The translations under genes were made by a program, and so were the position numbers. A DNA stretch of 64,000 nt from Mortierella sp. BCC40632 (Eukaryota; Mortierellomycota; Mortierellomycetes; Mortierellales; Mortierellaceae), in assembly GCA_011634665.1 (NCBI GenBank), contig WAEK01000010.1, positions 678,001-742,000 of the forward strand. The letters run 5' to 3'. Position 1 is the first letter of the stretch; each line of letters opens with the position of its first letter. Below are positions 1 to 64,000 of this stretch, one piece after another. The notes beneath the pieces were generated by a model. The model was not told the DNA's origin. It saw nothing but the letters and a program-made list of their open reading frames with translations, and did not search any database.

Positions 1-14
1 ACCTCTTTCTAAAG

Positions 15-3000
15 ACCGTGATGCCACACGACTCTTCTATACTCCATTACCTAACAATGAATATGATAGTCCCGAATATGAAGGATCAAGGCAGTAAGTA
101 TTTTCGGGATTCTTGGCGCAGACCCGATTTGTGCAAGTTTATCCCTCTCACCAGCTATAAATTACCACTCAAATAACCTCGATAGGAGCTATTCCGAACC
201 CGTCTGGCTTGCAGATAGATGTAGTGTGGTAAGCCAAAGTTGATCTCTTTTGGATTGACCAGCTCCATGATGTGACACGTTGACTAAAGGACTACGGCGC
301 CTGATCATAGTTTAGGATTGGAGAAAATGAGACTTCATTTCCGCCTGATAATCTATACTATATGGTAATAGGCCTATTGCTCGATCGCAGAGCCGAAGGC
401 ATTGACCAGCTGTTAATCGACGAGAGGGTAAGGTGTAAATGATAAATTTATATTGTCAAGGATTGAATTCTGTTTCTCCATCAGCCGTTTAACATGGTTG
501 TGTTTCTCGGAGTAGAGGATCAATCTACACCCCCTTCCGAAAGAAGGTGAGTACTTTGAGTCCTATGAGCAAAGTTTATCGTATCACTTGCAACCTGACT
601 GTGCACTGTAACTAGGTAGTTCCAATTCCCCAATGTCATCACCATTAGGAGACATCTTGTTTGTCCGAGTGCTGCTACGATATCAAGTTTCCTCGGGGTT
701 TACTATTAGAATTATTCCAAAGGATGAATCAAGCCCTGGGTCTCTCTGGGTCTGCTATACAGAAATGTGCCAAAATCCACCAAGTGTTGATTCGTTTGGT
801 ATGTCAATCGATTCTACAAATGAATGGCTCACGGATACCATTTCCACGCATCTCTGACCAGATCCAACTTGATTCAATAACATGGTGATAGACTGTGTCC
901 TTCCTCGGGTACCCTCGCCAGTGAGAGCATTCCACATTCGACATAGTCTCAGTGGCGATCCAAACGACTTGCAGATACCAGCGAAAATTATAGAAGTCGC
1001 AGTTTCGGCCTCAAGATCCCATGCTGGAACCCTCTCTCGGGTTGGAGATAAAACGTTCTTCGATCTCTGGGAGCTTGAGCCATTAGAGACTCCTTCCAGA
1101 GTCACTTATCCGCACCCTCACACAGTGTCCAATGCTTCTGTTGTGGTCAATGTCAGTACTTCGTATCTTGACGACATCAAACTATCACTTTCATGGAATG
1201 GATCTCAAATCGTTGTTTACAGAACAAAAGATTCAATTCCAGGAGGGCCGCTTGTCTTCGAGTATACAGGACTTGCCCATCAAAAGCAATCCAAGAGTCA
1301 TCACCTGTATCCACCGCTAAGACTCTCAAATCGCCATGCCAGTTGCTCCAAGCTACAGTCATTAAGTGGAGATGCCATATTCACCAAAATCTCCACATCT
1401 CCATGGAGTGACGAGTCCGAGAGATTTGTAACTGGCGATCAAGATGGGTTTCATGTGTACAAAACCGCAAATTCGTGGGTGATGCTCTGTCACATTCCTA
1501 CTCAGCAACTCCCGAGGGAATTCCTATATTGGAACTTGGAATGGAGATTAGGAAACTCATTTTCAGTTGCAAAAGGTACTTTTGTATCGAGGATGACCCC
1601 CTATCAAGCCTCAATCTGGGATCTAGCTTCTGGGACTCCTAAACACCTCATTGACACAGAGAGCAAGATCACGGGTCTCTTCCTTTCTTCAACCGGAAAG
1701 ACCCTAGTAATTGATACGGAGGAGACTCAACTCCTATATTCGACAGTGTCTGGGGTCCTCTTCCAGAGACTTCATATGATGTCAGAGGTATGGGACGGAT
1801 ATTTCCCCAGAAACCAATTAGTTCTTGGTTTTAATTTCAACGACTTGCCACTCGACCGATTTATCGCATATCCAGGATATGTATCTCAATCGAAGAAGGA
1901 AACAATCCCTTTGATTAACTCAGAGCTCACAACAGATGGCTTCGATATTGAAGAAGGGTTAGGGATCGACAACAGCAAGTCAGTTATGGTGGTGTTCAAC
2001 CACGGATCGAACTTTGAGGTAGCTTGTCTGGAAGATTTACCAACGAACCCTGGAGCTGGACCTCAAGGTACTCCTGAACGTGGTTCAGATATAGAGGCCA
2101 CTGAGATAGATGACAAGGTGACACTATCCTATCCTGGAGGAACATTCATGGTCCATGCAACAGATTATCCAGATCATTATCAGCGCCAGCTGAAGAAGCT
2201 GGTAATGGATATCCGATTCACTGATGGAAATTCAAGACAGTATTGTTGGTTGGTAACGAAATGCTTTTTCCATGAGGGATCTTCTCAGCTTATGCTGGCT
2301 AAAGGGGATTCCTATTCACTAGAGTTCAGTATTTGGAAACTCCCTCAGTCTTCACAAGAGGAGCTCAAGCTACTCTACTGCCGAGAAGTAGAGGATCCTG
2401 GTGAAGTACTCAAGCTGAACACATGTTCTCTTGGAGGTAGTCCTACTCTCATCACCAATCATAGAAATTTCCAAATGATTCGAGGCAGATCGTTTTCACC
2501 GGATCGGTTTACACTGTTGGAGGCCGATGCGCTGTTCAAGATGCTATACTGGTTAAACATCGATAGTAAGCAAGAGTGCTCTGCGGTATCGGAGGGAAGA
2601 CTCAAATACCTTCGCTCTTTTGCCAATTACTACCCCCTTCCTGGCAATCGATCAGTGTCTTTGATGTCGAAATTCTGCAATTTCTGGAATGAATACGAGT
2701 ATAGCCGAGTCAAGTTGCTCTTAAAGGAACCATTCCAAGAAGTCTCTAAAAACTCCACGGACGACTGGATTCCTTTGAGAGCATACTTGGGAGGGTCCAA
2801 CCCTATCAGAATCATGCTCGACAAAGCCAAGACTGATCCCAAAGCAATGGAGGTAGCACGACTCCTTATCGGATATTGCCTCGACAGGGCAAAAAAGTCA
2901 GACAATGTCACTTACATCCTGTGCTTGCTCGAGTGCGTGGATCAACTCACTGCCAGATATGCTGACCTAGCGCTCCGGGTCACCAGAGGGTTTGCATATA

Positions 3001-5811
3001 TTCGGAGCCACGACCGGGAGTACATTATCAGAAACCACAAGATTGTACATCCCCCAGTACTCCGTCGGTTCTGGATTCTGAACAACCGCAAAATCTACGA
3101 GTGCCGGAATCCAATCCTTCAAGCGCAATTTACTGATAATGGATACGATCCACTCAACTCAAATTTTACAGAGGACGTGTTTGTTGCTCCTGTCAATCTT
3201 CTTTGGTCATTTGTCCCAAAGTCCGGATCTTCATGTAGTGAGTTCCCACTTGGTGATCCGAATCAACGCACGACATGGATGCAAGCCCTCTACCACAGCA
3301 TCCTGTTCAACATGAACCCTTTCAGCCATGTGTACATCCGACCTCGCTTCTACAGTCTTGAGATCATTGACAATCCTGCCATTGAAACTGTTGTCCAATT
3401 CAAGTGGTATGTGCCAATGGCAATCCTGTGTATTGAATATGTAGCTGAGACTGAGCAAAAAGATGGTCATCCTGACACTGCCGAGATTTCCCTCACTTTT
3501 TAGGAACACTTTCGTGTTTGCATTCTGGATGATTCGATTTGGGGCACAATGTGTCTACTCTCTCCTCATTGTGAGTGGAGCTCTGATGCAGGTCTACCTC
3601 AGAAAGAGGGGCCTACTTCTTGGAGTATTTTCAGCGATTATTTTTCTCTCGTCTGTTTTCCTTTGGTTTGAGTTCCTTCAGTTGCGAGAGAGTCGGTATT
3701 ATGTCCGGCTAAAGACGAATGCGGAAAGACAGAAAGAAATCAAAGAAGTCTCAAAAAAAGTCCCAGAAGAAGCCGCGGAAGAAAGATTCGAAGAAAAATG
3801 TGAAGAAGAAGAGGAAAAAGAAGAGGAAGAAGAAGAGGAAGAAGGAGAGGAAGAAGAAGAGGAAGAAGGAGAGGAAGAAGGAGAGGAAGAAGGAGAGGAA
3901 GAAGGAGAGGAAGAAGGAGAGGAAGAGGAAGAGGAAGAAGAGGAAGAAGAAGGAGAGCAAGAGCAAGAATACAAAGAATACACAGAGGCATATACAGAGG
4001 AAGAAGAAAATGAAAGTGTCCTAGAGGACACTCAGATATATCAGTCTCCATATTTCAGGTACATCGGAAACTGAAAACTGAGGCTAATGTTGCTAATTGC
4101 ACTAGACAATGTTCATGGATGAAGTCGTCTAATCCAATACTCAACACTATTCAATCTTGCATTAGGTCTCCTTACAATCTACTGGATCTGGCTTCTTACT
4201 CTTATCCGCTTGTGACAAGTGTCCACCAGATCGTTAATATCATTCGTGGCAGTCCAGATGCTGTGACCGCTGACTTTAGCTTCAGTGTGGTACTTGTGTT
4301 CTTGCACCTGGTATGTGGATCGAAAATGAAATGATGACTAAAAAGTCGATAGAGCACTTGGTCTATGAGTCAGACTATGAATGTGCCTTAATCGTCCCAC
4401 TAACAGTCTCTTCCAACCCATTCACAGCTATCTGAGCTCCGAGTTAGTGAGACGGTGTGCAAGTATATCACCATTGTATTTGGAATTCTCCGTGAGATCA
4501 AGGTGTTCTTCATGGTGCTTGCAACTAGTATGATCTTCTTTACGATCGCCATTGTTCATATCACCAATGGAGGAGTAGTTGACCCAAAGACAAACAGTGC
4601 TGATTCTCCAGATGATGCAAGGGGACAAGATAAACCCAACTTTCCTAGTGACTTTTTTGGAGCCATCACAACTGTGTATTTGATGATGGTAAGGTTGCTG
4701 GTGTCTTTGTTTCCTTAGATGGAGGAGCAGTACTACCAGCTTTCTATCAGCGAACCATATTCCATAACAATTAATACTCTCACCTCTAACCACTTTCATG
4801 TTCATGGATGTAGGGAGGGCGGTACGATCCCCTGAACAGCGACATGTTCCAAGATGGCGAAGGAGGTTTCCAGGGACTGTATAAGAACAAAGCTCTCCTA
4901 GTGATGCTGATGGTGTACTTTACATTCTCGTCAATCCTGATGCTCAATGTGTTGATTGGTGAGTCGATGTGGAAATGCGGACCAAACTCTCTGCCACTGT
5001 ATCCAGTAGCTCAGGATAAAATGCTAGGCAGACAATGTGTACTGAACTGAATGACTGAACAACTTGAAATGACTGTATACTCATCCCGCAATAGCTCTGA
5101 TCAACAGTGCCTTTGTCAAGGCTGACGACTCTTGGCGACAGGTGTGGCTCGAGAATAGACTCCGATATGTCGAGAGTGCCGAGAACATGTCGTATCACAT
5201 CCCTGGTAAGTGGTCTGAGTCCCTCTTGGATCTGGTCGAGGATGAAGCTTTGTTCTCTTACATCATCTGTATCTCTGATCTCCTGTTTGTATCTTGAAGG
5301 CTTCCGTGAGACATTTGACTGGTTCCCCAACATGGTCTACTACACAGCAACACCTTACCAGGTGAAGCAATACTGGCGACGGGTTGCCAAGAAGGATGAG
5401 GAGGTTATTTTTGAGGATGAGGCGATCAGTGGGTCATCCGAGTTGATTAATGAAAAAGACGACGAGAAGATCTCTGAGCAATCATTGCCGATACCAGGCA
5501 ACTCAGGAGTGGATGGAGAGTTGAACAAGCAGAACCAAACTCTGGTGAATGATCTCTCCGAGATCAAGGAGCAATTCGTGAGGCAGGAGCAACGATTCGA
5601 CAACCACGAAATGAAATTATCGGCAAATGTCTCTGAGCTGAGAGGAACCAGCGAGATTCTACACAAGGAAGTTTCGATACTTCGAGCTGACAACGTTAAG
5701 CTGAATGAAAGCATGTCGGAGCTGAAAGAGGGTATGCTTGAAATGAAACATGATATTCAAACCATTCTTAGAGCCTTGCAGCAGCTTCAAACGCGTAAAA
5801 ATAGTGAATAA
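15..5811 (+). CDS. Beta-propeller TRP-like cation channel, copy 1 (5' end outside window)
   Basis: Exon 1 lies before the window; bases 1-14 are the end of intron 1. Visible exons: 15-93, 186-228, 311-427, 516-546, 649-798, 892-3406, 3504-4058, 4166-4310, 4428-4688, 4814-4958, 5095-5205, 5300-5811. All junctions are GT-AG and the frame stays open for about 1,554 residues. Exon 7 (892-3406) encodes the propeller region, with WD-like text such as SIWDLASGTPKHLID, and ends in the TRP-type pre-S1 stretch before KWNTF. Exon 8 holds S1 and S2, exon 9 S3 and the start of S4, exon 10 S4-S5 and the pore helix (TTVYLMM), exon 11 the filter GGRYDPL and S6, exon 12 a TRP helix (SWRQVW..NRLRYVE), exon 13 a coiled coil. 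Two oddities: the S2-S3 loop is expanded by a long Glu-rich tract, and the Cx3C pair found in exon 7 of the other copies (before EIPE) is absent here. An AATAAA overlaps the stop codon (5807-5812). The family call is firm for the pore half; WD40 assignment is by motif only. Confidence 0.85.
3774..4015 (+). repeat. GAA/GAG trinucleotide-rich tract coding a Glu-rich S2-S3 loop
   Basis: Within exon 8 of copy 1, GAA, GAG and GGA codons run almost without interruption, densest at about 3799-3954. They give a strongly acidic segment with occasional Gly between S2 and the SPYFR motif that precedes S3. In the other copies this loop is much shorter and only modestly charged. The purine-only strand makes spurious long reading frames (poly-Ser, poly-Leu, poly-Lys) in other frames, which should be ignored. 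Confidence 0.9.
4436..5706 (+). repeat. Near-identical tract shared with copy 2 (12293-13563), introns included
   Basis: From early exon 10 to the middle of exon 13, copies 1 and 2 differ at only scattered bases, even in introns 10, 11 and 12. Exons 7-9 and introns 7-9 just upstream are clearly diverged, and the match ends inside the coiled-coil exon. This pattern fits recent gene conversion or unequal exchange rather than selection on the protein. Confidence 0.85.
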
Positions 5812-7529
5812 AGAGCCTGATAGAACAGGTTAACTGGACCGCGAAGTCAGATCTAATTAAACGGAATAGCGAGGCAAAGTCTCCTTCATTCCTTCATTTT
5901 CCATTCCTACTCGAAGGAGCGAGGTCGGTCACGTCATGTGAATAGGAGCGTTTGATTCATTGACAGCGATGAACATGTGATCAGCAACGAGCAGGTTGCC
6001 GAGAGAACTTTGGTTGAACTATTCCATCTCACCATCGTGTTCGCTCTTTCTATCTTGATGTTAGCTCGGTCCAACCTACCGCAAACACATCAAGTACAGT
6101 GTCGACAGAAACATCCTACATGCAGCTTGGCAAGTGCTGGTAGCTGTTCTTCCTAGAGTTCTAAGACAATCGAAAAAGTTGAAATGTTACCCACTGGAAA
6201 AAGGCACTTGTTTTCTCTTTTAGACAAGAACCCAATGGACACTCTCTGCTACAATAGTCTACAACTCAAGTTCTACATGCGTGTTCGAAAAAAAAAAAAA
6301 AAGAAATCCGCTTTCTTCTTTGTGTCTAGAAGTGATAAGGGCGAGTCCAAGTCTGGACCAAGAAAGGTATTTCGCCTCCACCTCAGATCTGAAGAGTGAA
6401 GTAAGTGCTCTTAAGGATAGACTCGGTCTCTTGATCCATTTGTCCTTTCTGATGGATCGGATGTTTTGAACAAGGCCATCGGTGATGCTCATGAGAGTGC
6501 GAGATCTTTACCACCACGACCAACTGAATGAAGGCCAAGGTCGATACTAGGTGTGCTACTGACCTGAAGATTCATGGATGGACGCAGAGGAAATAAGCAG
6601 AGGTCGCAGAAAATGAAGAGTCCGGATGAGAGGATATGTATACAGTGGCCGTTTTGCCTGCTTGGGATATGACCCCTTCTCCCCCTTACACTCAACCGTC
6701 ATTCGATCGCGTGGCATCCAGAGAGGGAGAGGACAATGGTCGACCCTTGACACTCTTGAGTCGACTCACCAACTCTGACCCAGCCCATTGGTCTAAACGT
6801 TGGGTGTGGTTTTTAGTCACCTTCTGTTTTCATCTGTGGTGGCCTCCTGGCAGCAGCAAGGAGAACCGCTGCCATGCTTCCAGAAAATCTGCGCTCGCCC
6901 CGGGAAGCCAACTATGTACAACGCGTCAAACTCTAAGAGGTAGTCAAGCTCTACCCATGACATTAGCAAGATATCCAAAGCAGCATAGGTTGGAGCAGTA
7001 GCACTAGCTGATTAGAGTCCCTAAGTCAAACTTGTTGCCTTTGCCGATGGTGACAGCAGCTTCACTTTTTTTTTTTTTTTTTTTGTGATCTCACAATTCC
7101 TGGAAGAAAACACCGGCCCATGTCGCTTGTACCATGTCCAAAAACTGAGTGCTGTAGAATCTAGGCCTTGCTTCTGATGAGAGGCATGGATGGAAAATGA
7201 CATGAAGAATGGAGCAGCTCGTTCCTAAAGTGAATCTGGAGGTTGTGAATGAGGCCCATTAGCTCCATGGGTGACAACAAGTTTAAGCAATCCTTGGTCC
7301 TCCGTTGTGGCTGTGGGACTGATCGGTCGTGTCCAAAGAGGTAGAAGAAGGATGTGCGAGGGCGGGAGAGAACAGAAAGAGGGCGGAGTCGACTAAGGAG
7401 AGTCATGTCATGCCCACACAAATCTTTGCTCCTCCTCCATTTCACATTGCTCCATTCCGCACTGCTACCTCCATTGCCTCACCTTCAGTCCAGCACCGTC
7501 CCTTCCATAGTCTCATCGAAAAGTCACCC
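5812..7529. other. Intergenic region between copies 1 and 2
   Basis: No credible gene. The first part resembles the 3' flanks of other copies (a GATAGA-like post-stop sequence, later a GCAGCTTGRCAA-like stretch near 6122 also seen near 23728). Homopolymers: a poly(A) near 6289-6303 and a poly(T) near 7068-7084. The last 600 bp resembles the upstream regions of copies 4, 5, 6 and 10. Short open frames on either strand have no recognisable content. Confidence 0.7.
6945..7205 (+). promoter_or_regulatory. Conserved upstream block, copy 2
   Basis: A block starting with text like GACATTAGCAAGATATCCAAA and including TTGTTGCCTTTGC and CTGTAGAATCTAGGC is recognisable about 330-580 bp before the ATG. 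Diverged versions occur before copies 5 (twice), 6 and 10, and a partial one before copy 4. It contains no conserved reading frame. It may be promoter or untranslated leader; function is inferred from position only. Confidence 0.45.
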
Positions 7530-10500
7530 ATGGTTGAGACTCCTCTCTCAACACCCTCTAAGCCAGAGGAAACCGTGGTTACTATTGAGCCTAGTACCAC
7601 AGCTAGCCAAGGGGTCAACACAGGCGACAGCCGCGACAAGTCGACCGACCAAGCCAGTCAAGAGGACTCCAAAGCCAACAGCAAGGCTACTTGGCTTGGT
7701 AATAGAGAGACAGTCTCCGTTGGTCCAGGCAACACATCCAACAAGAGTCTTCGCCAAGAGTCCTCTTCCTCCTCCTCTTCCTCCCCTTCCACCCCGACTC
7801 GGCTGGATACCATCCAGGAATGTGGCACCACAGGAGAAGCAATAGTCCAGCCTCATAGGCATCACAGGGACTCGAAAGAAAGTGACAATCCTCGATCGAC
7901 TCAATGTGCCAGCGAGAGACCAAAGATGCCACTATTCACAACCATTGAAGAATACGAGACCCAAATGCAAAAAGATCTTGCCACCCATACCCCTGGTATG
8001 AAATGCTAAGTGTTCCCCGAGACAAAGTCTTTTCCGAGTTCGACTTTTGCCTTGTAGAGGTCATGACAGAAATACTAACCCATACATAAAGACCATGATA
8101 ATCTGCGACTATTCTATCGTCGCTCACTTGATCTCTTTGATAATGCTTTTATTAACAAGCCAAGCAAGTAAGTGACCCAGGATGTATGTTTGGACTTGAT
8201 TCGCATTGGATCGCTTCTCACTCCAACCAAAAAACATTAACCTAAACGAGATTTATAGAGAGTATTTACCGCCCGTTCCGCTTGTGTGGGGCCTTGAGGT
8301 GATCTATGGTTAATTTTAAGTAAGTCGTTTTCGTATTATGAAACAGCAAGCTAAAAGGCCATGGTAGCGCGCTACCATTACAGCTTTGTAATGAAGAGAT
8401 AGATACTTCAGTACAGCCTGGAGAGGCATACTATCTGGTAATATGCTTCATGGTCGATAAGAAAGCCGAGGGTATCGACTGCTTGTCAATCAACGACCAG
8501 GTACGGTATACAAGAGAAAGTAACTTTTTTCCATGACCAAAGCCTATATCTCCTTCCTCAATTTAACAAGATTGTGTTCTTGGAGTAGAAGGTCAACTTA
8601 AGCTCTCTTGTCAAGGCAGGTGAGTAGAAATGAACAAAAGAGCTATCGTACCTTCCACTTGCTTTTAACCGGACCGTATTCTCCTCTAACGACTCTATCA
8701 TAACTACTTTGATAGAAGAGGTCTCCTTTATCAGAGTACTGCTACGATGTCATGTTACGCCGAAGGATAGACTTTACGTAAAACACAAAGACTCCTTGAA
8801 CCTAGGATCTCTACTGCTCTGCTATGTCGAGCTGAGCCAGAGCTCGCCAAGCGATGATTCGTATGGTATGTTGTTATGAATGTATTGGTTGGTCGATTCT
8901 ACAAGAGGAGAACGTTTGGAAGTCGTTTCCAGGAGTCTCTAATTATAAAAAGCTTGACTCGGCGATGCGGCGATAGACTGTATCTTTCCTAAGATACCTT
9001 CACCAGCAAGAGCATTCCACATTCGACATAGTCCTAGCGGGGACCCAAATGAATTACAGGTCCCGGTGACTATTCGGGAGGTCGCAATCTCGGCTTCAAG
9101 ATCTCACGCTGCAACCCTCTCATTAGTTGGGAACACGACATTCCTTGATCTCTGGGAGCTAGAGCCATCGGACACTGCCTCCAGAGCTACTTATCCGTAC
9201 CCTTATACAGTATCCAGTGCCTCCATTACTGACATCCATGACCCTCTCCCACTTTACGACATCAGACTGTCATTGTCGTGGGATGGATCTCAGATCACTC
9301 TTCACAGGGCACTCTGCTTACCACCGGGGAAGACATTTGTCTTCGAGCGTTCTGGAAATGCCCATCAACATCATCCTCAGGGTCAGCAAACGTCCCAACC
9401 TCTCCAACTCTCAAATCGTTACACTCATTGCTCCAAGCTACAGTCATTTAGTGGGGAAGCCATGTTCACCAATATCTCCACATCTCAATGGGGTAACGGG
9501 TCCGAAAGATTTGTGGCCTGCGACCAACAGGGGTTTAGTGTGTACAAGACCACAGGTCCATGGGAGATGCTCTACCACATTCCACTTCCGCTTTTATGTG
9601 ATATCCGAAAAAAGCATTGGTCGATAAGGCAAACAGGGATCACGTTTACGGCAACAGAAGGTACTTTTGTTTTGCTGATGTCACCTTTCCAAGTCTCCAT
9701 CTGGAATATAGCTACTGGAACACCAAAACACCTCATTGACACAACGAGTAGGATTACAGGTCTTTTCCTTTCTTCAACCGGAAAGACCTTAGTAATCGCC
9801 ACGGAGGGAACTCAACTCCTGTATTCAACAGTGTCTGGGGTTCTTTTCCAGAGGCTTTTTAAGACATCAAAGGTATGGAGTGGATACTTCCAAGCAAGCA
9901 AAGACGTTCCTGGCTTAAACCTAGACGATCTGCCATCCAACCGATTTATCGCATATCCAGGAGATATGTCTCAATCAAAGAGAGAAGCAATCCCCCTTGT
10001 TCAATCGGAGCTCACGATAGATGGATTCAATGTTGAAGAGAATTTGGATGCTGATACCGTCAAATCAACTATGGTGGTTTACAATCACGTATCAAGCTTT
10101 GAGGTGGCCTACCTGAAAGACTTTCCAGCGCGCCCTGAAGAAGAGCCTCAATGTAATGGTGAATGTGACTCAAATCTATTCGAAACTCCCGAGATCGTAT
10201 TAGAGGCGACGACACTCTATCCTGGAGGATCATTTGTGGTCCACGCTTCAGACTATTCGGATAGAGATGAGTGTCATTGGAGGAAACTAGTAATGGATAT
10301 CCAATTCGCCAATGGCGTCTCACGACGGTATTGTTGGATGGCATCCAAATGCTTTATCCATGAGGGGTCCTCTCAGCTTATGATGGTGAGAGAGATCGCA
10401 TTTGCATTAGAGTTCTCGATTTGGAGACTTCCACAGTCCTCACAAGAAGGGCTCAAACTACTTTATTGCTGGGGAGTAGACGATGTGGATAGAACGCTCA

Positions 10501-13500
10501 AACTGAGGACATGTTCTCATGGAGGCAATCCGACTCTCTGCAGCTGCGATGGACACACAATCCGGATATTTAGTGGTAGATCGTTTGCTCCTGATCAATT
10601 TACGCCGGAAGAGGCCAAGGTCCTGTTTAAGATGTTACGACAGTTAAATATTGATGACAGGTATGAGTGTTCTACAGTATCGGATGCAAAGCTCAAGTAC
10701 CTTCGTTCTTTTATCAACTACTATCCCCACCCCGAAAATCAATCGGTGTCTTTAATATCAGAATTCTGCGGGCGGTGGACTGAACATGAGCACGACCAAA
10801 TCAAGTGTCTCTTGGAAAAGCTACTCCAAGAAGATTCCGGCAGCTCCACCAATAACTGGATTCCTTTAAGAGTATACTTGGGAGGGTCCAATCCTGTCGG
10901 AATCATTCTTGACAAGGCCAACACTAATCCAACAGCGATGGAGATAGCACGAATCCTCATAAGATATTGCCTCAACAGGGCAAAAAAATCAAACGACATT
11001 ACGTACATCCTGTATTTGCTCGAGTGTGAGGATAGACTCATTGGCAGGTATACCGATCTAGCGCTTCAGGTCACCAGAGGGTTTGCGTTTATCCGGTACC
11101 AAAGTCGAGAGTTGATTATCGAAAACCACAAAATCATACACCCTCCAACGCTCCATTTGTCTTGGACTTCGAACAGCCGCAAGCTCTACGAGTGCAGGAA
11201 TCCGATCCTTCAGCTTCATAAAACCAATGAAATATATGATTCACTCAATGACAACTTTACAGAGGATATATTTATTGCTCCTGTCGGTCTTGTCTGGTCG
11301 TTTGTCCCAAAGACAGGGTCTTCGTTCAATGAATTCCCAGCTCCCTACTCAATCCAGAAGACAACATGGATACAAGTTCTCTACCACAGTATCCTCTTCA
11401 ACATGAGCCCTTTCGGCCATGTGTATATCCGGCCTCGCTTCTATAGTCTCGAGATCCTTGACAATCCTGCTATCGAGGCTGTAGTCCAGTACAAGTGGTA
11501 TGTGCTAAAGACTCTTGGATCTGCGGTAATAAGAGAGTGGATAGCTGGTTGAACTGACTTTGCTGACACTTGATCTCTTCTAGGAACACATTCGTGTATG
11601 CAATTTGGATGGTCCGGTTCGCGACCCAATGTGCCTACTCTCTTCTCATTCTGAGCGGTGCTCTGATGCAGGTCTACCAGAGAGAGAAGGGTCCACTACT
11701 TGGAGTATTTTCAGCCATCGTTTTTCTCTCGGGTGTTTTCCTCTGGCTCGAGTTCCTTCAATTGCGAGAAAGTTGGTATCATGTCCAGCTAGATGCAAAT
11801 ACAAATAGAAAGGATCATTGGGAAGAGGAAGGAGACGAGGCAATAATGAAAGAAAAGGAAAGTATTCCAGAAGACATTCAGAGGTCTAGGTCTCGATATT
11901 TCAGGTACACCGGAAACTGAGGGTTGAAACCATTGTTAATGATGACACTAGGCGGTGTACGCAGAAGGGATCGCCTTATTCAACACTCAATCCTATCCAA
12001 TCCTGAATTAGGTCTCCTTACAACCTACTAGATCTGGCAACTTACTCCTATCCACTTGTGACAAGTGTCCACCAGATTGTCAATATTGTTCGTGGTAATA
12101 CAGAGGCTGTAACCGCCGACTTTAGCTTTAGTGTAGTACTTGTGTTCCTGCACCTGGTATGTATTGAGAATGACATGACAAAAAAAAAAAAAAAAAAAAA
12201 AAAACCTAGTAACTGGTCTACGGTCTAGACCGTGAACATGATTTGATCGTTCCACTGACAGTCTCTTCCAACATGCTCTAATAGCTAGCTGAGCTCCGAG
12301 TGAGTGATACAGTGTGCAAGTATATCACCATTGTATTTGGAATTCTCCGTGAGATCAAGGTGTTCTTCATGGTGCTTGCAACTAGTATGATCTTCTTTAC
12401 GATCGCCATTGTTCATATCACCAATGGAGGAGTGGTTGACCCAAGGACAAACAGTGCTGATTCTCCAGATGATGCAAGGGGACAAGATAAACCCAACTTT
12501 CCTAGTGACTTTTTTGGAGCCATCACAACTGTGTATTTGATGATGGTAAGGTTGCTGGTGTCTTTGTTTCCTTAGATGGAGGAGCAGTACTGCCAGCTTT
12601 CTATCAGCGAACCATATTCCAGGACAGTTAATACTCTCACCTCTAACCACTTTCGTGTTTCTGGATGTAGGGAGGGCGGTACGATCCTCTGAACAGCGAC
12701 ATGTTCCAAGATGGCGAAGGAGGTTTCCAGGGACTGTATAAGAACAAAGCTCTGCTGGTGATGCTGATGGTGTACTTTACATTCTCGTCAATCCTGATGC
12801 TCAATGTGTTGATTGGTGAGTCGATGTGGAAGTGCGGACCAAACTCTCTGCTACTGTATCCAGTAGCTCAGGATAAAACACCAGGCAGACAATGTGTACT
12901 GAACTGAATGACTGAACAACTTGAAACGACTGTATACTCATCCCGCAATAGCTCTGATCAACAGTGCCTTTGTCAAGGCTGACGACTCTTGGCGACAGGT
13001 GTGGCTCGAGAATAGACTCCGATATGTCGAGAGTGCCGAGAACATGTCGTATCACATCCCTGGTAAGTGGTCGGAATCCCTCTTGGATCTGGTCGAGGAT
13101 GAAGTTTTGTTCTCTTACATCATCTGTATCTCTGATCTCCTGTTTGTATCTTGAAGGCTTCCGTGAGACATTTGACTGGTTCCCCAACATGGTCTACTAC
13201 ACAGCAACGCCTTACCAGGTGAAGCAATACTGGCGACGGGTTGCCAAGAAGGATGAGGAGGTTATTTTTGAGGACGAGGCGACCAGCGGGTCATCCGAGT
13301 TGATGAATGACAAAGACGACGAGAAGATATCTGAACAACCATTGTCGATACCAAGCAACTCCGGAGTGGATGGAGACTTGAACAAGCAGAACCAGACTCT
13401 GGTGAATGATCTCTCCGAGATCAAGGAACAATTCATGAGGCAGGAGCAACGATTCGACAACCACGAAATGAAATTATCGGCAAATGTCTCTGAGCTGAGA

Positions 13501-13710
13501 GGAACCAGCGAGATTCTACACAAGGAAGTTTCGATACTTCGAGCCGACAATGTTAAGCTGAACGAAGGCCTTCCAGAGATACGAACTGATATCAAAAGTC
13601 TGAATGAGGGCATGTCGGAACTGAGAGAGAGCCTACTCGAAATGAAGCATAATATGCATGTCATTCTTGCCGCATTGCAGCGGCTCCAGGCGTGTAAAAA
13701 TGGCGAGTGA
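7530..13710 (+). CDS. Beta-propeller TRP-like cation channel, copy 2
   Basis: Thirteen exons: 7530-7995, 8092-8167, 8259-8298, 8384-8500, 8589-8619, 8716-8865, 8977-11497, 11584-11904, 12012-12156, 12285-12545, 12671-12815, 12952-13062, 13157-13710; about 1,645 residues. The start at 7530 was chosen because the following SKPEETVVTIEP matches the N-termini of copies 5, 6 and 10; the frame is open upstream but unlike them. Exon 1 is Ser/Thr-rich and ends in an EEYETQM motif. Exon 7 carries the propeller, a CNGEC pair, and the pre-S1 helix ending YKW. The S2-S3 loop is short and mildly acidic. The donor after exon 3 (GTGATC) is weaker than the GTAAGC of other copies. Intron 9 has a 25-base poly(A). 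Exons 10-13 are almost a copy of those in copy 1. The coiled coil has one extra repeat (an LNEG...SEL unit) compared with copy 1. The gene appears intact. Confidence 0.87.
12180..12204. repeat. Poly(A) tract in intron 9 of copy 2
   Basis: An uninterrupted run of about 25 A between exons 9 and 10. Copy 9 has a 25-T run in the same intron (59182-59206). I see no obvious target-site duplication. Confidence 0.9.
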
Positions 13711-13905
13711 AGGACTTGATAGAGATTTCTATCACGTCTACCTTTCAATGGGCGCGTCAGAATTCAATCCAGTCCCAAATAAATGGAGTAGTCAGCAAGC
13801 ACAAATCAGTGCTGAGGTTGGTTAGAATGTCTATCCAGTGGTCTGTCGACCTAGAGGCCAAGGGAGTGACCCCCTCCACTCTCATCGTGCTTGCTTTCCG
13901 TCAGG
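13711..13905. other. 3' flank of copy 2 up to the relic breakpoint
   Basis: Contains a post-stop GATAGA sequence and a CAAATAAATGG-type polyadenylation signal near 13777. Homology to exon 10 begins abruptly at about 13906, which marks the truncation point of the relic that follows. Confidence 0.6.
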
Positions 13906-15262
13906 GTACTTGCAACAAGTATGACCTTCTTCACCATTGTGATTGTCTAAATTACCAATGGGGGGGGGGGTGATTGGTTTAGAGGGACAAGCTAGTACTA
14001 GATTCCCGAATGACTTTCTTGGAGCCTTCTCAACTGTGTACTTGATGATGGTAAGCTCCACCAAACCCTCTTACACTTGACAGACATACCCTTGTTTACT
14101 GTTAGTGGGCGGATCAAATCTATGACCAGACAATAATCTCACTTTCAACCGTGACTCGATTTCATGATTCTAGGGAGGACGGTACGATCCCCTGAACAGC
14201 GACATGTATGAAGATAGTGAAGGAGACGCCAAAGGGTTGTATAGGAGCGGAACGCTCCTATTAATGGCGATGGTGTACTTTACATTCTCATCGGTCCTGA
14301 TGCTCAACGTATTGATTGGTAAGTCGATGTGGAAGCGCGGAGCAAACTCTTGGTTGTTGTGTTCGATCACTCAGGACTTTATCCTGGCTAAAACTGTATA
14401 CAGAATTGGTTGACTGAATGGTTCCTTTGACTGTGTATCCATCTTAAAATAGCTCTAATCAACAGCACCTTTGTCAAGGCTGACGACTCTTGGCGACAGG
14501 TGTGGCTCGAGAACAGACTCCGATATGTTGAGAATGCCGAGAACATGTCGTATCACATCCCTGGTATGTGGTCTAAATCCCTCTCAGATCTGGCTGTGGT
14601 CGAAGCTCGATTTTCTAACATGATCTGGACCTTTGCTCCTTTATTCACGCGTCAAATGCTTCTGTGAGACATTCGATTGGTTCCCCAACATGATCTATTA
14701 CACGGCAACACCTTACCAGGTCAAGCAGTCCCGGTGGCGGGTAGCCAAGAAGGACGAGGAGGTCTCCTTTGGCCACGAGTCGACGAATGCGATAGACAGA
14801 GGGAAGACCTATTAGCAGCCATCGTCAAAAGCAAGCAGTACAGGACTGGGTGAAGAATCGACCACACAGAAACAGATTCTGGTAGAAGGGCTTTCTGAAA
14901 TCAAAATACAGCTCACACAGCAGGAACGACGGTTCGACGATCTCTGGATGAAAATGTCAGCAGATCGCTAAGACTCTATTGAGAAAATACAAATTGATGC
15001 CTCTGAACTTAAAGAAACTACGAATATACTGCAGAGGGAACTTTCAGAGATGAGGGTCGATAACACCAACCTGAACAAAGGAGTGTTTGAGCTGAAAGAA
15101 GGCATTTCAGAGGTACGAGATGATAATATGAAGCTGAACAAGGGCGTGTCAGATTTGAAAGAAGAGTTGTTTGAGATGAAGCGTGGGTGGTAAACATACC
15201 ATTCTTGAGGCCTTGCATCGCCTCCAGCCACGAAGACAAAACGAGCAAAGCCCTTGATGGAG
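13906..15262 (+). pseudogene. 3' relic of a TRP-like channel gene, copy 3
   Basis: Only the pore end survives. It starts inside exon 10 (S5) at about 13906-14048 and continues with exon 11 (14174-14318), exon 12 (14453-14563) and a decayed exon 13 (14658 to about 15262). Damage: an in-frame TAA in S5 (at 13948-13950), a run of ten G just after it, loss of the AG acceptor before exon 13 (AAT where others have AAG), and stops in the coiled-coil region (for example after KTY and after SADR). Exons 11 and 12 are still open, and the GGRYDP filter and TRP helix are readable. Intron 12 is nearly identical to that of copy 4, so this relic is probably the sister of copy 4. A CAAATAAAC-type signal follows near 15345. 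Confidence 0.85.
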
Positions 15263-16846
15263 CAGGTCGAGCGTCATGGATTAAATACCGTGAGTTTCCA
15301 ATTACGCGGGCCTTCCAGAAGGGCAGGTTGTATTTAATTCAAGCCCAAATAAACTGAGAAGTATGCTGAAGATATGCAACATAGGTTCCTCTGAATCTCC
15401 ATTTCCATGCAGAGTCAACCATGACGTGAATAGGTGTACTCGATGCAAGAGGTGGTCATCAAGTGTTGACCAACAATGGATGGGGTGACAGGAGAGTCCT
15501 TAGTCGGCTATTCCCCTCATTCCTGTACTCTAGTTTTTATCCGTGTTTACTGCTGACATTGTCGCCTGTTATCACTCTCTCCACGCACCAAACCAACACC
15601 TGTCATGCAACGACACCACAGCTCACACTACTGCAGACACAACGGGTGTAGCGCTGAGAGAATCATCTGGTATGCTTTCAAACTAATCGTGGTTCCTTTC
15701 GGGTGACAAAAAAAAAAAAAAAAATGAGGCATGGAGCTAATCTTTAGTCCAAGGGTTAGATGGGGACTCAATAAAAAAGAATTCATTCTTTTTCAAGTGT
15801 GGGGCTGGTAGGAGCAAGTCCAAATATGGTTCATGAGAGGCCCCTTGTCTTCACCACGATGACGAAGAACGAAGGGACCTCAAAAGGACCAGCACAAAAT
15901 TTCCTGTATACCTGTGACTATGCCGTTGGGTCAGTCACGAAAAATGATGGCCTCTGGTGCTATTTAACACAGGGGGAAAGTGCTGGCGGAGACAGAGGAA
16001 ACTAAACCTGGCTCATAGTTGAAGGTCAAGGCGAATGGCAAGGCACTAGGCAGACATTCAGAAACGCCACCTTGGGGTGTGTGCCTCCTAGATACTCAAC
16101 AGTCGTCCAACTGTGTGACATTCAGGAAGAAGACCGAACCCATCGCCATAAAGCATGAGTGCAGCAACAAATGCAGTGTGTTCTAGTCATCTCCGCCTTC
16201 ATGTGCGAAAGCTTCTTGAAGCAACAGCTAAGAGGATCATTGCTTTACATTACAGAAATTCTGCTCTCCATAATCCCAAAGTGTGAATTCTTAGCAAGAT
16301 ACCTTTTTGATTTGGATGGATCCAGTGTCATCTGTAGCACGAGTCGAATCAATCGCGTTAGACGACCAGCAGAGTTCTAAATCAATCCCGTTACGAGTTC
16401 CTGTGGCGAAGACAGCTCCTTTTGTCGAGATCTAAAGTCCGTTCGCCAATGCCATGTCCTTGCTAGTAGGTAAATGTGGGATTCTAGACTTAGCCATAGT
16501 TAAAAGAATGCCTGAAGGGACTCCAGCGATGATTCTTTGAGAGGAGGAGAAGAGAAGGGAGGCTCACTTTGAAGACATCCATTGAATCCGTTGAGGGTGT
16601 GGACATTCTTGAAGGAGGGCGTGGTGGATGGGAAGATTGGGAAGAGAGGAGAGGGAGAGAGGGAGAGAGGCGGAGTTGACTGAGGTGGTACGAGGGCGAA
16701 GTAAGCTGTGGCATGCCACAACGAAGGGAATGGATTGGCCTAATTGTTCCTTCCATTCAGTTGTTGTTGTTGTTGCTGTTGCTCCATCTCCTCCTTGTCG
16801 TCATCATTCTTTCATTGCCTCTTCTCGATCTTCAACAGGAGGTATA
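15263..16846. other. Intergenic region upstream of copy 4
   Basis: No supported gene. It holds a short poly(A) near 15708-15724. The final 450 bp shows a weak match to the upstream block of other copies (GGGATTCTAGACTTAGCC near 16479, then GA-rich sequence near 16640-16680). Small open frames on both strands are without recognisable content. Confidence 0.6.
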
Positions 16847-19800
16847 ATGGCTGCCACTCCTCTCCTGACACGCGCCAGACCCGATGCAACTGTGGTTACT
16901 GTTGATCACGCGCAAGAGTCAATGAAGAGTCTGGAGACGTCCAACAGTAGTTCTCAGCAGGTAGTCAGTTTCGACACCAACCACGGCAAGCTGACCGACC
17001 AGTCCTGCCAATATGGCCCCACAGTCGATAATAAAGCCGTCAGACACGGTTGCTCTAGCGGGGACAAAACGATTGAGTGGCTAGATGTGGGTGGGTCGAC
17101 CGCTGTCAGCACAGGAGACATGGAATCTCATCAAAATTCCACCTCTTTCACGTCAACTCAGCTGGATGCAACCCATCGGTGTGACAACACAGAAGAAATA
17201 GCAGACAAGCCCGATGGGTCTTTCAGGAGCTCGATAGAGACTATCGATCCTCAACCAAATAAGTACACCGGCGCCGACAGGCTCACAGGGACAACAGTGT
17301 TCTCATCCATTGAAGACTACGAAATCCAGATGAGAAAAGATCTCGATGCTCGTGCTTCTGGTATGTCTTTTGGATAACTTTCCATGATCGTGTCTTCTTT
17401 CATGACCGATCTCCACTCACTGGGAGCTACGATACGAATACTAACATGTACCCCAAGACCAAAATACCATACGATACTTCTATTCTCGATTGGGATACTA
17501 TGATCACGATTGTATCGGTTATAGTGGATCAAGCCTGTAAGTTTTGAAGTATTCATAGTATAGACCTGGCCTGATTTCCATTAGATTACCATACTCACCT
17601 GCAATGCTACTACCCAAACCATCGTGTTAAGGACTATTCTGAGCCTATTCGACTTGTTGCGACACAGAATCTGGTAGGTTAGAGTTGATCTCTAATGGGC
17701 TAGCCATCTCCAAATTGTGACACATTGACTAAAAGGCCACAGTACCCGCCGATCATAGCTTTTGGTTGGAGATGTGACTTCCTTTCCGTCTGATATGCCA
17801 TACTATGTGGTAATATGCTTCTTGCTTGATCACAGAGCGGAGGGCATCGAAATGTTGATAATCGACGAAAGGGTAAGGTGTGCATGGGGAATTCGTATTA
17901 TCAAGGGATAGTTCCCATTTCACCATCAGCTGTTTAACATGGCTGTATTTTCCGAGTAGAGAATAGATCTAGGCACTCCTCCTAAGGCTGGTGAGTGTAA
18001 TAAGTGCAGCTTATAATCGTTCCCATCGCCTCTTATGCACAAGAACTAAACTGCCCTATTGTCACCGCCACTAGGAGACACCTCATTTGTTAGAGTGCTA
18101 CTGCAATACCAGGTTTCCATAGGCATCACTATAAGATATATTCCAAGGGACAAATCAAACCCAGAGTCTTTATCAATCTGTTATACAGAGTTGAGCCAAG
18201 ATCCACCAAGTGTTGACTCGTATGGTAAGATAGCCGATCCTATGAGAGGGCAGTATCTGAAAAATGTTTTCACCAGCCCCTAACCAGATTCGACATGACT
18301 CGACAATGTGATGATAGACTGTGTCCTTCCTCAGATACCTTCGCCAGCCAAGGCATTCCACATCCAGCACAGCCTCAGTGGAGCATCAAGTGATCCACAA
18401 ATTCCAGCGACAATTGAGAAGGTTGCAATCTCGGCTTCAAGATCTCATGCTGTAACCCTTTCACGGGTCGGAGATAAAACATTCCTTGATCTCTGGGATC
18501 TTGAGCCACCGGATACTATCTCTAGAGTCACTTATCCGTACCCTCGCACAGTTTCTATTGCTCAAGTCATGCTCAGCGTCGACTTGAACGATCTCCCCTA
18601 CATCGAACTATCATTATCGTGGAATGGATCTCAGATTGTCGTTTATAGAATGGGAAAGTTGTCACCAAGGGCACTACTTCACTTCGAGTACTCTGGAAAT
18701 ACTTTTCTGCAACAGACCCAAGGACAAAAAACGCCTCAGCTGCTCAGACCATCAAATCGTCATATTCATTGCTCCAAGCTACATTCGTTCAGTGGGAAAG
18801 CCAAGTTCATCAATATCCTCACATCCCAATGGAGTGATGAATTCGAAAGATTCTTAGCCTGTGATGCTCAGCGGTTCAGTGTCTACAAGACCAAAGGACC
18901 ATGGGAGATGACCTATCACATCTCTGTTTACCTACAAATTGAATTAAGCCTAAGTCGACAAACGGTACCAACCTCATTCACGGCAGCAAAGGGAATCCTC
19001 GCATTGAAGATGTCGGACTATCAGGTCTTAATCTTGGATCTCTCTACTGGGGTTCCAAAGCACCTCATCGACACAACGGAAAGAGTTTCTCGCCTCTTCC
19101 TTTCATCGACCGGAGAGACCTTGGTAATTGAATCGATAAACACTCAACTCCAGTATTCGACATCTCAGGGGATTCCTTTTAAAAGGCTTCATTTACCACT
19201 AGGTGTAAGCCAGAGACCTTTTATTAGAGGCAGGGGCATCCCTAACTTCAATTACGAAAACGTGCCGTTCTTCTGGTATCTCGGATATATAAGAGATGAG
19301 ACACAATCAGAAAAGAAGACCTTACCCCTGCAGCAAGCTGGGTTCTCGGAACACGATGTAGATACCAAAGAAATGGTGGATATTAACCCAATCAAGTCAA
19401 CCATGATGGTGTCCAGTTACGGATCAAACATCGAGGTGACGTATCTGGAGAATTTACCAACAGATCCTGGGGCCGATCCTGAATGTGACGATGACTGTGA
19501 ATCAAATCCCCACGAGATCCCCGAGATTGCAATTGGAGAGGAGATATCCTATCCCGGAGGATCATTTGTGATTCAAATGTCAAAACAATCTTCGTTGAAA
19601 AAGATGATAATGAATGTCCGATTCAACGATGGTGGTTCACGACAATTTTGGTGGAGCCCCTGCAAAAGCTATATCCATGTAGGATCTTCCCAGTTCGTTA
19701 TGGTGGGTAAGACCTCTCTTGCAAGGCATATCTACATCTGGAGGCTTCCACAGTCTTCTCAAGAGGACCTTAAGCTTCTCTTTTATTGGGAATTAGAATA

Positions 19801-22800
19801 CATCGGTGAAGTACATGTTCTCATGGAGGTGGACCAACTCTCATCACTGCGAAGGATAGTTTCCAGCTTTATCGAGGCAGATCATTTACGCATATGGATA
19901 GAAAGGTGCTGTTCAGGACGCTACTAACGATGAACCTCAGCGACAAGTGGCAATGCTCTGCATCATTGAACGCAAATTTCAAGTATCTCCGCTCTCTTAT
20001 CAACTACTACCCCTTCCCTGGTACTCATACAGTATCCTTGATATCGACACTCTGCAAAAGCAGGATTGGATATTCTCAGGACGATCTTAAGTCGAACTTG
20101 AGAAAGTTACTCCAGACAGACTCCACCAAATCTACTAATGACCGGATTCCCCAAGAAACTCGAAGAAATGATAACTGGTTTCCACTAAAGTCCTACTCGG
20201 GAGGGACCAACCCTATTGGTATCATCCTTGCCAGAGCCAAGACTGACCCATTGGTAGCCGAGCTCGCACAGATTCTTATCGATTACTGCATCGACAAGGC
20301 AAAGGAGTTAAATGATATCACCTACATTCTGTATTTGCTCGAGTGCATGGATGAACTCACTACGACATGTCCAGATCTGGCACTCCGAGTCACCAGAGGG
20401 TTTGCGTTTATCCGATGCCACGACAGAAATTTCATTATCGACCACCATAAGATTGTGCACCCTCCAACAATCTGTCGGTTCTGGGTTCCTGATGATCGAA
20501 TGATCTGGGAGTGTCGGAATCCGATACTTCAACTACACATCACTGGTGAAAAGCCCTATCGGCTCAACGAGAATTTTACAGAAGAGGTATTTGCTGTACC
20601 TGTTAATCTTCTCTGGTCGTTTGTCCCAAAAGCAGGGTCTCCTTGTGGTGAGTTCGTGATTGGTAGTTGTCCGAATCAAAGAACGACATGGATAAAAGCT
20701 CTCTACTACAGTATCGTGTTCAACATGAACCCTTTCAGTCATGTGTATATCCGACCTCGCTTCTACAGTCTCGAGATCCTTGACAATCCTGCCATCGAAG
20801 CTGTGATTCAGTACAAGTGGTATGTATCAATAGGTACTCCGCTATCCAGTGTGTTGAATCTGAAACAAAGATCGAGAATCCCATTGTCTTGACACTGTCG
20901 AGATCTCCACATTTCTAGGAATTCTTTTGTGTTTGCAGTGTGGATGACTCAATTTGCGACACAATGTGTATACTCTCTCCTCATCGTGAGTGGGGCTCTG
21001 ATGCAGGTCTACCAGAGAGAGAGGGATCCACTTCTCGGAGTGTTCTCGGCAATCATTGTTCTTTCGTGTGTATTCCTCTGGCTCGAGGTTCTACAGTTGC
21101 GAGAGAGTCAGCATTATGTCCGCCTAGAGACCAGTGAGAAGGATTATGAGCACATACATGAAATGAGTGAGTTTGATAATGCTCTTTCTTCTTTTCAGCT
21201 ACATTATTTACAAGAAGCTACAAGAGAGAGTCCAAAAAGTCATATACAAAGCTCACTGAATACTCAGAGATCACGATCTCCATATTTCAGGTATACTGGA
21301 TTGAAGCGGCAGTTAGTGCTGTCAACAAGCAGCGAACTAAGATGCGACCGCCTTATCTGACTTGATGACATTCAATTCCACGATAGGTCCCCTTTTAACC
21401 TGCTGGATCTGGTCACCTACTCATACCCTCTTGCGACAGGTGTCCACCAGATCGTCAACATTCTTAGTACGGAGACGAAGGTCGTGACTTCTGACTTTAG
21501 TTTCAGCGTAGTTCTTGTGTTCTTACACCTGGTACGTCGATCGAGAATTGTGTACAGAGAAAAAATAGCCGTTAGTCAGCAAGCAAGAAAATGAACTTAC
21601 TTTGGGTGCATCGCTAATAACCTGCTTCGAGTTATCCTGTAGCTGGCCGAGCTCCGAGTGAGTGAGACTGTGTGCAAGTACATCACCATTGTGTTCGGAA
21701 TCATTCGCGAGATCAAGGTGTTCTTCATGGTGCTTGCGGCGAGTATGGTTTTCTTTACCATAGCTATTGTTCACATCCTCCATGGTGGTGTGAATAGCCT
21801 AGGAGAGCCAGTCAGTATCAATTTCCCGGATGACTTTCTTGGAGCCCTTAGTACCGTATACCTGATGATGGTAAGATCCCAAGCTTCTCATGTGCAGGAC
21901 CGAAGTCACAGACAGTTCATTCTCCATTGGCGGATCAAATCTTAGCGCAGCAGTACACTCATTTCTAACTACAGCTCGTACCTTGACTATAGGGAGGCCG
22001 GTACGATCCTCTAAACAGCGACATGTTTATGGATGGCGAGGGAGGTGCTAGGGGGTCGTATAAGAATGGGCCACTCCTGTTTATGGTGACATTATTCTTT
22101 ACATTCTCGTCGATCCTGATGCTCAATAAATTGATTGGTGAGTCGATATCATGGGCGGAGCAAACTCTTTTGTTGTCATCACTAGTTCCGGATAGTGTCC
22201 TAGTAGAATATGCACGGAGCTAGTTGACTAATTGACTGTGATGACTGTATTTCCGACTTACATTAGCTCTGATCAACAGTGCCTTTGTCAAGGCTGACGA
22301 CTCTTGGCGACAGGTGTGGCTCGAGAATAGACTCCGATATGTTGAGAGTGCCGAGAACATGTCGTACCACATCCCTGGTAAGTGGTTTGCATCCCTCTCA
22401 GATCTGGCTGTGGTCGAAGCTCGATTTTCTAACATGATCTGGATCTCTGCTCCTTTATTCACGCCTCGAAGGCTTCCGTGAGACATTCAATTGGTTCCCC
22501 AACATGATTTACTACACGGCAACACCCTACCAGGTCAAGCAGTACTGGCGGCGGATAGCCAAGAAAGATGAAGAGCTTATCTTTGAGGAAGAGGTGATCA
22601 AGCAGTCTACGGAGCCAATGAATGATGAAGGTGATAAGAAGACCTCTGAGACGCCGCTGCCCATACCCAATAATATAGGAATGGAAGGAGAGTTAATTAA
22701 ACAGAGTCAGACTCTGGTGGACGGACTCTCCGATATCAAGGAGCGATTCATTCAACAAGAACGGCGATTCGACCACCTCGGAGAGAATGTGTCGGCAAAT

Positions 22801-23088
22801 GTCTCTGGACTGAGGGGAATCACAGAGATGCTGCACAAGGAAATTTCAATGCTTCAGGCCGATAATGTAAATACGAACAAGGGCTTTTCAGAACTGAGCA
22901 AAGGCATTTCAGATATTCAAGCTGATAACATGAGGCTGAATGGCGCTATTTCAGAGTTACGAGACAATAACATGAGGCTGAAGGAAGGCATGTCGGAGCT
23001 GAGCCAGGATCTACTCGAAATGAAGCGTGACATGCATTCCATTCTTGGCGCCATACAACAGCTTCGGGCATTTGAGAGAAGCGAGTAA
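16847..23088 (+). pseudogene. Beta-propeller TRP-like channel, copy 4, frameshifted
   Basis: Exon pattern: 16847-17360, 17458-17536, 17632-17673, 17759-17872, 17960-17990, 18075-18224, 18318-20819, 20919-21290, 21387-21531, 21643-21870, 21993-22137, 22267-22377, 22472-23088. Two lesions. First, the acceptor of exon 3 reads TTAAGGAC where copy 6 has ATAGGGAC, so the only usable AG lies one base further in and exon 3 is 42 rather than 43 nt. Second, exon 7 lacks 13 bp at about 19813-19815 compared with copy 1; this shifts the frame and brings a stop at 19925-19927. The correct frame resumes at the conserved TCSHGG text and then runs intact through S6 and the coiled coil. The CDDDC pair is present. 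The S6 sequence has LMLNKLIA where others have LMLNVLIA, an extra Lys in the gate region. The rest looks well preserved, so inactivation is recent, or one lesion is an assembly error. Confidence 0.8.
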
Positions 23089-24579
23089 AGGGCTCGATAG
23101 AACAAATCAACTGGGCTGTGTATTTCATATCGAAAGCTATTTATTAAGTTTACCTTTCAGCGTTTCAGGAGGCAACTCGTATTCTCTCAAGACCCGAATA
23201 CACAGAGTAGTATGGCAGATATACGCAAATGGGTTCTATTAGGTCTCGATTTCCAAAGAGTGGGGTTGACTATGGCACGTGGATAGAAATATTTGATATA
23301 AGGTGTGAAAAATGAACCAAATCTGGAGCTTGACACATCCACACAAGAAACCATGGTGCTCCTCTACGGAGCATTAGTCATAAGATATCATCACGGGTAC
23401 AATAGACATAATAAAAGACGGCGGGATTGTGGTGGGAGGTACCCATCTTTATTTCCAAGGGACTTCCTAGACCCTTGAGACTTGGCTTGAATTCTCGACT
23501 CAGGGAGCAGTCATCAGAACCTATGACCAACAACGAACAGGTTGGCAATAAGATTTCTCGCCAACCTATTCCCTCCTAATCATGTTCATTCCTTAAACTC
23601 GCGTTTGTTGTTGGTATTATCATTGTTACTGTCTCTCTAATCGTTGCACTATCACATATCACTCCCCAATGCCGGCGCGGTACACACCACTACAGACATA
23701 ACAGCGCTAATAGGAACATCTTGTATGCAGCTTGACAATGGGCGGTTGCTCTTCTCAAAGTACAGAATTCCGCGATAAAGTTGAAAGGTTGGCTCGCAAT
23801 CCAACTGGACTAAGGCTCTTGTTTTGGCTTCTTTGTAGGTTTCTACTTTGCCCACTGGTTAATCTCTACTTGGTTCGTCTCTTGCGCCAAAACTCTTGAT
23901 GAAGTGTGGGCGAAAGAATACTCTGTATTAAATAATCATAAGGACTAATCTACAATTTAAGTGTTCCATAGAAGCTCAGGCAAGAGACTCTAATTTTATG
24001 TATGGAGATGACAAGAGCGAGTTCAAATCTGGCCCAGGAGAGATGTCATGACTCCGCCTCAGCTTTGAAGATAAACTCAGTCTCCTGCGTCCCTGTTTCC
24101 TTGCTGGCGGGTCGAATGTTGTTAACACGGTGTCTCTTGGTTCTTAGGGATGTGGGCCTTTGTTGCCTCGACCTACAGAACAAAAAAAAGGGGGGGGGGG
24201 AAAGAAAGAAGCCGAAACCAGCCTAAACTAAAGATTACGAGCGAAGCAGAGAGCAGAGAGGTCGGGCGAGAGGGCACTAGATCAACAACAGCAACCGCAC
24301 TGACTTGGGCACCTTTGGTCTGAATAAAGACCTGAGAGGGTGAGAGAATGTACCAATACGTGCCGAACATCTAACATTGCATGCTTTCCCGTCTTGAAAT
24401 ATGAATCTCTTAAGTATTCAGTCATTTGACCATGTTGGACACTGCCCATCAGCTTTGCCCGTCAAAAAAGTAGAGTATTGTCCTAGCCTGAGTCATTTGA
24501 AATAGGCTCTTGGCAACAGTAAGAATGACCATTGCTCTGCATAAAGAAAATCGACACTTGTCTTTTAGAGCAATTTTGT

Positions 24580-24850
24580 ACAACGCCCAAGCTTCAGGAG
24601 ATAGCCAGGCTCCATCCACGACATTGGCGGGATGTCTGGAGCAATGTGGGTTAGATCAACTGCATCAACTGACCAGGACTCTAACCTAATCGTGCTGTCT
24701 TTGCTGATGGCAATCTCAGTTCATGAGAGAAATCACCAGTCCACTTGTCAGCCTGTGCTAATGACCTTGCCGAGTCCCGGGGATGAAAAACTTTCCCTAA
24801 GTTGAAAGTGAGAATTGGATGTAGAATGGAGAGTAAAGGAGGAGGGGAGG
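24580..24850 (+). promoter_or_regulatory. Extra, distal copy of the conserved upstream block
   Basis: Contains text like TGTCTGGAGCAATGTGGGTT and GACCAGGACTCTAA, aligned by eye with the blocks before copies 2, 6 and 10. It lies about 1.3 kb from the ATG of copy 5, too far to match the usual spacing, and a second block lies closer. It is likely a leftover of a duplicated or deleted gene. Confidence 0.4.
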
Positions 24851-25783
24851 AGGGGGGTACCTGAGCTTCTCGTTCTCGGAGGTGCTCATTCTTGAAGTGG
24901 ATGTTGGGAGCATGACAAGAGTTGATTGGATCCAATGGTTGAAGGCTGCGAGCTTTCCTGCAGACTGCAAGAGCCCTTTTTTGCCATTGGGCGGAGTCGA
25001 CTAAATCAGCAGGACATGGCCAACAAAATGAACAAGGAGAAATAAATCCAGAAATGGAAACTTGGTCCAAAGCGAAGACCAAGGCAGAAGGTAAATAACC
25101 TAATTTTCAGTAAAACAGCCCTGGGATGACTATGCGACATCCATTGAGACAGACGATCGAAACCAACTCCTGGCACTCTTGAAAACGCCCCTCGACTCTC
25201 TCTGACCCAACTCATCGACATTATTCAGAGGCGGAGCGCGAGTGTCGCAATGAATGATGTGTGGCGGAGTCATCTTCACTCTCTTCATGTGCAATGATCT
25301 CTCAGTAACAGCCAGGAGGACCATTTCCTTGCATGTGTACAAAGCCCTACTCTCCTTCCAAGGAGTCAACTCTGAACAAAGTACCTTCTGACCAGAGTGG
25401 AACCAGTGCTTGGCTCGAGGGAGCAACTAAGCTCCATCCGCGACAATGCCCTTTGTCTAAGCAGCGTGAGTTAGAGTAGCTGCATCAGCAGACTAGAATC
25501 CAGTTTCAATTCTGTTACCTTGATGTGATGATAGCAATACTTGCCCTCTTTGTGTTGTTGTTGATGTGATCTCTGCTCCTGGAAGAAATCAATCCATGAG
25601 GTCTACGCCATGACCTTCATGGTGATGGATTCTAGACTCATTAGACTAGTCGGAGGCGCGAACGGAGTGTGACATGGAGACTCGAGAACAATCAAGGGAG
25701 GTTTTTCACCGGAGTGAATCATCAATCATGGGAGCACAAGAACTGATTGGGGTCTCCAATGACTGACGAAGAGTACAAACAAT

Positions 25784-25823
25784 CCTGCAGAACGCAGGTG
25801 ATTATTTTTTTTTTTCCTGCAGG
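25784..25823 (+). promoter_or_regulatory. CCTGCAG / poly(T) / CCTGCAGG motif before copy 5
   Basis: CCTGCAG at 25784-25790, an 11-T run at 25805-25815 and a full CCTGCAGG palindrome at 25816-25823, about 150-190 bp before the ATG. The same arrangement precedes copy 6, and part of it copy 10. Candidate core promoter element; role inferred from conservation and position. Confidence 0.45.
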
Positions 25824-25973
25824 AACGGTTGTTGGAACTGGAAAGGATGGAAAACTCATGCCGCAGAGAGGTGAGCAATCGTCTGAAAAGTCCCGAGATT
25901 CTCCATTTTACATCTGTCGCTGCCTCTTCAATCCCTACATCTCCTCTTCAGTCCCTTCTAAGAAGAAGCTACA

Positions 25974-28900
25974 ATGGCCTCAGGTCCTCTCTTGATCTCC
26001 AAACCAGAGGAAACCGTAGTCACAATCGAACCCCGAAGCTCAGTCCACCGGGTTGGCAGCAGAGCCGAATGCCTCAGCGAGACAGTTGACCAAGCCATCC
26101 AAGACGACTCCTCGAATATTGATAGTGACACCACTTGTCATGGTAGTGGAAACCAAAGAGCTGAGTGTCTGGATGTGGGAAGGGTAGTCTCCGTCAGCAC
26201 AGGGAACATTTTCAAAACAAGACCTCACGAGTCCTCTTCCCCTTCCACATCGACTCAGCTGGATATCATCCAAGAATGTGGCACCATTAGGGAAGTGACA
26301 ACTGTGTCCCATAAGAGTAGCAATCCTTCATTGACTCAACACGCTCACAAGAGAACAAGGACACCACACTTCACATCAATCGAGGAATACGAGGCCCAGA
26401 TGCGAAGAGACCTCGATGCTTGTGCCTTCGGTATGTTGCCTGAAATACTCTTCTAAGACTGGGCCATTCTCCATGATTGACTATTATTCTCTAGAGGCAG
26501 TACAAAAACACTGACCCATATCTCAAGACCTCGGTACTCTACGACTTTTCTATCCTAATTGCTCTGCCGATCCATATATTCGGGAACCAAGCAAGTAAGT
26601 ATTGCAGGATGCATAGCTCGATATGATTTGCATTGGATCGTCGTTCACTCCAACAATACTTCTACTCAACGAATCGATAGGGATTATTCACCACCTATTC
26701 TTGTTGTGGAAGAGCGCCTCTGGGTAAGCCATGGTTGATCTCCAGTGAGTTGAGAATATTCATATTATGAAGCAAGAAGCTAATAGATCATGGTTACGCA
26801 CAACAATAGCTTGGGGGTGAATGGGTAGATACATCGGTACAATTTAGAGTGCCATACTATTTGGTAATATGCTTCATGATCGACCAGAGGGCTGAGAGCA
26901 TCGACTTCTTGTTAATCGCCAACCAGGTAAGCTGTATACAAGAAAGCTACTTTTTCAATTACCAAAGCCTGTGTCTCCTTATACGACTTAACATGATTGT
27001 ATTTGCGGATTAGAGGATCGATCTTGGCCCTCTTATCAAGCCAGGTGGGTAGAAATGAGTAAAAAGAAATACTAAGTCTGTTGTTTGCTTAAATCTTGAC
27101 TGTATTCTTCTCTATATTATTCTACTATGTTGATAGGAGAAGTCTCGTTTGTCAGAGTATTACTAAGGTATCAGGTTACACCGGCGGATTTCACTTTTGT
27201 GAAATACCTCAAGGAAAACTCAGACCCGGGATCTCTGCTACTTTGCTATGCAGAATTGAGTCAGAACCCACCAAGTGATGATTCGTTTGGTATGTTGTTG
27301 ATCCTACGGGAGAGCAAGACCAGGACCCCATTTCTACGATTTCTTTAACAAATACGATTTTAATCGATGGTGCGATGATAGATTGTATCCTCCCACAGAT
27401 ACCCTTGCCAACAAGAGCATTCCACATCCGACACAGTCTCAGCGGCGATTCGAGTAACATACAGATCCCAGCAATGATTGAGAATGTTGCAATCTCGGCT
27501 TCAAGATCTCACGCTGCAACCGTTTCTCGAGTTGGAGATAAGGCATTCCTTGATCTCTGGGATCTAGAACCATCGATGAAATCTTCTAGGGTCACCTATC
27601 CGTACCCTCATACAGTTTCTATTGCGCACACCGTACTTGACCTCTACATTGAGCATCTATACAGCATTAGACTGGCACTGTCGTGGAATGGATCTCAGAT
27701 TGCTATTTACAAGGCATACCAGTCGGCTCCAGGAATGTTGCATGTCTTCGAGTACTCTGTAAATACTCATCAACAACAACTTCAGGATCAGCAAATGTCC
27801 CAACTGCTTCGACCCTCAGATCGTCATACCCACTGTTCTAAGCTACAGTCGTTTAGTGGCGAAGCCATGTTCACCAATGTTTCTACATCTCAATGGAGTA
27901 ATGAATCCGAAAGATTTGTTGCCGGTGATTCGCAGGGATTTAGTGTGTACAAGACCACAGATCCATGGATGATACTCTGCTACATCCCCACTCAGCGCCT
28001 TCCGAGTGGTATCCAAGATACGCATCGGACATTGCAAGCAGGATCCACATTAGCAGCTGCAGAAGGTACTTTTGTATTTCAGGTGTCGCCTTACCAGGTG
28101 TCCATCTGGGACCTAGCCACTGGAACACCAAAGCATCTAATCGACACAAGGAGTGAGATTACATGTCTATTTCTTTCTACCACGGGAGAAACTCTGGTGA
28201 TTACAACGGAGGGATCTCAGCTCCTTTATTCGACAGCGTCTGGGGTTCTCTTTCAGAGACTTCATAAGACATCAAAGGTATGGGATAGATCTCTCAAGAG
28301 AAACAAAGATGTTCCTGGCTTCAATCTCGATGATCTACCGCCCAACCGGTTTATCGCATATCCAGGAGATATAGCTCAGTCAAAGAGAGAAACTATCCCT
28401 CTGGCACATTCGGAGCTCACAAGACATGGTTTCGATATCGAGGAAAAATTGGATGCTGACACCATCAAGTCAGCTATGGTGGTACACAAGCATGGGTCGA
28501 ACTTTGAGTTAACCTGTCTGGAAGATTTACCAAAACGCTCTGAGCCTGAGCCTCAATGTAATTCTGCCTGTGAATCAGATCTTTATGGGATCCCTGAGGT
28601 CGTATCTGGGGAAAGGATATCCTATCCTGGAGCATCATTTGTTATCCAAGAAACGCCGAAAAGATTTCAGTTGAAGAATATGACGATGGACATCAAATTC
28701 GTTGATGGTAACTCGCGACAGCATCGCTGGGTGGCTTCCAGATGCTATGTCCATGTGGAATCTTCTCAGCTCATGGTGGTGAAGGATGAAATTCCTTCAC
28801 TGGAGTTCTCAATCTGGAGGCTTCCGCAGTCATCACAAGAAGAATTCCAATTACTCTATTGCCGGGAAACAGCCGGTTTGGATGAATATATCAGTCTAGA

Positions 28901-31900
28901 AGCGTGCTCTCATGGAGGCAATCCAACTTTCAGTGACCACGATGGGCACAAGACTCGAATGTTTCGAGGAAGATCGTTCGCACCAGATCAATTTACTTTA
29001 ATGGGAGTTTGGAGACTGTTCGAAATGATTTACTGGATAAATGTACACGACAAACATGAGTGTTCTACAGTTTCAAACGCAAAACTCAAGTATCTTCGCT
29101 CTCTTGTTAACTACTGCCCCTTCCCTAATAACCGATCGGCGTCTTTGATATCAGAATTGTGCAAGAGGTGGCAGAAACGTGATCACAACCGAGTCAAATC
29201 GCTCTTGAAGAAGCTACTACAAAAACATCCCACCAACTCCACAGACAGCTGGGTTCCTTTGAGAGCGTACTTGAAAGGGTCCAACCCGATCGAAATCATC
29301 CTTGACAAGGCCAAGACTGATCCGACAATAATGGAGATAGCACGACTTCTTATCGAGTACAGTCTTGAAAAGGCAAAGGAGTCAGACGACGTCGCCTACC
29401 TTCTGTATCTGCTCGAGTGCATGGATGAGCTCGCTGTTGGATATACCGATCTGGTGCTCCGAGTCACCAGAGGGCTGGTGTTTATTCGATGCCATGACCG
29501 AGATTTCATTATCAGAAACCATAAGATTATACATCCCCCAAAACTGCGTCGGTTCTGGACTTTGAACAACCGCAAGATCCGAGAGTGCCAAAACCCCATT
29601 CTTCAACTCCAGCTCACCGATAAGAAGTTTGATCCACTCAACAAAAACTTTACAGAGGATATGTTTGTTGCTCCTGTCAATCTCCTTTGGTTGTTCACCC
29701 CAAAGGCTCAGTCTCCGTGTAATGAGTTCCCCCTTGGAGATCCAAATCAATGTACGACTTGGGTGCAAGCCCTCTACCACAGCATCGTGCTTAGCATGAA
29801 CCCCTTCAGCCATATGTATATCCGACCTCGTTTCTACAGTCTCGAAGTTCTTGACAATCCCGCCATCGAGGCTGTGATCCAGTACAAGTGGTATGTGTCT
29901 GTGGCTATTCTGGTTTCCTATGTATCAGATGTTCTACCATGATGGAGTGAATTTCCTGTTGTCCTGATATTGTCGAGCCCTTTCCTCTTTTAGGAACACA
30001 TTCGTTTACGCAATCTGGATGACTCGATTTGCGACACAATGTGTCTACTCTCTCCTCATTCTGAGTGGGGCCCTGATGCAGGTCTACTACCGAGAAAAGA
30101 GCTTACTTCTTGGAGCGTTCTCAACAATCATCTTTCTCTCATGTGTATTCCTCTGGCTCGAGTTCCTTCAATTACGAGAGAGTCGGTATTTTATCCATCC
30201 AGAGGTGAATACGGAAAAAAAGAAAAGAAAAAATGATGGGGTAAAGGTTGAAAAGAATGAAAATGGAAAAGCCCAGATAGGCATTCAAAGGTCTCGGTCT
30301 CCTTATTTCAGGTACGTCAGAGGTTAGGATTTGAAGCTATTGTTTGCGATGCCAGAAGGCGGCGTACGCAGACGTTGCTATTTCCCCCAATGCTTAACGG
30401 TATGCAATTTTGAATTAGGTCCCCCTACAACCTACTGGATCTGGTCACTTACTCCTATCCTCTTGTGACAAGTATCCACCAGATCGTCAATATCATGAGC
30501 GGAGATTCAGATGGCGTGACTGCCGACTTTAGCTTCAGTGTGGTGCTTGTGTTCCTACACCTGGTATGTGGATCGAGAATGAAATGATGACCAAAAAACA
30601 TTCAGAGAGCCTGGTCTTTGAATCCCACTATGAATTTGCTTTGACCACGCCTCTAACAGTCTCTCCTTACCCATTCTCATAGCTGGCTGAACTCAGAGTG
30701 AGCGAAACAGTGTGCAAGTACATCACCATTGTGTTTGGAATTCTCCGTGAGATCAAGGTGTTCTTTATGGTTCTTGCAACAAGCATGATATTCTTCACAA
30801 TTGCTATTGTCCATGCCACTAATGGAGGAGTAGATGGCCCAAGGAAAGGCAGCACTGATTCCCCGGACGACACAAAGGGACATGATAGCTCCAACTTCCC
30901 AAGTGACTTTTTTGGAGCCATCACAACTGTGTATCTGATGATGGTAGAGTTGCTGATATCCTCATTTTCATAATCGGAGTAGCGGTGCTGCTAGCTTTCA
31001 ATCGTCGGATCAAATTCCAGATCCAGTAATACTCTCACCTCTAACAACCTCTCGTGCTCTTTCTATAGGGAGGGCGGTACGATCCTCTGAACAACGACAT
31101 GTTCCAAGATGGCGAGGGAGGTGCCAAGGGATTTTATAGGAACAAAGCTCTCCTAGTGATGCTGATGGTGTACTTTACATTCTCATCAATCCTGATGCTC
31201 AATGTATTGATTGGTGAGTCGATGTGAAAGTGCGGAGCAAACTCTTGGTTGTTATGTTCGGTCATTCAGGACAAAGTTTTAAGTCAAATATGAGTTCAAA
31301 TCAATTGACTGGGTAGTTCCGTTGGCTGTGTACTCGTTTTTCAATAGCTCTGATCAACAGTGCTTTTGTCAAGGCTGACGACTCATGGCGCCAGGTGTGG
31401 CTCGAGAACAGACTCCGATATGTTGAGAGTGCTGAGAACATGTCGTATCACATCCCTGGTAAGTGTTCTGTATTCCTTCCAGATTTGGTGGTGGTTGATA
31501 CTTGTTCTCTAACATGATCCGAATTTTTAATTTTGGGTCATTTCTACATCCCAAAGGCTTCCGTGAGACATTCGATTGGTTCCCCAAGATGATCTACTAT
31601 ACAGCAACACCATACCAAGTCAAAAAATACTGGCGGAGAGTTGAAAAGAAAGATGAAGAAATAGTCTTTGAGGATGAATCGACCAAGCAGCCCTCCGAGT
31701 CAATTTACAACAACGATGGTGAGAAGACCTCTGAGCAGCCATCATCGACAACAAGCAACACAGGGCTAGAAAAAGAATTGAGCAATAAGAGCCAGGTTCT
31801 GGTGAACGGTATCTCTGAGATCAAGGAACAGCTCACTCAGCAGGATCAACGGTTTGACTATCTTAGAGAAACTACAGAAATACTTCAGAAGGAAATGTCA

Positions 31901-32014
31901 GAGTTACGGACCGATAATGTGAAAATGAGAGAAGGATTGCTTGAAATGAGACAGGATATTCACGCCATCCTTGGAGTTTTACAGCGTCTCACAACAGGAG
32001 GACAAAACGAGTAG
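25974..32014 (+). CDS. Beta-propeller TRP-like cation channel, copy 5 (intact)
   Basis: Exons: 25974-26430, 26528-26594, 26681-26723, 26810-26926, 27014-27044, 27137-27289, 27382-29890, 29994-30311, 30419-30563, 30683-30943, 31069-31213, 31348-31458, 31557-32014; about 1,604 residues with every junction in phase. Rough protein map: residues 1-150 Ser/Thr-rich and probably disordered, ending in EEYEAQM; 150-290 several small exons including a conserved FVRVLLRYQV strand; 290-1120 the propeller and a helical domain, closing with NPAIEAVIQYKW like the pre-S1 helix of TRP channels; S1 near 1130, S2 near 1170, S3 near 1240, S4 near 1275, S5 near 1310, pore loop and filter (MMGGRYDPL) near 1365, S6 (SSILMLNVLIALINSAF) near 1400, TRP helix near 1425, coiled coil 1500-1600. 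The function is expected to be a plasma- or vacuolar-membrane cation channel; the stimulus is unknown. The stop is followed by AATAAA at 32102. Confidence 0.88.
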
Positions 32015-33153
32015 TGTCCATGGTAGAGCAGTGCATTAGATCCGGAGAGACCTCATTTACGAACAGTCCTCAAAAGACGGGCCGTTTTCTATCCAATTTT
32101 AAATAAATGGGATGACGAGGCAAGGGTTTGTAAAGCAAAATCCTTAGTGGTTTCTAGTGTCATCCACATTTGAAATAACGAGGCTAGCTATGTTTAGTGG
32201 ATGAGAGTCGGTGGGATAGAAGGTGGCCACTGGAGATCGACGACCAACAATGATCATCATCTTTTGTCTGATCCTTCCTCTGTGGGGCGCTCAGCTCAAG
32301 AGTCCATCATTGCCTGTTGTGACTCGCCTTACAATCCACACCAAGTTTTTCGTCCGAATGCCAACTTAGGTCATGCTTCAAAGAGACTTGTTTAACGTAC
32401 TGAAGAAAGGTTAGAAACTTTAAAATTCTCAGCCTTCCACTCTTTTGCAAGTAGCCCGCCAAGATAAGGTCACAGCTAGAGTGTTGAAGCGATATGGATC
32501 AACAGAACACAGGCGGTCCAATGATCAAGATGGCCCAAAGAGAGTAAAAGTTTCGATAATAAGAGTAGCTGTAACAGGATCGGCAACAGAACCAACACTA
32601 ACCACGTTCCTCAAACAGCCCATCAAGTCAACGCGCAATGAAATATTAGGCTCAAAAAGGATCCAGTCCTACCCATGTTCCTAGTTATGGGAAGCCTAAA
32701 ATGCTTTTTTTCATTCTCTCCTGGCTGGATGGTCCTAATTGACTACCTTGTCGCCCGAGCCACTCGACAAGGTTGAAAGTTTGATACCACAAGCCAGAAT
32801 TGTATTCGCTTCGGTTGGTTTCTGTTTTGGGTAGAGGTCCCACCAAGTAACTCCCGTTTCTTTAATACATATCTTGCATCTATGCTCTTGCCGAAGAGCG
32901 ATAGAAGGCTACTCTATGGGAAGTTAGGCCATCACAGCTCAAGTCACAAATGGCCACTCGAAGAAAAGATTGCGAGAGCCTGAACCAGGAGAAGCGATCC
33001 GCTCCTTCCTCGCCCAAAGGACAAACCTGAAAAAAAGTACCCTGCGTACCTGAGTTTCCAGTAGCGGATCAAATGTTGAGAGCAAAAGCCGAGGGTGTGT
33101 TGCTTAGTGTTGAAGTATTCGAAAATGCATGCACTGGTTGCGCTGCTCAACAG

Positions 33154-33188
<35 letters not shown>

Positions 33189-33205
33189 AGAGAGAGAGAG
33201 AGAGA
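33154..33205. repeat. Poly(A)32 followed by (GA)10
   Basis: A 32-base A run merges into a GA dinucleotide repeat. This is a simple repeat with no coding meaning. Confidence 0.95.
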
Positions 33206-33659
33206 CCAATGTGAATCCAGAATTGAGGTCAAGACTGTGGTGCCTTTCACCTATCCGACATTTCCATCTTTGTCGACTTGAGATGCGAACCATTCAACTA
33301 CATGACATCCAGAGAGAGAAGGCAACAATTTTGGCATGACCCACAGCAAGAACGCCCTTTCTCTGATCCTGCTCAGTTGTTGTTTTATCGCCGTTGTCTC
33401 GTTCCTTGTACTGACTGGACTACCACTGAGTCGTGAAATTCACTCATACCAGAGCTCCTCCCTTTGAGGCGTCGACAAAGACACTCTTGAAATAGGCCTA
33501 CCTATTCCTTCGACATTGTCTACCAGATTTAAAACATGGACGCTGAACACAAGAATCCCTTGTCATTTTCTCTACATGTGTGATTGTCTCTCGTCAATAG
33601 CAAGGAGAACCATCGTCATGCAAATAGAAACCCTGCAAGGAGTCAACTTTGTATAACGC

Positions 33660-33930
33660 ACCAAGTTCCATCTGCCACATTGTTAAGATGTCTAGAGCAG
33701 CGTGTGTTGGATCAGCTGCATCGACCGACCAGAGTCCTGAATTGATCCTGTTGCCTTTGCTGAGGGCGACAACAGTTCCTCTCTTTGCTGCCATTTCAGT
33801 CCCTGAAAGGAAACGCCAGTCTACATGTCACCTGTGCCGTGTCCTCTCCAAGTGATGTGGATCCTAGACTTCGCCTCAGATGGGAGGTGCGAATTGGGTG
33901 TGGCATGAAGAATCGAGAAGGATTGGGAGC
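33660..33930 (+). promoter_or_regulatory. Conserved upstream block, copy 6
   Basis: It includes AAGATGTCTAGAGCAGCGTG, GACCAGAGTCCTGA, TTGCCTTTGCTGA, and GTGTGGCATGAAGAATCGAG. The last stretch is almost shared with copy 10 (GTGTGGCATGAAGACTCGAG near 61428). It lies about 250-520 bp before the ATG. Confidence 0.5.
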
Positions 33931-34003
33931 TTCATTTTTTCCGAGGAGTTCATTGGAGGAAAGGATTTGTTTGGATCCAAATGACTGAAAGGGTGCAAAC
34001 ATT

Positions 34004-34058
34004 CCTGCAGGTTACCAGAGCTTTTTTTTTTTTTTTTTCCTGCAGGACAACTCTGCAG
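34004..34058 (+). promoter_or_regulatory. CCTGCAGG / poly(T)17 / CCTGCAGG motif before copy 6
   Basis: A perfect CCTGCAGG at 34004-34011, 17 T at 34022-34038, a second CCTGCAGG at 34039-34046 and CTGCAG at 34053-34058. The ATG is at 34181. The motif is palindromic, so a dimeric factor is possible; the T run may exclude nucleosomes. Both ideas are inference. Confidence 0.5.
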
Positions 34059-34180
34059 GAAGGGCGGAGAGCACCATGCCGCGTGGAGGTCTGAAAGAGT
34101 CTTGACGATCCTCCATTCTGTTTTTGTTGCTTCTTCTTCATCAACCCTACATCGCCCTTTCTTGACCATCTCCAAGTTCA

Positions 34181-37100
34181 ATGGCTGCGAGTCCTCCCTT
34201 GACTTTCTCCAAACCAGAAGAAACCGTAGTCACAATCGAGCCCAAAGGTGACAGCCACAGCGAGATAACCGACCAGACCAACCAAAATGGTTCCAAAGTC
34301 AATAGTGACACCGTTGGAAATGATAAAAGGGACCAAGGAGTTGAGTGTCTAGATGTGAAAAGGGAAGCCTCTGTCGGCACAGAGGTAGCATCCAACACGA
34401 GCCTTCATGGGTGCTCCTCCCCTTCCACCTCGACTCAGTTGGATACCATCCGAGAATACAGTACCACAGGGGAAGCAATAGTTGAGTCTCACGAGCCTCA
34501 ATCTACCCAATATACCAACAAGAAAACAAAGACACCACCATTCACACATATCGAAGAATATGAGGCTCAGATGCTTAAAGATCTTGCCACCTCAGATCCC
34601 GGTATGTGGTGTGGAATATCCCCTGAGGCTATGCCTCTGTCGATAATGGATCTCTGCCTTACAGATGCCACTACAAAAATACTAACCAACATCTCAAGAC
34701 CGTGAACCTCATCGATTTTTCACCCCTCTATTATTTACTCGTTCGAATGAGCCTTATCTTGGAGAGCCAAGCAAGTAAGTATCGCAGGATGCGAGGCTTG
34801 GCCTGATTTGCATTGGATCACCACTCACCCCACCTATACCTTTACTTGAATGGGATTGATAGGGACTACTCGCCACCTCTTCCACTTGAGAGGGATGACT
34901 TTCGGGTAAGCTTTGACTAAACTCAAATGAGCTGACCATCTTCATTTCGCAAAACAAAAGGCTAAAGAATCATGATATCACACAACAACAGATTAGAGGT
35001 AGTGAGTATGACACTTTTATACAATCTGGTGTGCCATACTACTTGGTAATCTGCTTCATGATCGATCAAAGGGCTGAAGGTATCGACTACCTGTTAGTCG
35101 ACAAGAAGGTAAGGTGTACCTGAGAAAGCCACTCTGATAATGGTCAAAGTCAGTGTTTCGATCAGTAATTGAACGAAAACGGTTGTATTTCGGAGTAGAG
35201 GATCGATATAGGCCCTCTTATCAAGCCAGGTGAGTAGAAGTGAACAAAAAGAAGACTGCATCTATTGCTTGTTTGTAGTCTCGATTTATTCTGCTGTAGT
35301 CACTCTAACCTACCTTGATTGTCTTTGATAGAGGTCTCGTTTATTAGAGTGTTGTTTCGATACCAATATACACGTGCGGGTCCCTTTGTTGAACAAATTC
35401 ATAAAGACGATTCCAATCCAGGATTTCTAATGGCCTGCTATATAGAGCTGAGTCAAAATCCACCAAGTAGTGATTCGTATGGTATGTTAATTGACTCTAT
35501 AAGAGGATGACATCCACAACCCGTTTTCACGAGTCTCTAATCGAACATACTATAACTCTATGATGCGGCGATAGACTGCATCCTTCCTGAGATACCTTCG
35601 CCTGGGAGAGCATTTCACATTCAACACAGTCTCAGCGATGGCTCGAACGACCTGCAGACCCCAGCGACAATTCTGTCGGTCGCTATTTCATCTTCAAGAT
35701 CTCATGCTGCAACCATTTCACGGGTTGAAGATAAAATATTCCTTGATCTCTGGGATCTAGAGCTAGCAGAAACTACTTCTAGAGCAACTTATCCGTACCC
35801 TCGTTCAGTCTCAGCAGCTCAAACCATGCTCAGCGACGATTTGAATGATCTCAGCGAAATTGGACTATCATTGTCCTGGAATGGATCTCAAATTGTTATT
35901 TACAGGACATTTTCGTCACCTCCAGGGAGGATGCATGTCTTTGAGTACTCTGAAAATACCCATCCACAGCTTCAAGGCCAGCAAAAGTCCCAGTCACTCC
36001 AGTCCTCAAATTGTCATGCCCAATGCTCCAGTCTTCAGTCATTCAGTGGAGAGGTTCTGTTCACTAATACCTCTACTGAGATGTGGAGTGATAAATTCGG
36101 GAGACTCCTAGCGGGTGATCTACCAGGGGTTGGTGTGTACAAGGCAAAAAACCCATGGGTGATGCTCTGCTACATCTCAACTCTGTGGCCTCCAACTCAC
36201 ATCAGAGATGACTATTGGATGAAGCCAACATGGTCTACATTTGCTGCAGCTGCAGGTACACTTGTATTCAAGACGTCGCCTTTCCAAGTCTCAATTTGGG
36301 ATCTAGCCGCTGGAACGCCAAAACTTCTTATTGACACAAGGAGTAGGATTAGGGGTCTCTTCCTTTCATCAACCGGAAGGACTTTGATAATTGCCACGAA
36401 AGGGACTCAGCTCCTTTATTCTACAGTGTCTGGGGTTCTCTTTCAGAGACTTCACAAAACATCAGAGATATGGGGTGAGTCCTATGAGAGAGATAAAGAG
36501 ATTCCTGGCTTTTGTTTCGACAATCTGTCATCAGACCGATTTATCACATATCCAGGAGGCCTATCTCAGTCAAGGAGGGAGACCATTATCCTGGCACATT
36601 CGGAACTTATAAGACATGGCTTTGATGTTGAAGAAAAGCTGGATATCGACACTATCAAGCCAACTATAGTGGTACACAGGCATGGATCGAACTTTGAGTT
36701 GACTTTTCTGGAGGATTTACCGAAACACCCTGAGCCCGAACCCCAATGCAATCCTGAGTGCGATTCAAATCTTCGTGAGATCCCTGAGATTTTATTTAAG
36801 GAAAAAAAATCCTATCTTGGGGGCTCATTCGTGATCAATCCAACGGGTTTGGAGGAAGGGTATGCGCTCCAGGTATTAATGGATCTCCAACTCAACGATG
36901 GCAGCTCACGACAGTATTATTGGATGGCAACCAAGTGCTATATCAATGAAGGATCTTCTCGACTCATAGTAATGAGAGAGGGTCACAAATCACTGGTACT
37001 CTCAGTCTGGGGGCTTCCACAGTCACCACAAGAGGAGCTCGTACTACTCTATTGCAGGAGAGGAGGTAAAATCAATCAAGGGCTCAGGCGGAGTACATGC

Positions 37101-40100
37101 TCACATGGAGGTAATCAGACTTTCGGTAACCACGACAGAGACATTGATCGGATGTTTCGATATGGCTCCTTTGCGCCGAATTGGTCTGCACGAATGGAGG
37201 TCGAGTCACTGTTCCACATGTTATGCAGACTGTATTTGGATGGCAAGCAAGAGTGCCCTACGGTTCTAGAAGCAAAGTTCAAGTATCTCCGCTCTTTTGT
37301 AAACTACTGCCCCTTCCCTGACGATTCTTCAGTGTCTTTGATATCAGAGTTGTGCAGGTGGTGGGAAATACGCGACCACAACCGAGTGAAACAAATCTTG
37401 AATAGGCTACTCCATGAGGACTCTGCCAGCCCTGGTATTAACTGGGTTCCTTTGAGAAAATACTTGGGAGAATCCAACCCTGTTGGAATCATCCTTGGAA
37501 AGGCCAAGAAGGATCCAACAGCAATGGAGATAGCTCGAATCCTCATTGCCTATTGTCTCAAGAAAGCAAAAGAGTCAGATGACATTGCCTACATCCTATG
37601 CTTGGTCGAGTGTGTGGATCAGCTTACTGCCAGATATGCAGATCTAGCTCTCCGCGTCACCAGAGGGTTTGCGTATATTCGATATCACGCCCGAAAGTTG
37701 ATTATCGAAAATCACAAGGTTATTCATCCTCCAACAATCCGTATGTTCTGGACTCCGAACCACCGCAAGATCTACGAGTGTCGGAATCCGATCCTCCAAC
37801 TACACCTTGTCGATCAAGAGCCTGATCCACTCAACGACAACTTCACAGAAGATGTGTTTGTTGCTCCTGTCAGTCTCCTCTGGTCATTCATTCCAAAAGA
37901 TCAGTCTTCGTGTAATGAAATACCACTTGGTGTCACAAATCAATGTACCACATGGATCCAAGCCCTCTACCACAGCATCCTGTTCAACATGACCCCATTC
38001 AGTCATGTCTATATTCGACCTCGCTTTTACAGTCTTGAGATTCTTGACAATCCCGCCATGGAAGCAGTGATCCAGTACAAGTGGTATGTTTCAATGACTA
38101 TCATGCTATCCCTTGTATTGGACGGTCAGTTGCAATTGACCGAATGACCTGTTGTCCTGACATCTTCGAGACTTGCTCTATTCTAGGAACACATATGTGT
38201 ATGCGATATGGATGGTTCGATTTGCGATTCAATGCATCTATGCTCTCCTCATTCTGAGCTGTGCTCTGATGCAAGTCTACCACCGAGAGAAGGGTCCACT
38301 TCTCGGAGTGTTCTCCGCCATTATTTTCCTCTCGTGTATATTCCTCTGGCTCGAGTTCCTTCAATTGCGAGAGAGTCAGTATTACGTTCGATCGGAGGCA
38401 AAAAAGGAAGGAGAAAGAGGAAAAGAACTACAAGAGATTCAGAGATCTCGATCTCCATACTTCAGGTACATTGGAGGAAACTGAAGACTGAAGTCATTGT
38501 TAACTCTATCGGCCAGCAGTACACAAAGATGGAACCATCTCACCCAATACTCAATGCGGTCCAATCTTGTGATAGGTCTCCTTACAACCTTCTGGATCTG
38601 GCTACATACTTCTACCCTCTTGCGACAAGTGTCCACCAGATCATCAACATCACGAACGATGATCCAGATGCTGTGACAGCCGACTTTAGTTTCAGTGTAT
38701 TGCTCGTGTTCCTGAACCTGGTATGTGTATGATGACCAATTGGCATCCAAGTATTCGGATTATGCATCAGGCCCGCGAATCTGGTTTGACCGAGCATCTG
38801 ACAGTCTCTTCAACTACTCCATAGCTGGCTGAGCTCCGAGTGAGTGAGACAGTTTGCAAGTACATCACCATTGTGTTTGGAATCCTCCGTGAGATCAAGG
38901 TGTTCTTCCTGGTGCTTGCGACAAGTATGATCTTCTTCACCATTGCCATTGTCCATGTCACCAATGGAGGTGTGAATAACTTGGAGGAAGCCAGAGCTAG
39001 TTTCCCAAATAACTTTCTTGGAGCCTTCACAACTGTGTACCTGATGATGGTAAGATGCCAGTACCCTTTTGCTCATACCTTGGCTTGCAGCTTAGTGAAC
39101 TGTTGGTTGGCGGATCAAACCCCTGAACTAGCAATATCCTCACTTCTAACTATCGTTTGGATTCCTGACTATAGGGAGGACGATACGATCCCCTGAACAA
39201 CGACATGTACCAAGACGGTGAAGGAGATAAACAGGGTACACACAAGAATGGAGCTCTCCTAGCGATGCTGATGGTGTACTTTACATTTTCATCTATCCTG
39301 ATGCTCAATGTGTTAATTGGTGAGTCAAACTGGAAGTGCGGAGCAAACTCTCTGTCGCTGTGTTTGGTAGTTCTGAATGGCGTTCCCACAGAACATGAAA
39401 CAACCTAGTTGACTAATCGACTCTGGTGACTGTGTTTGCATCCCACGATAGCTCTGATTAACAGTGCCTTTGTCAAGGCTGACGACTCTTGGCGACAGGT
39501 GTGGCTCGAGAACAGACTTCGATATGTCGAGAGTGCCGAAAACATGTCGTATCACATCCCTGGTAAGTGGCTCATATTTCTTTCAGGTTTGATCATAGTT
39601 AATATTCGGCTCTTTAACGCTCTTTGCATTCCACTGTTCTATCCACATGTTGAAGGTTTCCGTGAGACATTTGACTGGTTCCCCAGTACGATCTATTACA
39701 CAGCGACGCCTTACCAAGTGCAACAGTATTGGCGGAGGATTGCCAAGAAAGACGAGGAGATTATATTTGATGACGAGGCAACCACTAACGGGTCATCGGA
39801 GCTAATGCTTGATAAGGATGACGGAAAGGCACCTGAGCAGGTATTGTTGACGCCAAGAAACATCGAACTTGAAGGAGAAGTGAGCAAACAGAATCGAACT
39901 CTGGTGAACGGACTCGATGATATCAAGGAACGGTTCGATGGCCTTGGAAAGGGTATGTCAGCGGATGTCTCTGGACTGAGAGGAACCACTGAGACACTAC
40001 ACAAGGAGATATCAGTACTCCGAGCTGACAGCATTAAGTTGAACCATGGCATTTCACAACTACAGGCTGATAACACAGGTTTGAGCAAAGGCATGTTAGA

Positions 40101-40191
40101 ACTAAGGGAGGGACTACTTGAGATGAAACGCGATATGAACACTATTCTTAGCGCCCTGCAGCAGCTTCAGGCGCGAGGACAGAACGATTAA
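34181..40191 (+). CDS. Beta-propeller TRP-like cation channel, copy 6 (intact)
   Basis: Exons: 34181-34601, 34699-34774, 34863-34905, 34992-35108, 35199-35229, 35332-35481, 35575-38083, 38187-38465, 38576-38720, 38825-39049, 39175-39319, 39452-39562, 39656-40191; about 1,595 residues, all in phase. The start context is TTCAATGG. Exon 7 is open from its acceptor at 35574 although the first Met in it is not until 35826, so a gene model starting there would be truncated. The propeller has a CNPEC pair before REIPEI. This copy has the shortest S2-S3 loop among the intact copies. The S5-pore linker is 12 residues shorter than in copies 1, 2 and 5 and ends in NNFLGAFTTVYLMM; the turret after the filter is more polar (GEGDKQGTHKN). 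Two AATAAA signals follow the stop, near 40205 and 40282. Confidence 0.88.
38825..39565 (+). repeat. Near-identical tract shared with copy 7 (48747-49487), introns included
   Basis: Exons 10-12 and introns 10-11 of copies 6 and 7 are almost identical; intron 10 shows no difference by eye and intron 11 only two or so. Intron 9 before it and intron 12 after it do not match. This points to a recent conversion event of about 740 bp. Confidence 0.88.
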
Positions 40192-41571
40192 AAAACCTTG
40201 ATAAAATAAATGACTGAGTACATTGGTTCGGGTATGTCAAAGACTTATTCTATCAAGAGATAAACCTCATCCTACACAAACATGAATAAATGAGATGGCA
40301 GAGTAAATTATTTGCATTTGGGATCTACCGGGTACTCATTCACATCAGGATTTCGAAGAACGAGGTCGACCACGGCGTGCAAATGAGAGTGTTGGATATA
40401 GAAGATAGTTAGCAAGCATCAGTCCAAAAGGCGACCGACTCATAGGAGCAATCTTTGCTGGCTCTATTCTTCTTCAGTGCATCCAGTCCTTTGTTCCCCG
40501 GTCGGTATTGGTGTTATCACTTTTTACTGCTCTTCATAAGCTGCACCAACTCTTATCGTTTCACCTCTAACGTGATCAACAATGGGAGCACCACCGAGAG
40601 AAGCGTTTCATATGCATTCTAGTCAAATCGGTAGAGGTTCTTCCGAGAGCCTTTCCAAGTAGAGTACCAAGATCCTTGCTATCTCAGTCTATTTGGTTTG
40701 CTGAAGCAGGAACAGTTGTAACAGGGGGTTTTAGCCTTTTACCTCTCGTTTTTATCTGTATTCTCCGATAAGATGTAAAAGCCTTAGATATGTGGTAAAG
40801 AATCAAACCACTTGTAAGAGTATCAGCGTCAAAAGCAGGAGTGGTACAAGATATTTTCCTGCGCAAAGCGTTGAAGTGAAATGACGAACAAATCCAATCA
40901 CATGAAGGGTTCATGCTTATCAAGTAAGGTCTTTGTCAGCATGATTACCTATGTCTTTATAGGGATGGTGGCAAATTTTCTTCTTTTATCCTTCTCACCC
41001 TGGGTGATCTCTTTTATCCTACTTTTAGCCTGTCTCATTTGACCAAGTTGGTAGGCCTATGCCACAGCCACACAGAAGCAATCCCTCCGCTCTAACTGTT
41101 CCTCCGAGTACTCACTGGGAGCTTTGGGCACCACTAACACTACCAAGTACTGATCCTTTTGTTGAAGTGTAGAGGAAATGTCGCTCTGTAAAAAAATGAG
41201 ATGTAGAGGAGAGGGGGGAGAGGGTAGAAGGAGCATGAGGTTAATATGCAACTCGATTACCCAGCAAGGACTCGACAGGGAGTTTGGTCTATTCTATCCT
41301 AGGGGCAATAGGTATAATGTGTGAGCCTAGACCTGAAGAGGCACTTTTTGCTCAACTCGAATGGAATGATATAGGGTGAACCCCTGGAAGACAGACTCAG
41401 AGTCTTCTGCTCTGTTGGTGAAGCGGATGTCGAGAGCAACGAACATTGATGATACTGTGGGCGGATCATCACACCTTTCCATCACTGCTAGAACAGATCA
41501 ACAAAAACAGTGGAAGGACTGGCTTCAGCACGCTTTGTCTGCTCATTTGCCAGAAAGGTTAGTATGGTGGC

Positions 41572-41573
<2 letters not shown>

Positions 41574-41603
<30 letters not shown>
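41574..41603. repeat. Poly(T)30 tract
   Basis: An uninterrupted T run in the region between copy 6 and the tube-like gene. Confidence 0.95.
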
Positions 41604-41604
<1 letters not shown>

Positions 41605-42129
41605 GAATCTGACACCTTCAACAAGAGCCATCTTTTGATGTAAGCCCCTCAGCTTCTAGTCGCTATTGATAGTTCAGTACTCAGAAGGAGGAGGACACCT
41701 TGCCTCGCCACTCTAGTCTGGACCATTCACATTACTCGCCATCAACTATAGAACATGGAGGGAGAGACGGCGCCCTCGACTCAGAATACTTGGCAAGCCT
41801 ATGCCATTTTCTTCACCTTCATATACGCTATCCTTTTCAAAGTAGTAGCTCTGTGGCCATTCATTGTGTCCACCTTGAACCGAGATGCCTTTAATATAGG
41901 AAAACCTTGCGCCAAGTGCCAAAAAGGGATCAAATCCGCTTGAAATCGGATAATAGGCTACAGCCCTTATTGGCCTTCGGCCATGCTGGCCACACACACT
42001 CCATTCATGCAGAAATACTCCTCACACACCCTCCATTCATGCAGAGGCGCTTTTGTGCGTTCCATTTTTTCACACGCACCACCCATTTTCCTAGTGCACC
42101 CTTGTTTTCTCACACCCTTTCTCTAACGC

Positions 42130-42137
42130 TTATAAAT
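42130..42137 (+). promoter_or_regulatory. TATA-like box of the tube-like gene
   Basis: TTATAAAT lies about 150 bp before the ATG at 42288. This is a plausible spacing for a fungal TATA box plus a 5' leader of about 100 nt. Confidence 0.5.
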
Positions 42138-42287
42138 GCCACCATTTTCTTACAAGCGCACGCCCTCCCCCCCCCCCAACACTTTCAAACAGCATTATTA
42201 TTCCTTACGCTTGGTGCCCATATCAATCCCTCTCTCTGAATACACGGACTAACTCCTTCAACAAATACCACTCCCAGAGTATCCAAA

Positions 42288-42707
42288 ATGGCTACAACGG
42301 CTGATCAGATTGCTAGCTCGTACCCTATCCCCACTTATCGCTTTATTGTCTCACTCGGCGAGGAAAAGATGAATTTTAATGCGGCCAGCGGTTTGGAGTT
42401 GGGTGTCGAGACGAACGAGAAGCCAGGCCAGGGACAACCACTCCAAATTTGCCTTAAACGAGGGGTCGTCAAGGAACAGAAGCACCTTTATAGTTGGATT
42501 AACTCGATCTCACTCAACCAGGTGGAAAAGAAAGACATTTCCATCAGTTTGACAAATGATACAGGAAGCGAGCTTTTGATAACCTGGAGCATCAGTAATG
42601 CCTTCCCTACCAAGTTGACCGCACCCTCCTACGATGCCTCCAGTAATGAAGTCGCAATCGAAGAGTTGTCTCTAGTGGCGGATAAGATAACTGTGGAGTT
42701 TCATTAA
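42288..42707 (+). CDS. Contractile-injection-system / phage tail inner tube protein (gp19, Afp1/Pvc1 type)
   Basis: A single exon of 139 residues. The start ADQIASSYPIPTYRFIVSLG, the central LNQVEKKDISISL and the end region AFPTKLTAPSYDASSNEVAI are signature stretches of the tail-tube family (Pfam Phage_T4_gp19), and specifically of the Afp1/Pvc1 tubes of bacterial extracellular contractile injection systems. In bacteria such proteins stack as hexameric rings to form the tube that the sheath drives into a target cell. Residues 36-52 look shorter than I remember for bacterial members, so a loop may be lost. No signal peptide or membrane segment. The ATG sits in a strong eukaryotic context (CCAAAATGGC), a TATA box precedes it and AATAAA signals follow, so it looks like a fungal gene, not a stray bacterial fragment. 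No sheath, baseplate, spike or ATPase gene is present. Function in the fungus is unknown. Confidence 0.88.
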   Translation: MATTADQIASSYPIPTYRFIVSLGEEKMNFNAASGLELGVETNEKPGQGQPLQICLKRGVVKEQKHLYSWINSISLNQVEKKDISISLTNDTGSELLITWSISNAFPTKLTAPSYDASSNEVAIEELSLVADKITVEFH

Positions 42708-42815
42708 GTTACAGTAGGCTCTGGGAGACAGAATATTCGACAAACCACCACCAACATCGACACCGCACAGACCAGTCGCACTACTGTAGGCTGAGTCAAC
42801 ATCTTGAGCCTCTTA

Positions 42816-42826
42816 AATAAAATAAA
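42816..42826 (+). terminator. Tandem AATAAA polyadenylation signals after the tube-like gene
   Basis: Two overlapping AATAAA hexamers at 42816-42821 and 42821-42826, about 110 nt after the stop codon. Confidence 0.6.
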
Positions 42827-43949
42827 ACCTCAGCAAGTAGAGCCGACATCGAGGGATCAAAAAGCAGCATAACAATGAGTGAATTACCCCTTGACTGCCA
42901 CAAACCAGTTATCACTGATTGCTGTTGCTGACACCGATCAGCCCTCATCCTCAACGAATGCCCATCACATCTCCTCTCTCTCTCTTTCTCTCCTTTCTTT
43001 CCCTCTCCACCCTTCTACAACCTCGGATACTCCTCTTCACTTCCTCCTAATCTCTCTTTCTCATATCCCCTCTTCTCTATCCCCTCCCTCTCTTTTACTG
43101 TCTCCCCTCTCCACCTATCCACTCATCTTTATCATATCCTGACTCTCTATCACGTCCTGTCTCTGCACTCGCTTCATCGCTCTCTCCTTCTCCGGATACA
43201 TCAAACGCGTGGCTGTCACAAGCCCTCCTCTCCATCTCCCCTATATACATCATGTACTCTATCAGCCGGTTGTTCCCCACTCTTACCCCTCACATTTCTC
43301 CACCTCCTACCAATTGCAAACTAAACCATCCTCGCCATCCTCCTGTCTGTCACTGTCTTGTCGTTATCCTCCCTCCGCCTTGTTGATATCCCTCCTTTGC
43401 TCTGGATGAGAGAATGGGCCAACACCGAAGGATGCAACTCCCATCCTAACCCCTCAATACTAGTGCTCACTTAAAATGGGAAGGAGAGTCTTGTCAGCCT
43501 CGCTGTGCGACCAACAGATCAACAGTCTCAGCCCTGTCACTGCGGTAGATGTTACAGCTGCACTTACTTCGACAACTACCAATGGTCCATCTCACTCAAA
43601 CAAGAGATTCATGTTCCTGCCTCAGTCGAAATTGCGTGTGGCATTAAGGATAGAGAGGGCGAGAATGATTAGATCTTATTCCTGGAAATGGGTAGTGTAC
43701 ATTGCCTCCATGGTTCATGAGGCATCAGCATTCCCCCTTGTGCGGGCAGTGGAATCCATCGAATGAGAAAAGTGGCGAGAGAAAGCATGGAACAGGATTA
43801 AGTTTTTTTTAGGTGGTACTAGGACAGAAAAAGCTGTGCCTTCGAGATCGTGGGACTTGAAAGCTGATCCACTCCTCCATTCAAAGCCGTTGCTTCATCT
43901 CCATCTTCATCCTTGCATTACCTCTTCTTGACCCTCATCAGGACCCTCC
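42827..43949. other. Region between tube-like gene and copy 7, with a pyrimidine-rich tract
   Basis: Bases 42960-43150 and, more weakly, up to 43410 are C/T-rich on the plus strand (many CTCTCT and TCCC runs). Open frames through it (42879-43142 and 43209-43409) are compositional. The frame 43476-43766 has no recognisable domain. The usual upstream block of the family is not clear here. Confidence 0.6.
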
Positions 43950-44952
43950 ATGACTGCAACTCCTCCCCCAGCACTCTCCAAGCCGGAGGCAACGGTAGTC
44001 ACTGTCGAGTGTACGCCACCAGAGCCTTCCAAGAGTCAGGAGACGCGTGGAGGTTCTTTTCACCAAGCAGTCAGCACAGAAAACACCCTCAACAAGCCAG
44101 TCAACCAAGCCAGTCAAGACAGTGATAGCAGAGATAAGGCAATTAAAAATCTAGACATTGGTGAACAAGTCGCTGTCGGAGCAGAAGGCGTGTCTACAAC
44201 GAGCTTTCAGCAGGACCCCTCATCCACCTCTTCCATGTCCACTCAGTTGGATACCATCCATGAGTATAACAGCACAGTGAGAATGGTAATCGAGGATAAA
44301 GGATCTCAAGGCAGCCAAATCAGCGAACCACATGCAAATCATTGGACCGATAGGAGCACATGGACTAGACCTTTCGTATCCTTTGACTAGTATGAGGCTC
44401 AGATGCTGAAAGATCTCGACACTCGCTCTTCAGGTAGCTGATACAGGGCCCTCCTGGACAGAGCCTTTCCCACGTCGGTCGCTTCTCTTCAAGTTTCAAT
44501 GTGTAAGCGCTGACCAAAATTTAAAGATCATGATACTGTTAGACTTTTCTTTACTCGATCACCCTTCGATGCTGACGATGCCCCCGATTTTGATGGGTCA
44601 ACCAAGTAAGCAGCGTCAGACTCTGTTAGAATGGACATTTGTTTACATTAGCTTACAACTCACCCCGGCTGTTTTTTATTCATACGGGCATGATAGGAGT
44701 TATGCAAAGCCTATCCCGATTTCGAGGAAATTTTCCCTGGTATGTTGGAGCAGACTACTGAGCCTATTTTATCCAAATTGAGATTCATCTTTAAACTGAC
44801 AGACCAAGGCGTCCTCATACAATAGCTTCACGCTACAAACGCCGATGCTTTGTTGCGGTCTGGACAACTCTACTACTTGACAGTATGCTTTTTGCTCAAC
44901 CATGAAGTCGAGGGAATCAAAGATATTTTCCTTAATCAGCAGGTATGATGTG

Positions 44953-44973
44953 AAAAAAAAAAAAAAAAAAAAA
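44953..44973. repeat. Poly(A)21 in intron 4 of copy 7
   Basis: An A run starting ten bases after the exon 4 donor site. Confidence 0.9.
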
Positions 44974-45404
44974 GCCAGCACAGTCCGTTACCTTAATTTG
45001 TGGATCCATCAGTCATTTACAATGGTCATGTCCTTGGAATAGGTTATCGAACTGGGCCTTTCTCCTAAGAAAGGTGAGACTGTCTGAGTATTTTAAATCG
45101 TGTTCAGATCGCCTACATACCACTCTGTGTGCTAGATCATGCTTTCCCCATCTCGCTCATCTCTCACAATTTTCATCAAATAGGAGAAGCGCTGTTTGTT
45201 AGAGTATTACTAAGAAACCAATTTAGACCAGAACTTTGTTTTGAAGTAAACCAAAAGGACGAACTAAACCCAGGATCTTTCCTGGTCTGCTATGTGGAGC
45301 TGAGCCAAGGTCCACCGAGCGCTACATCGTATGGTACGTTACTTGATTCCATGAAAGATTAACGTCCGGGTAACGTTTTTCAAGAGTCTCTGAACAGATA
45401 TGGA

Positions 45405-45428
45405 TTTTTTTTTTTTTTTTTTTTTTTT
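45405..45428. repeat. Poly(T)24 next to the exon 7 acceptor of copy 7
   Basis: The T run ends seven bases before the exon 7 acceptor AG and may act as a very long polypyrimidine tract. Confidence 0.9.
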
Positions 45429-48400
45429 GGGATAGACTGTATCCTTCCCCGGATCCCTTCACCTGCAAGAGCATTCAACATTTGGCACAGCATTAGTAGC
45501 GAAACGGGTGACGTACAGACCCCAGTGGAGATTAGACAGATTGCAATCTCAGCGTCAGGATCTCATGCTGCAACCATCTCGTCTTCTAGAGATAAGATAT
45601 TCCTTGATCTTTGGGATTTGAAACTATCGGGGACTACTTCCAGTGTCACTTATCCCTTTCATCATTCAGTTTCCAGTGCGTTCACTGTGGTCAATTTCGA
45701 CGCTCAGCATCTCCGTCAAGTCAGACTATCACTGTCAGGAAATGGATCTCAGATTGTTGTTTACATGGCCCTGGAATCTCCTGAAAAGGGGTTCCTTGTC
45801 TTTGAATACCATGGGCACATCCATCAACAACAGACTCAACGCCAGCAAGTGTCTCTACCACTCCAACTTTCAGATCGACAAAGTCAATGTACCAGGCTAC
45901 AGTCGTTCGGTGGACAAGCTTGTTTCATCAATCTCTCCACATCTCAATGGGAGGATGATTCCGAAAGGCTCGTTGCCTGCAATGAACAAGGGTTTAGTGT
46001 TTACAAGGTCACTAGGCAGTGGGAAATGCTTTATCATATCCCTATTCCCCGAATCATAGGCTTATTCACCATCCCACAAGCCTTACTAGTAGCATCGGGG
46101 AGTGTCCTTGCGTTGCAAAAGTCAGTCTATCAAGTGTCCATCTGGGATCTAGCCTCTGGAACCCCAAAACACCTCATCAGCACAACTCTCCCAATTGAAA
46201 ACCTCTTCCTCTCATCGACTGGAGAGACTTTGGGAATTGCTACAAGTGAGGTGGTTTTCCTCTATTCGACAGAGACAGGCAATCTTTTCCAGCAGCTCAT
46301 CACTCCGCTTGACGAGTGGATTGGATTTGTTGGAGGTGACAAAGGCATTTTCGGCGCTAATTGCAAACTATCGTCATTTGAATATTTTGTCATTGACACG
46401 AGGAACATGTATCAGTCGAGAAAGTGCACCAAGTCAGATAATAGCAGCCACCAGATTGTATTGGATCTCAAGATTGGAGCAAACGAAGCCCATGGCAAGT
46501 CAACCTTGGTGGCAAATCATTCTGGATCAAACCTGGAGATTGCTTATCTGGAGGATTTGTCGGCAGGCGCTGAGGACAATTCTCAATGCTCTCTTGACTG
46601 TGAGTCAGATATCAATGAGATCCCTGAGGCCATGTGTGGGACAGAAATACCCTATCCTGGAGGAACAGTTATGATCGAAACAGGTGGATTTTCCCAGGTG
46701 AAGAAGATGGTATTGAGTATCCGCTTCAAAAACGGCACGTCGCGACAATATTGGTGGTCGATATCTAAGTGCTACTTCCTGGAGAAAACGTCGCAGTTAA
46801 TGACAGAGCAAGGGACCTTCAAAGCAATAGTGTTCGCTGTCTGGAAACTTCCACAGTCGCCACAGGAGGAGCTAGAGCTTCTTTTCTATAAGAAACAGGA
46901 AGGTGTGACCAAAGCGCTCAAACTGAGCACATGTTCTCATGGAGGTTACCCAACACTCAGTACCAGTGAAGGCGATATCTTATTCTATCCAGAGAAGTCA
47001 TGTGTGCAATCGGATATATTTAATGTGCTAAAGGTTGTAATTAACAGCATGCCAACAGATTGGTGCACAGAAGCCTCGGATGCCCTAGTCAAGAGCCTTC
47101 ACTCTTTTGTCAACTACTACCCTTCCCCAGACGATCACTCAGAGTCATTGATATCATTAGCATGTAGTTCACGGAATGGATTTACCCATCTTCGAGTCAA
47201 AAAACTCTTGTCACAGTTACTTCTAGCCAGCACCACCGAGTCTACCAACAACTGGATCCCTCTGAGAGCCTACTCGGAAGGGGCCAACCCCATTGGAATC
47301 ATTCTTGAGAAGGTTCGGACAGACCCAACAGCCATCGATCTAGCTCGGATCCTCATCAATTACTGCCTCACCAAAGCAAAAGAGTCCGGTAATATCACCT
47401 ACATTTTGTGCTTACTGGAGTGCATGGATGAACTCACGACCAGACATGCCGATCTAGCACTCCGTATCACCAGAGGATTTGCTTATATTCAATATCACAG
47501 CCAAAACTTTATTGTCAACAACCACAAGATTGCACATCCTCCAACGATCCGTCGCTTCTGGGCTCCTGATGATCGCACCATCTTTGAATGTCGGAATCCG
47601 ATCCTTCAATTGCACTTTTCTAATGAGGAAAGTGGCCCGCCTATTCATAGTTTTGGGAAGGGTGTGTTTATTGCGCCTGTCAATCTACTCTGGTCGTTCG
47701 TCCCAAGAGCCGGGTTTCCGTGTAGTGAATTCCCGTTGGGCGATCCGAATCAAAGATCAACATGGATCCAGACACTCTATCACAGTATCCTATTCAACAT
47801 GAATCCTTTCAGCCATGTTTACATCCAACCTCGCTTCTACAGTCTTGAGATCCTTGACAACCCTGCCACTGAGGCTGTGATCCAGTACAAGTGGTATGTT
47901 CTACAGACTGTTTTGTGTAATGAAAATCCGACTGAAATGTATGATTGACCAAGTTGTCCTGACCTTGTGAAGATTTACTTAATTCTAGGAACACTTATGT
48001 GTTTGCGATTTGGATGATTCGATTTGCAATGCAGTGCGTCTACTCTCTTCTTATTGTGAGTGGTGCTCTGATGCAGGTTTACCACAGAGAGAAAGGCCCG
48101 CTTCTCGGAGTATTCTCTGCGATCGCTGCCCTCTCTTGCGTGTTTCTCTGGCTCGAACTCCTTCAGTGGAGAGAAAGTCGGTATTACGTCCAGTCCAAGG
48201 TTAACGAAGAGGAGAAAAATGATGATGAAAGGGAGAAGGGCAACAGTCCTCGCGCGGGGGTCACTCGATGGATCTCCCGCGTGCTGTTGGTGGTTACAAA
48301 AAAGAGTCAGAAGACCCTCAGAAAAGACCCATTAGACATCCAGAGATCCAAATCTCCATATTTCAGGTATCCTTAATGTTGATGTCATTGTCAATAGTAA

Positions 48401-50191
48401 CGGGTAGCGGTGTACAACGAAAATGAACGTATGAACAAAACGCTCAGTCATCTTCAATCCTTTACTAGGTCTCCGTATAACCTGTTAGATCTGTTCGCTT
48501 ACTTCTATCCACTCATGACAAGTGTCCACCAAATCATCAACACTCTGCACGCAGAAGATGGCGTGGATAATGGTGAAATAACAGCCGACTTTAGTTTCTG
48601 TCTCGTATTTGTGTTTCTCCATCTGGTATGCAAATCAGGGACCATTGGGTGAAAAAGAGGCAATTGAACTACCAGTAAATGAGCGATATCATTTATATGC
48701 TTTAACCACACCTCTAACGAAATTTCATACAAACTACTCCCTATAGCTGGCTGAGCTCCGAGTGAGTGAGACAGTTTGCAAGTACATCACCATTGTGTTT
48801 GGAATCCTCCGTGAGATCAAGGTGTTCTTCCTGGTGCTTGCGACAAGTATGATCTTCTTCACCATTGCCATTGTCCATGTCACCAATGGAGGTGTGAATA
48901 ACTTGGAGGAAGCCAGAGCTAGTTTCCCAAATAACTTTCTTGGAGCCTTCACAACTGTGTACCTGATGATGGTAAGATGCCAGTACCCTTTTGCTCATAC
49001 CTTGGCTTGCAGCTTAGTGAACTGTTGGTTGGCGGATCAAACCCCTGAACTAGCAATATCCTCACTTCTAACTATCGTTTGGATTCCTGACTATAGGGAG
49101 GACGATACGATCCCCTGAACAACGACATGTACCAAGACGGTGAAGGAGATAAACAGGGTACACACAAGAATGGAGCTCTCCTAGCGATGCTGATGGTGTA
49201 CTTTACATTCTCATCGATCCTGATGCTCAATGTGTTGATTGGTGAGTCAAACTGGAAGTGCGGAGCAAACTCTCTGTCGCTGTGTTTGGTAGTTCTGAAT
49301 GGCGCTCCCACAGAACATGAAACGACCTAGTTGACTAATCGACTCTGGTGACTGTGTTTGCATCCCACGATAGCTCTGATCAACAGTGCCTTTGTCAAGG
49401 CTGACGACTCTTGGCGACAGGTGTGGCTCGAGAACAGACTTCGATATGTCGAGAGTGCCGAAAACATGTCGTATCACATCCCTGGTGAGTGCCTATTCTT
49501 CTTTTGCAATCCAAGTTTCTTGTTATTGAAAGTCCATGATGTCACAGAAATTACCGAGGCCATCAGCACATCCCATTTAACTCAAACATGTTAATGAACT
49601 ATTGATCCACTGGGGTTCCAAGGTTTCCGCGAAACATTTGACTGGTTCCCTGACATGGTCTACTACACAGCAACGCCTTATCAGGTGCAGCAGTACTGGT
49701 GGCGAGTAGCAAAGAAAGATGAAGAAATTATCTTTGACGACGAAGCAACTAATGAGTCTTCTGAGCCCACGAATGCTGAGCATGATGTGGTAGGCACTGA
49801 GCTGACAGTGTTGGCGACAAATGCCGCCGTAGGGCCAGAGGGAGAGCTGAGCAAACAGAACCAGACTCTAGTGGAAGGAATATCCGAGATCAAGGAACAG
49901 TTCAATCAGCAGGAACAGCGATTTGACAATCTCAGGATGAGAATGTCGGCGGAATACCAAAAGTCTATTGAAAGGTCGTAGGCGGGTGTTTCTGAGCTAA
50001 GAGAAACGTCAGAGAGTCTACAGAAGGATATTTCAGATCTTCGGTCCGACAACATCAAGCTGAACGAAGGCATGTCAGAGCTGAATGTGAATGTGTCAGA
50101 ACTAAGAGAGGGGCTGTTTGAGCTGAAACGTGATATGCATGCCATTCTCGGGGTCTTGCAGCAGCTCCAAGCGCGAGGACATAGCATTTAA

Positions 50192-50796
50192 AGGATTAGA
50201 TAGAGGCGTCAGCAGAGTTACGTATTGGACAAAGCAAGCTCCCCGACGCGCGTGGCCTTCAAAAGACAGGCCACATTCAATCCAGGGTAGAATGAATAGA
50301 ATAGAGAGACATGGACATTAGACCTCCATTGGACCTAATACAACCCTCAATACTCATAGAAGCGAGACGGACCATGTCTTATGAAAGGGGATATACGAGG
50401 TAGAAAGTATCCAACAAGCACTATTAACCAGCAGTGGGTATGGTGACATGAGCCTCTTTTAATGGACCCTTCCTCTGTATTGAATTCAATTCTCAAGTCT
50501 GTGGTTGCTGTAGGCAATGTCCTCTTTAACTACTCTTTTCACAAGCGGGCAGTACTTTACTCGGTCATCCCAAAGCAAGCACAGTCCACGCTACAATGAA
50601 CAGGTCAGAAGGGGTGTTAACAAAGACATTTTGTACGCGGCTCATTAAACTAGTGGTGACTTTCTCAAAGTCCTGAGTTGTTGGCGAAGCTGAGGGGTTG
50701 AGCTATGATCTGACAGAGACAAGGTCTTTGCATTAGTTTTTTTTGCAGGAACTTAGTGGGTATTTCCAGTTTATTGAATCTCTCCCCCTCACCTTC
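50192..50796. other. 3' flank of copy 7
   Basis: It begins with the GATAGAGG-type post-stop sequence shared with other copies. No gene. A short T run followed by GCAGGA (near 50736-50750) recalls the promoter motif of copies 5 and 6. Homology with the region before copy 9 starts at about 50797. Confidence 0.55.
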
Positions 50797-51991
50797 TTTG
50801 ACAAACCCCGACAATAACGTTAGGCACACTCCTGCTGCTGAGGATTCCTCGGATTCCTCAGGGGAGAGAAGGAGGGAGAGAAAGTTTAAAAAAGACAGAC
50901 ATGAGGGATCAAGGGTCCGTTGGATTCAAAACCAAATGGACTCTTTGCTTCGCTCTAAGAGAGAGACATGGCATTGCTCCACTAGAGGATCTCATTTCCA
51001 TTCCAAATGTCTCTCTTCTCCTTCCTACCTCTCTCACCATCTCCATGCTTAATTATGGAGCTAGACAGCCGCCTTTGCATCGAAATCAACAAAAGCGAGC
51101 ATGAAGAGCTGGGCTCTGAAAGCTCGTGGTTGTGCCTCGGACAAAGGAATGGAGAGAGAGGAGGACAGAGATTGATGTATAGTTTGTCGAGTGTGCCAAC
51201 TCTTCTTTTTTGTTTTCCTTCTCTCATTGCTCTTTCATCAATCGGCTCACCACCCCTCCTAATCAGCATTGCCACATCTCTCGATTCTCATCAGAAGGAG
51301 TCGCCATGGCAACAACTCCTCCTCTCCAGAGACTCGCCAGACCAGAAGTAACCGTGGTCGCTGTCGAGCCAGAGCCGCCGTCTATTTCAAATCATGATCA
51401 CTGGGATGGTATTGACATCCAGAGCAACCACAAAGATCACATCCAAGAGGGCCCAACGGTTCAGCTCGGGGCGGCTAGCCAAGGTAGCAATGACCAAGCT
51501 CATTTCATCGAGTACCTGAAAGACAGCGAATCGAACTACGCTTATCCTGGAACCCAAGGCGATATGGACTCCCTCCATCATCAACGTCTCGCCTCTGTTG
51601 CGTCTTTGAACTCTGTCATTTCTCTCAAAGAGAGTGACTCTAGAGTGAAGACTGAGCTCGAGACTCGCAGCGAAACAGAGAACAAGATGAGCGAGCTGTG
51701 GGAAAGTCAAAGCATCGAAAGTGACCGGAGAGCTCCAGCCTTCATGTCCATGGAGGACTATGAGGCTCAGATGTTGGAAGATCTTGAAAATGGCCTCCCT
51801 GGTATGTAGCACAGCAATATGCTTTCATCAGTGATGTACCTTTGCTAGGGTGTTCATTCGGTAATAGCAAGAAGACTATGCAGCTCACCAACATGGACCG
51901 TTAGATCCAAATTCTGTTAGGCTGTTCTATGAAGAGATCGGGGCTGACTTATATGATACAACGTATTTTCGAGGGTCAAGTGAGTAAGTGG
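50797..51991 (+). repeat. Duplicated 5' channel module, first copy
   Basis: About 1.2 kb covering promoter, exon 1, intron 1 and exon 2, nearly identical to 53932-55129. Both copies contain the small repeat GGATTCCTCGGATTCCTCAG near their left ends. The match ends just after GTAAGTGGT at the start of intron 2. Confidence 0.92.
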
Positions 51992-52247
51992 TGCCTTATG
52001 TACGCTCATAAAAGGGTCTTGGTGCTCACTACTGGTGGAATTGATGTCCGTCTTACTCCGGAGAGAGCATTTGCACCAGAGAATGCAGAGGCGTTTTTCT
52101 ATGCCATGTTTGGGATGATTGGCAACTGCCTCGCTAGATGTCAAGAAGTGTTGGATGCTCAGTCCCGGTATCTGCGCTCTTTCTTCCATTTCTATCCTTG
52201 CCCATACGACAAGACACTCTCAGTAATATCGATGGTGTGTGGATTCT
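51306..52247 (+). pseudogene. Truncated TRP-like channel, copy 8 (5' module fused to exon 7 scrap)
   Basis: Exon 1 (51306-51801, MATTPP start) and exon 2 (51905-51983) are intact and nearly equal to those of copy 9. Right after the exon 2 donor the sequence jumps, at about 51992-51998, to text matching 57416-57673 of copy 9, the end of the propeller in exon 7, so everything between was lost or never copied. That scrap lacks 8 bp at a short direct repeat (GCTCATGTGCTCATG in copy 9). Its homology ends at about 52247, followed by a poly(T) run. No S1-S6 sequence remains. If transcribed, the product could only be the N-terminal low-complexity region and a short tail. Confidence 0.88.
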
Positions 52248-52463
52248 GGAATGGGCTTTATGGTTTTTTTTTTTTTTTATTGATCGGCATGGGGCCATGG
52301 GCACAAGAGCTCACGGAATGCTTTGAGAAGTTGATCGACTTCTAGTGCTAAGATATTTAATGCCTCTGTCATCCTGCTCCGCCGAAGCCTATCTTTGCAG
52401 CCGAGGATTCCTGCGGATGATAGTAAACCTCCAGTATCGGGCTTGCATTTGGTATTATCATTT
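52248..52463. other. Spacer with poly(T) between copy 8 and the calmodulin-like gene
   Basis: A 15-T run at 52264-52278 follows the break in copy 8. On the minus strand this reads AATAAA running straight into the A run, about 185 nt past the calmodulin-like stop, so it could be that gene's polyadenylation site or a trace of an old insertion. Confidence 0.5.
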
Positions 52464-53551
52464 TCACATCTTGGTGAACTCCTATATTTGTTCAAGGGTA
52501 TGAATTACAGAATAATAATCAGAAAGTGTGGCCCATTCAACCTTAAATCGCATCTACTCCATTTATCTGTCATACCTCTTGGTTAATTTGGCCATCGCTA
52601 CAATTAGTCGAAGTGCGTAGAAAGAGGTTAAGGATATGCACGCAGAATTTATCTCCATCCAGTCCCACATTGCATTTTCAAACAGAACAAGGGCGGCATA
52701 TCGACAACGCGATAACACGGAAAGGGAGAAGTAACTGACACCGCCAAGTGGTGTAACCGAAGAGAATACACTTCAGCTATTGCGATATTCAAGGCTCAGG
52801 AGAAAGACACGACATGCATGATGACATGGCAACTCAAATGAATGAAAAGGCAGTGCCTGATTCCTTACCCATCTTTGTCAGCTTCCCGAATCGTTTCATC
52901 GATTTCTGCTTCAGATGAATGTTCGCCCTGGCTCATGAGAGTATGGTGGAGCTCGTCACTAGATATGAAACCATTGCCGTCTTCATCAAAGTCGCGAAAA
53001 GTCCCTTTGATAGCCTTAGAGTCAGCATCTGCCATCTTTTTTATCGTCATTTTGGTCATCATCGTTACGAACTCTTGAAAACCGATTGTGCCATTTCCAT
53101 CCGGATCAACTTCGTTGATTATGTCCTGAAGTTCGGCCTCAGTAGGGTTCTGGTTAAGAGTCTCCATCACTTCACCGAGCTCTTCGGTTGTTATGAAACC
53201 TTCCCCATAATCATATAAGCAGAACGCATCTACCGTTCATAATAACAAAAGGTAATGGATATCGATAAAACAGAAAGGGAAATGTCAAATAAGTACGATA
53301 TAAGAAACCGTCCTGTTCTCGATTCTCAAATCAAGACACCGTCCAGCTATCAATAGATGATAGCTGCACAGAGATCGATTTTAACAGCGGAGGATTTTCA
53401 CCACTCCGATGAGTGTCGTTACCGCCTTTGCTTTGTGATATAGTGCAATCATGAAAGATTGATGTTCCGGTATATTTCCATTATCTGTAAGAGGATAGGA
53501 TGAAATACCTCTGAATTCATGGAGATGCTCCACGGTTATTTTGTAAGCCAT
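52464..53551 (-). CDS. Calmodulin-like EF-hand protein, four exons
   Basis: Minus-strand exons: 53551-53509, 53229-52869, 52597-52576, 52481-52464, joined by GT-AG introns of 279, 271 and 94 bp. The join stays in frame and gives 147 residues, the usual size of calmodulin (148-149). A model of exon 2 alone would end falsely at a TAA that lies in intron 2. Exon 1 encodes [14 protein letters not shown], unlike the usual N-terminus. EF-hand 1 is degenerate: its loop ([12 protein letters not shown]) lacks one residue and acidic ligands. EF-hand 2 ([12 protein letters not shown]), EF-hand 3 ([12 protein letters not shown]) and EF-hand 4 (DKDGDGQINQEE, completed across intron 2) have all Ca-binding positions. 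The central linker has an unusual [11 protein letters not shown]. It is clearly diverged and is probably not the main calmodulin of the cell. Neighbours are TRP-like channels, a class often regulated by calmodulin; a link is speculation. Confidence 0.85.
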
Positions 53552-53931
53552 AGTGGGTAAAACTTGTTAATAGTGGTGAAACAGGATGTGTAAAGTAGAT
53601 TCAAGTCAGAGTAAGTAGAAAGAAAGAATAAATCCTCTTGAAAATGGAGCAACATACACTCTATTTATGGAGGATCGTCCCTTTCAAAATTTCTTCGCAA
53701 CTGTTTCTCTTAGCATTCATGCAAGCAGGTTAGGTGGGATGACCTCTCTTCTTTCAAACCTTTTCAGGCATCTTTGACCTGGATCCTTGCCTCTTCAGTC
53801 ATCTTGTGTAACCAGTAAGACGCCGTTCATCCATTCATGCATAATTTCAGAGATCATGCGTCAAAGCTTTGGAACAAAAGGAAGATGTCGATATAGGTGT
53901 AAAAAAAAAAAAAAAAAAGCGCACCGCCCCA
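53552..53931. other. Upstream region of the calmodulin-like gene
   Basis: No gene. It contains a minus-strand CCATAAATAG at 53661-53670, a TATA-like site about 110 bp before the minus-strand ATG, and a poly(A) at 53901-53918 just before the duplicated module begins. Confidence 0.55.
53661..53670 (-). promoter_or_regulatory. TATA-like box of the calmodulin-like gene
   Basis: CCATAAATAG on the minus strand, about 110 bp upstream of the start codon. Confidence 0.4.
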
Positions 53932-55129
53932 TTTGACAAACCCCGACAAACAATGTCAGGCACACTCCCGAGGATTCCTCGGATTCCTCAGGGGAGAGGA
54001 GGGAGAGAGAGAGAAAGTTTAAAAAGACAGACATGAGGGATCAGAGGTCTGCTGGATTCAAATTCAAAACCAAATGGACTCTTTGCTACGCTCCAAGAGA
54101 GAGGCATGGCGTTGCTCCACCAGAGGATCTCATTTCCATTCCAAATGTCTCTCCTCTCCTCCCTCCTTCTCTCACCATCTCCATGCTTGATTATGAAGCT
54201 AGACAGCCGCCTCTGCATCGAAATCAACAAAGGCGAGCATGAAGAGCTGGGCTCTGAAAGCTCGTGGTTGTGCCTCGGACAAAGGAATGGAGAGAGAGGA
54301 GGACGGAGATTGATGTATAGTTTGTCGAGTGTGCCAACTCTTCTTTTTTGTTTTCCTTCTCTCATTGCTCTTTCATCAATCGGCTCACCACCCCTCCTAA
54401 TCAGCATTGCCACATCTCTCGATTCTCATCAGAAGGAGTCGCCATGGCAACAACTCCTCCTCTCCAGAGACTCGCCAGACCAGAAGTAACCGTGGTCGCT
54501 GTCGAGCCAGAGCCGCCGTCTATTTCAAATCATGATCACTGGGATGGTATTGACATCCAGAGCAACCACAAAGATCACATCCAAGAGGGCCCAACGGTTC
54601 AGCTCGGGGCGGCTAGCCAAGGTAGCAATGACCAAGCTCATTTCATCGAGTACCTGAAAGACAGCGAATCGAACTACGCTTATCCTGGAACCCAAGGCGA
54701 CATGGATCCCCTCTATCATCAACGCCTCGCCTCTGTTGCGTCTTTGAACTCTGTCATTTCTCTCAAAGAGAGCGACTCTAGAGTAAAGACTGAACTCGAG
54801 ACTCGCAGCGAAACAGAGAACAAGATGAGCGAGCTGTGTGAAAGTCAAAGCATCGAAAGTGACCGGAGAGCTCCAGCCTTCATGTCCATGGAGGACTATG
54901 AGGCTCAGATGTTGGAAGATCTTGAAAATGGCCTCCCTGGTATGTAGCACAGCAATATGCTTTCATCAGTGATGTACCTTTGCTAGGGTGTTCATTCGGT
55001 AATAGCAAGAAGACTATGCAGCTCACCAACATGGACCGTTAGATCCAAATTCTGTTAGGCTGTTCTATGAAGAGATCGGGGCTGACTTGTATGATACAAC
55101 GTATTTTCGAGGGTCAAGTGAGTAAGTGG
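53932..55129 (+). repeat. Duplicated 5' channel module, second copy
   Basis: Partner of 50797-51991. It carries the promoter, exon 1 and exon 2 of copy 9 and continues into the full gene. A few substitutions and small indels separate the two copies, so the duplication is recent. Confidence 0.92.
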
Positions 55130-58100
55130 TACATCGTCTGTCTATGAAATGCTACCGTCGTCCTCAAGCATTTCTAAGGGGACTAACCTTAAACCTGACC
55201 TGCATTGACTGGTAGGAGATATTCAAAGCCAGTCCAGATTAGGAATGGTGGAAGAACCTCAGTAGGTCAATCCAAATCTCAATTGAGCTTCCTAGGGTTG
55301 ATTCCAATGTTTACATCGAGACTAAGGAGTCATTATCTTGCATTCGGATAGCTCGAGCCTGAGGACCCCTCAATGATGGATGAGAACCTCAACTATGCCG
55401 TCTTGTGCTTTATGCTTGACCAGGATGAGGACAGTACCCTGTATCTGGGCGTCGAAGATGGAGTAAGTCCTAATTTCTACGGCTGCCTCTTCCGCCTCTT
55501 GTATCAAAGTCCACTCTTCTAACAATCATGCTTGTAAGTAGTATATTTTGAAACTGAATATCCCACTCCGCCATGTCCACAATGTTGGTAAGTTTGTAAA
55601 AGAAAGATGGTGTTCGAGTGTCAACAGTTTTTTGCTAGCATATTCTTATGCATCTTTATCCAATGCCGACACCACTAGATGGAAGGGTTTCTTTCGTTAG
55701 AACATTGTTAAGACAACAAGTTAAATCGACAATCACATTTAAAGAACATCGCAAAGACAGTGTGAATCCAGGGTCTGCACTACTTTGTTATGTCGAGTGG
55801 AGTCGGACTCTTCCAAAAGAGGATTCATATGGTACGCGATCTGTTGTTGAGAACCAAATTCAATGGTGTAACCCCCAAAAGAGCCTGGATGATTCTAACC
55901 CAATCTGGTAGACTGCATCCTCTCTCAGGCGCCTCTCCCCAGAAAAGTGTTCAGTGTCTGGCACAGCACGGACGAGTCGGATGTCACTCCAATGCCAGCC
56001 AAGATTTTGCAAACCGATATTTCTGCACAGGGGCTCTATGCTGCCACGCTTTCATCAATCAGAGACACACTCTTCCTTGCTCTCTGGAAACTAGATCTAG
56101 AAAGTGAGCCGTTGACTCGACCATACCAAAATCCGGTTTCAACGCCCATTGCACAATCTGAAGTCGACACTCGTGGTGAAAGCGTCCTCGGTTTTTCAGT
56201 AACCATGTCATGGGATGGATCACAGATTGCTGTTTATAGGGTCGAGTCTATGTATTTCCCTGGAGAAGTTGCTCTTTTCAATAACATCCAGGATGTCGAC
56301 CATCATCAATCCCAGGAGAAAAAAACGACAGCTTTGCTCCAGTCTTCAGCTCAACACAGTCAATGTACCAAACTCCAGTCTTTCAAAGGAAACGCCAAGT
56401 TCACCATTGCCTTTACGGAAACAGCAGAATGGAACGACAATTCTGAGCTATTCATCGCATGTGGCTGGGAGGGATTCAGTGTATTCAAGACTTCGGGCCA
56501 GTGGGAGATGCTTTACCACATTCCTCTCACACGATACCAATACCAGTTGACAAACTACTCCACTCAGACATCGACATCGATTGCCAGTGGCATCCTTTCG
56601 GTAACAATGTCCCCTTACCAAGTCTGTGTTTGGGATGTGGCCTCAGGCGAACTACTCTCACACCTTGACACCACACAGGAGATCAGAAGGCACTTTCTCT
56701 CTTCAACAGGAGAGACTGTAGCGATTGTCACGAAGTCAATATTGTTTTTGTACTCAGCCAAGACTGGTGACCTTCTTCAGCGGTCTCATAGTCTATACGA
56801 ATCAGGCTCTGAATTTATAGAAGGGAACCGAAGTGTTTGCTGTTATCAATCCGACTCTCTGGAGAGATATTATCTAATCGCTGACACGAGCAGCATGTGT
56901 TCCCAGAGAAAAGTCACACTGCTGTCTTATACTAGAAACTATGCTCTGCACGATATCAAACTCAGGAACGAGTGGGACGGAGCCGATGTCAAGTCTACTT
57001 TGTTCACACATCAATATGGATCGACCCTCGAGGTATCCTATCTGGAAGATATTGTTGCCAGTGTGGACGGGACAGCACCATGCACTTCTGACTGTGACCT
57101 GGATCTTACCGAGATACCAGAAATTAGAGAGAACACAGAAGTGCACTTCTCTGGAGGGGAATATGCGATTCAAGTTAGTATCGCTGCCGCTATGTCTAAA
57201 TTGACGATCGACATTCACTTCAAGGATGGCAAATCACGGCAGTATTGGTGGGATGGAAGCAATTTTTTTATCCTCGAAAAGCAATCCTTGCTAGTGATGA
57301 TGGAGGTTTTTGAAAGCAGACAGTATTCTTGGGTCTGGAAACTACCACAGTCGTCCCAAGAGGAACTCGAGCTTTTACTTGCCTGGGCTCAGGAAAGTGA
57401 CGAAGAAGTAGCTCGTGTACGCTCATGTGCTCATGAAAGGGTCTTGGTGCTCACTACTGGTGGAATTGATATCCGTCTTACTCCGGAGAGAGCATTTGCA
57501 CCAGAGAATGCAGAGGCGTTTTTCTATGCCATGTTTGGGATGATTGGCAATTGCCTCGCTAGATGTCAAGAAGTGTTGGATGCTCAGTCCCGGTATCTGC
57601 GCTCCTTCTTCAATTTCTACCCTTGCCCATACGACAAGACGCTCTCAGTGATATCGATGGTGTGCGGATTCTGGGAAAAGTCCATTCATTTCAGGGTCAA
57701 ACCACTCTTGAAGAAGGCACTTCAGTTGAGCGCACCAAACAATTGGGTGCCTCTGGAAGTCTATCCAAAGGGATCCAACCCGGTCTGGATCATGCTCGAG
57801 AAAGCCAAGGAGGAACCGGCTGCAATGGAATTGGTGCGAATATTTGTCGAGTACTGTTTCGAAAAGGCAAAAGCAACCAAAGATGTCATCTACATCATGC
57901 ACCTACTTGATTGCATGGATATGCTAACAGACAACCATGCAGACCTGGCCTTCCAAATCACAAGAGAATTCGCCTTTGTTCGAAATCATGATCGACAATT
58001 TATCATGGATAACCACAGAATTGCACACCCTCCTGCGATCCGTCGGTTCTGGACTCCTAACAACACCAAGATCTACGAATGTCGGAATCCTATCCTTCAG

Positions 58101-60647
58101 ATCCAGCTCACCGATCGGGCGTCAGACGTAAACAACAAGAACTTTACAGAGGTGATCTTTGCCGCACCTGTCAACCTCCTCTGGTCATTTGAGAAGAATC
58201 CTCGTTCCCCTTGCGAAGAGTTCCCCTTCTCAAATCCAAAGCGCTTGACAAACTGGTCAAAGGCTCTCTATCATATCGCCCTGTTCAACTTGAACCCGTT
58301 CAGTCATGTTTATATCCGGCCTCGCTTCTACAGTCTCGAAATCCTTGACAACCCGGCGATTGAGGCCGTGATCCAATACAAATGGTATGTGTGAAAGGAG
58401 GATCCTAATGCTGGGTTCGGGAGAGTGAGGTGCCCCATGAGTGGACAGCATGCTAAATATGTTATTTTTTCTTTATGAACGTTCCATCTCTCAAGGAACA
58501 CATTTGTATTCGGAGTCTGGATGGTCCGCTTTTCAATCCAATGCGTTTACTCTCTCCTCATCGTAATTGCTGCTCTTATGCAGGTCTACTACGAAGAGAA
58601 GGACTCACTTCTTGGGGTGTTTGTGGTCATCATTCTCCTCTCCTGTGTCTTTCTCTGGCTCGAGTTTCTCCAGTGGCGAGAGAGTCGATACTATGCAGAG
58701 CCAGAGGTCACTGAGGAAGAGGGAGTGGCGGAGATGGAAGAAATTAAGGTGGAAGAGAGTCCTCAGAATTCTTCCAGACATCCTTTTCAACCTTTGCGAT
58801 GGATTGTGGCGGTGCTTCGATCGGCTGTGGGGAAGAGTCCAGAGGATTCCAAACAGAACCCATTGGACCGTCAAAGAACTCGGTCCCCATATTTTAGGTA
58901 AATCAAAGTTAAGAGCCATTGCAGGTGTAAATACGGATGCTAATACTGACATGCAACGGGATGTGGTCTCTTCGTAGGTCTCCCTACAACCTTCTAGATT
59001 TAATCATGTACCTATACCCGCTCGCGACAAGTGTCCATCAGATCATTAACATTGTATATAGGAAAACGGACGGTGTTACCGCAGACTTTAGTTTCTGTGT
59101 GATGATTACGTTTCTACACTTGGTATGTAGTTGTGAACCGATGGATAGACAGGGTAAGAAATGGTCGTCAGTGAATGCTAATTTTTTTTTTTTTTTTTTT
59201 TTTTTTAACAATGGTGTAGTTGGCGGAACTCCGAGTGACAGAAACCGTATGCAAGTACATCACTATTGTGTTTGGAATCATCCGTGAAATCAGAGTGTTC
59301 TTTATGGTCTTTGCTGCTAGTATGCTCTTCTTCACAATTGCTATTGTCCATGTGCTGCATGGTGTTGGAACGACCAATGGGAGCTTGAGAGAGGTCAATC
59401 TACCTAAAGACTTTCTTGGAGCCATTTCAACCGTGTACTTGATGATGGTAAGAGTGGATGCCATCAATGTTGCTGTGGTCTGACAATGTCAATAGTAGGA
59501 TTCATAACAATTGTTGGTATTCACGAGCATAGGGAGGACGGTACGATCCCATTGCCAGCGACATGTATGCGGATGCTGAAGGAGAGAAGGAAGCCACATA
59601 CAAGAATGCGCCACTCCTGGCGATGGTGATGGTATATTTTACTTTCTCGTCGATACTGATGCTCAATGTGTTGATTGGTGAGTCGATGTTGGAGTGCCGA
59701 CGAAATGTATTGTTCTGTTTTACGATACTGGACTACACTACCTACCTCCATGTATTGAGTCGCTTCACTAAATGATTCTGGTGACTGTGCGTGCTCCTTT
59801 TCTAGCCTTGATCAACAGTGCCTTTGTCAAGGCTGATGACAGTTGGCGCCAGGCTTGGCACGAGAATCGGCTCCGGTATGTCGAGAGTGCAGAAAATATG
59901 TCGTATCACATCCCTGGTAAGTAGCTCGGATTCCCTCCAGATCTGGTCATGGTTGATACTCCACTCTCTAATACGATCGATATTTCTGCTGCATTTCTGC
60001 ATCACAAAGGCTTCCGTGAGACATTTGACTGGTTCCCTAAGATAATCTATTACACTGCAACGCCATATCAAGTGAAGCAATACAGGCGACGGATTGCAAA
60101 GAAGGATGAGGAGCTTATGTTTGACGAGGAACAGGAAAAGCAGCCTTTTGAGTCGGAGGATGGCGAGGATGAAGAAGATGAGGACTTTGGTAATCAAGCT
60201 CTAAAGACTTCATTGGCGACGGCCGCGATAAAAGAACTCGAAGGAGAGCTTACCAAGCAATCTCAAACTCAACAAGAAGGATTCAAGGATATCAAGGAAA
60301 AGTTTGTGCAGCACCTTGAAGGTCTCCGAACAGGCATCTCGCAAGAATTGCAAAAGACTGTTGAGATATCTCAAGTGGATATGATAGAGCTCAAGGGAGT
60401 GAAGGATATTCTGCAGAAAGAGGTATCGGGCTTACAGCAAGATATTGTAAGATTGGATAAGAGAGCATCCAAGGCGAATGAGGAAATCTCCGGGGTAAAG
60501 GAAGAGCTTGCTGTGATGAAAGAAACTATGTCAGAGACAAAAAGAGAGGTGTCTGAAGTGAAAGAGGGGATCATTGTGCTCCAAAACGACCTCAATGTTA
60601 TCCTGAATGTATTACGCGACCTCCAGAGGCAGAGTAGTGGACCCTAA
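54444..60647 (+). CDS. Beta-propeller TRP-like cation channel, copy 9 (intact, most diverged)
   Basis: Exons: 54444-54939, 55043-55121, 55216-55261, 55352-55462, 55542-55587, 55679-55831, 55912-58384, 58496-58897, 58978-59122, 59220-59447, 59533-59677, 59806-59916, 60010-60647; about 1,690 residues. The start at 54444 (GTCGCCATGGC) fits the family N-terminus PEVTVVAVEP. Exons 3-5 differ in length from other copies by whole codons, so phase is kept. The exon 3 donor (GTAGGT) is atypical. The propeller keeps a CTSDC pair and a WDVASGELLSHLD stretch. The S2-S3 loop is long and mixed-charge. The filter GGRYDP is kept, but the turret is distinct (IASDMYADAEGEKEATYKN). The C-terminal coiled coil is the longest of the family, with an acidic run (EDGEDEEDEDFG) before it. 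Intron 9 holds a 25-T run. AATAAA at 60650-60655 follows the stop. Confidence 0.88.
59182..59206. repeat. Poly(T)25 in intron 9 of copy 9
   Basis: A T run 14 bases before the exon 10 acceptor, in the same intron that carries a poly(A) in copy 2. Confidence 0.9.
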
Positions 60648-60670
60648 GCAATAAATTGGACTGAATGCGT

Positions 60671-60673
<3 letters not shown>

Positions 60674-60714
<41 letters not shown>
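60674..60714. repeat. (GA)20 microsatellite
   Basis: A 41-base GA dinucleotide run starting 27 bases after the stop codon of copy 9, hence probably in its 3' untranslated region or just past it. Confidence 0.95.
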
Positions 60715-60717
<3 letters not shown>

Positions 60718-61199
60718 ACGAGGAAGGCCTGACTAATGGCGGATGAATTCTTGTGCTTTGACTGTGCAGTTGATTCCGAGATGGACGCGGAAGAAACACA
60801 CAAAGGCCACCTCCAGAGAGAGGAGAACTTGGATGATAGGACACAAGTCTAACCACAGCGACCAAAAACACTGATTTGATAGCTCTTAACTCATAGCATC
60901 TGACATCCTCAATCATGCATCTTGAGATAAGAGTCTCATAAGTGTTCAACAGCTAATCGACAGCGTGACATCCATCAGAAAGAGAGCAGACCCCACCCCT
61001 TGCACTCTTGAAAAGGCTATCGACCTTGACCGGGTAAAGGGCATGAGATGTTGAGCGTGATGTGGGTCTGGGCCTTTCTCCTTGCCTTCATGCGAGACAG
61101 TTTCTGGACAGAAGAAGCTGTAAGGGGGGCCAATGCTTTGCACACAAATGATCTGCACCCGTTCCTGTCAACCTTGAGCGGATAAGTGTCAAGATCCAG

Positions 61200-61450
61200 G
61201 AGGCAGTCAAGCGACGTTGTCTGAAATGTCCAAAGTAGCGTGGGCTGGATCAACTGGATCATCCGACCAGGGTCCTGCATCAATCCCTATTACCTGTGCT
61301 GATGACAACAGTGCTGCGATCTCAGTTCCTGAAAGAAAGTCTCAAGTCCACAAGTCCGCCTTGTGCCCTATCCTGATTGAGTGCTGTGGATTCTAGATTT
61401 GTCTCTGGCAGGAAATGAGAATCGAGTGTGGCATGAAGACTCGAGAAGAG
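61200..61450 (+). promoter_or_regulatory. Conserved upstream block, copy 10
   Basis: It carries AAATGTCCAAAGTAGCGTGG, GACCAGGGTCCTG, CAGTTCCTGAAAGAAA and GTGTGGCATGAAGACTCGAG in the same order as the block before copy 6. It lies about 360-610 bp before the ATG. Confidence 0.5.
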
Positions 61451-61563
61451 TTGTGGAGGGGGGGGGGGAGAAGCCCACATGAGTTCCTTTTTCTGCGCTG
61501 ATTGGTCCATTCCTGGATTGCATAGTGAATTTGGATCCGAGGTTGAAAGGTGCAAACAACATT

Positions 61564-61595
61564 CCTGCAGGGTGGCTGCAGGAGCTTTTTTTTTT
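61564..61595 (+). promoter_or_regulatory. CCTGCAGG and T-run motif before copy 10
   Basis: CCTGCAGG at 61564-61571, CTGCAGG just after, then about ten T at 61586-61595. The second palindrome on the far side of the T run, present in copies 5 and 6, is missing. Confidence 0.4.
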
Positions 61596-61810
61596 GTTCG
61601 CTTTTTCTAAAGGAGCAATCGGCCGATTACTGCGGGGGGAGGGAAGGGCGGAGCTGACGATGATGAGACAAGGGCACCATCCCTGAGCAGGGAGGTGGGC
61701 AATGGTATGAAAAAGAGCTTGTTCTTCCATTCCGCATCCGTTATTGTAGTTGCTTCTTCTCCATCAACACTACATCATCTTTTTTTTCTTGCCCTGTCCA
61801 AAGAAGAAAC

Positions 61811-64000
61811 ATGGCTTCGAGCCCCTTCGCGCCATTCTCCAAACCAGAGGAAACCGTAGTCACAATTGAGCCCTATAGTAGCTCAGCCCAAGAGTCCGCC
61901 AGATATGATAAGAGAGACCAAGAAATTGAGTGCCTAGATGTGAGAGGGACAGCTTCCGCTGGCACAGGGGACACAAGACTGAAGCAAGAGTCCTCTTCTG
62001 CCCCTCCCACTTCGACTCTGCCGGGATCCATCCAAGAGTGTGACATCACAAGAGAGGCGACTACTAAGTCTTACGAGTCTCACGGAGACTCAATCAAGAG
62101 TAGTAACCGTCGATCGGCCCAATACGCCGGCAAGAGAACAAGGACACCGCCATTCGCATCCATCGAAGAATACGAGACCCAAATGCTAAAAGACTTTGAC
62201 ACCCCTGCTCCTGGTATGTAATATGGATCACACTCTGAGACAGTGCTTTTTTTTTTCTTTCTTTTTTTTTTATGATTGACTCTCGTTCTTCAGAAGCCTC
62301 TACAGAAATACTGACCCACACTTCAAGACTATGGCCCCATACGACTTTTCTATCATCGAAAGCTTGATCCTAATAATGAAAGGCCAAACAAGTAAGTATC
62401 ACAAGGTGCATTATTGGGCCTGATTTGCTTCGAATCGCCACTTACTCCAGCTTTTCCTCTATTCGAATGGGGTTGATAGAAACTACTCGCCGCCTACTCT
62501 TGTGAAGGATAACCTTGTGGTAAGCCATGGTTCTCAAATGAGCCAGGAATCTTCACATTATGAAATGAGTAGCTAAAATTTTATGGTTACGTACAACAAC
62601 AGGTTAGGGCAGAAGTGATAGATGCTTCAACACAGTCTGGAGTGCCATACTATTTGGTGATATGCCTAATGCTTGATCACAAAGCTGAGGGTATCGACTA
62701 CTTGGCAATCGCTAATCAGGTAAGGTTTGCATGGAATAGTCGCTTTATCAATGACAAAATCCTGTACCCCCTTTAACGTTTTAACCTGGCTGGGTTCTCG
62801 GAATAGAGGATCAATCTAGGTCCTCACACTAAACCTGGTGAGTAGGATAGAATAAAATGGATGTTGAACCTGTCACTTAATTGTGACTTCACAGTTTTCC
62901 GTCCTAACCACTCCATATTATTACGGTCGCCTTTGGTAGGAGAAACCTCGTTTGTCAGGCTATTACTGCGGTATCAAGTCACGCTGCCGGAGGACATTAA
63001 GATATACCACAAGGATGATTCGCGCCCAGGATCTCTGATGCTCTGCTATCTAGAACTGAGCCAGAACCCACCAAATGTTGCTTCGTATGGTATGTTTTTT
63101 TACTCTACAAGAGGATGGCATCCAGATACCGTTTCCGCGAGTCACTAATCGGATACAACTTGACTCAATGGTGTGATGGCTAGACTGTATCCATCCTCGG
63201 ATTCCTTCACCTGCAAGAGCATTCCATATCCGACACAGCGTCAATGGTGACTCAAGCGACCTGCAGATTCCAGCAACGATTATGAAAGTTGCAATCTCGG
63301 CTTCAAGATCTCATGCGGCAACTCTATCTCAAGTTGGAGATAATGTGTTCCTTGATCTCTGGAATCTAGATCCATCTGGGACAACCTCCAGAGCCACCTA
63401 TCCATACCCTCATACAGTTTCAACCGCGCATACCTTACTCGACGTTGATATAGATCATCTTTACGACACTAGGCTATCCTTGTCGTGGAGTGGTTCTCAG
63501 ATTGTTTTTCACAGGGTACATTCGTCATGCCCAATGGATCACCCATCATCTCCAGGGATGCTAATTGTCTTTGAGTATTCTGCAAATACCAATCAACAAC
63601 AGTCTCAGGATCAGAAAGCGTCTCAAAAGCTCCTCCCCTCAACTCGTCATACCGGTTGTTCCAAGTTGAACTCATTCTGCGGGAATACCATGTTTACCAA
63701 CATTTCGACATACCAATGGAGTGACGAATCTGAGAGATTCATAGCCAGTGACTCACAGGGGTTTAGTGTGTACACGACCACAGACCCATGGGTGATGCTC
63801 TACTACATTCCCACTCACAGGTTCCTGGGTGCAATCCGAAAGAAACACCGATTGAGGCAAAAATGGATCACATTTGCAGCTGCAGAAGGCACCTTTGTAT
63901 TTCAGATGTCACTTTACCATGTCTCCATCAGGGATCTCGCCACTGGAACGCCAAAACATATCATTGACACAACTAGTGAGATTACGGGAATCTACCTTTC
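61811..64000 (+). CDS. Beta-propeller TRP-like cation channel, copy 10 (3' end outside window)
   Basis: Exons: 61811-62213, 62328-62391, 62480-62519, 62603-62719, 62807-62837, 62940-63089, and 63184 onward (exon 7, open to the window edge). About 540 residues are visible, covering the N-terminal region and roughly the first third of the propeller exon. The N-terminus FSKPEETVVTIEP is closest to copy 6. Compared with other copies, exon 7 has an insertion of about a dozen residues (SSCPMDHPSSPG region, near 63515-63555). A WD-like motif has changed from SIWDLATG to SIRDLATG. The exon 7 acceptor reads GGCTAG where others have GATAG. No lesion in the visible part; the channel domain would lie beyond the window. 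Confidence 0.82.

Follow-up and report, generated by a model that had tools for sequence, protein, structure and literature searches.

Injection systems of the eCIS type are regarded as prokaryotic devices, and several of them target eukaryotic cells. The closest described counterparts of the protein reported here (P0001) are Pvc1, the tube protein of the Photorhabdus virulence cassette, and Afp1, that of the Serratia antifeeding prophage. P0001 resembles both over its full length, in the N-terminal segment and in the C-terminal half, but it lacks 10 residues of the β2-β3 loop and is encoded alone, in a genome that has no matches to the sheath, gp25, and CIS_tube families. The eCIS tubes of Mycetohabitans are also similar, as three copies of one genome are 58–69% identical to P0001, whereas they possess the full loop, have GC3 values of 0.58–0.73 (three measured) compared with 0.56 for P0001, and form a separate group in the tree. 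Proteins of Linnemannia elongata, L. zychae, and Podila clonocystis share with P0001 a tube domain in Mortierellaceae, but these proteins with a signal-like start have a longer N-terminus, keep the loop (P0086 is two residues short), and lie on another branch than P0001. Two further proteins, P0122 and P0123, are fungal, and P0122 carries PF06841, yet P0122 is only approximately 35% identical to P0001. Hcp rings of type VI secretion belong to the same fold class as P0001 according to Foldseek, while Hcp was absent among the 14 sequence matches of P0001. Hcp acts as separate cargo-carrying rings.

No description of fungal tube genes was encountered among the papers listed, as judged by titles and abstract openings in a collection from which most subscription journals and all preprints are missing. 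PMC11291939, which in 2024 surveyed 44 early fungi for transfers, does not use "phage", "tube", or "injection" in its main text as far as available, and tube genes in fungi are absent from the accessible parts of PMC10598620, PMC8213781, and PMC12696581. Databases already contain such genes, one of which is annotated by name. The present case amounts to a known family that was transferred between kingdoms and whose architecture and setting are new.

A tube gene inside a fungal tandem array

P0001 is encoded in the window, by which we mean the whole 64,000-nucleotide stretch of Mortierella sp. BCC40632 DNA that was analyzed. The gene and its nearby signals are as follows.

42288..42707, + strand: tube-protein gene P0001, Afp1/Pvc1 type, a single unbroken frame of 139 codons plus stop
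42131..42136, + strand: TATAAA, 157 bases 5' of the start codon
42816..42821, + strand: AATAAA, 109 bases 3' of the stop codon

This frame is exactly the one claimed by an earlier sequence-only reading, and the stretches quoted there as signatures (SYPIPTYRFIV, LNQVEKKDISISL, and AFPTKLTAPSYDASSNEVA) are all present in the P0001 translation. The assignment to the tube family was borne out by the profile search, in which both PF06841 (Phage_T4_gp19; 91.5 bits, cut-off 28.2, E 5.2e-26) and TIGR02241 (88.6 bits, cut-off 62.4, E 3.2e-25) exceeded the curated cut-offs. The sequence search, which gave 14 matches, identified Pvc1 as the closest solved relative (E 7.5e-48), and Afp1 was detected at E 7.4e-47. 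The family match of P0001 is hence far above chance level. P0001 stayed below the cut-off of the NCBIfam CIS5 equivalog (45.3 bits versus 260), and the CIS1 equivalog was absent from its matches up to E 10. The TATA box and the AATAAA signal exist as had been claimed, but their support is modest because chance alone places TATAWA in 3.1% and AATAAA in 6.8% of 300-base stretches drawn at random from the window (5000 draws each).

The genome assembly comprises 49.9 Mb in 62 contigs and contains chitin synthases, and the window lies inside a contig of 2.12 Mb. Most of the window (882–64000) is taken up by a large intron-containing gene in some eight or nine tandem copies, whose first exons were located near 7530, 16847, 25974, 34181, 43950, 51306, 54444, and 61811. 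Self-comparison of the window defined the immediate surroundings of the tube gene.

35826..40191, + strand: main and later exons of the upstream array member, whose homologous blocks stop near 40181
40182..43949, no strand: inter-copy gap of 3.8 kb that contains the tube gene
43950..44390, + strand: first exon of the downstream array member, 28–35% identical to the first exons at 7530, 16847, 25974, 34181, and 61811

According to our own reading of the block ends, the six other gaps measure roughly 1.1–2.9 kb, so that the gap with the tube gene is the longest in the array, as would be expected for an insertion. At E 1e-8, blastn did not match the gap to any other part of the window, which is a weak point because the adjoining diverged first exon was also without a match. 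None of the array ORFs scanned exceeded a Pfam cut-off, and the two scanned against NCBIfam gave no match; a similarity to Ion_trans at 48762–49118 (E 0.018) remained under the cut-off, and propeller domains were likewise sub-threshold. The flanks are two copies of a eukaryotic intron-containing family, as had been proposed, but the designation of this family as a channel finds little backing in the sub-cut-off Ion_trans match. Two side observations were made on the array. The segments 50797–51992 and 53932–55130 are 95.9% identical and represent a recent segmental duplication, and the 98.3% identity between 38812–39583 and 48732–49504 suggests gene conversion between members.

Partner genes were searched for throughout the genome with two sheath families (PF04984 and PF17482), gp25 (PF04965), and CIS_tube (PF19266), and zero matches were obtained. 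As controls for PF19266, 14 control genomes were silent and Mycetohabitans was positive at four places. When the genome was searched with P0001 itself, three places were detected, namely P0001 and one each on contigs C11 and C4.

C11:1159021-1159467 (positions 1378-1827 of locus L002): second intact tube protein, P0122, 149 residues, PF06841 52.6 bits
C4:1856615-1856833, − strand (locus L003): decayed copy of the tube gene, with a stop and breaks in the frame

The claim of a lone tube with no other injection-system gene nearby thus extends to the whole genome for the families tested, but it has to be amended by two more tube copies. P0122 is strongly diverged from P0001, and it shows 70% identity over 81% of its length to P0123 of Lunasporangiospora selenospora (Mortierellaceae), besides which it has no relative at E 1e-3. 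It is flanked on both sides by ORFs judged by eye to be fungal (9.9-kb stretch). A predicted model of P0122 (mean pLDDT 78.0) has Pvc-type tubes as its top matches, with a loose fit (E 1.8e-5, TM 0.51). P0122 probably represents an older fungal branch of the tube family. The C4 copy was missed by the PF06841 search of the genome and, by eye, appears to be short at the β2-β3 loop too.

Scoring of 5 of 657 first-look candidates gave four matches to bacterial-type SSU (16S), all on other contigs. They look mitochondrial, because their GC content is about 30% and their score is about half of what we take to be the figure expected for bacterial 16S. The possibility of a contaminant contig was rejected on the basis of the 2.12-Mb contig, the array flanks, and the AT-rich mitochondrial type of the scored SSU (5 of 657 candidates). 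The bacterium-to-fungus transfer put forward earlier is well supported by this contig, by its eukaryotic flanks, by the mitochondrial type of the SSU scored, and by the absence of matches to the four partner families tested. Transfer into the fungal nuclear genome has almost certainly taken place.

Relatives in fungi and bacteria

A search of 5.8 billion proteins with P0001 gave 283 candidates, 269 of them at E 1e-3, and the best 120 of these were used. The top relatives among these 120 were the unannotated proteins P0002–P0004, which are 70–73% identical to P0001, and many of its nearest named relatives are bacterial. At least seven named proteins from this search and two others were fungal: P0010 of Haplosporangium bisporale, P0086 of Linnemannia zychae, P0100 of Podila clonocystis, P0128 and P0136 of L. 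elongata, P0087 of Penicillium taxi, and P0123 of Lunasporangiospora selenospora. One fungal database entry is even titled "T4-like virus tail tube protein gp19-domain-containing protein [Linnemannia elongata]". The statement that the family is known only from phages and prokaryotes consequently does not hold. In P0086, P0100, P0128, P0136, and the unlabelled P0094 and P0124, the N-terminus is approximately 20–28 residues longer, with an 11-residue mean hydropathy of 3.0–3.6 and small residues ahead of the tube domain. This extension is a putative signal peptide. P0128 is located on a contig of 1.29 Mb, P0136 (L. elongata AG-77) on one of 374 kb, and P0087 on one of 5.06 Mb, while P0010, P0086, and P0100 are on contigs of 2–7 kb. 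P0010, which has no signal segment, could be an endobacterial contaminant because its contig is that small; this applies less easily to P0128, P0136, and P0087. The Penicillium protein, a tube protein of 147 residues in an ascomycete, is apparently a further independent transfer.

On the bacterial side, 53 of 398 genomes of the Mycetohabitans family contained some tube relative, with at best 69% identity to P0001, and across 79 bacterial loci the identity to P0002 reached 74%. The closest named bacterial matches of P0100 were from Mycetohabitans (78–80%). At two of the tube loci of Mycetohabitans, genes for sheath, CIS_tube, baseplate-V, and gp25 come after the tube gene. On a 3.6-kb contig of Mycetohabitans endofungorum (L021), the tube gene lies amid transposase-like ORFs (by eye) and the operon is apparently absent there. 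This locus may represent a mobile version of the tube gene in a bacterium that lives inside fungi. No phage relative of P0001 was present among 50,697 INPHARED records at E 1e-5. IMG/VR contained relatives on 35 contigs, 60–73% identical to P0002, and in one of these loci (L087) the tube gene is followed by large ORFs that resemble sheath genes by eye. Because of these viral contigs, a phage origin of P0001, as the tail gene of a prophage remnant, may be entertained despite the INPHARED result.

The main tree was constructed from 48 of 175 proteins trimmed so as to begin at the YP motif, with P0122 and P0123 left out as too diverged. P0001 grouped with P0002–P0005 (96/86) and then with P0010 (92/84, not starred). 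The six rows with a signal-like start were within a 19-row branch (82/93, not starred) together with tubes of Mycetohabitans, Burkholderia, and Serratia. For the clade tests, the unlabelled P0094 and P0124 were counted as fungal by their N-terminus. A single clade of the nine fungal-type rows was rejected (p-AU 1.5e-6), as was one in which P0001 and P0010 joined the six rows with a signal-like start, Penicillium excluded (p-AU 1.4e-4). The fungal label needs 5 changes on the main tree, 2 of which are forced by starred branches, and 0% of 200 bootstrap trees unite the fungi; on a quick tree of 109 rows it needs 4 changes, with 1 forced by starred branches. A sister relation between P0001 and the Haplosporangium protein was compatible with the AU test (p 0.205). 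A clade of the six signal-bearing rows had a support of 84 in the quick tree and was absent from the best main tree, without being rejected there (p-AU 0.615). Related fungi hence seem to have acquired tube genes separately. The terminal branch of P0001 was 0.32, compared with 0.028 for P0002.

The β2-β3 loop and constraint on the sequence

The most distinctive feature of P0001 is an in-frame deletion of 30 bases.

42417..42422, + strand: site of a 10-residue deletion in the β2-β3 (inter-ring) loop, at the E44-K45 junction, where relatives are approximately 10 residues longer

In the alignment, the number of residues between two leucines was 29 in 54 of 57 rows, 27 in P0086 and P0087, and 19 in P0001. 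A pattern-based count covering 171 of the 175 proteins gave 29 for 165 of them, 27 for two, 25 for P0052, and 19 for P0001; the value for P0052, which is outside the 57-row alignment, comes from this count alone, and values of 12 for P0112 and P0136 are pattern errors, as the alignment gives 29 for both. No second protein among these 171, which were drawn from the best 120 per list, carries the same deletion. In the predicted model of P0001, the strands 26–34 and 52–62 enclose the site, and it was placed in the β2-β3 loop for this reason; the confidence is lowest at 40–48. This model, of middling confidence overall (mean pLDDT 72.6), keeps the tube sandwich, and its first structure match by Foldseek was Pvc1 (E 1.1e-11, TM 0.63/0.60), on which it superposes loosely (rmsd 7.5). 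Retention of the tube fold is held with very high confidence.

According to the available part of a tail-tube review (PMC8718954), T5 forms no tubes once the loop is deleted, tubes of SPP1 fail to grow, and the deletion in YSD1 yields hexameric rings. These experiments concern siphophage-type tubes, which are other than those of eCIS. Since the stacking loop is shortened in P0001, rings rather than tubes are predicted for it by analogy with the phage deletions, and we consider it somewhat more likely than not that a ring would be formed instead of a tube. The suggestion of "ring or tube assemblies" is thereby narrowed, such that rings or monomers are favored and stacked tubes are disfavored on the basis of the short loop (19 versus 29).

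It is very improbable that P0001 works in the fungus as a stacked tube or filament. The remainder of the protein is conserved, which speaks for such a function, but its inter-ring loop region has 19 residues instead of 29, and the genome has no matches to sheath, gp25, or CIS_tube.

Constraint on the sequence was evaluated by comparing P0001 with P0002, from which it differs in 3 of 48 conserved columns and in 27 of 91 variable ones (p 0.0011). This test spans the whole P0001 branch, any bacterial period included, and the skew thus indicates constraint on the whole branch, not specifically after the transfer. The deletion removes 4 of 52 conserved columns, which counts against constraint. Seven other fungal-type rows, each compared with a relative that was bacterial or unlabelled, exhibited a similar skew (p 4.7e-8 to 0.0047), which was weaker for P0122 compared with P0123 (10 of 47 conserved and 31 of 77 variable columns, p 0.032); P0122 differs from P0002 in 24 of 50 conserved columns. 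The dS between P0001 and the bacterial genes compared (4 of 4) was saturated, making the dN/dS value unusable. The codon use of P0001 was nearer to six array exons (0.005) than to three Mycetohabitans genes (−0.18), and its GC3 of 0.56 compares with 0.47–0.52 for the array exons and 0.36–0.73 for seven tubes from bacterial and viral contigs. In terms of base composition, adaptation to the host is indistinguishable from descent from an AT-rich donor. On balance, we lean slightly toward a gene that is still under selection. The notion that the transferred gene was then adapted is plausible for P0001, and it is better supported in the relatives with a signal-peptide-like N-terminus.

Retention, decay, or inheritance, and a possible role

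The explanation that we prefer, by a cautious judgement, is a transfer followed by retention of a gene that no longer forms tubes. An eCIS inner-tube gene would have entered the nuclear genome of a fungus that is probably a Mortierellomycete, where two members of the tandem array now flank it. P0001 would have lost ring stacking, as the alignment and the phage analogy suggest, so that its product would be one tube subunit that assembles into a hexameric ring at most. The gene may be expressed, for which the TATA and poly-A signals provide modest hints.

The main rival is a neutral, decaying relic, that is, a bacterial tube gene that inserted where an intergenic gap tolerated it, had 30 bases deleted, and is so far still free of stops. 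We regard it as possible, though with some doubt. The long terminal branch of P0001 (0.32) fits decay as well as adaptation, a part of the key loop and four conserved columns are gone, the deletion is unmatched among the 171 measured of 175 relatives, and the sister copy on C4 did decay. However, the P0001 frame is intact across 139 codons, its changes avoid conserved columns (3/48 versus 27/91), and TATA and AATAAA are located at plausible distances. The codon use nearer to that of the array exons than to that of Mycetohabitans also speaks against a relic, although a gene from an AT-rich donor would look alike.

A somewhat unlikely alternative is an old fungal family, in which the transfer occurred into a Mortierellaceae ancestor, P0002–P0005 are fungal, and P0001 was inherited vertically and lost the loop late. 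It is otherwise compatible with the preferred explanation. P0001, P0010, and P0002–P0005 do fall in one group (92/84, not starred), two of P0002–P0004 are on contigs of 2.6–3.0 Mb, a size suiting fungi, and the best bacterial matches reach only 69% for P0001 (398 genomes of the Mycetohabitans family) and 74% for P0002 (79 loci). A size of 2.6–3.0 Mb, however, also suits chromosomes of endohyphal bacteria, such as that of Mycoavidus B1-EB, for which 2,653,566 bases are given in the accessible part of PMC5877345, and P0002 is almost without branch length, as in a possible bacterial donor lineage.

A bacterial read or contig misjoined into the fungal assembly is hardly credible, for although many of the nearest named relatives are bacterial and the fungal entries P0010, P0086, and P0100 are on 2–7-kb contigs, P0001 is inside a 2.12-Mb contig with array members on both sides, the scored SSU matches (5 of 657 candidates) are without bacterial make-up, relatives are on contigs of 1.29 Mb, 374 kb (L. 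elongata), and 5.06 Mb (Penicillium taxi), and the P0001 deletion is absent from every bacterial protein measured.

Returning to a transferred and retained gene, its role can be addressed by conjecture. A ring in the fungal cytosol might bind injected cargo in its lumen or interfere with foreign tubes, a conjecture that we hold weakly. The version in which assembly is blocked is weakened, because a cytosolic ring cannot reach tubes that are built within the bacterium. The relatives with a signal-peptide-like start might do likewise outside the cell, where they would meet the particles. According to the available part of PMC11297309, Mycetohabitans rhizoxinica, an endosymbiont of fungi, has a toxin associated with eCIS that is toxic to yeast, which makes fungi plausible targets of eCIS. 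A counter-injection role of P0001 against eCIS-using bacteria is nevertheless quite unlikely. The wider proposal, that Mortierellaceae repeatedly captured tube subunits and turned them into stand-alone proteins, namely a cytosolic, loop-trimmed ring former (P0001) and secreted forms with a signal peptide, which would serve as decoys, cargo traps, or tools against eCIS bacteria, is also unlikely, if a little less so.

The occurrence of fungal tube subunits on separate branches, with a signal-like start or a shortened loop, suggests a eukaryotic counter-use of the parts of injection machines. P0001 allows a direct test of the action of a tube protein without its machine.
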